64,000 bases of DNA from Amycolatopsis methanolica 239 (lineage in GTDB: Bacteria > Actinomycetota > Actinomycetes > Mycobacteriales > Pseudonocardiaceae), in contig NZ_CP009110.1 in NCBI RefSeq assembly GCF_000739085.1, forward strand, positions 4,278,001 through 4,342,000, read 5' to 3'. Position 1 is the first letter of the stretch, and the number at the start of each line of letters is the position of its first letter. The translations under genes were made by a program, and so were the position numbers. The notes below the pieces were generated by a model, which was not told the origin of the DNA, did not search any database, and was given only the letters and a program-made list of their open reading frames with translations. Shown piece after piece: positions 1 through 64,000 of the stretch.

Positions 1-1
1 C

Positions 2-913
2 GACGTTCTTGGCGACCCAGCGCATCGCGTAGGCCGCGGAGCGGTCCACCTTCGACGGGTCCTTGCCGGAGAACGCGCCGCCGCCGTGGCGGGCCATGCC
101 GCCGTAGGTGTCGACGATGATCTTGCGGCCGGTCAGCCCGGCGTCGCCCATCGGGCCGCCGATGACGAACCGGCCGGTGGGGTTGACCAGCAGCTTCACG
201 TCGCTGTGGTCGAGCTCGATCTCGTTCAGCTCGGGCATCACGACCTGCTCGCGCACGTCGACGCCGAGCATGGTGTCCAGGTCGATCCCGTCGGCGTGCT
301 GGGTGGACACCACGACGGTGTCCAGCCGCACCGGCTGGTCGCCCGCGTACTCGATGGTGACCTGGGTCTTGCCGTCCGGGCGCAGGTAGGGCAGCACGCC
401 GTCCTTGCGCACCCGGGCCAGGCGGCGGGACAGCCGGTGGGCCAGCGCGATGGGCAGCGGCATCAGCTCGGGCGTATCGGAGCACGCGTAGCCGAACATC
501 AGGCCCTGGTCGCCCGCGCCCTGCCGGTCGATCTCGTCGATAGCGTTCTCGACGCGCGACTCGTAGGCGGTGTCCACGCCCTGCGCGATGTCCGGGGACT
601 GCGCGCCGATGGCCACGTTCACGCCGCACGAGTTGCCGTCGAAGCCCTTGGCCGAGGAGTCGTAGCCGATGTCGAGGATGCGCTCGCGCACGATGGTCGG
701 GATGTCGGCGTAGGCCTCGGTGGTCACCTCGCCCGCGACGTGCACCTGGCCGGTGGTGATCAGCGTCTCGACGGCGACGCGGGAGCGCGGGTCCTTGGCC
801 AGGAGGGCGTCCAGGATCGAGTCGCTGATGGCGTCACAGATCTTGTCCGGGTGCCCCTCGGTCACCGACTCCGAAGTGAACAACCTGCGGTTAGACGCGG
901 TCACCACGCTCAC
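2..913 (-). CDS. metK: S-adenosylmethionine synthetase (partial, C-terminus beyond window)
   Basis: Makes S-adenosylmethionine from ATP and methionine in the cytoplasm. The 304 visible residues cover the N-terminal three quarters of a protein usually about 400 long. The ATP-site segment [17 protein letters not shown] lies near residue 14, [12 protein letters not shown] is in the middle, and the loop [19 protein letters not shown] is near the cut end. The start is GTG at 913, which gives the standard N-terminus; the ATG at 915 reads straight into a stop. It lies 48 bp downstream of coaBC in the same orientation, the usual actinobacterial order rpoZ-coaBC-metK. Identification is certain; only the C-terminus is unseen. 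Confidence 0.97.
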
Positions 914-961
914 ATCCCATCAACTCTTCTGTCCCTCCGGCGTCCAGACTAGGCGCGCCGG

Positions 962-2182
962 TCAGTGCCTGATGAATTCCCCGACGGCGTCCCACACTGC
1001 GGCAGCCAGTTGCGCTTTGGAGCCCAGCGGGATTGGCCGCTCGGTGCCGTCGGCAGCCAGCAGCCAGCCCGCGTTCTCCTCGACCTCGAACGCCCTGCCA
1101 TCCCCGACAGCGTTCAGAACCAGCAGGTCACAGCCCTTGCGTCGCAGCTTGGCACGGCCGTGGTCGAGTACGCTACCGCGCTCGTCGCCCGTTTCCGCGG
1201 CGAAACCGACAATGACCTGTCCCGGCAATCGATTCGTTACCAGTTCCGCGAGAATGTCCGGATTGCGGGAAAGCGTGATGACCGGATCCGGCTGGTCGTC
1301 CGTTTTCTTGATTTTGTGGCCGGATAAGTTCGCGGGACGAAAATCAGCGACGGCGGCGGCCATCACGACGACGTCCGCCTCCTTGGCCGCCTCGTGCACG
1401 ACCTCGCGCATCTGCTCGGCCGTCGACACGCGCCGCAGCACGGCGCCCGCCGGCTCGGGCAGCTCGACGGTGTGGCCCGCCACCAGCGTCACCTCGGCGC
1501 CCCGCTGCGCGGCGACGCGGGCCAGCGCGTAGCCCTGCTTACCCGACGAGCGGTTGCCCAGGTAGCGGACCGGGTCCAGCGGCTCGCGGGTGCCGCCCGC
1601 GGAAACGACGACGCGCAGGCCCTCCAGGTCGCGCGGCAGCGCCGAGGGCTGGGCCAGCAGCAGCCGGGCCAGGTCGACGATCTCGGCCGGGTCGGCCAGC
1701 CGCCCCTTGCCGGTGTCGGCGCCGGTGAGGCGTCCCGCGGCGGGTTCGGTCACCACGGCGCCCCGGGACCGCAGCAGCGCCACGTTGTCCCGGGTGGCCG
1801 GGTGCTCCCACATCTCGGTGTGCATCGCCGGGAAGAAGGCGACCGGGCAGCGCGCGGTGAGCAGCGTGCCGGTGAGCAGGTCGTCGGCGCGGCCGTGGGC
1901 CGCCCTGGCCATCAGGTCCGCGGTCGCCGGGACGACCAGCACCAGGTCCGCTTCCTTGCCGATGCGGACGTGCTGCACCTGGTCCACCTCGGTGAACACG
2001 CCCGTGTGCACCGGGTGGCCGGACAGCGCCTCGAAGGTGGCCGCGCCGACGAACTTCAGCGCGGCCTCCGTGGGCACCACGCGGACGTCGTGACCGGACT
2101 CGGTCAGCCCGCGCAGCACCTCACACGCCTTGTAGGCGGCGATCCCGCCGCCCACACCGAGCACGACGCGAGGTTTACTCAC
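962..2182 (-). CDS. coaBC: Bifunctional phosphopantothenoylcysteine decarboxylase / phosphopantothenate-cysteine ligase
   Basis: Catalyses two consecutive steps of coenzyme A synthesis: ligation of cysteine to phosphopantothenate (CoaB) and FMN-dependent decarboxylation (CoaC). The 406 residues have the full two-domain length. The CoaC flavodoxin-like half (about 1-180) starts [18 protein letters not shown] and carries PAMHTEMW, the actinobacterial version of the PxMNxxMW motif. The CoaB half carries [20 protein letters not shown], typical of the nucleotide-binding region. It starts with GTG and overlaps the end of rpoZ by 8 nt, so translation is probably coupled. Confidence 0.97.
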
Positions 2183-2447
2183 CCTCGGTGTGCTCGAGCA
2201 GGCCGGCGTGGATCTCGCGCAGCGCGATCGACAGCGGCTTCTCGCGCGGGCCCGGCTCCACGAGCGGGCCGACGTACTCGAGCAGCCCCTCGCCGAGCTG
2301 GGCGTAGTAGTCGTTGATCTGCCGAGCGCGCTTCGCGGCGTAGATCACCAGCGCGTACTTCGAGCTGACCTTGGCCAGGAGGTCGTCGATCGGCGGGTTG
2401 GTGATGCCTTCGAGTTCCTCGCCGTAAATGCCGAGCGATGCGGTCAC
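2175..2447 (-). CDS. rpoZ: DNA-directed RNA polymerase omega subunit
   Basis: Omega subunit of RNA polymerase, which helps assemble the beta' subunit. The 90 residues include the conserved core [20 protein letters not shown] followed by [12 protein letters not shown], which is diagnostic. The length fits actinobacterial omega (about 85-110). It sits 4 bp after gmk and overlaps coaBC by 8 nt in a gmk-rpoZ-coaBC-metK run, an order widely conserved in actinobacteria. Confidence 0.97.
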
Positions 2448-2451
2448 GCGC

Positions 2452-3129
2452 CTATGCTCCTGAGTTCTCTTCGTGAAGTCGGTGGTCTCCCCGCAGCAAG
2501 TCTAACAACTGCCGCGCGGCTTCCCCGACGTCGGCGTTCACCAGCCGCACGTCGAATTCACCCGCCGCCGCGAGCTCGCGCTCCGCTTCGGCCAGCCGGG
2601 CGTTGACGGCGGCCTCCTCCTCGGTGCCCCGGCCCTTGAGCCTGCCGACCAGCTCGTCCCAGGACGGCGGCATGAGCATGACCAGCCTGGCGTCGGGCAT
2701 GGCGGCGCGCACCTGGCGCGCCCCCTGCAGCTCGATCTCCAGCACGGCCGGCCTGCCCTCGGCCAGTGCCCGCTCGACCGGTTCCCGGGGCGTGCCGTAG
2801 CAGTTGCCGGTGAACTCGGCGTGTTCGAGCAGTTCGCCCGCGGCGACCATCTTGTCGAACATCGCCCGGTCGATGAAGTGGTAGTGGACCCCGTCGACCT
2901 CGCCGGGGCGGGGCGGCCGCGTGGTGACCGAGACGCTGAAGTAGATGTCCGGGTCCAGCCGGCGCAGCGCGCCGACCACGCTGGACTTCCCGACCCCGGA
3001 CGGGCCGGAGACGACCGTGAGCCGGCTCCGGGACCCCTGACGCGCCTGGCCCGGAACCGGCTCACGGTGCGACGCCGGGCCGGCATGCCCGCCGGCCCCG
3101 GTGACGCGGTCGCTGCCGGTGTCGCTCAC
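2452..3129 (-). CDS. gmk: Guanylate kinase
   Basis: Phosphorylates GMP to GDP with ATP in purine nucleotide metabolism. The P-loop [10 protein letters not shown] lies near residue 42, followed by the GMP-binding segment [19 protein letters not shown]. The 225 residues exceed the roughly 200 of most homologues because about 35 polar N-terminal residues precede the P-loop domain. The GTG start used here overlaps the mihF stop by 4 nt (GTGA), a coupling arrangement that supports it, although a shorter start is possible. Confidence 0.95.
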
Positions 3130-3443
3130 TCGCCGCTGAACTCGGCCAGCAGCGCCTTGCGCTGCCGGTCACCAAGGCCGCGCAGCCGCCGGCTCGGTGC
3201 GATCTCCAGGCGCTCCATGGTCTGCTGAGCGCGCACCTTGCCGACGCCGGGGAGGGCTTCGAGCAGGGCGGAGACCTTCATCTTGCCGAGAACCTCGTCC
3301 TCGTCGGCCTGCTTCAGCACGTCGGTGAGCGTGGTGCCGCCTCGCTTGAGGCGCTCCTTCAGCTCAGCGCGGGCACGACGAGCGGCAGCGGCCTTCTCCA
3401 GCGCCGCCTTGCGCTGTTCCTCGGTCAGCTGGGGAAGTGCCAC
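3126..3443 (-). CDS. mihF: Integration host factor, actinobacterial type (mIHF)
   Basis: Small nucleoid-associated DNA-binding protein of the actinobacterial mIHF/sIHF family, unrelated in sequence to enterobacterial IHF. The 105 residues begin [18 protein letters not shown], with an alpha-helical first half and the lid/HhH-like stretch [20 protein letters not shown], the DNA-contact region of the family. The GTG start at 3443 is chosen over a longer reading frame because GGAGGA lies five bases upstream and the family N-terminus begins here. The gene lies between pyrF and gmk, its conserved location, and ends in a GTGA overlap with gmk. Confidence 0.96.
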
Positions 3444-3484
3444 GTTTTCCTCCGTAGTACTCAAAATTCTGGGTGGGTGACGCG

Positions 3485-3514
3485 ACGGTACCCACCCCGC
3501 GCCACCGGCCACAA
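3485..3514 (-). promoter_or_regulatory. Candidate promoter of mihF
   Basis: On the minus strand TTGTGG (3509-3514) and TACCGT (3485-3490) are 18 bp apart. A start of transcription near 3478 would give a leader of about 35 nt ending in the strong GGAGGA ribosome site. This would let mihF-gmk-rpoZ-coaBC be expressed separately from the upstream pyr operon. It rests on pattern matching only. Confidence 0.35.
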
Positions 3515-3561
3515 TGCGGGGGGTGGTCGCTCGGTTCCTGGACAGGGACCTGATATTGGCG

Positions 3562-4371
3562 CTATCCGGTCAGACTCGCCTGCGTGCGGCGCACCGCGTC
3601 GCGCAGCGCGACGGGATCCGGACCGTACCTCAGAACGTCCCTGGAGGACGCGGGCAGCACCCCGGGCAGGTCCGCACCGAAGAGGCGGCGAAGATCGTCC
3701 ACGGTGGCTCCCTGGGCCCCGAAACCGGGCGCCAGGACCGGCCCGTTGAGCCCGGTCAGGTCGAGCTCGCCGGGATTGATCGTGGCCCCCACGACGACGC
3801 CGACGTCGCCGAGGGGGGCGGCGCCGGCGTTGCACCGGGCCGCCTCGTCCACAATCGACTGGGCGACGGTCTTCCCGTTGGCCAGCAAGGCGTTCTGCAG
3901 GCCGCCCGCCTCCGGGTTGGAGGTGCGGGCGAGCACGAACAGGCCCTCGCCCGCGCCGAGGGCGGGCGCCAGCGAGCCGAACCCGAGGTAGGGCGAGACG
4001 GTGATCGCGTCGGCCCGGACCGGGGCCGCCTCGCCGAGGTAGGCCGCCGTGTAGGCGGCCATCGTCGACCCGATGTCGCCCCGCTTGACGTCCAGCAGGA
4101 CGAGCGCGCCGCGGTCCCGGGCGTGCTCGACCACGCGGGCCAGGACGGCCACGCCGGGCGGCCCGTAGGCCTCGAAGAAGGCCGACTGGGGCTTGACGAC
4201 GGACACCTCCTCGGCGAGGACGTCAACCGCCGTCAGGGCGAACTTCTCCAGCCCGCCCGGGTCGCGGTCCAGGCCCCAGGCGTCGAGCAGGCCGGGGTGA
4301 GGGTCGATCCCCGCGCACAGGTTCCCGCGCGCGGCGACCGCCTCCACCAGCCGGGCACCGAAGCCGGTCAC
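3562..4371 (-). CDS. pyrF: Orotidine 5'-phosphate decarboxylase
   Basis: Last step of UMP synthesis, decarboxylating OMP. The 269-residue length and the motif LDVKRGDIGSTM (catalytic Lys and Asp in the DxKxxD arrangement, near residue 95) mark the longer type-2 form of actinobacteria. It starts with GTG and reads GFGARLVEAVAARGNLCAGIDPHP, with the substrate-binding GIDPHP. It is the last gene of the pyr operon, 13 bp after carB, and is followed by the mihF promoter region. Confidence 0.97.
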   Translation of the reverse strand: MTGFGARLVEAVAARGNLCAGIDPHPGLLDAWGLDRDPGGLEKFALTAVDVLAEEVSVVKPQSAFFEAYGPPGVAVLARVVEHARDRGALVLLDVKRGDIGSTMAAYTAAYLGEAAPVRADAITVSPYLGFGSLAPALGAGEGLFVLARTSNPEAGGLQNALLANGKTVAQSIVDEAARCNAGAAPLGDVGVVVGATINPGELDLTGLNGPVLAPGFGAQGATVDDLRRLFGADLPGVLPASSRDVLRYGPDPVALRDAVRRTQASLTG

Positions 4372-4384
4372 GCCGTAGCTCCCC

Positions 4385-7698
<3,314 letters not shown>

Positions 7699-7699
<1 letters not shown>

Positions 7700-8829
7700 C
7701 AGCGGCTCTTCTTCTCCATCAGGGTCACGAACTCGTCGAACAGCGGCGCGGCGTCGTGCGGGCCGGCGGCCGCCTCGGGGTGGTACTGCACCGAGAAGGC
7801 GGGCACGTCGGCGCAGCGCACGCCCTCGACCGTGTCGTCGTTGGGGCAGTAGTGGCTCACGCGCGCGGCGCCGAAGGGCGACTCGAACCGCTGACCCGGC
7901 TCACCCTCCAGGGCGAAGCCGTGGTTCTGCGCGGTGATCGCCACCCGCCCGGTCTCCACGTCGATCACCGGGATGTTGATGCCCCGGTGGCCGTAGCGCA
8001 TCTTGTAGGTGCCAAGGCCCAGCGCGCGGCCGAGGATCTGGTTGCCGAAGCAGATGCCGAACAGCGGGATCTCGCGGCGCAGGACCTCCTCGGTCAGCGC
8101 GACCGCGTGGTCCTGGGTGGCCGGGTCGCCCGGGCCGTTGGACAGGAACACGCCGTCCGGCTCGACGGCCAGCAGCTCGTCCAGCGAGCTGGTCGAGGGC
8201 AGCACGTGCAGCTCAATGCCGCGGCGGCTCATCTGGCGCGGGGTGTTGGACTTGATGCCCAGGTCCAGCGCGGCGACGCGGAAGCGGCGCTCGCCCTCGG
8301 CCGCGACCACGTACGGCTGCTTGGTGGTGACCTCGCCGGCCAGATCGGCGCCCTTCATCGGCGCGCTCGCCAGAACCTGAGCGGTCATCGCCTCCTCGGT
8401 GTCCAGCGCGTCGCCGGAGAACACGCCGGCCCGCATCGCGCCCTGCTCGCGCAGGTGGCGGGTCAGGGTGCGGGTGTCGACGCCGCTGATGCCGACCACG
8501 CCCTGGCGCGCCAGCTCTTCGTCGAGGGTGCGGCGGGACCGCCAGTTCGACGGCACCCGGGCCGGGTCGCGCACGACGTAGCCGGACACCCAGATGCGGG
8601 CGGACTCGTCGTCCTCGTCGTTCCAGCCGGTGTTGCCGATCTGCGGCGCGGTCTGCACCACGATCTGGCGGTGGTAGGACGGATCGGTCAGCGTCTCCTG
8701 GTAGCCGGTCATCCCGGTGCAGAACACGGCCTCGCCCAGCGTGCGGCCCTGGGCGCCGTAGGCCGATCCGCGGAACACCCGCCCGTCCTCCAGCACCAAT
8801 GCGGCCGGTGTCCTGATGCCCACGGTCAC
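7699..8829 (-). CDS. carA: Carbamoyl-phosphate synthase small subunit (glutaminase)
   Basis: Glutamine amidotransferase partner of CarB. The class I amidotransferase nucleophile lies in [12 protein letters not shown], and the His and Glu of the triad are in [10 protein letters not shown]. The N-terminal CPSase small domain has [16 protein letters not shown] and [15 protein letters not shown]. The start is placed at GTG 8829, giving 376 residues, because this GTG forms a GTGA overlap with the stop of the preceding gene and gives the family N-terminus; a longer frame reaching 8874 would lie inside the upstream gene. Confidence 0.97.
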
Positions 8830-9332
8830 TGGGCCTCTCCCTTGATCTCTCGTTCGGACAAGCTTTCGATCCACTGTGGATAGACGTCGAGGTCGTCGCC
8901 GCGGAAGCCGGTGTCCAGCTCCTTGTCGCCGAGCCGCCAGGTGATGACGATGAGGCTGTTGGTGCCCATCACCTTCCCGGCGATCCCGCTCGCGCGCTTG
9001 ACCTCCACAATGGACTCGCGCGGGATGAAGAACCCGGGCGCGCCGGCCCGGTCGATCTCCACACCCGCGCGGTAGAGCCGCAGCACCGCGCGCCCGCGCA
9101 GGCCGACGCCGCGCGTGACGATCCGGTCCTGCCAGTCGCCGGCCGTGGTGGTGCTCACGTAGAGCCCCTTGTTCGCCGGCAGCAGCTCCTCCCCCGGCTC
9201 GGCGGGGGTCTGCGGGAACGGCGGCAGCTGCGCGCTCTGCGAGCGTGCGCGGCGCCGCCAGCTTCGTCGCATGGCCCAGAGCCCGAGCAGGAAGCAGGCG
9301 AACACCAGCAGGGTGAGCAGCAACCGTTCCAT
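8826..9332 (-). CDS. PH-like domain membrane protein of the pyr operon
   Basis: A 168-residue protein with one N-terminal membrane helix (about residues 3-20, LLLTLLVFACFLLGLWAM), then a basic, proline-rich linker and a C-terminal domain with alternating short strands (KGLYVSTTTAGDWQDRIVTRG onward) resembling the PH-like domain of actinobacterial membrane proteins. Function is unknown. It is embedded between pyrC and carA, with a one-base overlap at its start (TGATG) and a GTGA overlap at its end, so it must be co-translated with the pyrimidine enzymes. This position is common in actinobacteria, suggesting a conserved but unexplained link. Confidence 0.85.
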   Translation of the reverse strand: MERLLLTLLVFACFLLGLWAMRRSWRRRARSQSAQLPPFPQTPAEPGEELLPANKGLYVSTTTAGDWQDRIVTRGVGLRGRAVLRLYRAGVEIDRAGAPGFFIPRESIVEVKRASGIAGKVMGTNSLIVITWRLGDKELDTGFRGDDLDVYPQWIESLSEREIKGEAQ

Positions 9333-10621
9333 CAGCAGATCTTCCCTTCGCGGGCCGTCACGCGCCCGCGCAGCAGCGTCGCGGTCACCACGGCGGGCAA
9401 CCGCATTCCCTCGTACGGGGTGTTGGCGGCGAGGCTGGCCAGCTCCGCTCCCCGCACGGTCCATTGTGCGCCCGGGTCGACCAGCGCGAGGTTGGCCGGT
9501 TCCCCGACGGCGAGCGGTCGTCCCTGGTCGGGCAGGCCAGCGATCTCCGCGGGGCGCTCGCTCATGACCTTCGCCACGCCCCGCCAGTCCAGCAGGCCGG
9601 TCTCGACCATGGTGGCGGCGACCACGGACAGCGCGGTCTGCAGGCCGAGCATGCCGGGCCGGGCGGCCGACCACTCGCAGTCCTTGTCCTGCGGCGCGTG
9701 CGGGGCGTGGTCGGTGGCGACGCAGTCGATGACGCCCTCGGCGAGGGCGGCGCGCAGCTTCTCCACGTCGGCGCCTGCGCGCAGCGGCGGGTTGACCTTG
9801 TTCACCGGGTCGTAGGTGGCCAGGCGCTCGTCGGTCAGCAGCAGGTGGTGCGGGGTGACCTCGGCGGACACCCTGGTCCCGCGGTCCTTCGCCCAGCGCA
9901 GCACGTCGGCGGTGCCGCTCGTGGACACGTGGCAGACGTGCAGGCGGGCACCGGCGTGCTCGGCGAGCAGGCAGTCCCGCGCGACGATCGACTCCTCGGC
10001 CGAGGCCGGCCAGCCCGCGTAGCCCAGGCGCGAGGCCTGCTCGCCCTCGTGGGCCTGCGCGCCGACGGTCAGCCGCGGCTCCTCGGCGTGCTGGGCGATC
10101 ACCACGTCCAGCGCGGTCGAGTACTCCAGGGCGCGCCGCATGATGAGCGGGTCGTGCACGCAGTGGCCGTCGTCGGAGAAGACCCGCACCCCGGCGGCCG
10201 ACTTCGCCATCGTGCCCAGCTCGGCCAGCCGCTCCCCCTTCAGGCCGACGGTCACGGCGCCGACCGGGTGCACGTCGACCAGGCCCACCTCGCGGCCGCG
10301 GCGCCACACGTGCTCGACGATCACCGAGTTGTCGGCGACCGGGTCAGTGTTGGCCATCGCGAAGACCGCGGTGTAGCCCCCCAGCGCGGCCGCGGCCGAG
10401 CCGGTCTCGATGGTCTCGGTGTCCTCGCGGCCAGGTTCACGCAGGTGGGTGTGCAGGTCGACGAAGCCGGGCAGCAGGACCTGACCGCCGGCCTCGATGA
10501 CCTCGGCGTCCTCGGGCGCGCTCACGCACCCGATCTCGCTGATGGTTCCGCCGGTGACCAGGACGTCCACCGGGTCGCCCTCGCCGTAGAGCCGGGCGCC
10601 CTTGATCAGTACCTGGTTCAC
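9332..10621 (-). CDS. pyrC: Dihydroorotase (class I)
   Basis: Cyclises carbamoyl aspartate to dihydroorotate. The 429 residues contain the zinc-binding [13 protein letters not shown] near residue 60 and the catalytic segment [16 protein letters not shown] near 305, typical of the monofunctional class I enzymes of Gram-positives. The GTG at 10621 is chosen because it overlaps the pyrB stop (AAGTGAACC) and gives the family N-terminus [12 protein letters not shown]. It sits in operon order between pyrB and the PH-like membrane protein. Confidence 0.97.
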
Positions 10622-11550
10622 TTCGCGTCTTCCTCTCCGGCGAGCAGGTGGTAAAGCACGGCCATCCGCACGTGCACCCCGTTGCGGACCTGTTCGGTGA
10701 TCGCCGCGGACGGCGCGTCGGCGACCGCGGAGGCGATTTCCATCCCGCGCAGCATCGGGCCGGGGTGCAGCACGACCGCGTGCTCGGGCAGCAGCCGCAG
10801 CCGCGCCTCGTTCAGGCCGTAGGCGATCGAGTACTCCCGCGCCGACGGGAAGAACCCGCCGTGCATCCGCTCGGCCTGCACGCGCAGCATCATCACCGCG
10901 TCCAGCGCGGGCAGCTCGGCGTCCAGGTCGTGCGACACGGTGACCGGCAGCGCCCCGACCCCGGCGGGTAGCAGCGTCGGCGGGGCGACCAGGACGACCT
11001 CGGCACCCAGCGCGGACAGCAGGTGGATGTTGGAGCGCGCGACCCGGCTGTGCAGGACGTCGCCGACGATGCCGATCCGCCGGTCCTTGATGCCGCCGAG
11101 CCGTTCTCGCAGCGTGGCGGCGTCGAGCAGCGCCTGGGTGGGGTGCTCGTGCATGCCGTCCCCGGCGTTGACGACCGAGGTGCCGGTGCCCTCCAGCCAG
11201 CCGGCCAGGCGCTGCGCGGCGCCGGAGGCCGGGTGCCGGACGATGACGCAGTCGGCGCCGGCCGCGGACAGGGTCAGCGCGGTGTCCCGCAGCGACTCGC
11301 CCTTGCCGACCGAGCTGCCGCCTGCCGAGACGTTCACCACGTCGGCGCTCATCCACTTGCCCGCGATCTCGAACGAGACCCGGGTGCGGGTGGAGTTCTC
11401 GTAGAACATCGTGATGACCGTGCGGCCGCGCAGGGTCGGCAGCTTGCGGACCTCGCGGCCGAGCAGGGTGCGCTTGAGGCCGTCGGCGGTGTCCAGCACC
11501 GCGGTCGCCAGGTCGGGGTCCAGGCCTTCGGTGGCCAGCAGGTGCTTCAT
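10618..11550 (-). CDS. pyrB: Aspartate carbamoyltransferase catalytic subunit
   Basis: Commits carbamoyl phosphate to pyrimidines by transfer to aspartate. The 310 residues contain the carbamoyl-phosphate loop [11 protein letters not shown] near residue 50, [24 protein letters not shown] and the aspartate-binding [10 protein letters not shown]. No regulatory subunit gene (pyrI) is present nearby, as usual in actinobacteria. It overlaps pyrR upstream by 4 nt and pyrC downstream by 4 nt. Confidence 0.98.
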
Positions 11551-12137
11551 GCCTTCGCTTCCCCCTCGCGCAGCAGCACCGCGTCGCGCCCATCCACTTC
11601 GGACAGCAGGACGGCCACGTCTTCGGCGCGTGCGGTCGGGATGTTCTTGCCCACGTAGTCGGCCCGGATCGGGAACTCGCGGTGGCCGCGGTCGACCAGG
11701 ACGGCCAGCTGCACGGCCCGGGGGCGGCCGTGGTCGCGCAGGGCGTCCAGCGCCGCGCGCACGGTTCGGCCGGAGAACAGCACGTCGTCGACCAGGATCA
11801 CCACGCGGTCGTCGATGCCGGTGTCGGGCAGGGTGGTGTCCGCGAGCGGCCGCGTCGGGCGGCGGCGCAGGTCGTCGCGGTAGAGGGTGATGTCCAGGGC
11901 GCCCGTGGGGACCGCCACGCCGGAGAACTCGGCGATCCGCTCGGCCAGCCGGGCCGCGAGCGAGGTGCCCCGGGTCGGGATGCCCAGGAGAACGGGAGGT
12001 GCGCCCGTGCCGCCGTCGAGGGCGGTCTTCTCGATGACCTGGTGGGCCATCCGGGCGATGGTGCGCGCGACATCACCGGCGGAGAGCAACTCGCGCTCAC
12101 CGCCTGGTGCTGCCGCGTCACGAGGGCGTGACGCCAC
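11547..12137 (-). CDS. pyrR: Bifunctional pyr operon regulator / uracil phosphoribosyltransferase PyrR
   Basis: RNA-binding regulator of the pyr operon with uracil phosphoribosyltransferase activity. The PRPP motif [19 protein letters not shown] is clear, as are [17 protein letters not shown] and DITLYRDDL. The start is placed at GTG 12137 (196 residues) because GGAAGGAG lies about six bases upstream; a longer frame would add about 30 residues not seen in the family. It is the first gene of pyrR-pyrB-pyrC-PH-carA-carB-pyrF, so it would control the whole set through the leader. Confidence 0.95.
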
Positions 12138-12167
12138 AGCGGACTCCTTCCCCGCCTCGCCGGACGG

Positions 12168-12180
12168 GTCCTTAAAGGAC
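12168..12180. promoter_or_regulatory. 13-bp palindrome in the pyrR leader
   Basis: GTCCTTAAAGGAC is a perfect 6+1+6 palindrome about 30 bp upstream of the pyrR start codon. It could be a DNA operator or the stem of an RNA structure near the ribosome site. PyrR in actinobacteria is thought to act on leader RNA, but I cannot confirm a PyrR-binding loop here. It might have arisen by chance. Confidence 0.3.
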
Positions 12181-12296
12181 GTCGATCTCCTGCTTGCCGA
12201 GGAAATCCACTCGATGTTAACAGGCGGCACCGTTCAGCCGTCCGGGTGGTGCCGGGGCCATCATGTTCTTGACCTGGTGACGACAATGCGTAACCA

Positions 12297-12309
12297 TTAC
12301 TCTGAGTGT
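12297..12309. promoter_or_regulatory. Candidate BldD box upstream of bldD
   Basis: The bases TTACTCTGAGTGT match the published BldD pseudo-palindrome (T.AC.C(A/T)G.GT.A, as I recall it) at every specified position except the last. The core ACTC-T-GAGT is a perfect palindrome. It lies about 65 bp upstream of the bldD start codon and about 160 bp from pyrR, in the divergent intergenic region. BldD represses its own gene in Streptomyces, so an autoregulatory site here is expected. A possible -35 TTGACC occurs nearby at 12270-12275. Confidence 0.6.
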
Positions 12310-12372
12310 TCAACTCGGCAGTCCCCCGGCGGCCCATGAGACCGACTGGGCGAGGAAACGGAGAACCACCAG

Positions 12373-12729
12373 ATGGGCGATTACGCCAAGGCGCTCGGGG
12401 CGAAGCTCCGCGGGATCCGCCAGCAGCAGGGGCTGTCCCTGCACGGGGTCGAGCAGAAGTCCGGCGGACGGTGGAAGGCTGTCGTGGTCGGTTCCTACGA
12501 GCGCGGCGACCGGGCGGTGACCGTGCAGAAGCTGGCCGAGCTGGCCGACTTCTACGGCGTGCCGGTGGTCGAGCTGCTGCCCGAGGGCCGGGTGCCGTCC
12601 GGGGCCGAACCCGCCACCAAGATCGTCATCAACCTGGAGCGGCTGCAGCAGCTGCCTGCCGAGAAGGTCGGCCCGCTCGCCCGCTACGCCGCGACGATCC
12701 AGAGCCAGCGCGGCGACTACAACGGCTAA
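12373..12729 (+). CDS. bldD: BldD developmental regulator, truncated by frameshift
   Basis: Encodes the N-terminal 118 residues of BldD, the c-di-GMP-responsive master repressor of actinomycete development. The XRE-type helix-turn-helix is complete (YAKALGAKLRGIRQQQGLSL to SYERGDRAVTVQKLAELADF). The protein stops at RGDYNG because of an extra T at or near 12727. In BldD the c-di-GMP signature is RxD-x8-RxxD; RGD is the first half and the second half, RTED, lies just past the shift in another frame. Restoring one base gives 162 residues, close to the 167 of S. coelicolor BldD. As read, the product keeps DNA binding but loses the dimerising, ligand-binding domain. A sequencing error is possible. 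Confidence 0.92.
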   Translation: MGDYAKALGAKLRGIRQQQGLSLHGVEQKSGGRWKAVVVGSYERGDRAVTVQKLAELADFYGVPVVELLPEGRVPSGAEPATKIVINLERLQQLPAEKVGPLARYAATIQSQRGDYNG

Positions 12730-12862
12730 GGTGCTCTCCATCCGCACCGAGGACCTGCGGTCGCTGGCGATCATCTACGACATGACCCCCGGGGAGCTGA
12801 CCGAGCAGCTCATCGACTGGGGCGTCCTCCCGCCCGAGGCCCGGCCCGCCAAGGAGGACTAG
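12728..12862 (+). pseudogene. bldD: Out-of-frame C-terminal part of bldD
   Basis: Starting with AAG at 12728, this frame reads KVLSIRTEDLRSLAIIYD and continues to WGVLPPEARPAKED and a stop at 12860-12862, 44 residues that match the C-terminal domain of BldD. It contains RTED, the second half of the c-di-GMP motif. There is no plausible ribosome site for separate translation. The residues are fully conserved with no further damage, so the frameshift is either very recent or an error in the sequence. Confidence 0.88.
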
Positions 12863-13032
12863 GCAAACGGCCCGCCCGCCGCCTGCGTGCGGTGCGGGTG
12901 GCAGAACCTCGAACTCGCGCTGGCCCGGCCACCCCTGGTGGACGTGCCTCGCGCGACCGGCCTGACCCGCAACCCGCGGCGGTGCGAGCTGACTGCCCTC
13001 CCGCCGAGGGAAAATCGCCTGACCAGCGAAAA

Positions 13033-13066
13033 GCCCGGCGCGATCTCCGCGCGCCGGGCCTTTCTC
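13033..13066. terminator. Bidirectional terminator between bldD and nusB
   Basis: A 10-bp perfect stem GCCCGGCGCG / CGCGCCGGGC (13033-13042 and 13050-13059) with a 7-nt loop is flanked by GCGAAAA on the left and CTTTCTC on the right, so it can end transcripts from both convergent genes. The preceding stretch 12863-13030 shows no gene. Confidence 0.8.
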
Positions 13067-13083
13067 GTGTCTTCTGCCAGGTG

Positions 13084-13539
13084 TCAGAGCACCGCGCGGA
13101 TGCGGTCGGCGATCGTGCCGATCCGGCCCAGCACGCCGTTGACGAACCGCGGCGAGTCGTCCGTGGACAGCTCCCTGGCCAGCCCCACCGCCTCGTCGAT
13201 CGCCACGGGGTCCGGCACGTCGGCGGCCCACAGCAGCTCGTAGACGCCCACCCGCAGCACGGCCAGGTCGACCGGCGGCATGCGCTCCAGGCTCCAGCCG
13301 TGCGCGTGCTCGGCGAGCAGCTCGTCGATGCGCTCGCGGTTCGCGGTGACGCCCTCGACGAGCGAGATCGTGTAGTCGCCGATCGGATCGGCGTCCGTGG
13401 AGCCCACCCGGTCCGCCAGCAGCGTCACCGGATCGAGTGAGCGCTGAGCGGCTTCGTACAGGATCTCGACAGCGCGCCTGCGGAGAGCGCGGCGGCCGGG
13501 CCGGCCACCGCGCCGGGGCGCCGATGCGGAGTCGGACAA
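13084..13539 (-). CDS. nusB: Transcription antitermination factor NusB
   Basis: RNA-binding component of the rRNA antitermination complex, acting with NusE. The 151 residues are all alpha-helical in character: RRRAVEILYEAAQRS near the N-terminus, then MPPVDLAVLRVGVYELL and the C-terminal VNGVLGRIGTIADRI, all standard NusB. It starts with TTG at 13539, one base after the efp stop, so the efp-nusB pair is one transcript. The order efp-nusB is conserved in actinobacteria. Confidence 0.95.
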   Translation of the reverse strand: MSDSASAPRRGGRPGRRALRRRAVEILYEAAQRSLDPVTLLADRVGSTDADPIGDYTISLVEGVTANRERIDELLAEHAHGWSLERMPPVDLAVLRVGVYELLWAADVPDPVAIDEAVGLARELSTDDSPRFVNGVLGRIGTIADRIRAVL

Positions 13540-13540
13540 C

Positions 13541-14098
13541 CTAGGCCCTGCCCAGGTAACGGCCGTCGCGGGTGTCGACCTTGACCTTCTCGCCGGTGCT
13601 GAGGAACAGCGGCACCTGGATCTCGGCGCCGGTCTCCAGCGTGGCCGGCTTGGTGCCGCCGGTGGAGCGGTCGCCCTGCAGGCCGGGGTCGGTGTGCTGG
13701 ATGACCAGCTCGACCGAGGTGGGCAGCTCGACGTAGAGCGGCACGCCCTCGTGCATCGCGACCTGGACCTCGGTGTTCTCCAGCAGGTAGTTCGCGCCGT
13801 CGCCGACGGTCTCCCGCGGCACGGTGATCTGGTCGTAGGTCTCGCCGTCCATGAAGACGAAGTCCGACCCGTCGTTGTACAGGTAGGTCATGTTGCGCCG
13901 GTCGACGGTCGCGGTGTCGACCTTGGTGCCCGCGTTGAAGGTCTTGTCCACCACCTTGCCGGACAGGACGTGCTTGAGGGTGGTGCGCACGAACGCGCCG
14001 CCCTTGCCCGGTTTCACGTGCTGGAAGCTCACGACGGACCACAGCTGTCCGTCGAGGTTCAGCACCAGGCCGTTCTTCAGGTCGTTGGTGGTGGCCAC
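13541..14098 (-). CDS. efp: Elongation factor P
   Basis: Relieves ribosome stalling at polyproline stretches. The 185 residues have the three beta-barrel domains of EF-P. The tip loop of the KOW-like first domain reads [16 protein letters not shown] with lysine at the position modified in other bacteria. The middle [20 protein letters not shown] and the C-terminal [19 protein letters not shown] are typical. It starts with GTG, with AGGAG further upstream than usual. It lies between the M24 peptidase and nusB. Confidence 0.97.
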
Positions 14099-14134
14099 GG
14101 GTTGTCCAGTTCTCCTGTTTCCGATCGGGCCGCG

Positions 14135-15232
14135 CTACACGACCACGAGTTCCTTGCTGCTCAGGGTGAGGAGTTCGGGATCGGCGTCCCGCACGACCAG
14201 CGTGTCCTCGATGCGCACGCCACCGCGGCCGGCGAGGTAGACGCCTGGCTCCACGGTGACCGTCATGCCGACGGACAGTGTACCGGCGACGTTCATCGCG
14301 AGCCTCGGTGCCTCGTGCACCTCCAGGCCGACGCCGTGGCCGAGCCCGTGCGAGAACTCCTCGCCGTGCCCGCCCTGCTCGATGACGCGGCGGGCGGCCC
14401 GGTCGACGTCGGCCACCTCCCGCCCGGCAAGCGACGCCTCCAGCCCGGTCTGCTGGGCCCGGCGGACCAGCTCGTAGAGGTCGGCCTGCCAGTCCGCGGG
14501 GCGGCCGAGCACGACGGTGCGCGTCATGTCCGAGTGGTACCCGTCCACGGTCGCGCCGAAATCCAGTTTCACGAAGTCACCGGCGTGCAGCGGGCGGCTG
14601 GTGGGCCGGTGGTGCGGGATCGCGGAGTTCGGCCCGGCGGCGACGATCGACTCGAACGACGGCCCGGACGAGCCGTGGTCGAGCATGCGGTTCTCCAGGT
14701 CGCGGGCGACCTCCAGCTCGGTGCGGCCGGGCCGGATGCCGCCGTGCTCCAGCAGGCTCGCCAGCGCCCGGTCGGCGGCCGCGCACGCCATCCGCAGCGC
14801 CTCGATCTCGGTCTCGTCCTTGATCAGCCGCAGCTGCTCGACCAGCCCGGGCGCGCGGGTCAGCTCGATCCCGTCCGCGACGCGGGTGAACTCGGCGTGG
14901 GCCTCGACGCTGACGTGCTGGCTTTCGAAGCCGGTGCGCCGGTGGGCGGCCGCGTCCCCGGCGGCGCGCGCGAGCAGGGCCGCGGCGCTCTCCCGCTCGA
15001 TGACCCGCTCCAGGTCGGGCACCTCGGCCGCGGCCTGGGTGGTGTAGCGGCCGTCGGTGCAGAACAACGTGCGGCTCTCGCCGTCGCCGTGGACCAGCAG
15101 CGCGGCGTTGGAGCCGGTGAAGCCGGTCAGGTAGCGGACGTTGAGCAGGTCGGTGACGAGCAACGCGTCGACGCCGGACTCGTTGAGCACCGTGCGCAGG
15201 GCGTCGCGCCGCGAGGCGTGGAGGTCGGGCAC
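14135..15232 (-). CDS. M24 family Xaa-Pro aminopeptidase/dipeptidase
   Basis: Cytoplasmic proline-specific metallopeptidase of 365 residues. The creatinase-like N-terminal domain (about 1-130, LNVRYLTGFTGSNAALLV) precedes the pita-bread catalytic domain. All five dinuclear-metal ligands are visible: Asp in VKLDFGATVDGYHSDMTRTV (two), His in GLGHGVGLEVHE, Glu in TVTVEPGVYL and Glu in GVRIEDTLVV. The gene lies directly upstream of efp on the same strand, as in mycobacteria (pepQ-efp-nusB). Whether it is an aminopeptidase P or prolidase cannot be decided from sequence. Confidence 0.92.
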   Translation of the reverse strand: MPDLHASRRDALRTVLNESGVDALLVTDLLNVRYLTGFTGSNAALLVHGDGESRTLFCTDGRYTTQAAAEVPDLERVIERESAAALLARAAGDAAAHRRTGFESQHVSVEAHAEFTRVADGIELTRAPGLVEQLRLIKDETEIEALRMACAAADRALASLLEHGGIRPGRTELEVARDLENRMLDHGSSGPSFESIVAAGPNSAIPHHRPTSRPLHAGDFVKLDFGATVDGYHSDMTRTVVLGRPADWQADLYELVRRAQQTGLEASLAGREVADVDRAARRVIEQGGHGEEFSHGLGHGVGLEVHEAPRLAMNVAGTLSVGMTVTVEPGVYLAGRGGVRIEDTLVVRDADPELLTLSSKELVVV

Positions 15233-15265
15233 AGTGGCAGCTTAGTGCGGTGCGACGATGGGTGG

Positions 15266-15724
15266 ATGGGTATGCGGTCCTGGCTGGTACGGGGTCTCGG
15301 CATGGCGGTGCTGCACGCGATCGCCGAAGTCGCGCTCGCCAAGGCGACGGTGTACGACCCGACGGGCCTCACGACGGCCCGGATCGCCGTGATCGCGCTG
15401 CTGGTGGGCGCCGCGGCGCTGTGGAGCGCGCTGGACGCGTGGCTGCGCCGGGAGGACGCCGGCCGCACGTGGTTCATCGCGTCGCTGGTGGCCGGGCCGG
15501 TGTCCGGGGTGCTGTACGTGATCGGCCGCGCGATCTTCGTCGACCGGACCGGCGCGGAGGAGCTGTGGCCCGCGATCTCCGGCGGGGCCGCGTTCACCGC
15601 GCTGCTGGTCCTGGTGCCCGCGGGGCTGGGCCTGTTCGTCGGCGGACGGCTCAAGCGGCCCGCGGAGGCCGAGCCGTCCAAGCACCCGCGTCCCAGCCCG
15701 CGTCCACGGGCCGCCGGGGACTGA
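15266..15724 (+). CDS. Four-helix membrane protein (DMT-like)
   Basis: A 152-residue membrane protein with four hydrophobic segments (around residues 5-22, 30-52, 66-90 and 100-130) and a proline- and arginine-rich cytoplasmic tail. It resembles small actinobacterial DMT-like proteins found beside the pepQ-efp region; substrate is unknown. It is divergent from the M24 peptidase and stops one base before the convergent lipoprotein gene. ATG at 15266 or 15272 could be used. Confidence 0.75.
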   Translation: MGMRSWLVRGLGMAVLHAIAEVALAKATVYDPTGLTTARIAVIALLVGAAALWSALDAWLRREDAGRTWFIASLVAGPVSGVLYVIGRAIFVDRTGAEELWPAISGGAAFTALLVLVPAGLGLFVGGRLKRPAEAEPSKHPRPSPRPRAAGD

Positions 15725-15725
15725 T

Positions 15726-17234
15726 CTAGCCGAGCGCGGGGCCTGCCGGGTAGCCGCGCCACTGCGCCGGGGTCACGTCCTCGGTCGACGAGCCGTTGGC
15801 GATCACCGCTTCCGCCCGGCGCACCGGGTAGAGGCGGCCGTCGTCGAGCAGGAAGCCCACCCCCAGCCCGGCGGCCCGCAGCGCGCGCGTGCCGGACTCG
15901 AGCCGGGCCGCGACCGGGAACTGGTTCAGCACGTCCAGCCGGGTGTCGAGCACGTGCCCGGCCAGTTCCTGCGCCACCGAGCGGCGGTCGATCCGCACGA
16001 CCTGGCCCGAGACGACGAGGTCCATGGTCCGCACCGGCGAGGGCATGGCGAAGCCGTCCAGCACCGTCAGCGCACGCTGCGGGTCGGCGCACGCGTTGAC
16101 GCCGACGATGTCCAGCCCGAAGCGCCGCAGGTCGGTGGGCGCGCCCGCCTCGCCGGTCACGGTGGCACGCACGACGTCCAGCGGGACGCGCCCGCACGGG
16201 TCCTTCGCCGACACCGGCGCGTGCCCGTCCGGCCGCCGGACCAGGCCCGGCCCCTCCCGCCACACGCCGGGGATCAGCAGCGGCTGGAACGGGGCGCGCA
16301 GGAAGTCGCGGTCCCAGAACGTGATGGTGGTGCCGTCAGCGGTCTCGTGCGCGATCGCCCACGCGTTCAGCGCGTCGATCCACATCAGGTCCGCGCTGAA
16401 CGCGTCGACCAGCGACTTGGTGCGCGGCGCGTTCGTGCCGGCGACCGCGGCGAACCCGGCCTCCCCCAGCGCTTCTACGCCGCTGCCGAACGCCGGGTCC
16501 TTCGACCGCAGCACGAACTGGCCCGCGCCGTTCCAGCCGGCGGCGAGGCCGGTGGTGTCGGTGAACATCAGGTAGAACCAGCCGTCGAGGTACACCGCGG
16601 CGGGCTGGCCCGCGCCGTAGAGGTTCTCACGGTGGGTGTCGTGGGCGGGGTCGACGATGGGCCTGCCGCCGTTCGCGCGCTGCCAGGTGATCCCGTCGGT
16701 GCTGGTCGCCAGGCCGATGGAGTTGCCGAGCGCGTGGTCGCCCGCCGCGCCGGTGTAGTACTGGTAGTAGGTCCCGTCGACGCGGATCACTGACGGGTCG
16801 CAGGCGTGCGCGCCGTCGAACTGGCCGGGGTTGCCGGACAGCACGGCGGGCGGCACGGATCCGCCGGGGCCGGTGAACGGCCCGTCCAGCGAGGCGGACT
16901 CGGCGTACAGGATGTCGTCGCCGGGCGGCGGCGAGCCGGGGTACTGGCTGCACCACCACATCCGGCTGGTGGGGCCGTCGGCCATCAGTGTGGGGCCGTA
17001 GTTGTAGGGCGCGCCGGGGCCGCCGGCCGCGACGACGCCGGGGCTTTCGCGCGGCGTGTCGGTCTTGAGCTGGACCTCGGCGGGCGTGGCGGTGGTGGTC
17101 TCCGGCTGGGCGCCGCCGACGACGCCCTTCCCGGCGCCCTCGGCCTGCGGCGGCACGCTGCCGGTGCACCCGGCCAGTGCGGAGACGGCGAGCACCGCGG
17201 CCAGCATCGCGCCGAGCACCCTGCGTCTGCCCAC
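15726..17234 (-). CDS. Secreted lipoprotein with glycosyl hydrolase 43-like beta-propeller
   Basis: A 502-residue exported protein. The signal sequence ends in the lipobox LAGC (Cys23), followed by a low-complexity linker. From about residue 70 the sequence has bladed repeats of five-bladed-propeller glycosidases: NYGPTLMADGPTSRMWWCSQ, CDPSVIRVDGTYYQYYTGA, GIGLATSTDGITWQR-like and GAGQPAAVYLDGWFYLMFTD. This resembles GH43-type beta-xylosidase/arabinanase folds, but catalytic acids cannot be assigned with confidence, so sugar substrate is unknown. It would be anchored on the outer face of the membrane. Confidence 0.75.
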   Translation of the reverse strand: MGRRRVLGAMLAAVLAVSALAGCTGSVPPQAEGAGKGVVGGAQPETTTATPAEVQLKTDTPRESPGVVAAGGPGAPYNYGPTLMADGPTSRMWWCSQYPGSPPPGDDILYAESASLDGPFTGPGGSVPPAVLSGNPGQFDGAHACDPSVIRVDGTYYQYYTGAAGDHALGNSIGLATSTDGITWQRANGGRPIVDPAHDTHRENLYGAGQPAAVYLDGWFYLMFTDTTGLAAGWNGAGQFVLRSKDPAFGSGVEALGEAGFAAVAGTNAPRTKSLVDAFSADLMWIDALNAWAIAHETADGTTITFWDRDFLRAPFQPLLIPGVWREGPGLVRRPDGHAPVSAKDPCGRVPLDVVRATVTGEAGAPTDLRRFGLDIVGVNACADPQRALTVLDGFAMPSPVRTMDLVVSGQVVRIDRRSVAQELAGHVLDTRLDVLNQFPVAARLESGTRALRAAGLGVGFLLDDGRLYPVRRAEAVIANGSSTEDVTPAQWRGYPAGPALG

Positions 17235-17262
17235 CCGTCGTCCTTCCGTTTCGCCAGCAAGC

Positions 17263-18191
17263 TCAGTGTAGAGACTGATTAACCCGGTCGAGTGACACCC
17301 GGGGATTCGGCGACCAGTTCGAGTTCGAAGCCGTCGGCGTTCCCCAGATACGCGGCGTGATGATCAGGGCCGCCGGCGTGCGGGTAGCGGTCGGCGAACA
17401 GCGGGCGCCAGCCGTGCGCGAGCGCGGCTTCCGCGAGCTGGTCGACGCGTTCGGGCGGGCCGGCGTGCAGCGCCAGGTGGTTGAGGCCCGGCGCGCGGCG
17501 GCCGTGCGTGGCGGCGGTGAGCGCCGGGACTGCTCGACGACGAGGTACCCCGCGCCGAGTTTCCAGCTGACGCCGTCGCGCCAGCGCTGGTGTTCCTGCC
17601 AGCCGAGTTCGGCGAGGAGCCAGCCGAAGCTCTCCTCGGCGCGCGCGAGGTCGGGCACCCACAGCTCGACGTGGTGCCACTGCCCGAGGGTGGTGGGCAG
17701 CGCGACGAACACGCGGTGCGGCCCGCCGTAGTGCTCGCCGCCGCCGACGTCGGTGAAACCCAGGCGGTGCACCAGTTTCCGGCTGGCCACATTGGACTCG
17801 TGGACGAGCGCCCACACGGCGGGCAGCCCGAGCGCGGCGAAGGCGTGGCGCGGCAGCGCGGCCGCCGCCTCGGTCGACAGTCCCTGGCCGCCGTGGGCGG
17901 GGTCGAGGAAGTACCCGATCTCCACGAGGTCGCCGGACAGCTCGGCCGAGGGCCGCAGGTGCGCCAGTCCGATGACGTCGCCGTCGCGCTCGACGACCCA
18001 GTGGCCCGTGCCGTCCGGCCCGGTGCAGGCGAGGCGCCGCTCGACCGAGGCCCGGCACTGGTCCGGGTCGCCGAGGTCGGCGGCGAGGAAGCGGCTCGTG
18101 TCCGGGCCGGCGAAGACCCGGACGATCGCTTCGGTGTCGGCGGGTTCGAGGCCTCGCAGGCGCAGCCGGGCGGTTCTGAGGTCGGGGACGG

Positions 18192-18195
<4 letters not shown>
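17263..18195 (-). CDS. GNAT acetyltransferase fused to VOC domain, frameshifted
   Basis: Residues 1-165 form a complete RimJ/RimL-like GNAT acetyltransferase ([20 protein letters not shown]; acetyl-CoA segment [32 protein letters not shown]). It continues into a glyoxalase/VOC module beginning [20 protein letters not shown]. After VVEQS, near 17526, the frame leaves the homologous sequence: the rest of the VOC domain is in another frame, consistent with loss of one C from a short C run. The product as read therefore ends in about 85 unrelated, arginine- and threonine-rich residues. The ATG overlaps the aroQ stop by 4 nt. A sequencing error is possible; the acetyltransferase substrate is unknown. 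Confidence 0.78.
17279..17526 (-). pseudogene. Out-of-frame second half of the VOC domain
   Basis: This frame reads [20 protein letters not shown], then the metal-site-like [14 protein letters not shown] near the stop at 17279. It completes the VOC fold begun in the upstream frame at [11 protein letters not shown]. Adding one base in the G run at 17526-17528 (plus strand) joins the two parts without a gap. The conserved sequence shows the break is recent or artificial. Confidence 0.8.
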
Positions 18196-21434
<3,239 letters not shown>

Positions 21435-21990
21435 CAGACGATCCTGTCATGACGGTTGTCGCCCGGTTCAGGCGGCTCCGGCGGGCGGGGACACACCCGC
21501 GAGCGGCGCGCGCCGGGGCGGGGTTGATGTGGTCCGCCCGCTGGTCGTGCCCGTGGATCCTGGGTGGGGCGCGACGCCCACGGCTGCCCGAGCGCGACGC
21601 AGCGCCAGTGGCCACCCGAGCGTGGCGCGGCGCCGGAGGCTGACCGGGGTGACGTGGCGCCCGTAACTGCCTGGGTGGGGCGCGACACCCACGGCTGCCC
21701 GAGCGCGACGCAGCGCCAGCGACTACCCGAGCGTGACGCAGCGCCAGCGGCTGCCTGGGCGTGCGGGGCCGACGGCTCCCCGGGCGAGGAGCGGCGCCCC
21801 TCGCTGCCCGGGCGTCGCTGGCTGCCCGACCTCGTCGCTCGCTCGGCTCCCGTGCGGTGCGCGCGGCCAGGCCACGCGAGCGCCATCCGCGGGAGCATGC
21901 GGGGCTCGCCGACGGTTGACAGCCGTGGCGGCGCGGGCGCTCGCTCGCCCGAGCGGGCCGGCGGGTCGCCGCCTGTGGCACCGGGGTTGC
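21435..21990. other. Repeat-rich intergenic region, no gene supported
   Basis: This 556-bp interval between aroC and the prepilin peptidase contains GC-rich, degenerate repeats and reading frames without recognisable protein character on either strand. It must include the aroC promoter, but I cannot place it. Confidence 0.6.
21559..21719. repeat. Direct repeat of 50 bp
   Basis: The 50 bp at 21559-21608 recur at 21670-21719 with a single mismatch (GACGCCC versus GACACCC); both begin CCTGGGTGGGGCGCGAC. Shorter pieces of the same unit (ACCCGAGCGTGACGCAGCGC) follow at about 21725-21745. Start-to-start spacing is 111 bp. The unit is rich in CGAGCG and GCAGCG words and does not look coding. Confidence 0.85.
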
Positions 21991-22551
21991 TCATCCCGGG
22001 CGGATCAGGACCAGCGCGGTGGCCGCCGCCAGCAGGCCGGGTCCGTGCGGCACCCCGTTCCGCCAGCGCCGGATCGCGGCCAGGACGGCTGTGACGAACG
22101 CGGCCAGCACGGTTGCCACCGGCAACGCGGCCCAGCCCACGGAGCCGAGCGCCGCGCCGAGGGCGCCGGCCAGCTTGACGTCACCGGCCCCCATGGCGTG
22201 CGGCGCCACGAGGTGGACCACCAGGTGCGCGCCCCCGAAGACGGCGGCCGCTCCGAGGGCCTTCGCCGGATCCGGCGCCACCGCGACGAGGAGCGGGTAC
22301 GCGGGCAGCGTGAGCACGTCCGGCAGCCGCCGGTGGCGCAGATCCGCCGCGATCAACGGCACAGCGAGCGCGGCCAGCACGAACGCCGTCCAGGCGGGCG
22401 TCAGGACGGCGAGACCCGTCCAGGCCGCGCCGGTACCGAGCGCCACCACGGCGGCCGGCACCGGGGCTTCGGCTCTCCGGAGCAGGCTCGCCGTCCCGGC
22501 ACCCACTGTCGTTCCGGCGGCGCCGACCACCGCCACGATTCCCCAGTTCAC
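21991..22551 (-). CDS. A24 family prepilin peptidase (small, CpaA/TadV-like)
   Basis: Membrane aspartyl protease of 186 residues with about six hydrophobic segments. Both catalytic aspartates are present: AADLRHRRLPD near residue 69 and the GxGD motif MGAGDVKLAGA near residue 121. The N-terminal methyltransferase domain of classical PilD is absent, as in the short Tad-type enzymes. It would process type IV pilin-like prepilins, but no tad genes are in the window. In mycobacteria a similar gene sits beside aroE; here aroE is 10.8 kb away across an accessory block. Confidence 0.9.
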   Translation of the reverse strand: MNWGIVAVVGAAGTTVGAGTASLLRRAEAPVPAAVVALGTGAAWTGLAVLTPAWTAFVLAALAVPLIAADLRHRRLPDVLTLPAYPLLVAVAPDPAKALGAAAVFGGAHLVVHLVAPHAMGAGDVKLAGALGAALGSVGWAALPVATVLAAFVTAVLAAIRRWRNGVPHGPGLLAAATALVLIRPG

Positions 22552-22597
22552 GAACTCAGACTGCGCCCCGGGCAGCGAAATGCCAAATCATGGCGCG

Positions 22598-22647
22598 CAC
22601 GAAATTCCCACTCGCACGGTTCCCGTTGTGCGAGTGGGAATTTCGTG
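22598..22647. repeat. Perfect 20-bp inverted repeat (hairpin)
   Basis: CACGAAATTCCCACTCGCAC at 22598-22617 is followed, after a 10-nt loop, by its exact reverse complement at 22628-22647. A diverged single arm, CGCGAAGTTCCCACTCGCGC, occurs again at about 22771-22790. The hairpin begins 47 bp upstream of the prepilin peptidase start. It lacks a T tract, so it is not an obvious terminator. Confidence 0.9.
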
Positions 22648-22712
22648 GCACACGAGAAGTCCCGGTCGCGAGAGCACGAGAATCCCAGTCGTCTGGCCGG
22701 ATCGGGCGCGGT

Positions 22713-22735
22713 CGCACGAGTGGCCCACTCGTGCG
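22713..22735. repeat. 23-bp palindrome
   Basis: CGCACGAGTGG-C-CCACTCGTGCG is a perfect palindrome with a one-base centre. The word CACGAGTGGGCCA, a close relative, recurs in the 23-bp array near 43.19 kb, linking the two repeat zones. Confidence 0.85.
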
Positions 22736-22891
22736 GGTGTTGGCCCGCGTGAGAGGGCAGGTCATCGTCGCGCGAAGTTCCCACTCGCGCAGGGACGACA
22801 GGTAGTGAAGTGAGTGATTTGAGCGCGCCAGGAATTTGGCACGGACGTGGGTGAGTGAGGTGCGGCAGGAGATTTGGTGCGACAGGAAGGC

Positions 22892-22981
22892 GAGGCGCGA
22901 CAAGACGCCGAGGCACGACACGACGCCAAGGTGTGAAAAGACGCCGAGGCGCGACAAGACACTGAGGCGGAGCAGGAGATT
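22892..22981. repeat. 18-bp imperfect tandem repeat, about five units
   Basis: Units GAGGCGCGACAAGACGCC, GAGGCACGACACGACGCC, AAGGTGTGAAAAGACGCC and GAGGCGCGACAAGACACT run head to tail from 22892 to 22963, with a fifth decayed unit to 22981. There are no spacers. The period is a multiple of three, which keeps spurious frames open across it. Confidence 0.85.
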
Positions 22982-23268
22982 CAAGGCGCGTCGGTAACCT
23001 GAGGTGCGGCGGGAAATAGGGGCGGGGTGGAATTCAAGCGCGGCGGAACCTAGAGGCGCGGCAAGGAGCTTCGAGACACGATAGGGATCTGACTCCCGTC
23101 GGAACCCTCAAGCACGGCGGGGAGCTTCAGGCGCGGCGGTACCTTCAAGCGCGACGGAACCCTCAACGGCAGCAGGGAGCTTCGCCCCGCGATGGGAATT
23201 GACGCGCAGCGAGGAGATTCAGGCACGGGCACGGAGATCCGCGAGCGCGGCGCACCGCCTGACTCCCC

Positions 23269-23898
23269 TCACGGGTGCCACCGCAGCAGCGGCACCCCGC
23301 TCGTCGTCCGGATCTCCAGCGCCTTGATCTCCTCCGGCGGCAGGTCCGTGCCGACCGAGATGCGCGCGTCCCGGTCGGGGGTGGCGTTCCACGTCGCCAG
23401 TGGAGCGTCCGATCCGTCCGCCCGGATGGCCACCAGCAGGTACCCCGCGCCCTCGTAGGCGCCCCGGTAGCTGCACGACATGTCGACCCGGCTGCCGCCG
23501 GACACCGACGCCACCGCGGCCGTCGCCTGGACCGGGTACGCGCCCAGCGGGGTCATGGCCGTCCCGCCACCGCCGTCGGGCTGGGGCACGAATATCGCCG
23601 CCAGCACCGCCGCCGCCGCGGCCACCGCCACCCCGAACGTCGTCACCACCCGCCGCCGCCGGGCGCGGCGCACTCCGCGCAACAACGCCGGCAACAACCG
23701 GTCCGGTGGCGGCTCCCCCTCGACCATGTCCGGCGTCACCTGCGACAACAACCCGGGCAAGCCGGCCAGCTCGGCCACCGCAGCGGAACACCGCACACAG
23801 CCGCGCAGGTGCTCCTCGTATACCGCGCGGTCCTCCGGGGACAGGGCGCCCAGCACGTATGCCGCGTCGTAGGTCACGAACTCGTCGGGCTCGGTCAC
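23269..23898 (-). CDS. Anti-sigma factor, RskA type with zinc-finger motif
   Basis: Membrane anti-sigma factor of 209 residues. The N-terminal cytosolic domain has the HxxxCxxC motif (His30, Cys34, Cys37 in EEHLRGCVRC) of zinc-binding anti-sigma domains. One transmembrane helix follows at about residues 83-103, then an extracytoplasmic RskA-like domain. It would sequester the sigma factor encoded just upstream; the GTG start overlaps that gene's stop by 4 nt. Release probably requires proteolysis or redox change, but the sequence does not show which. Confidence 0.92.
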   Translation of the reverse strand: MTEPDEFVTYDAAYVLGALSPEDRAVYEEHLRGCVRCSAAVAELAGLPGLLSQVTPDMVEGEPPPDRLLPALLRGVRRARRRRVVTTFGVAVAAAAAVLAAIFVPQPDGGGGTAMTPLGAYPVQATAAVASVSGGSRVDMSCSYRGAYEGAGYLLVAIRADGSDAPLATWNATPDRDARISVGTDLPPEEIKALEIRTTSGVPLLRWHP

Positions 23899-24407
23899 CG
23901 GGTCACCCCCTTCTCCTCAAGCGCGAGCTTCAGCGCCCGCAGCGCGTAGTGCGTCCGGGACTTGACCGTCCCGGCGGAAATCCCCAGCCGTGCGGCCGCG
24001 TCGGCGACCGAGAAACCCTGGAAGTAACACAGCAGCAGCACCTCGCGGTGCGCCACGGACAACTCCTTCAACGCCTCCGCCACCAGCCAGCCCTGCAACG
24101 CCCGGTCGGTGTCGTCCGGCGTGACCAGCTCGGGCGGCGAATCGGTGGTCACCTCGGAGCGGTGCGCGGCCGACCGCCAGTCGTCGATCGCGATCCGCCG
24201 CGCCACCGTGAACAGCCACGCCCGCGCCGAGCCCTGCGTCTGGTCCAGCACCCGCGGGTGCTTCCACGCCCTCAGCAGCGTCTCCTGCACCACGTCCTCG
24301 GCGCGAGCCCGGTCACCGCCGGTCAGCCGCAGCGCGTAGGACCAGAGCGCGGCCGCGTGGTCGTCGTGCAGCGCCCGCATCAACTGGTCTTCCGCGCCGT
24401 CGGTCAC
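23895..24407 (-). CDS. ECF RNA polymerase sigma factor (SigK/SigL-like)
   Basis: A 170-residue group IV sigma factor. Region 2 is visible as LWSYALRLTGGDRARAEDVV and the following ETLLRAWKHP; region 4 as LSVAHREVLLLCYFQGFSV and ARLGISAGTVKSRTHYALRA, the helix-turn-helix that reads the -35 element. Pairing with an RskA-type anti-sigma gene points to the SigK-like ECF group. The GTG start at 24407 overlaps the stop of the upstream membrane-protein gene, so three genes form one operon. Confidence 0.93.
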   Translation of the reverse strand: MTDGAEDQLMRALHDDHAAALWSYALRLTGGDRARAEDVVQETLLRAWKHPRVLDQTQGSARAWLFTVARRIAIDDWRSAAHRSEVTTDSPPELVTPDDTDRALQGWLVAEALKELSVAHREVLLLCYFQGFSVADAAARLGISAGTVKSRTHYALRALKLALEEKGVTR

Positions 24408-24793
24408 GCGAGCACGCCCTGCTTCCGCCGCACCCGCTGCGCGAACAGCAACGCCACCCCGAACACGACGCACCCGGCCTCCGTGACGACCCCCCACGTC
24501 TCGGCGGACGTGGCGAACTGCTCCCGCACCCCGAACAACCCGCCGGGCGTCAGCGAAATCAGGTACGCGCCCAGCGTGGCCGCGCCGAACCCGATCGCGG
24601 CCAGCACCGGCAGCCAGTGGCGCCAGAACAGCACGGCCACCGCGATGACCACCCCGGCGACCACGTTGACCAGGAACAACGGCCCGATCGTCTGGATCTC
24701 GTCGAAGCCCTCGTTGGCCCACAGGTCCCAGTGCACCCACGCCGACCCGAGCAGTCCGAGGACCACCAGGATCCGCAACAGCCACGCCACCAT
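24404..24793 (-). CDS. Four-helix membrane protein of the ECF sigma operon
   Basis: A 129-residue protein with four hydrophobic segments (about residues 3-19, 38-57, 63-83 and 103-121) and a basic C-terminus. I do not recognise the family beyond a resemblance to small actinobacterial membrane proteins of unknown function. It is the first gene of the operon with the ECF sigma and anti-sigma genes, has GGAGGAGG upstream of its ATG, and is divergent from the Rieske lipoprotein gene. This suggests a membrane-associated function under the same control. Confidence 0.8.
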   Translation of the reverse strand: MVAWLLRILVVLGLLGSAWVHWDLWANEGFDEIQTIGPLFLVNVVAGVVIAVAVLFWRHWLPVLAAIGFGAATLGAYLISLTPGGLFGVREQFATSAETWGVVTEAGCVVFGVALLFAQRVRRKQGVLA

Positions 24794-24853
24794 GACCCGA
24801 CCTCCTCCACCGGCGATCCTTGCACCCGTTCACCACGGGGCGGAACGCCATCG

Positions 24854-24879
24854 GGTTCAACCGGCCGCCGGATTGAACC
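24854..24879. promoter_or_regulatory. Inverted repeat in the sigma operon / Rieske divergent region
   Basis: GGTTCAA (24854-24860) and TTGAACC (24873-24879) form a 7-bp inverted repeat with a 12-bp spacer in the 114-bp gap between the divergent genes. It could be a shared operator or include -35 elements for the ECF factor (GAACC-like). This is a pattern-based guess. Confidence 0.4.
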
Positions 24880-24907
24880 AGGCGGGGGCCGCGACCGTGT
24901 CACGGGC

Positions 24908-25354
24908 ATGACTGCTCACTCACCCACCCGCCGTACCGTCCTGACGACCGGGGTCGCCGTGGCAGGCGCCGCCGCGGGCACCGTGGTCCTGGCCGCCTGC
25001 GGCGGCGACAGCGGCACGTCCGGAAGCAGCCAGAACACCGGCTCGGCCGCGGCCGCCCCGTCCGGCACCACCGTCGCGGCGCTGAACGACGTCCCGCTCG
25101 GCCAGGCGAAGTCGGTCACGGTCGACGGCAAGCCCGCGATCCTGGCCCGGCCCACCGAGACCACCGCCGCCTGCTTCAGCGCCGTGTGCCCGCACCAGGG
25201 CGCGACGGTGGCTCCCGAGGGCGACGCCATCAAGTGCCCGCTGCACGGCTCGCAGTTCGACACCCTGACCGGCGCGCTGGAGAAGGGCCCCGCGGACACC
25301 GGCCTCACCCCCATCCCGGTCAAGGTCGAGGGCCAGAACGTGGTGACCGCCTAG
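24908..25354 (+). CDS. Tat-exported Rieske [2Fe-2S] lipoprotein
   Basis: A 148-residue protein with a twin-arginine signal (SPTRRTVLTTG), a lipobox LAAC (Cys31) and a short Gly/Ser linker. The Rieske cluster ligands are CPHQG (Cys94, His96) and CPLHGSQF (Cys110, His113). It would be anchored outside the membrane as an electron carrier; partner unknown. It is divergent from the ECF sigma operon. The stop codon TAG lies in the CTAG that borders the adjacent insertion sequence, so the protein end appears undamaged. Confidence 0.92.
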   Translation: MTAHSPTRRTVLTTGVAVAGAAAGTVVLAACGGDSGTSGSSQNTGSAAAAPSGTTVAALNDVPLGQAKSVTVDGKPAILARPTETTAACFSAVCPHQGATVAPEGDAIKCPLHGSQFDTLTGALEKGPADTGLTPIPVKVEGQNVVTA

Positions 25355-26334
25355 ACGAGTAATGCGTATCTCGGTTAGTGGTCGTAGGCGGTCAGTGATC
25401 GGGTGATGGGTTGGCCGGTGGCGCGGTTGTGCCAGATGGCGGCGGTGAGGGCCAGGAGGCGTTGGGCGACGCGGGTTCCGACGCCTTCGATGGTGCGTCC
25501 GCCGTGCTGTTCGAGGTCGAGTTGGCCTTTGAGGGTGTCGTTGACTGACTCGATGAGCTGGCGGATGGACTTGAGCAGCGGCTCGCCGGGATGGGGCCGG
25601 CGGTTGCGGTAGGACGGTCGGATCAGCCGGACCCCGCGCTCGGTGAGGTAGTGGTCGAGTTCGCGGGAGACGTAGCCCTTGTCGGCGATGATCAGCAGGC
25701 CGGGGCGGTCGGTGAGCAGGTGGGGTTCGTGGTCGCAGATCGCCATGAGTACCTGCCGCTCGTCGATCTTCGGGTCCGCCAGCGCCCAGGCCACCGGGAG
25801 TCCGGCAGGGGTGCAGACCAGATGCAGCCGCAGTCCCCAGAACCAGCGGGAGTGTGAGCGGCAGAAGCCGTACTTGGCCCAGCCGGCCAGCTCTGAGCGC
25901 TTGACCGTCGGTCGGGACCGGCCGCACTCCACCGGGGTGGAGTCGACGATCCAGGTGGTGTCGGTCCACAGGTCGGTATCGGCCGCCAGCCAGCGCATCA
26001 CGTGCTTGATCAGTGGCAGCGCAGCGCGCAGGCGACGGTTGTAGCCGGACTGGCCGGGCAGGTAGCGGAACGCGCCGGGCATCCGGGCGGGCAGGAACCG
26101 CAGCCAGCGGGCCTCGGAGGTGAACCCCAGCAACGCCTGGGCGACGGCCAGCGTGACCAGCTCAGCGTCGGTCAGCTTCGGCGGTCTGCCCATCCGCCGC
26201 CTGCCCGCGAGATGGTCGTCGATCTTGACGTAGAGTGCGGTGAGAAGGGTGTTCAGGTCGGTCGTCACAAACTGATCTTGGACACCCTTCACCTCACTCC
26301 GGGCATCACCCCGACTTACGCATTACTCGTCTAG
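25351..26334. mobile_element. IS982-family insertion sequence, complete
   Basis: The element has perfect terminal inverted repeats: CTAGACGAGTAATGCGTA at 25351-25368 and its reverse complement at 26317-26334. The outer CTAG on each side is self-complementary, so it may be a 4-bp target duplication with the true element at 25355-26330 (976 bp). It carries one transposase gene on the minus strand. Insertion lies exactly at the stop codon of the Rieske gene and separates it from the original downstream hairpins. Intact ends and gene suggest recent transposition. Confidence 0.88.
25375..26292 (-). CDS. IS982-family transposase
   Basis: DDE transposase of 305 residues. The N-terminus LNTLLTALYVKIDDHLAG and the segments LTDAELVTLAVAQALLGF and RYLPGQSGYNRRLRAALP are characteristic of IS982-type enzymes; WIVDSTPVECGRSRP and IIADKGYVSRELDHYL supply probable catalytic aspartates. 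The GTG at 26292 is preferred because GGAG lies five bases upstream; a second GTG at 26268 would give the shorter family-like start. No frameshift is seen, so it is probably active. Confidence 0.92.
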   Translation of the reverse strand: MKGVQDQFVTTDLNTLLTALYVKIDDHLAGRRRMGRPPKLTDAELVTLAVAQALLGFTSEARWLRFLPARMPGAFRYLPGQSGYNRRLRAALPLIKHVMRWLAADTDLWTDTTWIVDSTPVECGRSRPTVKRSELAGWAKYGFCRSHSRWFWGLRLHLVCTPAGLPVAWALADPKIDERQVLMAICDHEPHLLTDRPGLLIIADKGYVSRELDHYLTERGVRLIRPSYRNRRPHPGEPLLKSIRQLIESVNDTLKGQLDLEQHGGRTIEGVGTRVAQRLLALTAAIWHNRATGQPITRSLTAYDH

Positions 26335-26354
26335 GGGCAGCCGTCGCCCACCCC

Positions 26355-26393
26355 GCCGGCGGCGAAGCGCCGGCCGCGCCGCGCGAGCGGCGC
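26355..26393. terminator. Two hairpins between the IS element and crr
   Basis: GCCGGCG/CGCCGGC (26355-26361 and 26368-26374) and GCGCCGC/GCGGCGC (26376-26382 and 26387-26393, GCGA loop) sit just past the crr stop. They probably ended the crr transcript and, before the IS inserted, the convergent Rieske transcript. No T tract follows. Confidence 0.5.
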
Positions 26394-26846
26394 CTAGTCC
26401 CAGGTGAAGAGCTGCTCGCCGGCGTCGACGGAGCCGCCGGTGAGCACTCCCGACAGCGCCTCGGCGTCGGCGTCGAGCGCCACCACCGGCACCACCGGTG
26501 AGTACCCCGCCGCGGCGACCGCGTCCGGGTCCCAGCTGATCAGCGGCTGCCCGGCGCGCACCGATTCGCCCTTGACGACGTGCAGCGTGAAGCCCTCGCC
26601 CTTCTGCTGCACCGTGTCGATGCCCAGGTGCACCAGCACGCCCTGACCACCCGCGGTCGCGACGACGAACGCGTGCGGGTGCAGCGTCACCACCGTCCCG
26701 TCGACCGGGCTGAGCGCGTCCTGCCGCCCGCCCGCGGGCAGCACCGCGACCCCGGGGCCGACCATCGACTGCGCGAACACCGGGTCCGGCACCTCGGACA
26801 TGGGCGTGACCCGGCCCGGCACCGGGCTCAGCACGGTCACGCTCAC
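26394..26846 (-). CDS. crr: PTS glucose/GlcNAc-type EIIA component
   Basis: Soluble EIIA-Glc domain of 150 residues that passes phosphate from HPr to EIIB. The phosphorylated His73 lies in GVLVHLGIDTVQ, with the partner His in LHPHAFVV (His58). The N-terminus SPVPGRVTPMSEVPDPVF is typical. It overlaps the EIIB gene by 4 nt and is transcribed away from the DasR-like regulator gene. Confidence 0.95.
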   Translation of the reverse strand: MSVTVLSPVPGRVTPMSEVPDPVFAQSMVGPGVAVLPAGGRQDALSPVDGTVVTLHPHAFVVATAGGQGVLVHLGIDTVQQKGEGFTLHVVKGESVRAGQPLISWDPDAVAAAGYSPVVPVVALDADAEALSGVLTGGSVDAGEQLFTWD

Positions 26847-27079
26847 ATCAGGTCCTGGATGTCACTGGCGATCGTGTCCGCCTCCGGGCCGACGACGACC
26901 TGCACCACCGACCCCATCTTCATCACGCCGTGCGCGCCTGCCGCCTTCAGCGCGGCCTCGTCCACCAGCGACCCGTCCTCGAGTTCGCACCGCAGCCGCG
27001 TGATGCAGCCTTCGATCTCGACGACGTTGTCCGCGCCGCCCAGTGCCGCGAGGATCTTTTCCGGCCTGTCGTCCGCCAC
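26843..27079 (-). CDS. PTS EIIB component, glucose/GlcNAc family
   Basis: Separate EIIB domain of 78 residues; the phosphorylated Cys25 is in EIEGCITRLRCEL, the family motif. In Streptomyces the GlcNAc EIIB is likewise a separate small protein (NagF). The GTG start at 27079 is chosen because GGAGG lies upstream and the domain begins here. It is the first gene of the EIIB-EIIA pair and is divergent from the GntR regulator, with a dre-like operator in between. Confidence 0.94.
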   Translation of the reverse strand: MADDRPEKILAALGGADNVVEIEGCITRLRCELEDGSLVDEAALKAAGAHGVMKMGSVVQVVVGPEADTIASDIQDLM

Positions 27080-27124
27080 GGCGGCCTCCTTCTCTGCTTG
27101 CCGAACACGAACCCGTAACGGTGG

Positions 27125-27154
27125 TTGACACCTGCCCGGGTAGCGGAGCATTCT
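27125..27154 (+). promoter_or_regulatory. Candidate promoter of the GntR-EIIC-HPr operon
   Basis: A consensus -35 TTGACA (27125-27130) and a -10 CATTCT (27149-27154) are 18 bp apart. The expected transcription start near 27161 lies just ahead of the dre-like site at 27167-27182, so bound repressor would block initiation or escape. Confidence 0.5.
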
Positions 27155-27166
27155 GCCCCATCAAGA

Positions 27167-27182
27167 AATGGTCTAGACCGGA
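27167..27182. promoter_or_regulatory. dre-like operator for a DasR-type repressor
   Basis: AATGGTCTAGACCGGA contains the palindromic core TGGTCTAGACC of the DasR responsive element (ACTGGTCTAGACCAGT in Streptomyces). It lies between the EIIB-EIIA pair and the GntR-EIIC-HPr genes, so one site could control both units. Confidence 0.85.
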
Positions 27183-27242
27183 ACGTACCAATTCCCGGCC
27201 GCCGGTGCGACCCCGGAAACCAACCCGAAACCTGGAGGTGGC

Positions 27243-28010
27243 ATGGCGCAGACCGCGACCACCGCCGACCGCGTGGTGGACGGGCCGACGCCGAAACACG
27301 CGCAGCTGCGCGAGATCCTGCGGCGCTCGATCGAGCGCGAGCTGCCGCCGGGGTCGCCGATCCCGTCGGAGCGCGAGCTGGCCGAGCGCTACCGGGTGTC
27401 CCGGCTGACGGTCCGCTCCGCGATCGGCAAGCTCGTCGAGGAAGGCCTGCTCACCAGGGCCCGCGGGAAGGGCACCTTCACCGCGACGCGGCGCATGGAG
27501 CTGCAGCTGTACCTGATGTCGTTCACCGACGACATGCGCCGCCGCGGCCTGACGCCGGCCACCGAGCTGCTGCACTGCGCGCTGGAGACCCCACCCGCGG
27601 AGACCGCGGGCGCGCTGGGGCTGGGCGTGCGCGAGCAGGCGTACCGGCTGGTGCGCCGCCGCCGCGCGGACGGCACCCCGCTGGCCGTCGAGCGCGGCTG
27701 GTACCACCCGGGCCGGGTGCCCGGGCTGCCGGATCTGGACCTGACCTCCTCGCTGTACGAGCAACTCGCGCAGCGCTACGACCTCCGCTTGGACCACGCC
27801 CGCCAGACGGTGTGGTCGGAAGCGGCGGACCGGGAGACGGCGCGGCTGCTCGGCATCCGCGCCGGCGACCCGCTCCTGGTCTTCCGCCGGGTCTCCAGCG
27901 CGTCCGGAGTCCCCGTGGAGGACATGACCTCGTGGTACCGGGGCGACCGGTACGAGGTGTCCATGCAACTCGATCGCACAGTCCCCGCCGAACACGGAGG
28001 TAACCCGTGA
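27243..28010 (+). CDS. GntR/HutC-family regulator, DasR-like
   Basis: A 255-residue repressor. The winged helix domain (about 15-85) contains IPSERELAERYRVSRLTVRS and the wing GLLTRARGKGTFTA; the UTRA effector domain (about 95-240) follows, with EDMTSWYRGDRYEVS near the end. In Streptomyces DasR binds glucosamine-6-phosphate and controls GlcNAc uptake and development; position among PTS genes and the dre-like site upstream argue for the same ligand class. The stop overlaps the EIIC start (GTGA). It is probably autoregulated. Confidence 0.9.
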   Translation: MAQTATTADRVVDGPTPKHAQLREILRRSIERELPPGSPIPSERELAERYRVSRLTVRSAIGKLVEEGLLTRARGKGTFTATRRMELQLYLMSFTDDMRRRGLTPATELLHCALETPPAETAGALGLGVREQAYRLVRRRRADGTPLAVERGWYHPGRVPGLPDLDLTSSLYEQLAQRYDLRLDHARQTVWSEAADRETARLLGIRAGDPLLVFRRVSSASGVPVEDMTSWYRGDRYEVSMQLDRTVPAEHGGNP

Positions 28011-29242
28011 GCGCCACCGTCGCAGATGGAACCAAGGGCAAAGGGAGGGGGATGGCGGGGCTGCAGCGCTTCGGCCGCAGCCTCATGCTCCCCATCGCCA
28101 CCCTGCCCGCCGCAGGCCTGCTGAGCCGTCTCGGGCAGGACGACCTGCTCGGCAAGGACGGTCTCGGCTGGGACAAAGTCGCCGCCGTGCTCGCCGCGGC
28201 AGGCGGTGGCCTGTTCGACTGGCTGCCGCTGCTGTTCGCGGTCGGCATCGCCGTCGGCTTCGCGCGCAAGGGCGACGGCTCGACCGGTGTCGCCGCCGCT
28301 GTCGGGTTCGTGGTGTTCAGCAAGGTCGTGCAGGTGTTCGCGCCGATCAGCGACCTGGAAGGCTTCAAGGAGGGCTGGTACCTGCAGCCCATCAAGTGGC
28401 CCTACAGCGTGCTGGGCGGCATCGTGGTCGGCTTGGTCACCGCCGTGCTGTGGCAGCGTTTCCACCGCGTGAAGCTCCCGCCGTACCTGGCGTTCTTCGG
28501 CGGCCGCCGGTTCGTGCCGATCATCAACTCGGTGGTGCTGCTGCTGATCGGCGTCGTGTTCGGCCTGATCTTCCCGGCCGTGGACAACGCGATGCAGTGG
28601 CTCGGTGACGCGGTGACCGGCAACGACGTAGCCGGCGGCGGGATCTACGGCCTGCTCAACCGCCTGCTGCTGCCGATCGGCCTGCACCAGCTGATCAACG
28701 TGCCGGTGTGGTTCATCTTCGACGGCGGCGACATCACCAACTTCTTCAACGGCGACCCCAACGCCGGCGCGTTCACCACCGGCTTCTTCCCGATCTTCAT
28801 GTTCGCATTGCCCGCCGCCGCGCTGGCGATCTGGCAGAGCGCGCGGCCGGGCCAGCGCAAGGTCGTCGGCGGCATCATGATCGCCGGTGCGGTCACCTCG
28901 TTCCTGACCGGCGTGACCGAGCCGATCGAGTTCGCGTTCATGTTCGTCGCGTGGCCGCTGTACCTGATCCACGCGGTGCTGACCGGCTTGTCGCTGGCCA
29001 TCTGCAACGCGCTGGACATCCACCTCGGGTTCTCGTTCTCGGCCGGGTTCATCGACTTCGCGCTGAACTCGTCGGCGCCGGCGGCGAACCGGGCGTGGCT
29101 GCTGATCCCGATCGGCCTGGTGTACGCGGTGATCTACTACTTCCTGTTCCGGTGGGTGATCACGAAGTGGAACCTGCGCACGCCGGGCCGGGAGGACGAC
29201 GCCGAGCAGCCGGCCGCCGACGCCGCCACGCCCAGCAAGTGA
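28007..29242 (+). CDS. PTS EIIC component, glucose/N-acetylglucosamine type
   Basis: Membrane permease of 411 residues with roughly ten hydrophobic segments. The N-terminal GRSLMLPIATLPAAGLLSRL, the sugar-pocket region LPIGLHQLINVPVWF and the conserved LTGVTEPIEFAFMF are standard for the Glc/GlcNAc EIIC family. EIIB is not fused, matching the separate EIIB gene upstream. Choice between glucose and GlcNAc is not decided by sequence, but DasR-type control favours GlcNAc. Translation is coupled to the regulator gene. Confidence 0.93.
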   Translation: MSATVADGTKGKGRGMAGLQRFGRSLMLPIATLPAAGLLSRLGQDDLLGKDGLGWDKVAAVLAAAGGGLFDWLPLLFAVGIAVGFARKGDGSTGVAAAVGFVVFSKVVQVFAPISDLEGFKEGWYLQPIKWPYSVLGGIVVGLVTAVLWQRFHRVKLPPYLAFFGGRRFVPIINSVVLLLIGVVFGLIFPAVDNAMQWLGDAVTGNDVAGGGIYGLLNRLLLPIGLHQLINVPVWFIFDGGDITNFFNGDPNAGAFTTGFFPIFMFALPAAALAIWQSARPGQRKVVGGIMIAGAVTSFLTGVTEPIEFAFMFVAWPLYLIHAVLTGLSLAICNALDIHLGFSFSAGFIDFALNSSAPAANRAWLLIPIGLVYAVIYYFLFRWVITKWNLRTPGREDDAEQPAADAATPSK

Positions 29243-29255
29243 GGGAAGGACGAAC

Positions 29256-29522
29256 ATGCCGCAACGACGTGTGACCGTCGCCAGCAAGGTGGGCCTGCAC
29301 GCCCGGCCCGCCGCACTGGTCGCGAAGACCGCGGCCGCGCAGGCCGTGCCGGTGACGATCGCCAAGGACGGCGGAGACCCGGTGCCCGCCGGGAGCCTGC
29401 TCAGCCTGATGACGCTGGCGGCCGGCCACGGTGACGAGGTGGTCATCGCCGCCGAGGGCGACGGCGCGGAGGCCGCGATCGACGCGGTCGCCGAACTGGT
29501 CGCCAGCGACCTCGACGCCTGA
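29256..29522 (+). CDS. ptsH: PTS phosphocarrier protein HPr
   Basis: The general PTS phosphocarrier, 88 residues. His15 is in KVGLHARPAALVA, and Ser47 in PAGSLLSLMTLAA corresponds to the regulatory serine of Gram-positive HPr. It lies 13 bp after EIIC with AGGGAAGG upstream of its ATG, and is followed by a strong terminator. No EI gene (ptsI) occurs in the window, so phosphate must come from an EI encoded elsewhere. Confidence 0.96.
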   Translation: MPQRRVTVASKVGLHARPAALVAKTAAAQAVPVTIAKDGGDPVPAGSLLSLMTLAAGHGDEVVIAAEGDGAEAAIDAVAELVASDLDA

Positions 29523-29527
29523 TCCGA

Positions 29528-29563
29528 CGGCGGCTGTCCCCGGCGCGGGACAGCCGCCGTTTA
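29528..29563 (+). terminator. Strong intrinsic terminator after ptsH
   Basis: A perfect 13-bp stem, CGGCGGCTGTCCC (29528-29540) and its complement (29547-29559), with a 6-nt loop and TTTA after it. It begins five bases past the ptsH stop region and ends the PTS operon. Confidence 0.9.
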
Positions 29564-29574
29564 GGCTTTGCGGT

Positions 29575-30390
29575 ATGCGGAGCCTCGAGCGGATCGATCA
29601 GTGGCCTGCCCCGCACGCGGCGGCGGCCGTGGTGCGGGCGGACGGAACGGTGGCGGGCAGCCACGGCGACACCGCGCGCACGTTCCGGCTGGCCTCGGTG
29701 ACCAAGTTGCTCACCGCGTACGCGGCGCTGATCGCGGTCGAGGAGGGCGTGGTCGAGCTGGACACGCCGGCCGGGCCGGAGGGTTCGACGATCCGGCACC
29801 TGCTCGCGCACACCGCGGGCCTCGGCTTCGACTCCGACCGGGTGATGGCCCAGCCGGGCACGCGGCGCATGTACTCCAACGCCGGCTTCCAGGTCCTCGG
29901 CGACGCGCTGGCCGAGCACTCGGGCATCCCGTTCGCCGGGTACCTGACCGAGGCGGTGCTGGCCCCGCTGGGCATGACGTCGACCCGGCTGGAGGGCTCC
30001 CCCGGCGCCGGCGGGGTGTCGTCGGTCGACGACCTGGCGCGGTTCGCGGCCGAGTTGCAGGCGCCGAAGCTGCTCGACCCGGCAACCCTGCGCGCGGCCA
30101 CGTCGGTCGCGTTCCCAGGGCTGAACGGGGTGCTGCCCGGGCTCGGGCACCAGAAGCCCAACGACTGGGGGCTGGGCTTCGAAATCCGCGACTCGAAGAG
30201 TCCACACTGGACGGGAGCGGACAGCTCGCCGCGGACCTTCGGGCACTTCGGGCAGTCCGGCACGTTCCTGTGGGTGGACCCGGACGCGGGCGCGGCGTGC
30301 GTCGTACTGACGGACCTGGACTTCGGACCGTGGGCGATCGAGGCGTGGCCGCCCTTCACCGACGCCGTGCTGGCAGAACTGCGCGCCTGA
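29575..30390 (+). CDS. Serine hydrolase of the beta-lactamase / DD-peptidase (class C) fold
   Basis: A 271-residue protein with all three penicillin-recognising motifs: SVTK (Ser41 and Lys44 in RLASVTKLL), YSN (Tyr99 in RRMYSNAGF) and HFG in TFGHFGQSGTFLW. There is no signal peptide, so it is probably cytoplasmic and acts as an esterase or peptidase rather than as an exported beta-lactamase. A -10-like TAGGCT ends seven bases before the ATG, suggesting leaderless transcription, and the HPr terminator separates it from the PTS operon. Confidence 0.88.
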   Translation: MRSLERIDQWPAPHAAAAVVRADGTVAGSHGDTARTFRLASVTKLLTAYAALIAVEEGVVELDTPAGPEGSTIRHLLAHTAGLGFDSDRVMAQPGTRRMYSNAGFQVLGDALAEHSGIPFAGYLTEAVLAPLGMTSTRLEGSPGAGGVSSVDDLARFAAELQAPKLLDPATLRAATSVAFPGLNGVLPGLGHQKPNDWGLGFEIRDSKSPHWTGADSSPRTFGHFGQSGTFLWVDPDAGAACVVLTDLDFGPWAIEAWPPFTDAVLAELRA

Positions 30391-32411
<2,021 letters not shown>

Positions 32412-32416
32412 GCCAG

Positions 32417-32450
32417 AGGGGGCGCCTCCCGCCCCGGGGAGGCGCCCCCT
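32417..32450. terminator. Hairpin between convergent protease and dehydrogenase genes
   Basis: AGGGGGCGCCTCCC (32417-32430) pairs perfectly with 32437-32450 across a 6-nt loop. It lies between the trypsin stop and the stop of the convergent dehydrogenase, and probably serves both directions. There is no T tract. Confidence 0.8.
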
Positions 32451-33391
32451 CACAGCGTCATGACCCGGACCGGGTTCCCGTCCCGCCACGCGGCGATGTC
32501 CTCGACCGCGTCGCGGTAGAAGATCTCGTACACCTCGCGCGTGACGTAGCCGAGGTGCGGGGTCAGCGTGGCGTTGCGCATCGCGCGCAGCGGGTGGTCG
32601 GCAGGCAGCGGCTCGATGTCGTAGACGTCCAGCGCGGCGCGGATGCGGCGCTCCCGCAGCGCGTCGAGCAGCGCCTGCTCGTCGATGATCGGGCCGCGCG
32701 AGGTGTTCACCAGCAGCGCGCCCGGCTTCATCGCGGCCAGCTCGGCCGCGCCGACCAGCCCGCGGGTTCGCTTGGACAGCACCAGGTGCACCGACAGGAC
32801 GTCCGCGCGGGCGAACAGGTCCTCTTTGGACACCGCGGTGACGCCATGCTCGGCGGCCCGCTCGGCGGTCAGGTTCTGGCTCCAGGCAATGGTTTCCATG
32901 CCGAACGCCTGACCGATGCGCGCCACCTGCTGGCCGAGATTGCCCAGCCCGAGCAGGCCGAGCGTCTTATCGTGCAGCCCGATGCCGACGGTGGACTGCC
33001 ACGCGCCGTCCCGCATGGCGGCCAGCTCGGTCTCCAGGTGCCGCTGCGCGGCGAGGATGAGCGCCCAGGTGTGCTCGGCCGTCGGGTGGGGCAGGTAGCC
33101 GGTGCCGCAGACCGTGATGCCCAGCCGCTCGGTGGCCTTGAGGTCGATGGCCGCGTTCCGGCGCCCAGTGCTCACGAGGAGCTTCAGGTCGGGCAGCCGC
33201 TCGAGCACCTCGGCGGTGAACCGGGTGCGCTCCCGCATCGCGACGACAACCTCCGCGCCGGCCAGCCGCCGGACCAGCTCGTCGTGATCGCCCACGTACG
33301 AGGTGATCACCTCGACCTCGGCTCCCAGCGAATCCCAGTCCGCGAGGCTCCGCGCGACGTCCTGATAGTCGTCCAGCACCACGATCTTCAT
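32450..33391 (-). CDS. D-2-hydroxyacid dehydrogenase family protein
   Basis: NAD-dependent dehydrogenase of the SerA/LdhA type, about 313 residues. The Rossmann motif is GLLGLGNLGQQVARIGQAFG; the catalytic set is Arg in NTSRGPIID, Glu in VYDIEPLP and His in TPHLGYVTREV. The substrate is unknown. ATG at 33391 is preferred; a GTG at 33400 would add three residues. It lies 10 bp after aroE on the same strand and marks the junction between the accessory block and the conserved aroE-mltG backbone. Confidence 0.9.
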   Translation of the reverse strand: MKIVVLDDYQDVARSLADWDSLGAEVEVITSYVGDHDELVRRLAGAEVVVAMRERTRFTAEVLERLPDLKLLVSTGRRNAAIDLKATERLGITVCGTGYLPHPTAEHTWALILAAQRHLETELAAMRDGAWQSTVGIGLHDKTLGLLGLGNLGQQVARIGQAFGMETIAWSQNLTAERAAEHGVTAVSKEDLFARADVLSVHLVLSKRTRGLVGAAELAAMKPGALLVNTSRGPIIDEQALLDALRERRIRAALDVYDIEPLPADHPLRAMRNATLTPHLGYVTREVYEIFYRDAVEDIAAWRDGNPVRVMTL

Positions 33392-33401
33392 GGTGTTCAC
33401 G

Positions 33402-34241
33402 CTAGTCCAGGGGCAGCGGCAGGATGCCGCCCGTCGCCTCCCGCAGGGCGTCGCGCATCGCCTCGCGCGGCGCCGGCCTGCCGGTGAAGTGCTCGACCTG
33501 GCCGAACGCCTGGTGCAGCAGCATGTCGAGTCCGGTGGCGACCCGTCCGGCGGCCGCCTCGGCCAGCGGCGTCGGCCACGGGTGGTAGATCACGTCCAGC
33601 ACGCACGGGGCCGCGGCCAGCTCGGCCGCGTGCTCCGCGACCGCCGCGGGCGGCACCGTGCTCACCAGCACCGCGCAGTCGGCGGCGAGCTTGCCGAAGT
33701 CCGCCGAGGCCCACACGCGCACGTCGGCCTCGACACCGGCCCGGCCGGCCGCCTCGACCGTCTCCCGTGCCCTGGCCGGGTCGCGGACCACCAGCACCGC
33801 GCGCCGGATGCCCAGCTCCGCGAACGCCACGACGGTCGCGGCCGCCGTGCCGCCCGCGCCGAGGACCAGGCCGGCCTCCCCGCCGGTGAACCCGCCGGCA
33901 CACCGCAGCGCCCCGGCGACGCCGTCGACGTCCGTGCAGTCGGCCAGCCACCCGTCCGCGGTCGGCACCAGCGTGTTGGCCGCGCCCGCCGCCACCGCCC
34001 GCGGCGTGGCCGCGCTCGCGAAGTCCAGCGCGGCCCGCTTGCCCGGCATGGTCACCGACAGACCGGCCCACTCCGGGCCGAGCCCGCGCACGAACCCGGG
34101 CAGCCCCGCGGCGTCCATCTCGACGCGCTCGTAGGTCCAGCCGTCCAGGCCGAGCGCGGTGTACGCGGCGGTGTGCAGCACTGGCGACAGCGAGTGCCCC
34201 ACCGGCTTGCCCAGCACCGCCGCCCTGCGCTCAGTACGCAC
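33402..34241 (-). CDS. aroE: Shikimate dehydrogenase
   Basis: Reduces 3-dehydroshikimate with NADPH. The 279 residues contain the shikimate-binding GKPVGHSLSPVLHTAAY with two serines, the catalytic lysine in VTMPGKRAA, ADCTDVDGVAGAL, and the nucleotide motif LGAGGTAAATVVAF. It overlaps mltG by 11 nt. It is separated from aroC-aroK-aroB-aroQ by about 12 kb; in mycobacteria aroE, the prepilin peptidase and mltG are adjacent. Confidence 0.96.
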   Translation of the reverse strand: MRTERRAAVLGKPVGHSLSPVLHTAAYTALGLDGWTYERVEMDAAGLPGFVRGLGPEWAGLSVTMPGKRAALDFASAATPRAVAAGAANTLVPTADGWLADCTDVDGVAGALRCAGGFTGGEAGLVLGAGGTAAATVVAFAELGIRRAVLVVRDPARARETVEAAGRAGVEADVRVWASADFGKLAADCAVLVSTVPPAAVAEHAAELAAAPCVLDVIYHPWPTPLAEAAAGRVATGLDMLLHQAFGQVEHFTGRPAPREAMRDALREATGGILPLPLD

Positions 34242-35811
34242 CGCGCTGCCTCGCCAGCGTCTTGTTCTGCTCGTGCTCCGGCAGGTCCGACGCGAAGCAG
34301 GACAGGCCGTTCTTCTCGCACTTCACGAAGTACACGTACGTGCCCTGCGTCGGCTCCTCGGCCGCCTGGATCGCCTCCGGGCTCGGCGAGGAGATCGGCG
34401 TCGGCGGCAGCCCCGGGATCTTGTACGTGTTGTACGGACCCGGCCGGTTCCGGTCGTCGTCGGTGGTGGTCACGACCGGCTTGTCCAGCAGGTAGTTCAC
34501 CGTCGAGTCCAGCTGCAGCCGCATGTTCTGCGCCAGCCGGTTGTAGATGACCTGCCCGATGTTCTCGAAGTCCTGCTTCACACCCTCGCGCTCGATGAGC
34601 GAGGCGACGATCAACGTCTCGTACGGCGAGCGGCCCTGGAACTTCGACGACGCGGTCAGGCCGGCGGCCTGGATCCGGGTGGCCGACGTCTTCAGCACGT
34701 AGCCGAGCAGCTCCTCGGCGGACCAGCCGGGCTTGACGTCGTAGACGCCGGGCGCGACCAGGCCCTCGATGCGGCGGGCGTCGGTCGACCCGGAGACCAC
34801 CGGCACCGCCCAGTCCGGCGCGCCGAGCGCCGCCAGGTCGGCCTTGGCCGCGGTGTCACGCAGCTGCTCCACCGGGATGCAGGTGCTCTGCCCGTTCAGC
34901 TGGGCGCACGATGCCTTCGAGAGCAGGGTGAACACGCCGGGCGTGACCGTGCCGTCGGGCTGCGTGATGTCGTCCAGCTGCGTGCCCGCCCGCACCTGCA
35001 GCACGCCGACGCGCGACCCGTCCTGGGTCAGCTTCGCCACCGCCGCGGCGCCGGACATCTTCGTCTTCACGACGTAGTAGCCCGGCTGCAGGCTCAGCAC
35101 CTTCGAGTTGTCCTCGCTGGCCTTCACGAACGCCTTCGCGCTGGCCACCACCCCGGCCCCGGCCAGTTCCTGGCCGATGGCGCCGGTCGAATCGCCCGCG
35201 CTGATCTCGATCAGGACGTCGGACTCGCCGCTGCCCTCGAAGTCGTCGTAGCCAAAGACGGCGTCGATGCCGTACCAGGCGCCGCCGCCGATCAGGGCGA
35301 GCACGACGAGCGCGACCAGCCAGCGCAGCGGTTTGCGCTTGCGCCGCGTCTCGACCGGTTCGCCGTCGTCGGGCGGCTCGATGTACTCGGGCTCGGCGCG
35401 CTCCTCGTCGGCGTTCTCCGGGTAGTCGTCGTAGTCGTCGTACTCGTAGTCGTCCTCGAGGTGGATGATCTCGGTGGGCGACTCGTCCGGCGGCGGCTGG
35501 CGCGGCCGGCGCGGACGCGGCGGCGGGGGCCGCTCGTCGAACAGGTCGAGGCCGTGGTCGGGCGGCGCCGGGCGGCGCGCAGGCGGACGACGCGGCGGCA
35601 CCGGCGGCTGCGTCGGGGGCGCGGCAGGCGTCGGCGGCGTGGCAGGCGCCTGGGGCTCGGGGCGCGCGTGACGCGGCACGCCGGGACCGCGGGCCGGCAT
35701 CGGCCGGTCGGCGCCGCGCGGCGGGACCTGCGGCGGCGGGGGCACGGGCGGACGGCGGCGCGGCGAACCGGGGGGCGGCGGGCCGGGACGCGGCGGCTGC
35801 TCGCTGGTCAT
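34231..35811 (-). CDS. mltG: Endolytic murein transglycosylase MltG
   Basis: Cleaves nascent glycan strands and sets their length. The 526-residue protein begins with about 110 proline/arginine-rich residues and an acidic tyrosine-rich stretch, unusually long for a cytosolic tail. One membrane helix lies at about 163-182, a LysM-like part follows, and the YceG catalytic domain has the essential Glu407 in [13 protein letters not shown]. The end reads [20 protein letters not shown]. It overlaps ruvX by 4 nt and aroE by 11 nt in the conserved alaS-ruvX-mltG-aroE order. Confidence 0.95.
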
Positions 35812-36295
35812 GCCTCACCCGCCCGCGCACGATGGGCGGCCCTGGCGTCGAGCCAGGCCTGCAGGATCTCCACAGCGGCGGCCTGGTCGACCACCGCCCG
35901 CTGCTTGCGGCCCTTGACGCCGCGCTGGGACAGCATGCGGGACGCGGTGACCGTGGTGAGGCGCTCGTCGGCGAGCCGCACCGGGACCGGCGCGATCCGG
36001 CCGGCGAGGGCGTCGGCGTAGCCGGCGGCGATCTCCGCGGCCGGTCCGTGCCGGTCGGCGAGCGTGCGCGGCAGACCCACGATCACCTCCACCACCTCGT
36101 GTTCGGCCACCAGCGCGGCAAGCTGTTCGAGATCGCTGTCGCTGTTCGCATCACGCGACAGGGTAACCAGAGGGCTGGCGAGGATGGGGGCCGGATCGCT
36201 CAGCGCCACACCGACCCGGACGGATCCGACGTCGACCGCCAGGCGCCGGCCTGCCCCGGGATCGTGCTCCCCGGGGCGGTCCGGTTTCCGCGCCG

Positions 36296-36299
<4 letters not shown>
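35808..36299 (-). CDS. ruvX: Holliday junction resolvase-like RuvX (YqgF)
   Basis: RNase H-fold nuclease of 163 residues implicated in pre-16S rRNA processing. The fold's acidic residues are in [47 protein letters not shown] and [16 protein letters not shown]. The GTG start at 36299 overlaps the alaS stop (GTGA), fixing the N-terminus, and the stop overlaps mltG by 4 nt. Confidence 0.94.
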
Positions 36300-38956
<2,657 letters not shown>

Positions 38957-39038
38957 TGGTCAGTCCTCGTGGGAATGCGGCGGGCGCCGCGGGTGTCGGG
39001 GGCTGCGGCGTCGGCGGAGGGCGCGCGGCAGGGCTGCG

Positions 39039-39338
39039 TCAGCTCTCCGCCCGGCGAGCTCGCGCCGGGCGCCGGGCCGCGTGCCGTCCTTCGGAGGCGC
39101 GCGGGGTGCTCACCCCGGACCGGTCCTCCACCATGTGACGCAGCTCCTGTTCCCGCTCGCTCATCCCGGCGCGCACGTCCGCGCCGAACGATCCGATGGC
39201 GCCGGCCAGCTCGGACACGGCGTCACCCAGGTTCGAGGCTAACCCCGCCGGCGACGCTTGACGAGCCGTTTGACCTGCCTTGCGGGTCAGTGCGACGCCG
39301 GTCACCACACCGACGCCGAGCCAGAACAGGCGCTTCAC
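39039..39338 (-). CDS. Small membrane-associated protein, DUF6167-like
   Basis: A 99-residue protein with one N-terminal hydrophobic segment (FWLGVGVVTGVALTRK), an amphipathic middle and a basic tail. It resembles the actinobacterial DUF6167 family that sits between a DUF948 gene and alaS. Function is unknown. It overlaps the DUF948 gene by 4 nt. The last 20 residues are unusually arginine- and alanine-rich. Confidence 0.8.
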   Translation of the reverse strand: MKRLFWLGVGVVTGVALTRKAGQTARQASPAGLASNLGDAVSELAGAIGSFGADVRAGMSEREQELRHMVEDRSGVSTPRASEGRHAARRPARARRAES

Positions 39339-39733
39339 TTGCGGCCCCGCTTCCGGCTGTGCCTGCCCTCGGCGAGCTCCTTGCCCTTGCGCCGGGACCG
39401 GATCGCCTTGCTCAGGCCGTAGGACAGCGCGGCGGTCTTCACCAGCGGGCCGCCGAGGGTCGCGGTGAACACCGACGACAGCGCGGACACGTTGCCGCTC
39501 ACGGCCTGGGCGTTCGCGGTGATCCCGTCGACGCGCTCGAGCTGGGTGTTGACGTGCGTGATCGTCTCGTTGGCGCCGAGCAGGATCGGGTCCGAGTTCT
39601 CGTGCGCCTTGCGGATGGCGATCGTCGCCTCGTCGAGCGTGCGACCGAGCTTGATCAACGGGATCGCCAGCAGCAGCACCAGCAGGACGAACGCTCCTGC
39701 GGCGATCAACGCGGCGATCTGCCCTGCCGACAC
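39335..39733 (-). CDS. DUF948 domain-containing membrane protein
   Basis: A 132-residue protein: an N-terminal membrane helix (about 5-27, IAALIAAGAFVLLVLLLAIP), then a helical domain with possible coiled coil (TLDEATIAIRKAHENSDPI), ending in a basic stretch (RSRRKGKELAEGRHSRKRG). DUF948 proteins are found beside alaS in many actinobacteria and have been linked to stress and envelope functions, without a defined activity. It is co-transcribed with the downstream DUF6167-like gene. Confidence 0.85.
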   Translation of the reverse strand: MSAGQIAALIAAGAFVLLVLLLAIPLIKLGRTLDEATIAIRKAHENSDPILLGANETITHVNTQLERVDGITANAQAVSGNVSALSSVFTATLGGPLVKTAALSYGLSKAIRSRRKGKELAEGRHSRKRGRK

Positions 39734-39790
39734 GGGCCCTCCTCGGGTTCTAGCGGCGTGAATTGCCGGTCAGGTTACCGTGCGTCGCCG

Positions 39791-40675
39791 TCAGTGGCCG
39801 GACGGCCCCTCCGGGCTCCTCGCCAGGCCGAAGTACAGCGTCGCCATGTCCTCGTCGCCGTGCCCGGCGGCGATCGCGGCGTCCAGATGCGCCAGCGCGG
39901 CGCGGGTTCCGGCGAGATCGACTTCGCCGCCCGCGGCCTCCAGGACCAGGCGCGCGTCCTTGGCTGCGTGCCGGGCGGCGAACGCCAGCGGGTACTCGCC
40001 GTCGATCATCGCGCCGCCCTTGAGGTGGGCGTAGGGGACGTCCAGCGCGCCGCCGGTGATGGCCTCCAGGAACAGCCGCGGGTCGACCCCGAGGGCCTGG
40101 GCGAGCCGGATGCTCTCGGCGGTGCCGTTGGTCAGCGCCAGCACCCACGCGTTCGCGGCGAGCTTGAGCCTGCTGCCCGCGCCGGTCTCGCCGACCCACA
40201 GGGTGCGGCCGCCGACGGCGTCGAACACCGGCGCGCACCGGTCGCGGAGTTCGCCGGGGCCGGAGGCGAGCACCACGAGCTTGCCGTCCTCGGCGGGTTT
40301 GCGGGTGCCGAGCACGGGCGCGTCGACGAACGCGACGTCCTTGTCGTGCGCGAGCGCGGCGAGCCGCTTGGTCCAGTCGAGGCCGACGGTGCTCATCTGC
40401 AACCACACCGCGCCGCCCGGGTCGGTGGCCTCGACGACCTGGTGCACGGTGGCGCCGTCGCTGAGCATGGTGACGACGAAGTCCGCGCCGTCGACCGCCT
40501 CCTGGGGCGTGTCCGTGACGGTGCAGCCGCGGCCGGCCAGCGGCGCGGCCTTGGCGCGGGTGCGGTTCCAGGCGCGGACGTCGAAGCCCGCGGCGGCGAG
40601 GTTGGCGGCCATCGGCAGGCCCATGATCCCGGTGCCGAGCACGGCGACAGTCGTTTCGGGCATGGCACCGATCAT
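39791..40675 (-). CDS. NAD(P)-dependent beta-hydroxyacid dehydrogenase family protein
   Basis: A 294-residue member of the 3-hydroxyisobutyrate/6-phosphogluconate dehydrogenase superfamily. The Rossmann motif is VAVLGTGIMGLPMAANLAAA with the NADP-type Asn-Arg (AWNRTRAK); the substrate motif is FVDAPVLGTRKPAEDG, and the catalytic lysine lies in GSRLKLAANAWVLAL. Substrate is unknown; imine reductases share this architecture. ATG 40675 is used, with ATG 40663 an equally possible start. It lies 14 bp from rarA on the same strand. Confidence 0.88.
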   Translation of the reverse strand: MIGAMPETTVAVLGTGIMGLPMAANLAAAGFDVRAWNRTRAKAAPLAGRGCTVTDTPQEAVDGADFVVTMLSDGATVHQVVEATDPGGAVWLQMSTVGLDWTKRLAALAHDKDVAFVDAPVLGTRKPAEDGKLVVLASGPGELRDRCAPVFDAVGGRTLWVGETGAGSRLKLAANAWVLALTNGTAESIRLAQALGVDPRLFLEAITGGALDVPYAHLKGGAMIDGEYPLAFAARHAAKDARLVLEAAGGEVDLAGTRAALAHLDAAIAAGHGDEDMATLYFGLARSPEGPSGH

Positions 40676-40689
40676 GTCACCGCGGGCGG

Positions 40690-42054
40690 TCAGCCGCCGC
40701 GCACCGACCGCCGCAGCCGGGGGACGCGCTCGGACAGCGTGCGCTCGGCGCCGCGCTGGGTCGGGTGGTAGTAGTCCACGCCCACGACCTCGTCCGGCGG
40801 GTACTGCTGCGCTACCACGCCTTCGGGCACGTCGTGCGGGTAGCGGTAACCCTGGGCGTTGCCCAGCTTGGCCGCGCCGGCGTAGTGGCCGTCGCGCAGG
40901 TGCGGCGGCACGGTGCCGAGGCGGCCGGCACGCACGTCGGCCAGCGCCGCGTCGATGCCCGTGACGACCGCGTTGGACTTGGGCGCGGTGGCGAGGTGGA
41001 TGGTGGCCTGGGCCAGGGCGAGCCTGCCCTCGGGCATGCCGATGAACTGGACGGCGTGCGCCGCGGCGACGGCGGTTTGCAACGCCGTCGGGTCGGCCAT
41101 GCCGATGTCCTCGCTGGCGTGCACGACCAGACGGCGGGCGAGGAACCGCGGGTCCTCCCCCGCCTCGATCATGCGGGCCAGGTAGTGCAGCGCGGCGTCC
41201 ACGTCGGAGCCGCGGATGGACTTGATGAACGCGCTGATGACGTCGTAGTGCTGGTCGCCGTCGCGGTCGTAGCGCACCGCCGCCTTGTCCACGGTGGACT
41301 CGACGATCGGCAGGTCGATGGTCTTGTGCTCGGTGGCCGACGCGGCGTCCGCGGCGGCTTCGAGCGCGGTGAGCGCGCGGCGGGCGTCGCCGGAGGCCAG
41401 GCGGACCAGGTGGTCCTCGGCTTCGGGCGTGAGCTCCAGTTCGCCGTCCAGGCCGCGCTCGTCGGCCATCGCGCGGCGGATGAGCAGCCGCACGTCGTCG
41501 TCGGTGAGGGGTTTGAGCTGCAGCACGAGCGAGCGGGACAGCAGCGGGGAGACGACGGAGAAGGACGGGTTCTCGGTGGTGGCGGCGACGAGGAGGACGG
41601 TGCGGTCCTCGACCGCGCCGAGCAGCGCGTCCTGCTGGGTCTTGGAGAAGCGGTGGACCTCGTCGATGAACAGGACCGTGTTCTCCGCGTTGTACTGGCG
41701 GCGGCGACGGGCTTCGTCGATGACGCCGCGGACTTCCTTGACGCCGGCGGAGAGCGCGGACAGGGCCACGAAGCGGCGGCCGGTGGCGGTTGAGACGAGG
41801 TTGGCGAGCGTGGTCTTGCCGGTGCCCGGCGGGCCGTAGAGGAGCACCGAGGCCGGGGCGGCGCCCTCGACGAGGCGGCGCAGCGGGGCGCCCTCGCCGA
41901 GCAGGTGCTGCTGGCCGACCACCTCGTCGAGCGAGCGCGGCCGCATCCGGACCGCGAGGGGCGAACCCGGCGGGACCGGGGCCGTCTGGGGCTGCGTCAC
42001 GCGCTCCGGCGGCGGCTCCAGGTCCGGGTTCACCGTGAAGAGTTCGTCCTGCAC
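40690..42054 (-). CDS. rarA: Replication-associated recombination protein A (RarA/MgsA)
   Basis: AAA+ ATPase related to clamp loaders, acting at stalled forks. The 454 residues begin with a short disordered segment, then [19 protein letters not shown], Walker [15 protein letters not shown], Walker [20 protein letters not shown], sensor 1 [11 protein letters not shown], and the C-terminal oligomerisation domain ([18 protein letters not shown]). Its place near alaS is conserved in actinobacteria. Confidence 0.96.
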
Positions 42055-42088
42055 GCCTCCACCGTAATGCGGGGCTCCGACAGAACCG

Positions 42089-42955
42089 TCAGCGCTCCAC
42101 GGGCCGCGGCGCCAGCTCCGGCTCCAGCGGCTCGGCGCGGCGGGCGCGCCACGATTCGAGCGCCGACCGGGCGACGATGGCGGCCGCGTAGGGCAGCAGG
42201 TCCCGGCCGCGGCGCCACAGCCACGGGATGCCCTTCACGACGAGCCAGCCGACATGATCGACGGTGCGTGGTGTGACGCCGCCGGAGCAGACGAGGCTCA
42301 CCGGTGAGGGGACGGCGATCCCGGCATCGGCGACCAGTTCGGTCACCCCGCGGGCGAGCAGGCGGTGCCCCAGCTCGGAGGGGTGCAGGCGGTCCACGCT
42401 CCAGGCGGCCAGGTCGTAGGCGCCGGGCAGCGAGCCGAGGTCGAGGCAGGCGACCCCGTGCCGCCGCGCGATCGTTTCGATGACGTCGTTGAGCTCGGCG
42501 ATGCGTGCGGTGAGGGCGCGGCGCAGCGGGCCGGGGAGCCGGAAAACGCGGCTGTGGTCGTGGAAGCGCATGGTGACGACCGTGGCGCCGACGGCCTGGA
42601 GGGCGGTGACGACGTGTTCGAGGTCGCGGGCCATGCCGAGGGAGTCGAAGTCCGAGCGGAGGGTGTCGTTCATGCCGACGATCACGACCGCGACGTCCGG
42701 CCGGTGACGCAGCGCCGCCGGCAGCTGGTCGGTGCGCACGCAGCGCATCCGGGCTCCGGTGAACGCGGTGTTCAGGTACCCGGCCGGCGGGATGCCCAGC
42801 GCCTCGGCGACGAACGGGCCGACACCGCGCCAGGAGCCGCCGGGAACGGGGTCGCCGAGCCCGACGGCGGTCGAGTCACCGAGCACGGCCAGGCGGGCGG
42901 CACGGCGGGGAAGCGGATCGGGGGTCTGGGTGAATTCTTCACGCACCGCAGTCAC
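42089..42955 (-). CDS. SGNH/GDSL-family hydrolase
   Basis: A 288-residue esterase/lipase-type protein with the four SGNH blocks: Ser in [13 protein letters not shown], Gly in NTAFTGARM, Asn in [11 protein letters not shown] and Asp-x-x-His in [11 protein letters not shown]. There is no signal peptide; a hydrophobic stretch near the C-terminus ([14 protein letters not shown]) could associate with membrane. Substrate unknown. It lies 34 bp from rarA and next to the long 23-bp repeat zone. Confidence 0.88.
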
Positions 42956-43643
42956 GTCTGAAGACCATCAGGCACGGACCCGCCCACCACGTGAGCGCCG
43001 GGTAACACGGTCCGGACGGCTCAGCGAACGTCTGGGTTTCCGGGGTGGGGGTGGGCGAGCGGGCGGGCTGGGGTGGGTTCGTGCGTTCGTGCGGGCGCGG
43101 GTGGGCCGGTCGCTCACGCGCTGCGGGGCTGGTGTGCTGGCACGACAGGGCCGGTCGCGGCGGGCGCGAGTGGGCCACCCGCGCCCGCACGAGTGGGCCA
43201 GTCGCGCCGACACGACACGGCCAGTCGTGGTGGCGCGAGCGCCAGTCGCGGCGGCACGAGAGGACAAGTCGCGGCGCAGGAGGGAGCTGGCCGCACCACA
43301 CCACCGGTCACGCCGCACGGAGGCGCCAGTCGCGGCGCACGACAAGACCAGCTGCGGCCACACGACAACGCCAGCCGCGACCGCACGAGAGGGCCAGCCG
43401 CGACCGCACGAAAGCCCCAGTCATGGCCGCACGACAAGACCAGCTGCGGCCACACGAAAGGACCAGCTGCGGCCACACGACAACGCCAGCCGCGACCGCA
43501 CGAGAGGGCCAGCCGCGACCGCACGACGGGAGCAACCACTCGCGCGCCAGGCACACAGCGGCGAGCCAAAGCCGCTCCGCCGCCCAGCATCCACGCGGGA
43601 CCCTGACCGCCCAGCGGCCGCGGCCGCCCGGAACCCCGGAAAC
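42956..43643. other. 688-bp repeat-dominated intergenic region
   Basis: Lies between the SGNH hydrolase and the phosphotransferase-fold gene. Apart from about 150 bp next to the SGNH gene it consists of 23-bp repeats and their degenerate relatives. Reading frames here are repetitive and lack protein character. Confidence 0.65.
43338..43521. repeat. 23-bp tandem array, eight units
   Basis: Eight contiguous 23-bp units, beginning at 43338, 43361, 43384, 43407, 43430, 43453, 43476 and 43499. They start CACGA and end GCGGCCA, GCGACCG or ATGGCCG, with CCAGC or CCAGT in the middle. Units 2-3 and 7-8 are identical pairs, so the array also has a longer internal duplication. Weaker units with the same period extend left to about 43130. 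There are no spacers, and 23 is not a multiple of three. Confidence 0.93.
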
Positions 43644-44840
43644 TCAGCGGAAAGCCGGGTACAGCGGCAGTTCCAGCCCGGGCCCGAACCGCGCATCGAG
43701 CGCTTTCGCGACCTCGCGCGCGTGCGCGGCGACCTCCTGCCTGCCCCCGCGCTCGGCGTAGGTTCCCAGGTCCTTCCACCAGCTCACCAGCGCCGCGACG
43801 CGGTTGGGGCGCACTTCGGCGGCCGCGCCGCCCAGGTCGGCCCACGTGGTGACCCACACCAGCAGCATCTGGTGGTCCAGCAGGTGCGCGGAGAGCACCT
43901 CGTTGTCGTCGAGGGCCGGCCACACGCCCGACACCTCGGCCTTCCACGCGGCGATCATCGCCTCGCTCATGCCGCTCGGCAGGGCCCGCGCGTCCTCACA
44001 CGTGGCGAACGGGACGCGAAGGTGCGCGGCGTCCACCAGCGCGTTGCGGACCACGCCGCGCTCGAAGTCCAGGAAGTGCACGCCGCCGCTGGTCACCAGG
44101 TTGTTGTCCGGGCTCAGGTCCACCGGGCTGAACGCGCGGTACGGCGACGACGCCGAAGCCTCGCACACGTTCTCGGCGTAGGTCCGCACGTTGTCCGGTG
44201 TCGTGACGCCGACCGCTTCCGCCAGCAGCGTCGGCAGGCGCGCGCACGCCACCGCGGGGGTGGTGTCCTCGTCCGGCACGAACCCGCCCAGCCGGCGCAG
44301 CAACGCCTCGAAGTCGGCTTCCCGCCCGGCCGTGGTCGCGTGCAGGCGGCCCAGCGAGCGCGCCCAGGACAGCAGCGCCCGCTCGGCCAGCCGCGCGTCC
44401 TGTCCGCGCAGCTTGTCCCACAGGGTGGGCGCGCGTCCGAGGTCGTCGACGACGATCACGCGCAGCGGGCCGTCGTGGGCGAGCAGCTCCGGGCACATGC
44501 GGTCCTCCGCGGGCAACGCGGTGAACAGCTGGTAGCTGACCGCTTCCTGCGCGAACGGGTCGGCGACGCCGCGCGGCGGCGCGTCCGGGTAGTGCTTGAT
44601 CACGAGCGTGCGGGGCAGCCCGAACGGGGACGCGGCGATGCGGGCGCGGACGACCGTCGCCGGTCCGCTGCCGGGCAGGGCTTCCGGCTCCACGAGCCCG
44701 ATGGCGCTGCCGAAGCGCCGCGTCAGCACGGTTTCGGCTGCCTGGACGGCGGCGTCCACGACTTGGGTTCCGCTCACCGGAACGGCCGCGACTGCCGGGT
44801 CCTGGTCGTCCTCCGTGCCTGGGGAAGTGTCCACCGTCAT
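43644..44840 (-). CDS. Aminoglycoside phosphotransferase (APH)-fold protein
   Basis: A kinase-like protein of 398 residues. A lysine candidate is LVIKHYPDAPP, the acidic hinge is VIVVDDLGRAPTLW, the catalytic-loop equivalent is SPVDLSPDNNLVTSGG and the metal-binding Asp is in VHFLDFERGVVRN. The catalytic His of the classical HGDLxxxN loop is replaced (PVDLSPDN), so substrate and even activity are uncertain. ATG at 44840 is preferred, with GAAGG just upstream. It lies 32 bp downstream of the DUF389 gene. Confidence 0.78.
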   Translation of the reverse strand: MTVDTSPGTEDDQDPAVAAVPVSGTQVVDAAVQAAETVLTRRFGSAIGLVEPEALPGSGPATVVRARIAASPFGLPRTLVIKHYPDAPPRGVADPFAQEAVSYQLFTALPAEDRMCPELLAHDGPLRVIVVDDLGRAPTLWDKLRGQDARLAERALLSWARSLGRLHATTAGREADFEALLRRLGGFVPDEDTTPAVACARLPTLLAEAVGVTTPDNVRTYAENVCEASASSPYRAFSPVDLSPDNNLVTSGGVHFLDFERGVVRNALVDAAHLRVPFATCEDARALPSGMSEAMIAAWKAEVSGVWPALDDNEVLSAHLLDHQMLLVWVTTWADLGGAAAEVRPNRVAALVSWWKDLGTYAERGGRQEVAAHAREVAKALDARFGPGLELPLYPAFR

Positions 44841-44872
44841 CGCCTTCGACCCTACTAGCGGGCGAACGTCGC

Positions 44873-45826
44873 TCACCACAACGATTTTTCCACTTCCGGC
44901 AACGGCCGCACGGTGACGGAAGCGCCCCGGCGCCGCCGCAGCAACAGAACGACGGCCGCCGCCACCACGATCCCGACGAGGTTCACGGCCAGCTGCCCGA
45001 ACGACTGTGCCGCCTTCGACCACTCCCCCACGACCGCCGCGACCACCGCGTATCCGGCGGCGGGAACGGTCGTGACCGAGATGAACACCCCGACCAGCGC
45101 GGCCGATTTCGCCGACGTCATCGACAGCATCCCGGCCGCGCCGGCGAGCAGCGCGACGATCAGCGAGTACCAGCCGACCTCGTACACGAAGTCCACGTCG
45201 TGGGACTCGCGGAACGCGCTGACGTCGAGCAGCCCCACGAACCAGGTCAGCACCGTGACCCCGGCGGTCACCAGCATCGCGACCGGGAACCCGAGCGCCA
45301 GCGCCACCGCCGCGCGGCGGACCAGGTCCCAGCGCCGCAGCACGAGCCCGACCGCGATCGCGGCGAGCGGACCGAACTCCGGGCCCACCACCATCGCGCC
45401 GACGATGGTCACCGGGGAATCGGTCACGATGCCGACCGACGCCAGCAGGCACGCGATCGTCAGGAACGTCAGGAACGTGACGTTGAGCCGCGACTCCTCG
45501 CCGGTGCGGTTCAGCAGCTCCTGCCAGACGACCGCGTCCGCGCCTTCGCCCGGCGCGCTTTCCTCGGCGCGGTCGGCCGAATCGGACAGCGCGGTGTCGA
45601 GGGATTCCAGCGTGATCGCGCCGCTGTGGTCCAGCCCCAGCTCGCACAGCGCTTCGAGCACCTCGTCGGCGGCCTCGCGGGCCACGTCGGCCTCGATGAG
45701 GTCCCCGGCCGGGGACACGGCGGCACCCGCGTGCACGATCAGGTGCGCCGTGCCCGGCTGGCCCCGCAGCACCGCCAGCGCGCGTTCGGTGTCCTCCGGC
45801 GGGCTGACGACCCGCAGGTGCAGCAC
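44873..45826 (-). CDS. DUF389 family membrane protein
   Basis: A 317-residue protein with an N-terminal soluble domain (about 1-110, ferredoxin-like LHLRVVSPPEDTERALAVLR) and six or seven membrane helices. The family signature is in FLTFLTIACLLASVGIVTDS and TIVGAMVVGPEFGPLAA. Function of DUF389 proteins is not established. The GTG start at 45826 lies five bases after the aspS stop, so it is probably translated from the aspS message. Confidence 0.9.
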   Translation of the reverse strand: MLHLRVVSPPEDTERALAVLRGQPGTAHLIVHAGAAVSPAGDLIEADVAREAADEVLEALCELGLDHSGAITLESLDTALSDSADRAEESAPGEGADAVVWQELLNRTGEESRLNVTFLTFLTIACLLASVGIVTDSPVTIVGAMVVGPEFGPLAAIAVGLVLRRWDLVRRAAVALALGFPVAMLVTAGVTVLTWFVGLLDVSAFRESHDVDFVYEVGWYSLIVALLAGAAGMLSMTSAKSAALVGVFISVTTVPAAGYAVVAAVVGEWSKAAQSFGQLAVNLVGIVVAAAVVLLLRRRRGASVTVRPLPEVEKSLW

Positions 45827-45831
45827 CGCGG

Positions 45832-47601
45832 TCAGCCCTTGGGCGCCGGGGGCTTCGCGTCCACGCCCGCCTCTCGGCGCTGCTGGGCGGTGATCGGGGC
45901 CGGCGCGCCGGTCAGCGGATCGTAGCCGCCGCCGGTCTTCGGGAACGCGATGACGTCCCGCAGCGACTCGGCCTTGGCCAGCAGCATCACGATGCGGTCC
46001 CAGCCGAACGCGATGCCGCCGTGCGGCGGGGCGCCGAAGGCGAACGCGTCGAGCAGGAAGCCGAACTTCTCCTGCGCCTCGGCCTCGGACAGGCCCATCA
46101 CCTCGAAGACGCGCTTCTGCACGTCGGCGCGGTGGATACGGATCGAGCCGCCGCCGATCTCGTTGCCGTTGCAGACCAGGTCGTAGGCGTAGGCCAGGGC
46201 GTTGCCCGGGTCGGACTCGAACTTGTCGATCCACTCCGGGGTCGGCGAGGTGAAGGCGTGGTGCACCGCCGTCCACTTGCCCGAGCCCACGGCGACGTCG
46301 TCGGTCTCGTCGGCCGCCTCGAACAGCGGGGCGTCGACCACCCACACGAAGGACCACTCGTCTTCGTCGATCAAGCCGAGGCGGTGCCCGATCTCCACGC
46401 GGGCCGCGCCGAGCAGGGCGCGGGCCTCGCGGGGCTTGTTCGCGGCGAAGAAGACGCAGTCGCCGGGCTTGGCGCCGACGGCTTCCGCCAGACCCTCGCG
46501 CTCCTTTTCGGAGATGTTCTTGGCGACCGGGCCGGACAGCGTGCCGTCCTCGCCGATGAGCACGTAGGCCAGGCCCTTCGCACCGCGCTGCTTGGCCCAC
46601 TCCTGCCACGCGTCGAGCTGGCGGCGCGGCTGGTCGCCGCCGCCGGGCATCACGACCGCGCCGACGTAGGGCGCCTGGAAGACGCGGAACGGGGTGTCGG
46701 CGAAGTACTCGGTCAGGTCGGTCAGCTCGAGCCCGAAGCGCAGGTCCGGCTTGTCGGTGCCGTACTTCGCCATGGCGTCGGCGTAGGTCATCCGGGCGAT
46801 CGGGCGCGGGATCTCGTGGCCGATCAGCTTCCACAGCGCCGACACGACGGCCTCGCCGACGGCGATCACGTCGTCCTGGTCGACGAAGCTCATCTCGATG
46901 TCGAGCTGGGTGAACTCCGGCTGCCGGTCGGCGCGGAAGTCTTCGTCCCGGTAGCAGCGGGCGATCTGGTAGTACCGCTCCAGGCCGCCGACCATGAGCA
47001 GCTGCTTGAACAGCTGCGGCGACTGCGGCAGCGCGTACCAGGACCCGGGGCGCAGGCGGGCGGGCACCAGGAAGTCGCGGGCGCCCTCCGGGGTGGAGCG
47101 GGTCATCGTCGGGGTCTCGACCTCGACGAAGCCCTGGTTGTGCAGCACCTCGCGCGCGGCGCGGCTGACCTCGCTGCGCAGGCGGATGGCGCGGGCCGGG
47201 CCGTTGCGGCGCAGGTCGAGGTAGCGGTACTTGAGCCGCACCTCCTCGCCGACGTCGACCCGGTCGTCGATCGGGAACGGCAGCACGGCGGCCTCGGACA
47301 GCACCTCCAGCTCCGTGGCCAGCACCTCGATGGCGCCGGTCGGGATCTCCGCGTTCTCGTTGCCCGCCGGACGCTGCGAGACCTCGCCGGTGACCTGGAC
47401 GCAGAACTCGGAGCGCAGCTGGTGGGCGCGCTCGGCCATCTCGCCCTCGCGGAACACCACCTGGGCGACCCCGCTCGCGTCCCGCAGATCGATGAAGATC
47501 ACCCCGCCGTGATCGCGCCGCCGGGCGACCCACCCGGTGAGCGTGACGATCTGGCCGGCGTGCTCGGCACGCAGGGTGCCGGCGTCGTGGGTGCGAAGCA
47601 C
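45832..47601 (-). CDS. aspS: Aspartyl-tRNA synthetase
   Basis: Bacterial-type AspRS of 589 residues. The N-terminal OB anticodon-binding domain has [20 protein letters not shown]; class II motif 2 is [20 protein letters not shown]; motif 3 is [14 protein letters not shown], with the GAD insertion in between. Start is GTG, with AAGGAG upstream. Whether it also charges tRNA-Asn cannot be told here, and no gatCAB is present in the window. Confidence 0.97.
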
Positions 47602-47706
47602 TGCGGTTGTTCTCCTTGCGAGGCGTTCGGCTCGTGCGTCAGCAGGGGTTTTGCTGCCCGTATGAGGCTAACGAACGCCCCGGCGGAGGAGTCCACCAGG
47701 CTTTCC

Positions 47707-49152
47707 TTACAGCAGGCTCAGCTGTTCGCCCCGCTCCGGGCGCTCCGGCTCGCGCTGCGCGGGCAGGCGGTACGACTCGTCGCGGCGGTTCAGGCCGTGC
47801 CTCCGCAGCAACGGCGCGACCCGCGCGGACAGCGCCCGGCGGTACGCGGGCATCGCGTAACTGCCGCGGCCGTAGATCTCGCGGTAGCGCTCGACCAGGT
47901 CCGGCCGGTGGGCGCCGAGCCAGCGGGCGAACCACTCCCGCGCGCCGGGCCGCAGGTGCAGCGCGAGGACGGTGGCGCGGGTGGCGCCGGCCGCGGCGAT
48001 CTCGGCGAACAGCGGGTCCAGCGCCTCCGCGCTGTCGGTGAGGCCGGGCAGCACCGGGGCGACCAGCACCTGGCAGGGCAGGCCGGCGTCGGTGATGCGG
48101 CGGACCAGGTCCAGCCGGGCGCGCGGGCTGGGGGTGCCGGGTTCGAGGCTGCGTTGCAGGTCGCGGTCGAGCAGTGCGATCGACACCGCCATGCCCACGT
48201 CCACCTCGCGCGACGCGGCGGTGAGCAGGGGCAGGTCCCGGGTGAGGACGGTGCCCTTGGTGAGGATCGAGAACGGTGTGCCGGACCCGGTGAGCGCGCG
48301 GATGATGCCGGGCATCAGCCGGTAGCGGCCTTCGGCCCGCTGGTAGGGGTCGGTGTTGGTGCCCATGGCGACGTGCTCGCGCTTCCAGCTCGGGCGGCGC
48401 AGCTGGGCGGCGAGGACCTCGGGGGCGTTCACCTTCACCACGACCTGGGTGTCGAAGTCGCGGCCTGCGTCGAAGTCGAGGTAGGTGTGCGTGTTGCGGG
48501 CGAAGCAGTTGTGGCTGACGACCCCGGCCGCGATGAAGTCGCCGGTGCCGGTGGTGATGTCGAACAGGGTCTCGTCGCGGCCGAGCGGTTCGATGGCGAC
48601 GACGTCCAGCGCCGCGTCCGGTTCGACGCGGTCGCCCGCGGGGCCCAGCAGGGTGTCCCCGGGCGAGAGGTGCGGCCGGTCGTCGCCGGTGACGTGCTGC
48701 CAGCCCTTCTCGGCAAGGAAGCGGTGGTCGCCGCTGGCGACGAGGGTCGTCCCGTTCCGCAGCGTCAGCCGGTGGGCCGGCTTCACGGTGGTCCAGTGCG
48801 CGAGCACCGTGGTGGGCACGAGGCGCCGGGCCGTGCCGCGGAGCGCCGTGCCCAGGATCCGGTCGCCGACGCGGAGATCGGCCATCGGCTTCGCGCTCCC
48901 GTCGGCCATCCGGATCGGGGTGTCCCCGGCGAGGCAGTAGGTGCAGGCGTGGCTGCAGCCGCGGTAGGGGTTGACGGTCCAGCCGAACGGGACCATGGAC
49001 TCGCCCGGCACCTTGTTGAGCACCGAGCGGGCGCGGACCTCGTGGAACGTGACGCCCTGGAACTCGGGCGGCGCGACCGTCCGAACCAGGCCGTCCAGGC
49101 CGAGCAGAGCCGGCTGCGGGTCACGCCCGGCGCGTTGGTTCTCCCACCTCAC
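47707..49152 (-). CDS. Rv2578c-family radical SAM protein with mini-intein
   Basis: The host protein is a radical SAM enzyme related to mycobacterial Rv2578c and SPL-like proteins. The 481-residue precursor contains C66xxxC70xx then an intein at residues 73-215. Excision joins CSHACTY to CFARNTHTYLD, restoring CxxxCxxC, so the third cluster cysteine is also the +1 splicing residue. Downstream SAM-domain segments include AMGTNTDPYQRAEGRYRLMP and PFSILTKGTVLTRD. Without splicing the [4Fe-4S] site cannot form normally. Substrate is unknown. It starts with GTG and lies upstream of aspS with a 105-bp gap. Confidence 0.92.
   Translation of the reverse strand: MRWENQRAGRDPQPALLGLDGLVRTVAPPEFQGVTFHEVRARSVLNKVPGESMVPFGWTVNPYRGCSHACTYCLAGDTPIRMADGSAKPMADLRVGDRILGTALRGTARRLVPTTVLAHWTTVKPAHRLTLRNGTTLVASGDHRFLAEKGWQHVTGDDRPHLSPGDTLLGPAGDRVEPDAALDVVAIEPLGRDETLFDITTGTGDFIAAGVVSHNCFARNTHTYLDFDAGRDFDTQVVVKVNAPEVLAAQLRRPSWKREHVAMGTNTDPYQRAEGRYRLMPGIIRALTGSGTPFSILTKGTVLTRDLPLLTAASREVDVGMAVSIALLDRDLQRSLEPGTPSPRARLDLVRRITDAGLPCQVLVAPVLPGLTDSAEALDPLFAEIAAAGATRATVLALHLRPGAREWFARWLGAHRPDLVERYREIYGRGSYAMPAYRRALSARVAPLLRRHGLNRRDESYRLPAQREPERPERGEQLSLL
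48508..48936 (-). other. Mini-intein (143 aa) in radical SAM gene
   Basis: In-frame insert starting with Cys (CLAGDTPIRMADG, block A) and ending HN before the +1 Cys (GVVSHN-C, block G). Block B is ASGDHRFLAEKG, with the conserved His, and block F is LFDITTGTGDFIAAGVV. Length and absence of LAGLIDADG motifs show that no homing endonuclease is present, so it is a splicing-only element. All main splicing residues are intact. Confidence 0.93.
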
Positions 49153-49183
49153 CCAGTCAGTCGAACACGCGTTCGAAGCGCTG

Positions 49184-49831
49184 TCAACACCACGAGGTCA
49201 GGAGGTCGGCCAGCTCACGCGGGCGGCTCAGCGCGTTCAGGTGCCCGCCGGGGACCTCGTCCAGTTCCAGGCCCAGCCGCGCGCGTACCACGCGGCGCTG
49301 GAACTCCAGCGGGAAGAACCGGTCGTCGCACCCCTGGACGAACCGGGTCGGCACGTCCGGCCACTTCTCCATCGGCCACGGCGTGGTGAACGGCGTGGCC
49401 GACTGCCGCGGCTCGCGGCGCTGGAGGGCTTCAGCCTTCACGTCGGGCGGGAGGTCGTGCAGGAAGTCCCGCTCGGTGTCCATCCCCTCCGGGTGGGCCT
49501 CGTGGTAGCCAGTGTTGGCCCACCACTCGCCACCGGTCTCGCCCGGCGCCGGGACCATCGCGTTGACCAGCACCAGGAGCGACACCGGCACGCGCGCGCA
49601 GACGAGCGGGCCGGTGAAGCCGCCCATCGACTGGGCGACCAGCACGACGCCCTCGCGATCGCCGATCACCCGGACGACCACGTCGGTGTACTCGGCCAGT
49701 CCGGCGGAGTCGTCCTCGGCCGGGAGGTCGACGGCGATCGCCTCGTGGCCACGCCGGGTCAGCTCCGGCACGAGCCGGTGCCAGTACCACGCCTCACCAC
49801 CCGCGCCGGGGACGAGCACGAAGGTCGCCAT
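49184..49831 (-). CDS. Alpha/beta hydrolase
   Basis: A 215-residue hydrolase of the esterase/hydroxynitrile lyase-like type. The oxyanion segment is FVLVPGAGGEAWYWHRL, the nucleophile Ser lies in VLVAQSMGGFTG, the acid in VQGCDDRFFPLEF and the His in VPGGHLNALSRP. Substrate unknown. It follows the PNPOx-like gene with a one-base gap, forming a two-gene unit divergent from the HxlR regulator. Confidence 0.9.
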   Translation of the reverse strand: MATFVLVPGAGGEAWYWHRLVPELTRRGHEAIAVDLPAEDDSAGLAEYTDVVVRVIGDREGVVLVAQSMGGFTGPLVCARVPVSLLVLVNAMVPAPGETGGEWWANTGYHEAHPEGMDTERDFLHDLPPDVKAEALQRREPRQSATPFTTPWPMEKWPDVPTRFVQGCDDRFFPLEFQRRVVRARLGLELDEVPGGHLNALSRPRELADLLTSWC

Positions 49832-49832
49832 G

Positions 49833-50330
49833 TCACCGCCCCCGCCGCGCGAAGTCCTCGGCGGTCCGGCCGCCGGGGAACCGTTCCTGGAAGTCGAAGG
49901 TGCCCGCCCACGACGGCCGGACCGCGATGCGCGCCATCCGCAGGCCGGGCCGGTCCACCTCAGCGACGGCAGCGGCGCCGTGCTCGGGACCGTAGTAGCG
50001 GCGTTGGGCGGCGGCGTATTCCGGGAGCACGCCGTCGACTTCGGTGACCACGGCGTTGCCGCGCACGAGCAACACCTCCGGCGGCGGGCCTGCCCGGTCG
50101 ATCGTGATCGCGACCGCGGGGTTCGCCCGCAGCGCGGCGAGCTTGGCGGTGCCGGCGAACGTCGCCATCACCAGCTCGTCGCCGGTCCAGTGGAACAGCA
50201 TCGGCAGCACGCGGGGCGTGCCGTCCGGCGCGACGTAGGCGAGGCGGGCGAGCTCGATCGAGGCGAGCATCCGCTGGGCGAGGCCGGTGTCGAGGAGCCT
50301 GAGGTCTCCCTGCGGGAGGGTCGTCGTCAT
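49833..50330 (-). CDS. Pyridoxamine 5'-phosphate oxidase-like flavin/F420-type protein
   Basis: A 165-residue split-barrel protein of the PNPOx-like superfamily (ARLAYVAPDGTPRVLPMLFH; KLAALRANPAVAITID). Such proteins bind FMN, F420 or heme; the cofactor cannot be assigned from sequence. It is transcribed with the alpha/beta hydrolase and divergently from the HxlR gene, with a palindrome in the 57-bp gap, so it is a probable HxlR target. Confidence 0.85.
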   Translation of the reverse strand: MTTTLPQGDLRLLDTGLAQRMLASIELARLAYVAPDGTPRVLPMLFHWTGDELVMATFAGTAKLAALRANPAVAITIDRAGPPPEVLLVRGNAVVTEVDGVLPEYAAAQRRYYGPEHGAAAVAEVDRPGLRMARIAVRPSWAGTFDFQERFPGGRTAEDFARRGR

Positions 50331-50331
50331 G

Positions 50332-50346
50332 CTCCTAATTTAGGAG
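50332..50346. promoter_or_regulatory. Palindrome, probable HxlR operator
   Basis: CTCCTAA-T-TTAGGAG is a perfect 7+1+7 palindrome directly upstream of the PNPOx-like ATG and 42 bp from the HxlR start. Its position in a short divergent region beside a regulator gene is what is expected for an autoregulatory operator. Confidence 0.6.
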
Positions 50347-50387
50347 TGACTGGTATCACTTCACAAGTGGCAGCTACTCTTTTTATC

Positions 50388-51008
50388 GTGCGGAGTTACG
50401 ACGACCCTTGCGGAGTGGCCAGGGCACTGGACGCCGTGGGCGAGCGGTGGGCGCTACTCGTGGTGCGCGAGCTGCTGCTGGGGCCGAAGCGGTTCCGCGA
50501 CCTGAGCCGGTCGTTGCCGGGGATGAGCCAGAACGTGCTGTCGCAGCGGCTGCGGGAGCTGGAGGCGGCCGGTGTGGTGCGGCGGCGACGGCTCGGGCCG
50601 CCCGCCAGCGCCAGCGTGTACGAGCTCACCGAGCACGGCGCCGAACTGGAGGCGGTCGTGCTGGCGCTGGCACGGTGGGGCAGCCGCCGCCCGGTGCCGC
50701 CGGCCGGGGAGCTGAGCGTGGACGCGCTGGTCCTGGCGCTGCGGACGACCTTCTCGGCGGAGCGGGCAGGCGCCCTGTCGGCCCGGGTGGCGCTGCGACT
50801 GGGCGACGACGCGTTCCTGGCCAGGGTCGATTCCGGCGAGTTCTCGATCGGGCGAGGCTCCAGCGAGGCCGACGCGACACTGGAGACGGACGCGAGCACG
50901 TTGCGATCGCTGGTGTTCCTCGGCGCCCGCCTCGACGACGCCGCGGTGACCGGCGACCGGGCGGTGGCCGAGCGGTTCCTCGGCTGCTTCCCACGCCCGA
51001 GCACCTGA
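50388..51008 (+). CDS. HxlR-family transcriptional regulator with C-terminal SCP2-like domain
   Basis: A 206-residue regulator. The winged helix domain has the HxlR signature: Cys8 and GVARALDAVGERWALLVVRE, KRFRDLSRSLPGMSQNVLSQ and RLRELEAAGVV. The second half (about 105-206) resembles the sterol-carrier-like domain found on some actinobacterial HxlR proteins, ending DRAVAERFLGCFPRPST. The start is GTG at 50388. Divergent to the PNPOx/hydrolase pair, which it probably represses. The last 150 bp of the gene are echoed twice downstream. Confidence 0.9.
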   Translation: MRSYDDPCGVARALDAVGERWALLVVRELLLGPKRFRDLSRSLPGMSQNVLSQRLRELEAAGVVRRRRLGPPASASVYELTEHGAELEAVVLALARWGSRRPVPPAGELSVDALVLALRTTFSAERAGALSARVALRLGDDAFLARVDSGEFSIGRGSSEADATLETDASTLRSLVFLGARLDDAAVTGDRAVAERFLGCFPRPST

Positions 51009-51036
51009 CGATTGCCGCGGCGCGGCCCAGAACGCG

Positions 51037-51345
51037 GGGCGATGCGACGCTGGAGACGTTGGGGGCGCTGGTGTTCCTCCGCGGCACCTGAACGACGCCG
51101 CGGCGACCGGGTGGCGGCCGAGCGGTTCCTCGGCTGCTTCCCGCGCCCGGGCGCGGGACGGTCACCGGCGCCGCTCGGCGCGCGGTCGAGGAGCCGCTGA
51201 AGACCGACGCGAGCAAGTTGCGGTCGCTGGTATTCCTCGGCGCCCGCCTGAACGATGCCACACTGACCGGCGACCGGGGCGTGGCCGAGCGGTTCCGCTA
51301 CCCGCGCCCCAGCACCTGACAACCGCCGGCGGCGCGGCTCAGCGC
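51037..51345 (+). pseudogene. Two degenerate tandem copies of the HxlR gene 3' end
   Basis: The end of the HxlR gene (about 50865-51020) recurs at about 51037-51165 and 51187-51345. Copy 2 has small indels and an early stop (reads DATLETLGALVFLRGT). Copy 3 still reads LKTDASKLRSLVFLGARLND and on to AERFRYPRPST and a stop at the equivalent place, without a start or ribosome site. The HxlR stop, copy 2 and copy 3 lie head to tail, so they arose by tandem duplication. The tail of copy 3 meets the stop of the convergent aldolase gene. Confidence 0.85.
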
Positions 51346-52409
51346 GCGCGGTCGAGCAGCTCGTGCAGCAGGGCGACCACCTCCGGCGGTGTGAAGTCCA
51401 TTGTGGTCTCCCCGACGCTGACCTCGAAGGAGCATCGCCGGGGGTCGGGGGCCGAGCGCACCCGCAGGAACAACTGCACGCCCTTCTCGCCGATCAGCTC
51501 GTCCGCCGCGCGCTCCACCGCGGCCTTCGGCGCCGGGAGGTGGACGTGGAACATCCCGGCCTGCGGCGGATCCGGGTGCGCATACGCCACGCCGTCCTGG
51601 TTGATCGCCGCCGCCAGGGACCGGGCGTGGGCGTGGAACTCCGGCATCCGCGGCAGCACCGAGTCCAGCCCGTCCAGCGCCGCGAGCGCCAGCGGCCACG
51701 CGTCGGGGATCGCGCCGCCAAGTCGGCGGCGCCAGACCGCCACCTCCGACACCAGCGCCTCGTCCCCGGCGAGCACCGCTCCCCGCACGCCTTGCAGTCC
51801 TTTGTAGAGCGACACGTACACGCTGTCGAACAGCCCGGCGATCTCGGCGAACTCCTTGCCGTAGAACGGTTGCGACTCCCACAGCCGCGCGCCGTCCAGG
51901 TGCGCCGCCGCGTCGCGTGAGCGCGCGAGACCCACCTGCGCGACCAGCTCGTCCCACAACGGCAGCAACCCGCCGAGGTCCCGCTGCGGCAGCTCCCACA
52001 CCACGGCCGCGAGCGGCTCCCCCACCGCCTCCAGGTCCGCGAGCGTCATCAGCTCGTTGCGGTCCCCCACCGGCCGGAACCGCAGCCCGTGCACCGCCGC
52101 GTAACCCCTGTCCTCCCAGTTGTCCAGGTGCGTGTACGGGTGCGCGGCGAACGTCCGCCGCCCGGACCGGTCCGCGTGCACCCGCAGCGCCGCCTGCTGC
52201 GCCATCGTCCCGCTCGGGAAGAACAACGCCGCCGGCTTGCCCAGCAGCGACGCGATCCGCGCCTCCAAGGCCGCCACCGGCTCCGCGGGCGAAAGGTCCT
52301 CCCCCGCCCGCACCAGCATCCGTTCGAGCACCGCCCGTGGCCGCCGCCGCACCGGACCGTGCGAGGCGAGCGTCCGCCGGATCTTCGAGTCGTCCACGGG
52401 CGCGATCAT
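51339..52409 (-). CDS. Threonine aldolase-like PLP enzyme (beta-eliminating lyase family)
   Basis: Fold type I PLP enzyme of about 356 residues. The PLP lysine is in VYVSLYKGLQGVRGAVL; the Asp binding the pyridine nitrogen is in AAHLDGARLWES; the phosphate-site region is FFPSGTMAQQAAL. Low-specificity L-threonine aldolases share these features, but other amino-acid lyases do too. ATG 52409 is preferred; an in-frame GTG at 52421 is possible. It is divergent from the aldehyde dehydrogenase gene. Confidence 0.87.
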   Translation of the reverse strand: MIAPVDDSKIRRTLASHGPVRRRPRAVLERMLVRAGEDLSPAEPVAALEARIASLLGKPAALFFPSGTMAQQAALRVHADRSGRRTFAAHPYTHLDNWEDRGYAAVHGLRFRPVGDRNELMTLADLEAVGEPLAAVVWELPQRDLGGLLPLWDELVAQVGLARSRDAAAHLDGARLWESQPFYGKEFAEIAGLFDSVYVSLYKGLQGVRGAVLAGDEALVSEVAVWRRRLGGAIPDAWPLALAALDGLDSVLPRMPEFHAHARSLAAAINQDGVAYAHPDPPQAGMFHVHLPAPKAAVERAADELIGEKGVQLFLRVRSAPDPRRCSFEVSVGETTMDFTPPEVVALLHELLDRAR

Positions 52410-52517
52410 CGCAGCCACCACCGACAGTTTTCCGGGCTTCCACTCAGTGAAAGACCCACTGGCGTGCCCGGAACAGCCCAGGAGGATGGCGGAAAACCTC
52501 GCGCATCAGGAGTGACA

Positions 52518-53978
52518 GTGAGCTTTCTCGACGACGAGAAGTGGACCGGACGCGTCTTCACCGGCAGTTGGGAGCGCGCGACGGGCGGCGACGCGGCCGT
52601 CATCGAGCCCGCGACCGGCGACGAACTGGGGCGCGTCGGCATCGCCTCGCCCCAGGACCTGGCGGCCTCCGCGGCCAAGGCGACCGAGGCGCAGCGCGCC
52701 TGGGCGGCGACCTCCTTCCAGGAACGCGCCGCGGTCCTGCGCCGCGCCGGCGACCTCTGGCAGCAGCACGCCGCCGAGCTGAAGGACTGGCTGATCCGCG
52801 AGTCCGGCAGCATTCCCGGCAAGGCCGACTTCGAACTGCACGTCGCCGCGCAGGAGTGCTACGAGGCCGCCGCGCTGCCCTCCCACCCGACGGGCGAGGT
52901 CCTGCCGAGCGAGGCGCCGCGGCTGAGCATGGCCCGCCGCATGCCTGCCGGTGTGGTGGGCGTGATCGCGCCGTTCAACGCGCCGCTGATCCTGTCGATC
53001 CGCTCGGTCGCGCCGGCGCTGGCGCTGGGCAACAGCGTCGTGCTCAAGCCGGACCCCCGCACCGCGGTCTGCGGTGGCGTGGCGCTGGCCCGGGTCTTCG
53101 AGGAGGCCGGGCTGCCCGCCGGGGTGCTGCACGTCCTGCCGGGCGGCCCGGACGTCGGCGCCGCGCTGGTCGAGGACAAGCACGTCCGCGTCATCTCGTT
53201 CACCGGTTCGACCGCCGCGGGCCGCGCGGTCGGCGAGTCCGCGGGCCGCCATCTCAAGCGCGCCCACCTGGAGCTGGGCGGCAACTCGGCGCTGATCGTG
53301 CTCGACGACGCCGACCTGGAGCAGGCGATGAGCGCCGCGGCGTGGGGCTCGTTCTTCCACCAGGGCCAGATCTGCATGACCACCGGGCGGCACCTGGTGC
53401 ACGCCTCGCTCTACGACGAGTACGTGGACCGCCTCGCGGAGAAGGCCGAGCACCTGCCGGTGGGCAACCCGTTCACCGACCAGGTCGCGCTCGGCCCGAT
53501 CATCGACGCCAAGCAGCGCGACAAGATCCACGGCCTGGTGACGTCCAGTGTGGACGCCGGGGCGAAGGTCGCCGCGGGCGGCACCTACGAAGACCTCTTC
53601 TACCGCGCCACCGTGCTCGCCGGCGCCGGCCCCTCGGTGCCCGCCTACGACCAGGAGGTGTTCGGCCCGGTCGCCCCGGTCGCGAAGTTCACCAGCCTGG
53701 ACGAGGCCGCGAAGCTCGCGTCGGAGAGCGAGTACGGGCTGTCGCTGGGCATCATCACCGCGGACGTGGCGAAGGGACTGGCGCTGGCCGACCGGATCCC
53801 GACCGGCATCGCGCACATCAACGACCAGACGGTCAACGACGAGGCCCTGGCCCCGTTCGGCGGCGTGTTCGACTCCGGCACCGGCTCCCGCTTCGGCGGA
53901 CCGGCGGCGAACATCGAGGCGTTCACCGAGACCCGCTGGATCACGATGCGCGGCGACGTCGCCGGCTACCCGTTCTGA
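52518..53978 (+). CDS. Aldehyde dehydrogenase (benzaldehyde dehydrogenase-like)
   Basis: NAD(P)-dependent aldehyde oxidation; 486 residues of the full ALDH fold. The catalytic Glu lies in LELGGNSALIVLDDAD and the Cys in HQGQICMTTGRHL; FTGSTAAGRAVGE is the cofactor segment and EVFGPVAPVAKF the C-terminal signature. Similarity is strongest to aromatic-aldehyde (vanillin/benzaldehyde) dehydrogenases, an inference only. GTG 52518 is chosen over GTG 52512 because AGGAG lies five bases before it. Ends at a strong hairpin. Confidence 0.93.
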   Translation: MSFLDDEKWTGRVFTGSWERATGGDAAVIEPATGDELGRVGIASPQDLAASAAKATEAQRAWAATSFQERAAVLRRAGDLWQQHAAELKDWLIRESGSIPGKADFELHVAAQECYEAAALPSHPTGEVLPSEAPRLSMARRMPAGVVGVIAPFNAPLILSIRSVAPALALGNSVVLKPDPRTAVCGGVALARVFEEAGLPAGVLHVLPGGPDVGAALVEDKHVRVISFTGSTAAGRAVGESAGRHLKRAHLELGGNSALIVLDDADLEQAMSAAAWGSFFHQGQICMTTGRHLVHASLYDEYVDRLAEKAEHLPVGNPFTDQVALGPIIDAKQRDKIHGLVTSSVDAGAKVAAGGTYEDLFYRATVLAGAGPSVPAYDQEVFGPVAPVAKFTSLDEAAKLASESEYGLSLGIITADVAKGLALADRIPTGIAHINDQTVNDEALAPFGGVFDSGTGSRFGGPAANIEAFTETRWITMRGDVAGYPF

Positions 53979-53984
53979 CGCGCG

Positions 53985-54009
53985 GCGGGGGCGCCGGCGG
54001 CGCCCCCGC
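53985..54009. terminator. Hairpin between ALDH and antiporter genes
   Basis: GCGGGGGCGCC (53985-53995) pairs perfectly with 53999-54009 over a 3-nt loop in the 31-bp gap between the convergent genes. No T tract, but the position suits a shared terminator. Confidence 0.75.
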
Positions 54010-55860
54010 TCATCCGACGATCCCGTCCACGAAGCACCAGCGCCAGTTCTCGCCGGGCTCGTAGCTGCGGATCACCGGGTGACGCGTGTCGTGGAAGTGC
54101 TGTGTGGCGTGCTTGCGCGGCGACGAGTCGCAGCAGCCGACGTGCCCGCACTCCAGGCACAGCCGCAGGTGCACCCACGACGAGCCCTCGCGGAGGCAGT
54201 CGACGCAGCCCTCGGCGTCGGTCTCCGGCACGCGTGCCTTCTCCAGGTGCTCGCAGGTGCCCGCCGTGGCCTCGGGGGTCTCCAGCTCACGTTCCATGCC
54301 CGGCTCCTCCTCGGGGCGCTCCAGCAGCGACTCCTCGATGTCCAGTCCGTCCATCACCCGCCGGAGCACCTCGTCGTCGGCGGTGCCCCGGTCCCGCGCG
54401 GTGAGCAGGACGTCCCGCTCGGCCGCGAGCATCTCGGCACGCAGCCGACGGTACGCGTCGCTGGGGGTCTCCTCCAGCGAGCTGAGCCTGCCGAGGTTCT
54501 CCCACGCCGAGTCCGACCGGTAGGACTGCTTGTCCCGCAACCGGTCGATGACCTCGGGCGGGTCGGCCGGGCGGCGGATCTCCTCCAGCCGGGCCAGGCC
54601 CGCGGACGTCATGTCGTGCAGCAGCGCGGCCTCCTGCAGCGCGTCCTCCGCCGGGTTGGGCGGCGGCAGGCGCAGGCGGCGCACCAGGCCGGGCAGGGTC
54701 ATCCCGTGCAGCAGCAGCGTTCCGGCCACGACGACGAACGCCGCCAGCACCAGGACCGCACGCTGCGGGGTGTCGTCCGGGAGCACGAACGCGGCGGCGA
54801 GCGTGACCACGCCGCGCATCCCGGCCCACGAGATCACCGCGAAGTACGACCACGGGGTGCGTTCGCCCGGCCCCATCCGTGCCACGAACCCGTACCCGAA
54901 CACCCACACGATCCGGGCGAGGATGGTCGCGGCCAGCACCCCGGCGCAGATCAGCGTCAGCTCCCACCACGCGAGCCGGGAGTCGCCGACCTCCTCGACG
55001 ATGCGCCGCACCTGCAGCCCGATGAGCAGGAAGACGACGTTCTCCAGCAGGAACTGGACGGTGTGCCAGTTCAGTCTGCTGGCCAGCCGGGACGGCCCGG
55101 ACAGCAGCTTCGGCGTCTGGTGCCCCATGATCAGCCCGGCTACCACGACCGCCACCACCCCGGAGCCGTGGATGGCCTCGGCGGGCAGGTAGGCCAGGAA
55201 CGGGATGACGAGCGACCACGCGGTGTCCATCACCGGGTCGGTCAGGCGGCGGCGCAGCAGGCTCGCCGCCCACCCGATCAGCGCGCCGACCGCGACGCCC
55301 CCGCCCGCGGCGAGCAGGAAGTCGCCGCCGACCTCCCAGATGCTGACCGCCCCGGCGATCGCGGCGATGGCCGTGCGCAGCGACACGAGTGCGGCCGCGT
55401 CGTTGAGCAGGCTTTCGCCCTCCAGGATCCGCACGATGCGACGCGGCATGCCGACCCGGCGGGCGACCGCGGTGGCGGCGACCGCGTCCGGCGGCGCGAC
55501 GACCGCGCCGAGCGCGAACCCGGCCGCCAGCGGAATGCCGGGCACGATGAGCCACACGACCAGGCCGACGACGAGCGTGGTGAACACGACCAGGCCGACG
55601 GACAGGGCCGCGATCGGCACGCGGTTGGCTCGGAAGTCGAACAGCGGTGTGCGGATCGCGGTGGCGTACAGCAGCGGCGGCAGCAGGCCGATCAGGACGA
55701 CCTCGGGGTCGAGGTGGTAGTCCGGCACGCCGGGGAAGAACGACGCCGCGACGCCGATCAGCACCAGGCACAGCGGCGGCGACCAGTTGAGGCGCTGCGC
55801 GATGCCGGTGACGACGAGGACGACGGCCACCAGCACGGCCAGCTCGACGGCGACGATCAT
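54010..55860 (-). CDS. Na+/H+ antiporter (CPA1) with C-terminal UBP-type zinc finger
   Basis: A 616-residue cation/proton antiporter with about 12 membrane helices. Transport motifs are APPDAVAATAVARRVGM and LEGESLLNDAAALVSLRTA. After a cytosolic helical part, residues from about 535 form a UBP-type zinc finger: CEHLEKARV, GCVDCLREGSSWVHLRLCLE and CGHVGCCDSSPRKHATQHFH, with the expected Cys/His ligands. In eukaryotes this domain binds ubiquitin; its bacterial role is unknown and may be sensory. ATG 55860 overlaps the stop of the upstream regulator gene by 4 nt, so both are coupled. Confidence 0.92.
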   Translation of the reverse strand: MIVAVELAVLVAVVLVVTGIAQRLNWSPPLCLVLIGVAASFFPGVPDYHLDPEVVLIGLLPPLLYATAIRTPLFDFRANRVPIAALSVGLVVFTTLVVGLVVWLIVPGIPLAAGFALGAVVAPPDAVAATAVARRVGMPRRIVRILEGESLLNDAAALVSLRTAIAAIAGAVSIWEVGGDFLLAAGGGVAVGALIGWAASLLRRRLTDPVMDTAWSLVIPFLAYLPAEAIHGSGVVAVVVAGLIMGHQTPKLLSGPSRLASRLNWHTVQFLLENVVFLLIGLQVRRIVEEVGDSRLAWWELTLICAGVLAATILARIVWVFGYGFVARMGPGERTPWSYFAVISWAGMRGVVTLAAAFVLPDDTPQRAVLVLAAFVVVAGTLLLHGMTLPGLVRRLRLPPPNPAEDALQEAALLHDMTSAGLARLEEIRRPADPPEVIDRLRDKQSYRSDSAWENLGRLSSLEETPSDAYRRLRAEMLAAERDVLLTARDRGTADDEVLRRVMDGLDIEESLLERPEEEPGMERELETPEATAGTCEHLEKARVPETDAEGCVDCLREGSSWVHLRLCLECGHVGCCDSSPRKHATQHFHDTRHPVIRSYEPGENWRWCFVDGIVG

Positions 55861-56132
55861 CGGGACCGCGCCGCCGTCGCCTCGGCCGCCAGCGGGGCGG
55901 CGACCTCGTAGAGGCGGGGGGTGGCGCGCCAGAAGTGGCTGCGGCCGACGATCCGGCGGCGGGCGTACCCGCGGCTTTCCAGGGTGTAGACGATCGAGGC
56001 GCACGTGGCGAGCGGGATGGCCGTCGCCCGCGCGAGCGCGGTGAGGGTGAGGCCCTCACCGGCCTCGACGAGGGTCTCCAGCACGGTCAGCGCGCGGTCG
56101 ACCGAGGGGGATGCCGGTCTGTCCGACGCCAT
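55857..56132 (-). CDS. Short IclR-type helix-turn-helix regulator
   Basis: A 91-residue protein consisting almost only of the winged helix of IclR regulators (SVDRALTVLETLVEAGEGLT; TAIPLATCASIVYTLESRGY). The usual 170-residue effector domain is missing, so it is a natural short form or a remnant. Its stop overlaps the antiporter start (ATGA), suggesting it controls or senses for that transporter. Confidence 0.8.
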   Translation of the reverse strand: MASDRPASPSVDRALTVLETLVEAGEGLTLTALARATAIPLATCASIVYTLESRGYARRRIVGRSHFWRATPRLYEVAAPLAAEATAARSR

Positions 56133-56242
56133 GCGCGGTGCCTCTCGGGGTGATCTTCTCGGGTCTCGATGATAGTCACCCCGGTCAGGGAGCGTGAAGG
56201 CCACCGTCAGCACGCTGAACGTTCCGGCGGTGGCCACCCGCC

Positions 56243-57094
56243 TCACTTCAGGTGCGCCCACGCCTCCGGTTCCGCGGCGAGGAACTCGGCGAAGGTCCAC
56301 GGGCGCCGCCCGGTGACGTGCTCGACGGTGTGGCTGGTGACCGACACCTCGCCCGTCGCGATGGCCGCGTACGAGCCGACCCAGCCGTCGATCTCCCAGT
56401 CCTGCGCGCCCGCCCGCGACGCGCGCGCCTCGTCCAGTGTCTCGGCGTGGTAGGTGATCTTCCGCCCGGTGACCTCGCTCAGCAGCGCCGCGGTCTCGTG
56501 CAGGTCGATGGCTTCGGGGCCGGTGACGTCGTAGACCTGGTCGGCGTGCCCGTCGTCGAGCAGGCACTCGACGGCCAGCCGTGCCACGTCCTGCCGCGCC
56601 ACCCACGCCAGCCGCCCGTCGGCGGACGGGCCGCGCAGCACCCCGTCGGACCCGACGAAGTGCGGCGCGACGTCCGCGTAGAGCGTGTTGCGCAGCGCCG
56701 TCAGCCGCAGCCCGGACTCCCGGATCAGCCGCTCGGTCTCGGCGTGCTCGCGGGCGAAGGTGAACGTCGCCAGCGGGGCCGCGCCGAGGAAGGAGGTGTA
56801 GACGACGCGGTCGACCCCGGCCTCTGCGGCGGCCCGCACCGCGCTGCGGTGCAGGTCCATCCGCTCCGGACCTTCGTGGCCGGACACCAGGAACAGCGTC
56901 GAGACCCCAGCCAGCGCGTCGCGGAATCCGGCGGTGTCGGCGTAGTCCGCGGCGACGACCTCGGCGCCCTCGGTCTTGGGCGCCCGCGCCGGGTCACGCA
57001 CGCACAACCGCTGCGGCACACCCCGCTCGGCGAGGAGCGCGGCCACCCGCGAACCCAGTTGCCCGGTGGCCCCGGTGACGGCGATCCTGCCCAT
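56243..57094 (-). CDS. NAD(P)H-binding NmrA-like reductase/regulator
   Basis: A 283-residue atypical short-chain dehydrogenase-type protein. The dinucleotide motif is IAVTGATGQLGSRVAALLAE near the N-terminus, and DVTGPEAIDLHETAALLSEV is typical of the NmrA/quinone-reductase group (QOR2-like). No YxxxK catalytic pair is evident, so it may be a redox sensor or quinone reductase. GAGGGAGG lies just before the ATG, and it follows the flavin monooxygenase gene by 11 bp in the same transcript. Confidence 0.87.
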   Translation of the reverse strand: MGRIAVTGATGQLGSRVAALLAERGVPQRLCVRDPARAPKTEGAEVVAADYADTAGFRDALAGVSTLFLVSGHEGPERMDLHRSAVRAAAEAGVDRVVYTSFLGAAPLATFTFAREHAETERLIRESGLRLTALRNTLYADVAPHFVGSDGVLRGPSADGRLAWVARQDVARLAVECLLDDGHADQVYDVTGPEAIDLHETAALLSEVTGRKITYHAETLDEARASRAGAQDWEIDGWVGSYAAIATGEVSVTSHTVEHVTGRRPWTFAEFLAAEPEAWAHLK

Positions 57095-57105
57095 GGTCCT
57101 CCCTC

Positions 57106-58728
57106 TCACGTGACGGCACCGGGCAGGATACGTTCGGCGGCGGGCTGTCCGAGGGCCCGGTTCACCGCCGCGGGCACCTCCGCCACGTCGGTGAGGACGG
57201 CCGCCACGTAGGCGTCCGGGCGGATCACCCACACCTCGCCGGGCCGCGCGTCCAGCGCTTCGGCGAGCACCCCGGTCACGTCGATCTCGGCCAGGCGCAG
57301 GATCCGCACCGGCGCCCCGGTGTCCACTGCGTCCCCGGACGGGTCCAGGTCCACCCCGTCGGTGGTGAGCAGCAGGACGCCGTCGCGGGCCAGTTCGCGG
57401 AACCGGCCGCACGAGGAACCGGTCACCGACACCGGCACGTCCGGCGCGAGGATCCCCGGACCGGCCGGCGGCACGTCGCCGCGCGGCGGGCGCCCGGTGA
57501 ACGGCCGCGTCGCCGCCGGGGTGGTCAGCGGCGAGTCCACGTACCAGAACGGCTCGGCGAGGCGTCCCGAGTCCACCTGCGCTCGCACCGCCGGATCGGT
57601 CGCCGCCGCCTGCAGCACCGAGCGGCGCCGGTGGTGCTGCTCGTCGGTCTGCGGCACCAGGAAGTCCATCGTGGCGGTGGTGACGGCGATGTTCTCCAGT
57701 GCCGCCGCGTGCCGCTCGTCGTGGTAGGACTCCAGCAGCTCCTCCCCTGCCCAGCCGTGCAGGACGAACGCGAGCTTCCAGGCCGCGTTCTCGGCGTCGC
57801 CGACCCCGGAGTTGAGGCCACGCGCGCCGAACGGCGACACCAGGTGCGCGCAGTCCCCGGCGAGCAGGACCCGGCCGACGCGCATCCGGTCGGCCACCCG
57901 CGAGTGGAAGCGGTACACCGACTTCCACACGATCTCGTAGGGCTGGTCGCCGATGATCGCGCGGATGCGGGCGTCCAGCGCGCCGCTGGACTCCTCGGCG
58001 GCGAGGTCGTAGTCGCCGGGGACCTGCCAGTCGATGCGGAACGTCGAGCCGGGGCACGGGTGGATCAGCACCTGGCGGCCGGGGTTCCACTCCGGGTCGA
58101 AGTAGAACCGCCGTTCCTGCGCCCAGCCGGGCATGTCGGCGCGGATGTCGCAGATGAGGAACCGGTCGTCGAAGGAGTGCCCGCCGAAGCCGACGCCGAG
58201 CATCCGGCGGATGTCGTCGCCGCGCGCCCCGGCGCACGCCACCGCGTAGTCGGCGCGCACGTCGTCCCGGCCTTCGACGGTGAGCGTGACGCCGTCGTCG
58301 TCCTGGGCGATGCCGGTGACCCGGTGGCCCCAGCGCACGTCGATCAGCGTCTCGGCGGCGATCCGCTCGTCCAGGATCTCCTCGGTGCGGGCCTGGGAGA
58401 TGTTGACGAACGGCGGGAACGCCGAACGGCCGGGGTCGGCCATCGAGTAGGCGAACAGCTCACGATCGCGGTGGAAGGTGCGCGCGGTGGTCCAGGTGAC
58501 GCCCTCAGCGGCGATCCGCCGCCCGGCGCCCACGGCCTCCCACACGTCGAGCACGTCGCGCTGCTGGCAGATCGCCTTGGAGCCGACCAGGTCGCGCTCC
58601 GGCCGGCCGTCCAGCAGCAGCACCGGAACGCCCCACCTGGCCAGCAGCAGCGCGGTCGTCTGGCCGACCGGGCCGTTGCCGATCACCGCGACACGGTGGT
58701 GTCTGGTCGAGGGGTCTGTAGTCGTCAT
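57106..58728 (-). CDS. FAD-dependent aromatic hydroxylase (MhpA/PheA-like)
   Basis: Class A flavoprotein monooxygenase of 540 residues. FAD motifs are VAVIGNGPVGQTTALLLARW (GxGxxG), CAGARGDDIRRML and RVLLAGDCAHLVSPFGARGL (the GD motif). The C-terminal thioredoxin-like domain of phenol-type hydroxylases is present. Resembles 3-(3-hydroxyphenyl)propionate hydroxylases; the exact aromatic substrate is unknown. It lies 3 bp after the MBL gene and upstream of the NmrA-like gene, forming a catabolic operon probably controlled by the MarR protein. Confidence 0.9.
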   Translation of the reverse strand: MTTTDPSTRHHRVAVIGNGPVGQTTALLLARWGVPVLLLDGRPERDLVGSKAICQQRDVLDVWEAVGAGRRIAAEGVTWTTARTFHRDRELFAYSMADPGRSAFPPFVNISQARTEEILDERIAAETLIDVRWGHRVTGIAQDDDGVTLTVEGRDDVRADYAVACAGARGDDIRRMLGVGFGGHSFDDRFLICDIRADMPGWAQERRFYFDPEWNPGRQVLIHPCPGSTFRIDWQVPGDYDLAAEESSGALDARIRAIIGDQPYEIVWKSVYRFHSRVADRMRVGRVLLAGDCAHLVSPFGARGLNSGVGDAENAAWKLAFVLHGWAGEELLESYHDERHAAALENIAVTTATMDFLVPQTDEQHHRRRSVLQAAATDPAVRAQVDSGRLAEPFWYVDSPLTTPAATRPFTGRPPRGDVPPAGPGILAPDVPVSVTGSSCGRFRELARDGVLLLTTDGVDLDPSGDAVDTGAPVRILRLAEIDVTGVLAEALDARPGEVWVIRPDAYVAAVLTDVAEVPAAVNRALGQPAAERILPGAVT

Positions 58729-58731
58729 CGC

Positions 58732-59694
58732 TCAGCCCTGCAGCTGGTCCCAGACCTCGCGGTCCCGCTGCGCGGTCCAGATGACCGGGCGTTCGATGCC
58801 GGACAGCTCGTCCCACAGCCGGGAGACGTCGAAGGGCAGGCAGTGCTCGAAGATCGGCCAGTGGCCGTACTGCGGGGCCAGCGCGGCGTGGGTGCGCTCG
58901 AAGGCCTCCTTGAGCGTGCCGCCCGCGCGCTGGACGGCGCCGACCTCGCGGATCATCACGTCCAGGAAGCCGCGGGTCTGCTCGATCGCGGCGTCGACGG
59001 CGTCCCGGCCCCTGCTGACCGCGCCGCGGCCGCCGACCAGCGCCTCCGCGCCGAACGCCTTGACCCGGTCCAGCGTGCCCGAGGCCCAGTCGCGGTGGAA
59101 GGCGTCACCGGTGTAGAGCGCGGCCTCGGCCTCCACCAGGTCGCCCGCGAACAGGATCTTCTGGCGCGGCAGCCACGCCACGATGTCGCCTTCGGTGTGC
59201 CCGCGGCCGCAGTACTGCAGCACGAGGTCGCCGCGGTCGCCGCCGAGGTCGATGGTGAGCCGGTCGGAGAAGGTCAGGGTGGGCCAGGTCAGGCCGGGCA
59301 CCGACTCGGCGCCCTTGGCCAGCCGTGGCATGCGGCCGAACTCGCTCTCCCAGTCCTCCTTGCCGCGCTCGGCGACCAGGGCGCGGGTGTTCTCGTGCGC
59401 GACGATCACCTCGGCGTCGAACGCGGAGGCGCCGAGCACGCGCACCGCGTGGTAGTGCGACAGCACGAGGTACCGGACGGGCTTGTCGGTGTGCTCGCGC
59501 AGCTTCGCGAGCCAGTCCTGGGCGGCGACCGGGGTGGCCAGCGCCTCGAAGCAGACGAGGAAGTCCTCCCCCTCGATGGCGCCGACGTTCGGGTCGCCCT
59601 CCGCGGTGAGCGCGTAGACCCCGTCCTCGAGCACCTCCAGGGTCTGCTCCTTCTCCGTCAGGTCGCCGGACGAGGCGAACGACTTCTGAGCCAC
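58732..59694 (-). CDS. Metallo-beta-lactamase-fold hydrolase with degenerate metal motif
   Basis: A 320-residue MBL-fold protein, first gene of the monooxygenase operon. The metal motif HxHxDH appears as HYHAVR (LVLSHYHAVRVLG): two His remain, but Asp and the third His are replaced. GRGHTEGDIVAWLP and FAGDLVEAE supply the other usual ligands. It may bind one metal or act in ring-cleavage product handling; activity is uncertain. GGAGG precedes the ATG, and a MarR-type operator lies 12-29 bp upstream. Confidence 0.87.
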   Translation of the reverse strand: MAQKSFASSGDLTEKEQTLEVLEDGVYALTAEGDPNVGAIEGEDFLVCFEALATPVAAQDWLAKLREHTDKPVRYLVLSHYHAVRVLGASAFDAEVIVAHENTRALVAERGKEDWESEFGRMPRLAKGAESVPGLTWPTLTFSDRLTIDLGGDRGDLVLQYCGRGHTEGDIVAWLPRQKILFAGDLVEAEAALYTGDAFHRDWASGTLDRVKAFGAEALVGGRGAVSRGRDAVDAAIEQTRGFLDVMIREVGAVQRAGGTLKEAFERTHAALAPQYGHWPIFEHCLPFDVSRLWDELSGIERPVIWTAQRDREVWDQLQG

Positions 59695-59705
59695 CCCGCA
59701 CCTCC

Positions 59706-59723
59706 TTTGATCAAAGCTTTGAC
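59706..59723. promoter_or_regulatory. MarR-type operator 1
   Basis: TTTGATCAAAGCTTTGAC contains the perfect palindromes TTTGATCAAA and TCAAAGCTTTGA (59711-59722). It lies immediately upstream of the MBL gene's ribosome site and between it and the divergent marR-type gene. The identical 12-mer recurs at 60425-60436. Confidence 0.75.
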
Positions 59724-59829
59724 TATTTAATGGACGTCAGGGTAACGCGGACCACTCCGCAAGGGAAGACTACTTCCGAACCAGGACGCTGTTCGGATGA
59801 GCGGGCGGGCAGCGCCTAGCCTGGGGCGC

Positions 59830-60369
59830 ATGACCGCAGAACCGGCTGCCCCCGACGAGCTGGACTACCTGACGTTCGTGGACTACGCGATCGCGCGGAC
59901 GACCGCCGAGCTACCGGCGGTCGACGCCACCGCGATGCGCCTCGGTCTGACGCTGCACCGCCTGACCAGCGCACTCGTGTACGACTGGGAGTCGACCGTG
60001 CACCGGCCGCGCGGGTGGAGCTGGGGCGGGTTCCGGGTCCTGTTCGCACTGTGGCTGGCAGGCCCGATGGAGGCGAAGCGGGTCGCACAGCTGTCCGGGA
60101 TGAGCCGCGCGGCGGTGTCCGCGCTGGTCAACACGCTGGAGCGAGACGGGCTCGTGTCCCGCACACAGGCCGAGCACGATCGGCGCGCGGTGCTGCTGAA
60201 CCTCACCGAGGCCGGCCACGAGGCGATCACCAGTGCGTACGAGGCCCACAACGCCCGCGAACAGGCGTGGGCCAACGCGCTGACCAAGCCGGAGCAGACC
60301 ATCCTGATCGGCCTGCTGGAGAAGCTGACGACGAGCCCCGCGGCGATGGACGCCAAGCGCCGGTTCTAG
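59830..60369 (+). CDS. MarR-family transcriptional regulator
   Basis: A 179-residue winged helix repressor. DNA-binding residues lie in EAKRVAQLSGMSRAAVSALV with the recognition helix, and the wing in RTQAEHDRRAVLLNLTEAG, whose DxR pattern is standard. ATG 59830 is preferred over an upstream in-frame ATG (59797) because a -10-like TAGCCT (59817-59822) ends seven bases before it, which suggests a leaderless message. Divergent from the MBL-monooxygenase-reductase operon and flanked by two copies of the same palindrome. The ligand is probably an aromatic compound. Confidence 0.92.
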   Translation: MTAEPAAPDELDYLTFVDYAIARTTAELPAVDATAMRLGLTLHRLTSALVYDWESTVHRPRGWSWGGFRVLFALWLAGPMEAKRVAQLSGMSRAAVSALVNTLERDGLVSRTQAEHDRRAVLLNLTEAGHEAITSAYEAHNAREQAWANALTKPEQTILIGLLEKLTTSPAAMDAKRRF

Positions 60370-60424
60370 GAACTGGCCCCTTGGCGCCCGTGGCGCAGGT
60401 CACTGCGATAGCTCGCCCGCTTTG

Positions 60425-60436
60425 TCAAAGCTTTGA
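60425..60436. promoter_or_regulatory. MarR-type operator 2
   Basis: TCAAAGCTTTGA recurs exactly here, followed by TCGA, 56 bp past the marR stop and just before the stop of the convergent peroxidase gene. There is no gene start next to it, so its function at this location is unclear. Confidence 0.6.
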
Positions 60437-60441
60437 TCGAT

Positions 60442-60933
60442 TCAGGCGGCCGGGAGGACCGCTTCGATGGCCTCGACGACCTCCGGGGCCTCCGGGTCGG
60501 TCCGCGGCCGGAAGCGCGCCACGACCTTGCCGTCCGGGTCCACCAGGAACTTCTCGAAGTTCCACTGCACGTCCCCGCTCACGCCGTCGGCGTCCGGCGT
60601 CTCCACCAGCTCGGCGTACACCGGGTGCCTGCCGGGGCCGTTGACCTCGATCTTTTCGAACATGGGGAACGTGACGCCGTAGGTCGCCGAGCAGAACGTG
60701 GCGATCTCCTCGGCGCTGCCCGGCTCCTGGCCCGCGAACTGGTTGCACGGGAACCCGACGACGGAGAAACCCTTGTCCCCGTAGCGTTCCTGCAGCCGCT
60801 CCAGCGCGGCGTACTGCGGCGTCAGGCCGCACTTGGACGCGACGTTCACGACGAGCAGGACCTTGCGGCCCAGCCCGCCCAGCGTCGCAGTCTCACCGGC
60901 GAGCGTGCGCAGCTCGATATCAGCCAGGGCCAT
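60442..60933 (-). CDS. Glutathione peroxidase-family thiol peroxidase
   Basis: A 163-residue peroxidase of the GPx fold. The catalytic tetrad is Cys35 (VASKCGLTPQY, cysteine in place of selenocysteine), Gln65 (FPCNQFAGQEPG), Trp124 (VQWNFEKFL) and the following Asn. In organisms without glutathione, such enzymes use thioredoxin. It has its own upstream 90-bp gap and is convergent with marR. Confidence 0.93.
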   Translation of the reverse strand: MALADIELRTLAGETATLGGLGRKVLLVVNVASKCGLTPQYAALERLQERYGDKGFSVVGFPCNQFAGQEPGSAEEIATFCSATYGVTFPMFEKIEVNGPGRHPVYAELVETPDADGVSGDVQWNFEKFLVDPDGKVVARFRPRTDPEAPEVVEAIEAVLPAA

Positions 60934-61033
60934 GACGATCCTCCGCGGTGGTCGGCAGCTACCACCTGTGGCAACGCCGACCCGGCCGCGCCGTTCCCCA
61001 TCCGGCCGCGACCGTGACGAGCGTTACACCCGA

Positions 61034-61249
61034 TCAGCCGAGCCGTTGCGCCGGAACCGGCGCGAGCCCCTCCGCCGGCTTCAGCCCGAGCGCGTCCAGC
61101 AGCAACGCGCAGTCCTCGGCGTTGTCCGCCGCGGACGCGACCGCGCGCACCGCGCGCCGGCGCTGCGCCGCGATCATCTCGGTGTCCTCGGCCGACGTGA
61201 CCGGGCCGTTGAAGTCGGCGACCTCCTGCAGGTGCTCTCGCATGTCCAT
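61034..61249 (-). CDS. Small hypothetical protein
   Basis: A 71-residue acidic-to-neutral protein (MDMREHLQEVADFNGPVT, then AEDTEMIAAQRRRAVRAVAS). No membrane segment or known domain. Codon usage looks normal and a purine-rich GGACAGGGG precedes its ATG. It is divergent from the 61323 gene. I do not recognise it. Confidence 0.55.
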   Translation of the reverse strand: MDMREHLQEVADFNGPVTSAEDTEMIAAQRRRAVRAVASAADNAEDCALLLDALGLKPAEGLAPVPAQRLG

Positions 61250-61322
61250 CCCCTGTCCGCACGTGATCCGTGTAGGGCGGCGGCGCCCCGGGTAGTCAAG
61301 AGACCGGAGAAAGGAGCGGTTG

Positions 61323-61883
61323 ATGAACTACTCCCCGGACCCGGTGCGTGCCGAGGGCCCGGCCGCCGTTACCGAAGGTACCCTGGACGGGCCGACCGTG
61401 CTGGTGCTCGATCCGACCGGCCTGGCCAAGCACGAGGGACTGCCGGCGACCTGGCGGGACAAGACGGGCCAGTGGCAGGTCGTGTGGTGCCGCCTGCCCT
61501 CCGACGGCGGGCTGACCCAGGCGGACGACCTCCTGTGCGATCCGCCCGCCGAAGCGGTGCACGTGGTCGCGAGCGGGCCGTTCGCCGACGGGGCGCTGCG
61601 GCTGGCGGAGAAGCACACCGGCGTGCTGCGCTCGCTCCTGCTGATCGACCCGGCCGCGGACCAGTTCGTGCCGCTGGGCGACGGCGAGATCGCCGACCGG
61701 CACTGGGAGGACGACCACCGGGAGCGGATCGACGCGCTCGCGAAGTCCGGTGTGCCGGTGCGGGTCGTCGCGCACAGCACCGGCGGCGCCGCGGACCGGA
61801 TCCCCGCGCCGCTGCCGCTGGGCCACCCGGACGTGGTCGCGGGTGTCGAGCGCGCGATCGCCGAACTCGAGAACACCCACTGA
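61323..61883 (+). CDS. Hypothetical protein with alpha/beta character
   Basis: A 186-residue protein with alternating strand and helix segments (GPTVLVLDPTGLAKHEG; RSLLLIDPAADQFVPLG; VPVRVVAHSTGGAADRIP). It recalls an alpha/beta hydrolase-like or NAD-binding core but has no clear catalytic set. AAAGGAG precedes the ATG. It starts a short run with the 61902 gene and the NADH dehydrogenase, spaced 18 bp apart. Confidence 0.7.
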   Translation: MNYSPDPVRAEGPAAVTEGTLDGPTVLVLDPTGLAKHEGLPATWRDKTGQWQVVWCRLPSDGGLTQADDLLCDPPAEAVHVVASGPFADGALRLAEKHTGVLRSLLLIDPAADQFVPLGDGEIADRHWEDDHRERIDALAKSGVPVRVVAHSTGGAADRIPAPLPLGHPDVVAGVERAIAELENTH

Positions 61884-61901
61884 CACGAGGAGGGAATCCG
61901 C

Positions 61902-62132
61902 GTGACCGAGCCCGACGAGGAGTCCGTGCGCGAGGCGCTGGAACGGGAATCGCCGCTGCCGCCCGACCCCGAAGCGCCGGAGGCCGACGCGCTGGCGCAA
62001 CGGCAGAACGTGCACGCTCCGCGGCAGACCGGCCTGGAGCCGGGGCTCCCGCCCGAGGCGGACCCCGGCGACGTCGCCGAGCAGCAGCAGGAAGTGGAGT
62101 TCGAGACGGACGAGGAGGCGCTGCGTGGCTGA
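61902..62132 (+). CDS. Small acidic hypothetical protein
   Basis: A 76-residue, highly acidic and proline-rich protein (TEPDEESVREALERESPLPP), probably disordered. It has GAGGAGGG upstream of its GTG start and overlaps the NADH dehydrogenase start by 8 nt, so it is likely translated. Function is unknown. Confidence 0.65.
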   Translation: MTEPDEESVREALERESPLPPDPEAPEADALAQRQNVHAPRQTGLEPGLPPEADPGDVAEQQQEVEFETDEEALRG

Positions 62133-63429
62133 CCCCGCCCGCATCGTGATCATCGGCGGGGGCTACGTCGGCGCCACCACGGCCCGGCAGCTGCGCAAGC
62201 GGCTCACCGCCGAGGAAGCCCAGCTGGCCGTGGTCGACCCGCGGTCCTACATGACCTACCAGCCGTTCCTCGCCGAGGCCGCGGCCGGGTCCGTCGAGCC
62301 GCGGCACGTGGTCGTGCCGCTGCGCGAGGTGCTGCCCGGCTGCAAGGTGATGGCCGCCGAGGCGACCGGCGTGGACACCACGTCCAAGTCGGTCACCCTG
62401 CGCGTCGCCGCCGGGCACGTCGAGCAGCTCGGCTACGACATCCTCGTGGTGGCGCCCGGCTCGGTGTCCAAGACGCTGCCGATTCCCGGCCTGGCCGAGC
62501 ACGGCATCGGCTTCAAGACCCTGGAGGAGGCCGTCTACCTGCGCAACCACGTGCTGTCCCGGCTCGACCTGGCGGCCAGCACGATGGACCGCGAGCTGCG
62601 GCGCAAGCTGCTGACGTTCGTGTTCGTCGGCGGCGGCTACGCGGGCATCGAGGCGATGGCGGAGCTGGAGGACATGACCCGCCACGCGCTGAAGGACTAC
62701 GGCATCGACCGCTCCGAGCTGCGGTGGGTGCTGGTCGAGGCGGCCGACCGGATCATGCCGGAGGTCAGCTCGTCGCTGGCGAGCTACACCCTCGACGTGC
62801 TGACCAAGCGCGGCTTCGAGGTGCACCTGGGCACGACGCTCAAGTCGTGCGAGGACTGCCACGTCGTGCTGGGCGACGACACCGAGTTCGACGCCGACAC
62901 GATCGTCTGGACTGCGGGCGTCAAGCCGAGCCCCATGCTCGCCGACACCGACCTGCCGCTGAACCCGCGCGGCCGGGTGTGCTGCGCGACGACGCTGGAG
63001 GTGGACGGCGCGCCGGGCGTGTTCTCGGCCGGTGACGCCGCCGCGGTGCCGGACGTGACCAGCAAGGAACCGGGCGCGGTGTGCGCGCCGTCGGCGCAGC
63101 ACGCCTCGCGGCAGGCGGTCGTGCTGGCGAAGAACATCGTCGCGACGCTGCGCGGCGGGCCGCTGGAGGGCTACCGGCACTCCTACGCCGGGTCGGTCGC
63201 GAGCCTCGGCCTGTACCAGGGGGTCGCGCAGATCTACGGCGTGAAGCTGCGCGGCTGGCCGGCGTGGGCGCTGCACCGCGCGTACCACCTGATGACGATG
63301 CCGACCGCGCACCGCAAGACGCGGATCGCCGCGGACTGGCTGATCTCGCTGCCGTTCCGGCGCCAGGTCGTCGCGACCGGCGAGCAGCACCACCCGCGGG
63401 AGCAGTTCGTGCGGGCCAGCCAGAAGTAG
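62125..63429 (+). CDS. Type II NADH dehydrogenase (NDH-2)-like FAD oxidoreductase
   Basis: A 434-residue flavoprotein with two Rossmann motifs: IVIIGGGYVGATTARQL for FAD and TFVFVGGGYAGIEAMAEL for NAD(P)H. DTIVWTAGVKPSPML and VFSAGDAAAVPDV complete the FAD site. A C-terminal amphipathic segment (RGWPAWALHRAYHLMTMPT) suits membrane association typical of NDH-2, which passes electrons to menaquinone without pumping protons. It overlaps the acidic protein gene and is followed two bases later by a decayed aconitase-like gene. Confidence 0.92.
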   Translation: MADPARIVIIGGGYVGATTARQLRKRLTAEEAQLAVVDPRSYMTYQPFLAEAAAGSVEPRHVVVPLREVLPGCKVMAAEATGVDTTSKSVTLRVAAGHVEQLGYDILVVAPGSVSKTLPIPGLAEHGIGFKTLEEAVYLRNHVLSRLDLAASTMDRELRRKLLTFVFVGGGYAGIEAMAELEDMTRHALKDYGIDRSELRWVLVEAADRIMPEVSSSLASYTLDVLTKRGFEVHLGTTLKSCEDCHVVLGDDTEFDADTIVWTAGVKPSPMLADTDLPLNPRGRVCCATTLEVDGAPGVFSAGDAAAVPDVTSKEPGAVCAPSAQHASRQAVVLAKNIVATLRGGPLEGYRHSYAGSVASLGLYQGVAQIYGVKLRGWPAWALHRAYHLMTMPTAHRKTRIAADWLISLPFRRQVVATGEQHHPREQFVRASQK

Positions 63430-63431
63430 CT

Positions 63432-64000
63432 GTGGGATTCCCGGTCGCCCGCAAGCTGATCGACAGCCACCTGGTGTCGGGTGCGCCGGTGCCGGGTCGC
63501 GAGATCGGCCTGCGGGTCGACCAGACCCTCACCCAGGACGCCACCGGCACGCTGGTGATGCCGGAACTGGAGGCGCTGGGGCTGGACCGCGCGCGCACCG
63601 GGGTGAGCATCCGGTACGTCGACCACAACCTGCTGCAGGCGGACGAGAAGAATCGCACCCGACGCACATGGCGCGCTTCGGGGTGCCGGGGCAGACGATG
63701 GTCGGGTCCGACTCGCACACGTGCGCCGCGGGGTCGCCCGGCATGCTCGCGATCGGTCGGCGGGCTGGAGGTCGCGATGGCGATCGCCGGGGAGCCGCTG
63801 TACCTGCGGATGCCGGAGATCTGGGGCGTGCGCCTGACCAGCGCGCTGCCGGAGTGGGTGTCGGCCAAGGACGTGACCCTGGAGATGCTGCGCCGGCACG
63901 GCGTCAAGGGGGGCTGAACCGGATCGTGGAGTACCACGGTCCGGGGCTGGCATCGCTGGCGGTGATGGACCGGCACGTGATCGCGAACATGGGCGCGGAA
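63432..64000 (+). pseudogene. Decayed aconitase-family (AcnA/LeuC-type) gene, runs off window
   Basis: From a GTG at 63432 the frame reads FPVARKLIDSHLVSG, LRVDQTLTQDATGTLVM and SIRYVDHNLLQADEKN. It then loses about 25 residues and shifts frame at about 63653 (SHPTHMARFGVPG, MVGSDSHTCAAGSPGMLAIG), shifts again near 63755 (GLEVAMAIAGEPLYLRM) to VTLEMLRRHGVKGG and a stop at 63915-63917. A one-base shift in a G run restores NRIVEYHGPGLASLAV and IANMGAE to the window end. One internal deletion and at least three shifts make this a true pseudogene, not a single read error. Confidence 0.9.

Follow-up and report, generated by a model that had tools for sequence, protein, structure and literature searches.

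The bldD gene of Amycolatopsis methanolica 239, found as a single copy, is interrupted by one extra base inside its c-di-GMP-binding signature, and this frameshift is confirmed here. Real mutation and consensus error are evenly balanced as its origin, although the mechanism is ordinary either way, namely a frameshift in the sole copy of a known gene. We favor, at just short of an even chance, a genuine and very recent loss-of-function mutation in the sequenced culture.

Interruption of bldD within its ligand-binding signature

The window, i.e., the whole 64,000-nucleotide stretch analyzed, corresponds to positions 4278001-4342000 of a genome assembled as one contig (7,237,391 bases). Direct reading of the sequence and the list of open reading frames (ORFs) place bldD at window positions 12373-12862 on the forward strand, with a frame that stays open for 118 codons before a TAA stop codon (Table 1). 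As the initial annotation had proposed, this frame ends right after the codons for QRGDYNG, the extra T being the first base of the stop, and the last 43 codons of bldD, including the KVLSIRTED stretch, sit in the +1 frame according to the ORF list. Three residues of the x8 spacer in the RxD-x8-RxxD motif precede the stop. RGD is located near the end of the 118-residue ORF and RTED in the +1 ORF, so that the signature is cut between two otherwise conserved halves that share no frame. The Pfam domain BldD-like_C (PF21179) is divided in the same manner (profile positions 1-36 in the 118-residue piece and 39-70 in the 43-residue piece), and the helix-turn-helix (HTH) domain of the 118-residue product is whole (Pfam HTH_31, residues 7-68; HTH_3, residues 12-68).

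Table 1. Features of the bldD locus in window coordinates
Feature	Position	Strand	Evidence
pyrR, upstream neighbor	11547..12230	-	NF003547, 302.4 bits, profile 8-191 of 194
bldD 5' part, HTH and first half of C-terminal domain	12373..12729	+	118-codon ORF; 221.8 bits to NCBIfam BldD
Extra T relative to 18 other genus genomes, first base of TAA (12727-12729)	12727..12727	+	Sequence reading, DNA alignment
bldD 3' part, 43 codons, GTG start, second C-terminal half with RTED	12731..12862	+	BldD-like_C 39-70, E 4.7e-15
Terminator-like hairpin downstream of bldD	13033..13059	+	Consensus match only
nusB, downstream neighbor	13084..13539	-	TIGR01951, 123.3 bits, profile 2-127 of 131
efp	13541..14098	-	TIGR00038, 256.6 bits, profile 2-184 of 184

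The identity of the gene is indicated by a relative's protein that exceeds the BldD cut-off and by the profile matches of its neighbors pyrR, nusB and efp in the window. The order of pyrR, nusB and efp around bldD is typical. Local synteny of bldD is also mentioned in part of a review (PMC4255298). Relative to BldD as defined by NCBIfam (NF050110) and known from Streptomyces, the gene and its neighbors are the same and the HTH domain is whole, but the product encoded in the window ends after 118 residues without the second half-motif and reaches 221.8 bits, short of the cut-off of 250, whereas the protein of a full-length relative (P0001) scores 293.9 bits. The full-length protein also matches the PDB chains 2ewt (HTH part) and 4oaz, 5khd, and 4oay (C-terminal part), which are labeled as DNA-binding proteins and which we take to be BldD domains. 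A chance ORF was rejected as an explanation, as no BldD-type domain other than these two pieces was detected in the genome, and they are placed between pyrR and nusB-efp. A search for a sigma-70-type promoter gave no match in window positions 12200-13100, and a BldD box near the promoter was not upheld, with six one-mismatch matches in the searched locus (L007) versus 6.5 expected by chance.

Conservation of bldD among relatives and copy number

DNA alignment showed an open 162-codon bldD without the T in each of 18 further genomes from the genus, which agrees with the earlier claim of one extra T near position 12727. Their BldD proteins are identical in 17 of the 18 genomes, with a D to E change in the remaining one. 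Compared with these congeners, the gene in the window has two private differences: the T itself and, at 12793, a silent substitution in a third codon position. Given this one silent change and no other decay beyond the T, the event is either very recent or an artifact. Relatives with the same stop, named in the initial annotation as a case that would refute its reading, were seen in none of the 18 congeners. A conserved split or recoded gene was therefore rejected.

Across the family, 295 of 297 genomes match BldD at E 1e-30 or better, and the two genomes lacking such a match are rated 90% and 82% complete. Best E-values are between 3.5e-104 and 3.2e-94 for 294 other family genomes, compared with 1.8e-73 for the window's genome. 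Among the matches listed, the survey rows cover residues 1-162 or 1-161 with no stop, and the remainder are probably full length, judging from their E-values. A real loss would hence be exceptional, because the gene is almost never missing in the family (294/297 at E 3.2e-94 or better). When the first 118 residues were searched, Amycolatopsis antarctica was the best named record among the 80 kept, most of which bear Pseudonocardiaceae names.

The initial annotation had also suggested looking for a second copy of bldD. The 7.24 Mb genome, a single contig, revealed none, and PF21179 matches only the two bldD pieces (E up to 0.001). The next match of the 118-residue query in this genome is just 35% identical over 65 residues, and compensation by a paralog was rejected on these grounds. 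Among the titles and abstract openings listed, none points to bldD in A. methanolica.

Assembly quality around the insertion

To evaluate the assembly, stretches of the window's genome were compared with G015, whose bldD is the closest among the relatives (99% identity). Genes were called with a codon-usage script, without annotation, and only well-mapping genes were tested (G015 genes: 242 of 304 around bldD; 71 of 74, 56 of 59, 29 of 30, and 30 of 31 in four other regions). A first classifier gave similar results in both genomes (23/235 genes flagged here, 22/242 in G015) and a second early classifier flagged 24/246 here versus 25/252 in G015, many of the flagged genes in both cases being miscalled ORFs. 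Under a stricter rule, a shift had to be flanked by coding signal on either side. In the 344 kb around bldD, this rule gave 9 frameshifted genes among the 242 tested in the window's genome, compared with 2 of 250 in G015. Besides bldD, these encode amino acid permease, 2OG oxygenase, nitroreductase, response regulator, aconitase, Nramp transporter, histidine kinase, and luciferase-like monooxygenase domains. Six of these eight genes are either offset by 4 to 97 bases or hold several indels, the pattern of decayed genes, and the other two (response regulator and Nramp) have one -1 shift each. The single-base shifts in the latter two genes lie at genome (G000) positions 4259321 and 4364549, with further mismatches nearby. 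The aconitase-family gene (window positions 63755-64000 onward; G000 4341755 to about 4342852) is open in G015 and contains several small deletions here (isolated ones at G000 4341755, 4341911, 4342809, and 4342852), resembling a decayed gene copy.

None of the 130 tested genes (128,679 nt) in the ribosomal protein S3, NuoD, and ATP synthase regions was frameshifted in the window's genome (0/71, 0/29, and 0/30, respectively), although by the rule of three zero shifts in 129 kb are still compatible with roughly one error in 43 kb and are thus weak evidence. One flagged gene among the 29 is an Oxidored_q2 (nuoK-type) gene that is whole here (99 residues; L150:8545-8844) and frameshifted in G015 (L162, L161). 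The ftsZ region yielded 3 of 56 flagged genes versus 2 of 57 in G015. The three encode an MFS transporter (-8), a protein lacking any Pfam match (-29), and an ArsR-type regulator (-1; G015 copy at L158:13178-14245). A few single-base shifts are therefore present in the A. methanolica genome, in dispensable-looking genes, and none were seen in the three conserved regions. Apart from bldD, the three single-base shifts (response regulator, Nramp, and ArsR-type regulator) could be errors.

The sequence context of the insertion was compared with that of other indels. Relative to G015, 59 isolated single-base indels were found in 551,139 aligned bases, of which 47 alter a homopolymer run and 12 leave runs unchanged. 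When the 80 flanking bases were allowed no more than one mismatch, 18 of 19 indels lengthen or shorten a run, and the only one that does not is that of bldD, in which the T equals neither neighboring base. The T alters no run and is therefore not explained by the usual homopolymer miscall.

Mutation, consensus error, or a working gene

In favor of a real loss, the break is read directly, the T is absent from all 18 congeners, and no backup copy was found; the probable presence of enzymes for c-di-GMP, the lack of shifts in the three conserved regions, and the non-homopolymer context are counted on the same side. Counted against it are the rarity of bldD loss in the family, the otherwise pristine state of bldD beyond the T, the single assembly behind the sequence, and the flagged genes around ftsZ (3/56) and around bldD (9/242, compared with 2/250 in G015); the single-base shift in the ftsZ region, in particular, slightly lowers the odds of a real mutation. 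A consensus error in one assembly, under which the cell would carry an ordinary, intact 162-residue BldD, is practically as probable as a real loss. A T private to one assembly, only one further private and synonymous site, strong profile matches retained by both pieces, and single-base shifts of possibly the same kind in three other sampled genes all fit such an error. Moreover, slight differences exist between the two genome sequences available for the type strain of A. methanolica, which a published report attributes tentatively to sequence quality (PMC6171478). The clean conserved regions and the context of the T argue against an error, the former weakly for the reason given above.

A split or recoded BldD that still works is, taken together, very unlikely. 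Translation might stop at the TAA and re-initiate at the GTG, which lies one base downstream, with the resulting 43-residue C-terminal fragment re-associating with the 118-residue piece to build the ligand site jointly. Both c-di-GMP half-motifs do survive, one per piece, but the cut lies inside the ligand signature, no congener has this arrangement, and by eye no Shine-Dalgarno-like stretch occurs at a useful distance, which makes a functional split highly improbable. Full-length BldD could also be produced by a programmed +1 frameshift at UAA, given an intact +1 frame downstream. This we consider the least probable of all and barely credible, as the site occurs in none of the 18 congeners and the glycine codon before the stop, inspected by eye, offers no good +1 re-pairing.

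Expected consequences of a real loss of BldD

Under the favored reading of a recent null allele, translation would end at 118 residues, and the truncated product would keep the DNA-binding domain plus about half of the C-terminal domain. Published work on Streptomyces (PMC4151990) describes two BldD C-terminal domains that are held together by tetrameric c-di-GMP via the RxD-x8-RxxD motif. By itself, the DNA-binding domain needs at least 10 uM to dimerise, and a bldD mutant is not complemented by an allele with defective c-di-GMP binding (PMC4151990). On the basis of this work, the 118-residue product is predicted to be unable to dimerise through c-di-GMP, in line with the initial annotation. 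It would not be bridged by the tetrameric ligand and would probably be unstable or a weak DNA binder. By analogy with Streptomyces, we infer that the 118-residue BldD is null or near-null and that the strain would behave as a bldD null. The charge-swapped Streptomyces allele (DGR-X8-DQDR), as presented in part of the same study (PMC4151990), is comparable in that BldD is likewise expected not to bind c-di-GMP, although the Streptomyces allele encodes a full-length protein with substituted residues, whereas the C-terminal domain of A. methanolica is cut in two.

The initial annotation had anticipated early sporulation or altered antibiotic production. Altered secondary metabolism may be retained as an expectation, but early sporulation is less certain and is not a safe prediction, because engineered mutation of bldD in Saccharopolyspora erythraea, a member of the same family as the window's organism, gave a bald strain according to a review (PMC4255298). 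The expected phenotype in Pseudonocardiaceae would hence be bald or altered secondary metabolism. If the frameshift is real, a laboratory strain would be a naturally arisen bldD null, within a family in which nearly every examined genome keeps the gene, and physiology and metabolite data of the strain would need to be read in that light. If it is an error, a master regulator has been misread in a complete genome. Seven matches over the cut-off of the GGDEF family were identified in the genome, indicating that enzymes for c-di-GMP are probably present.
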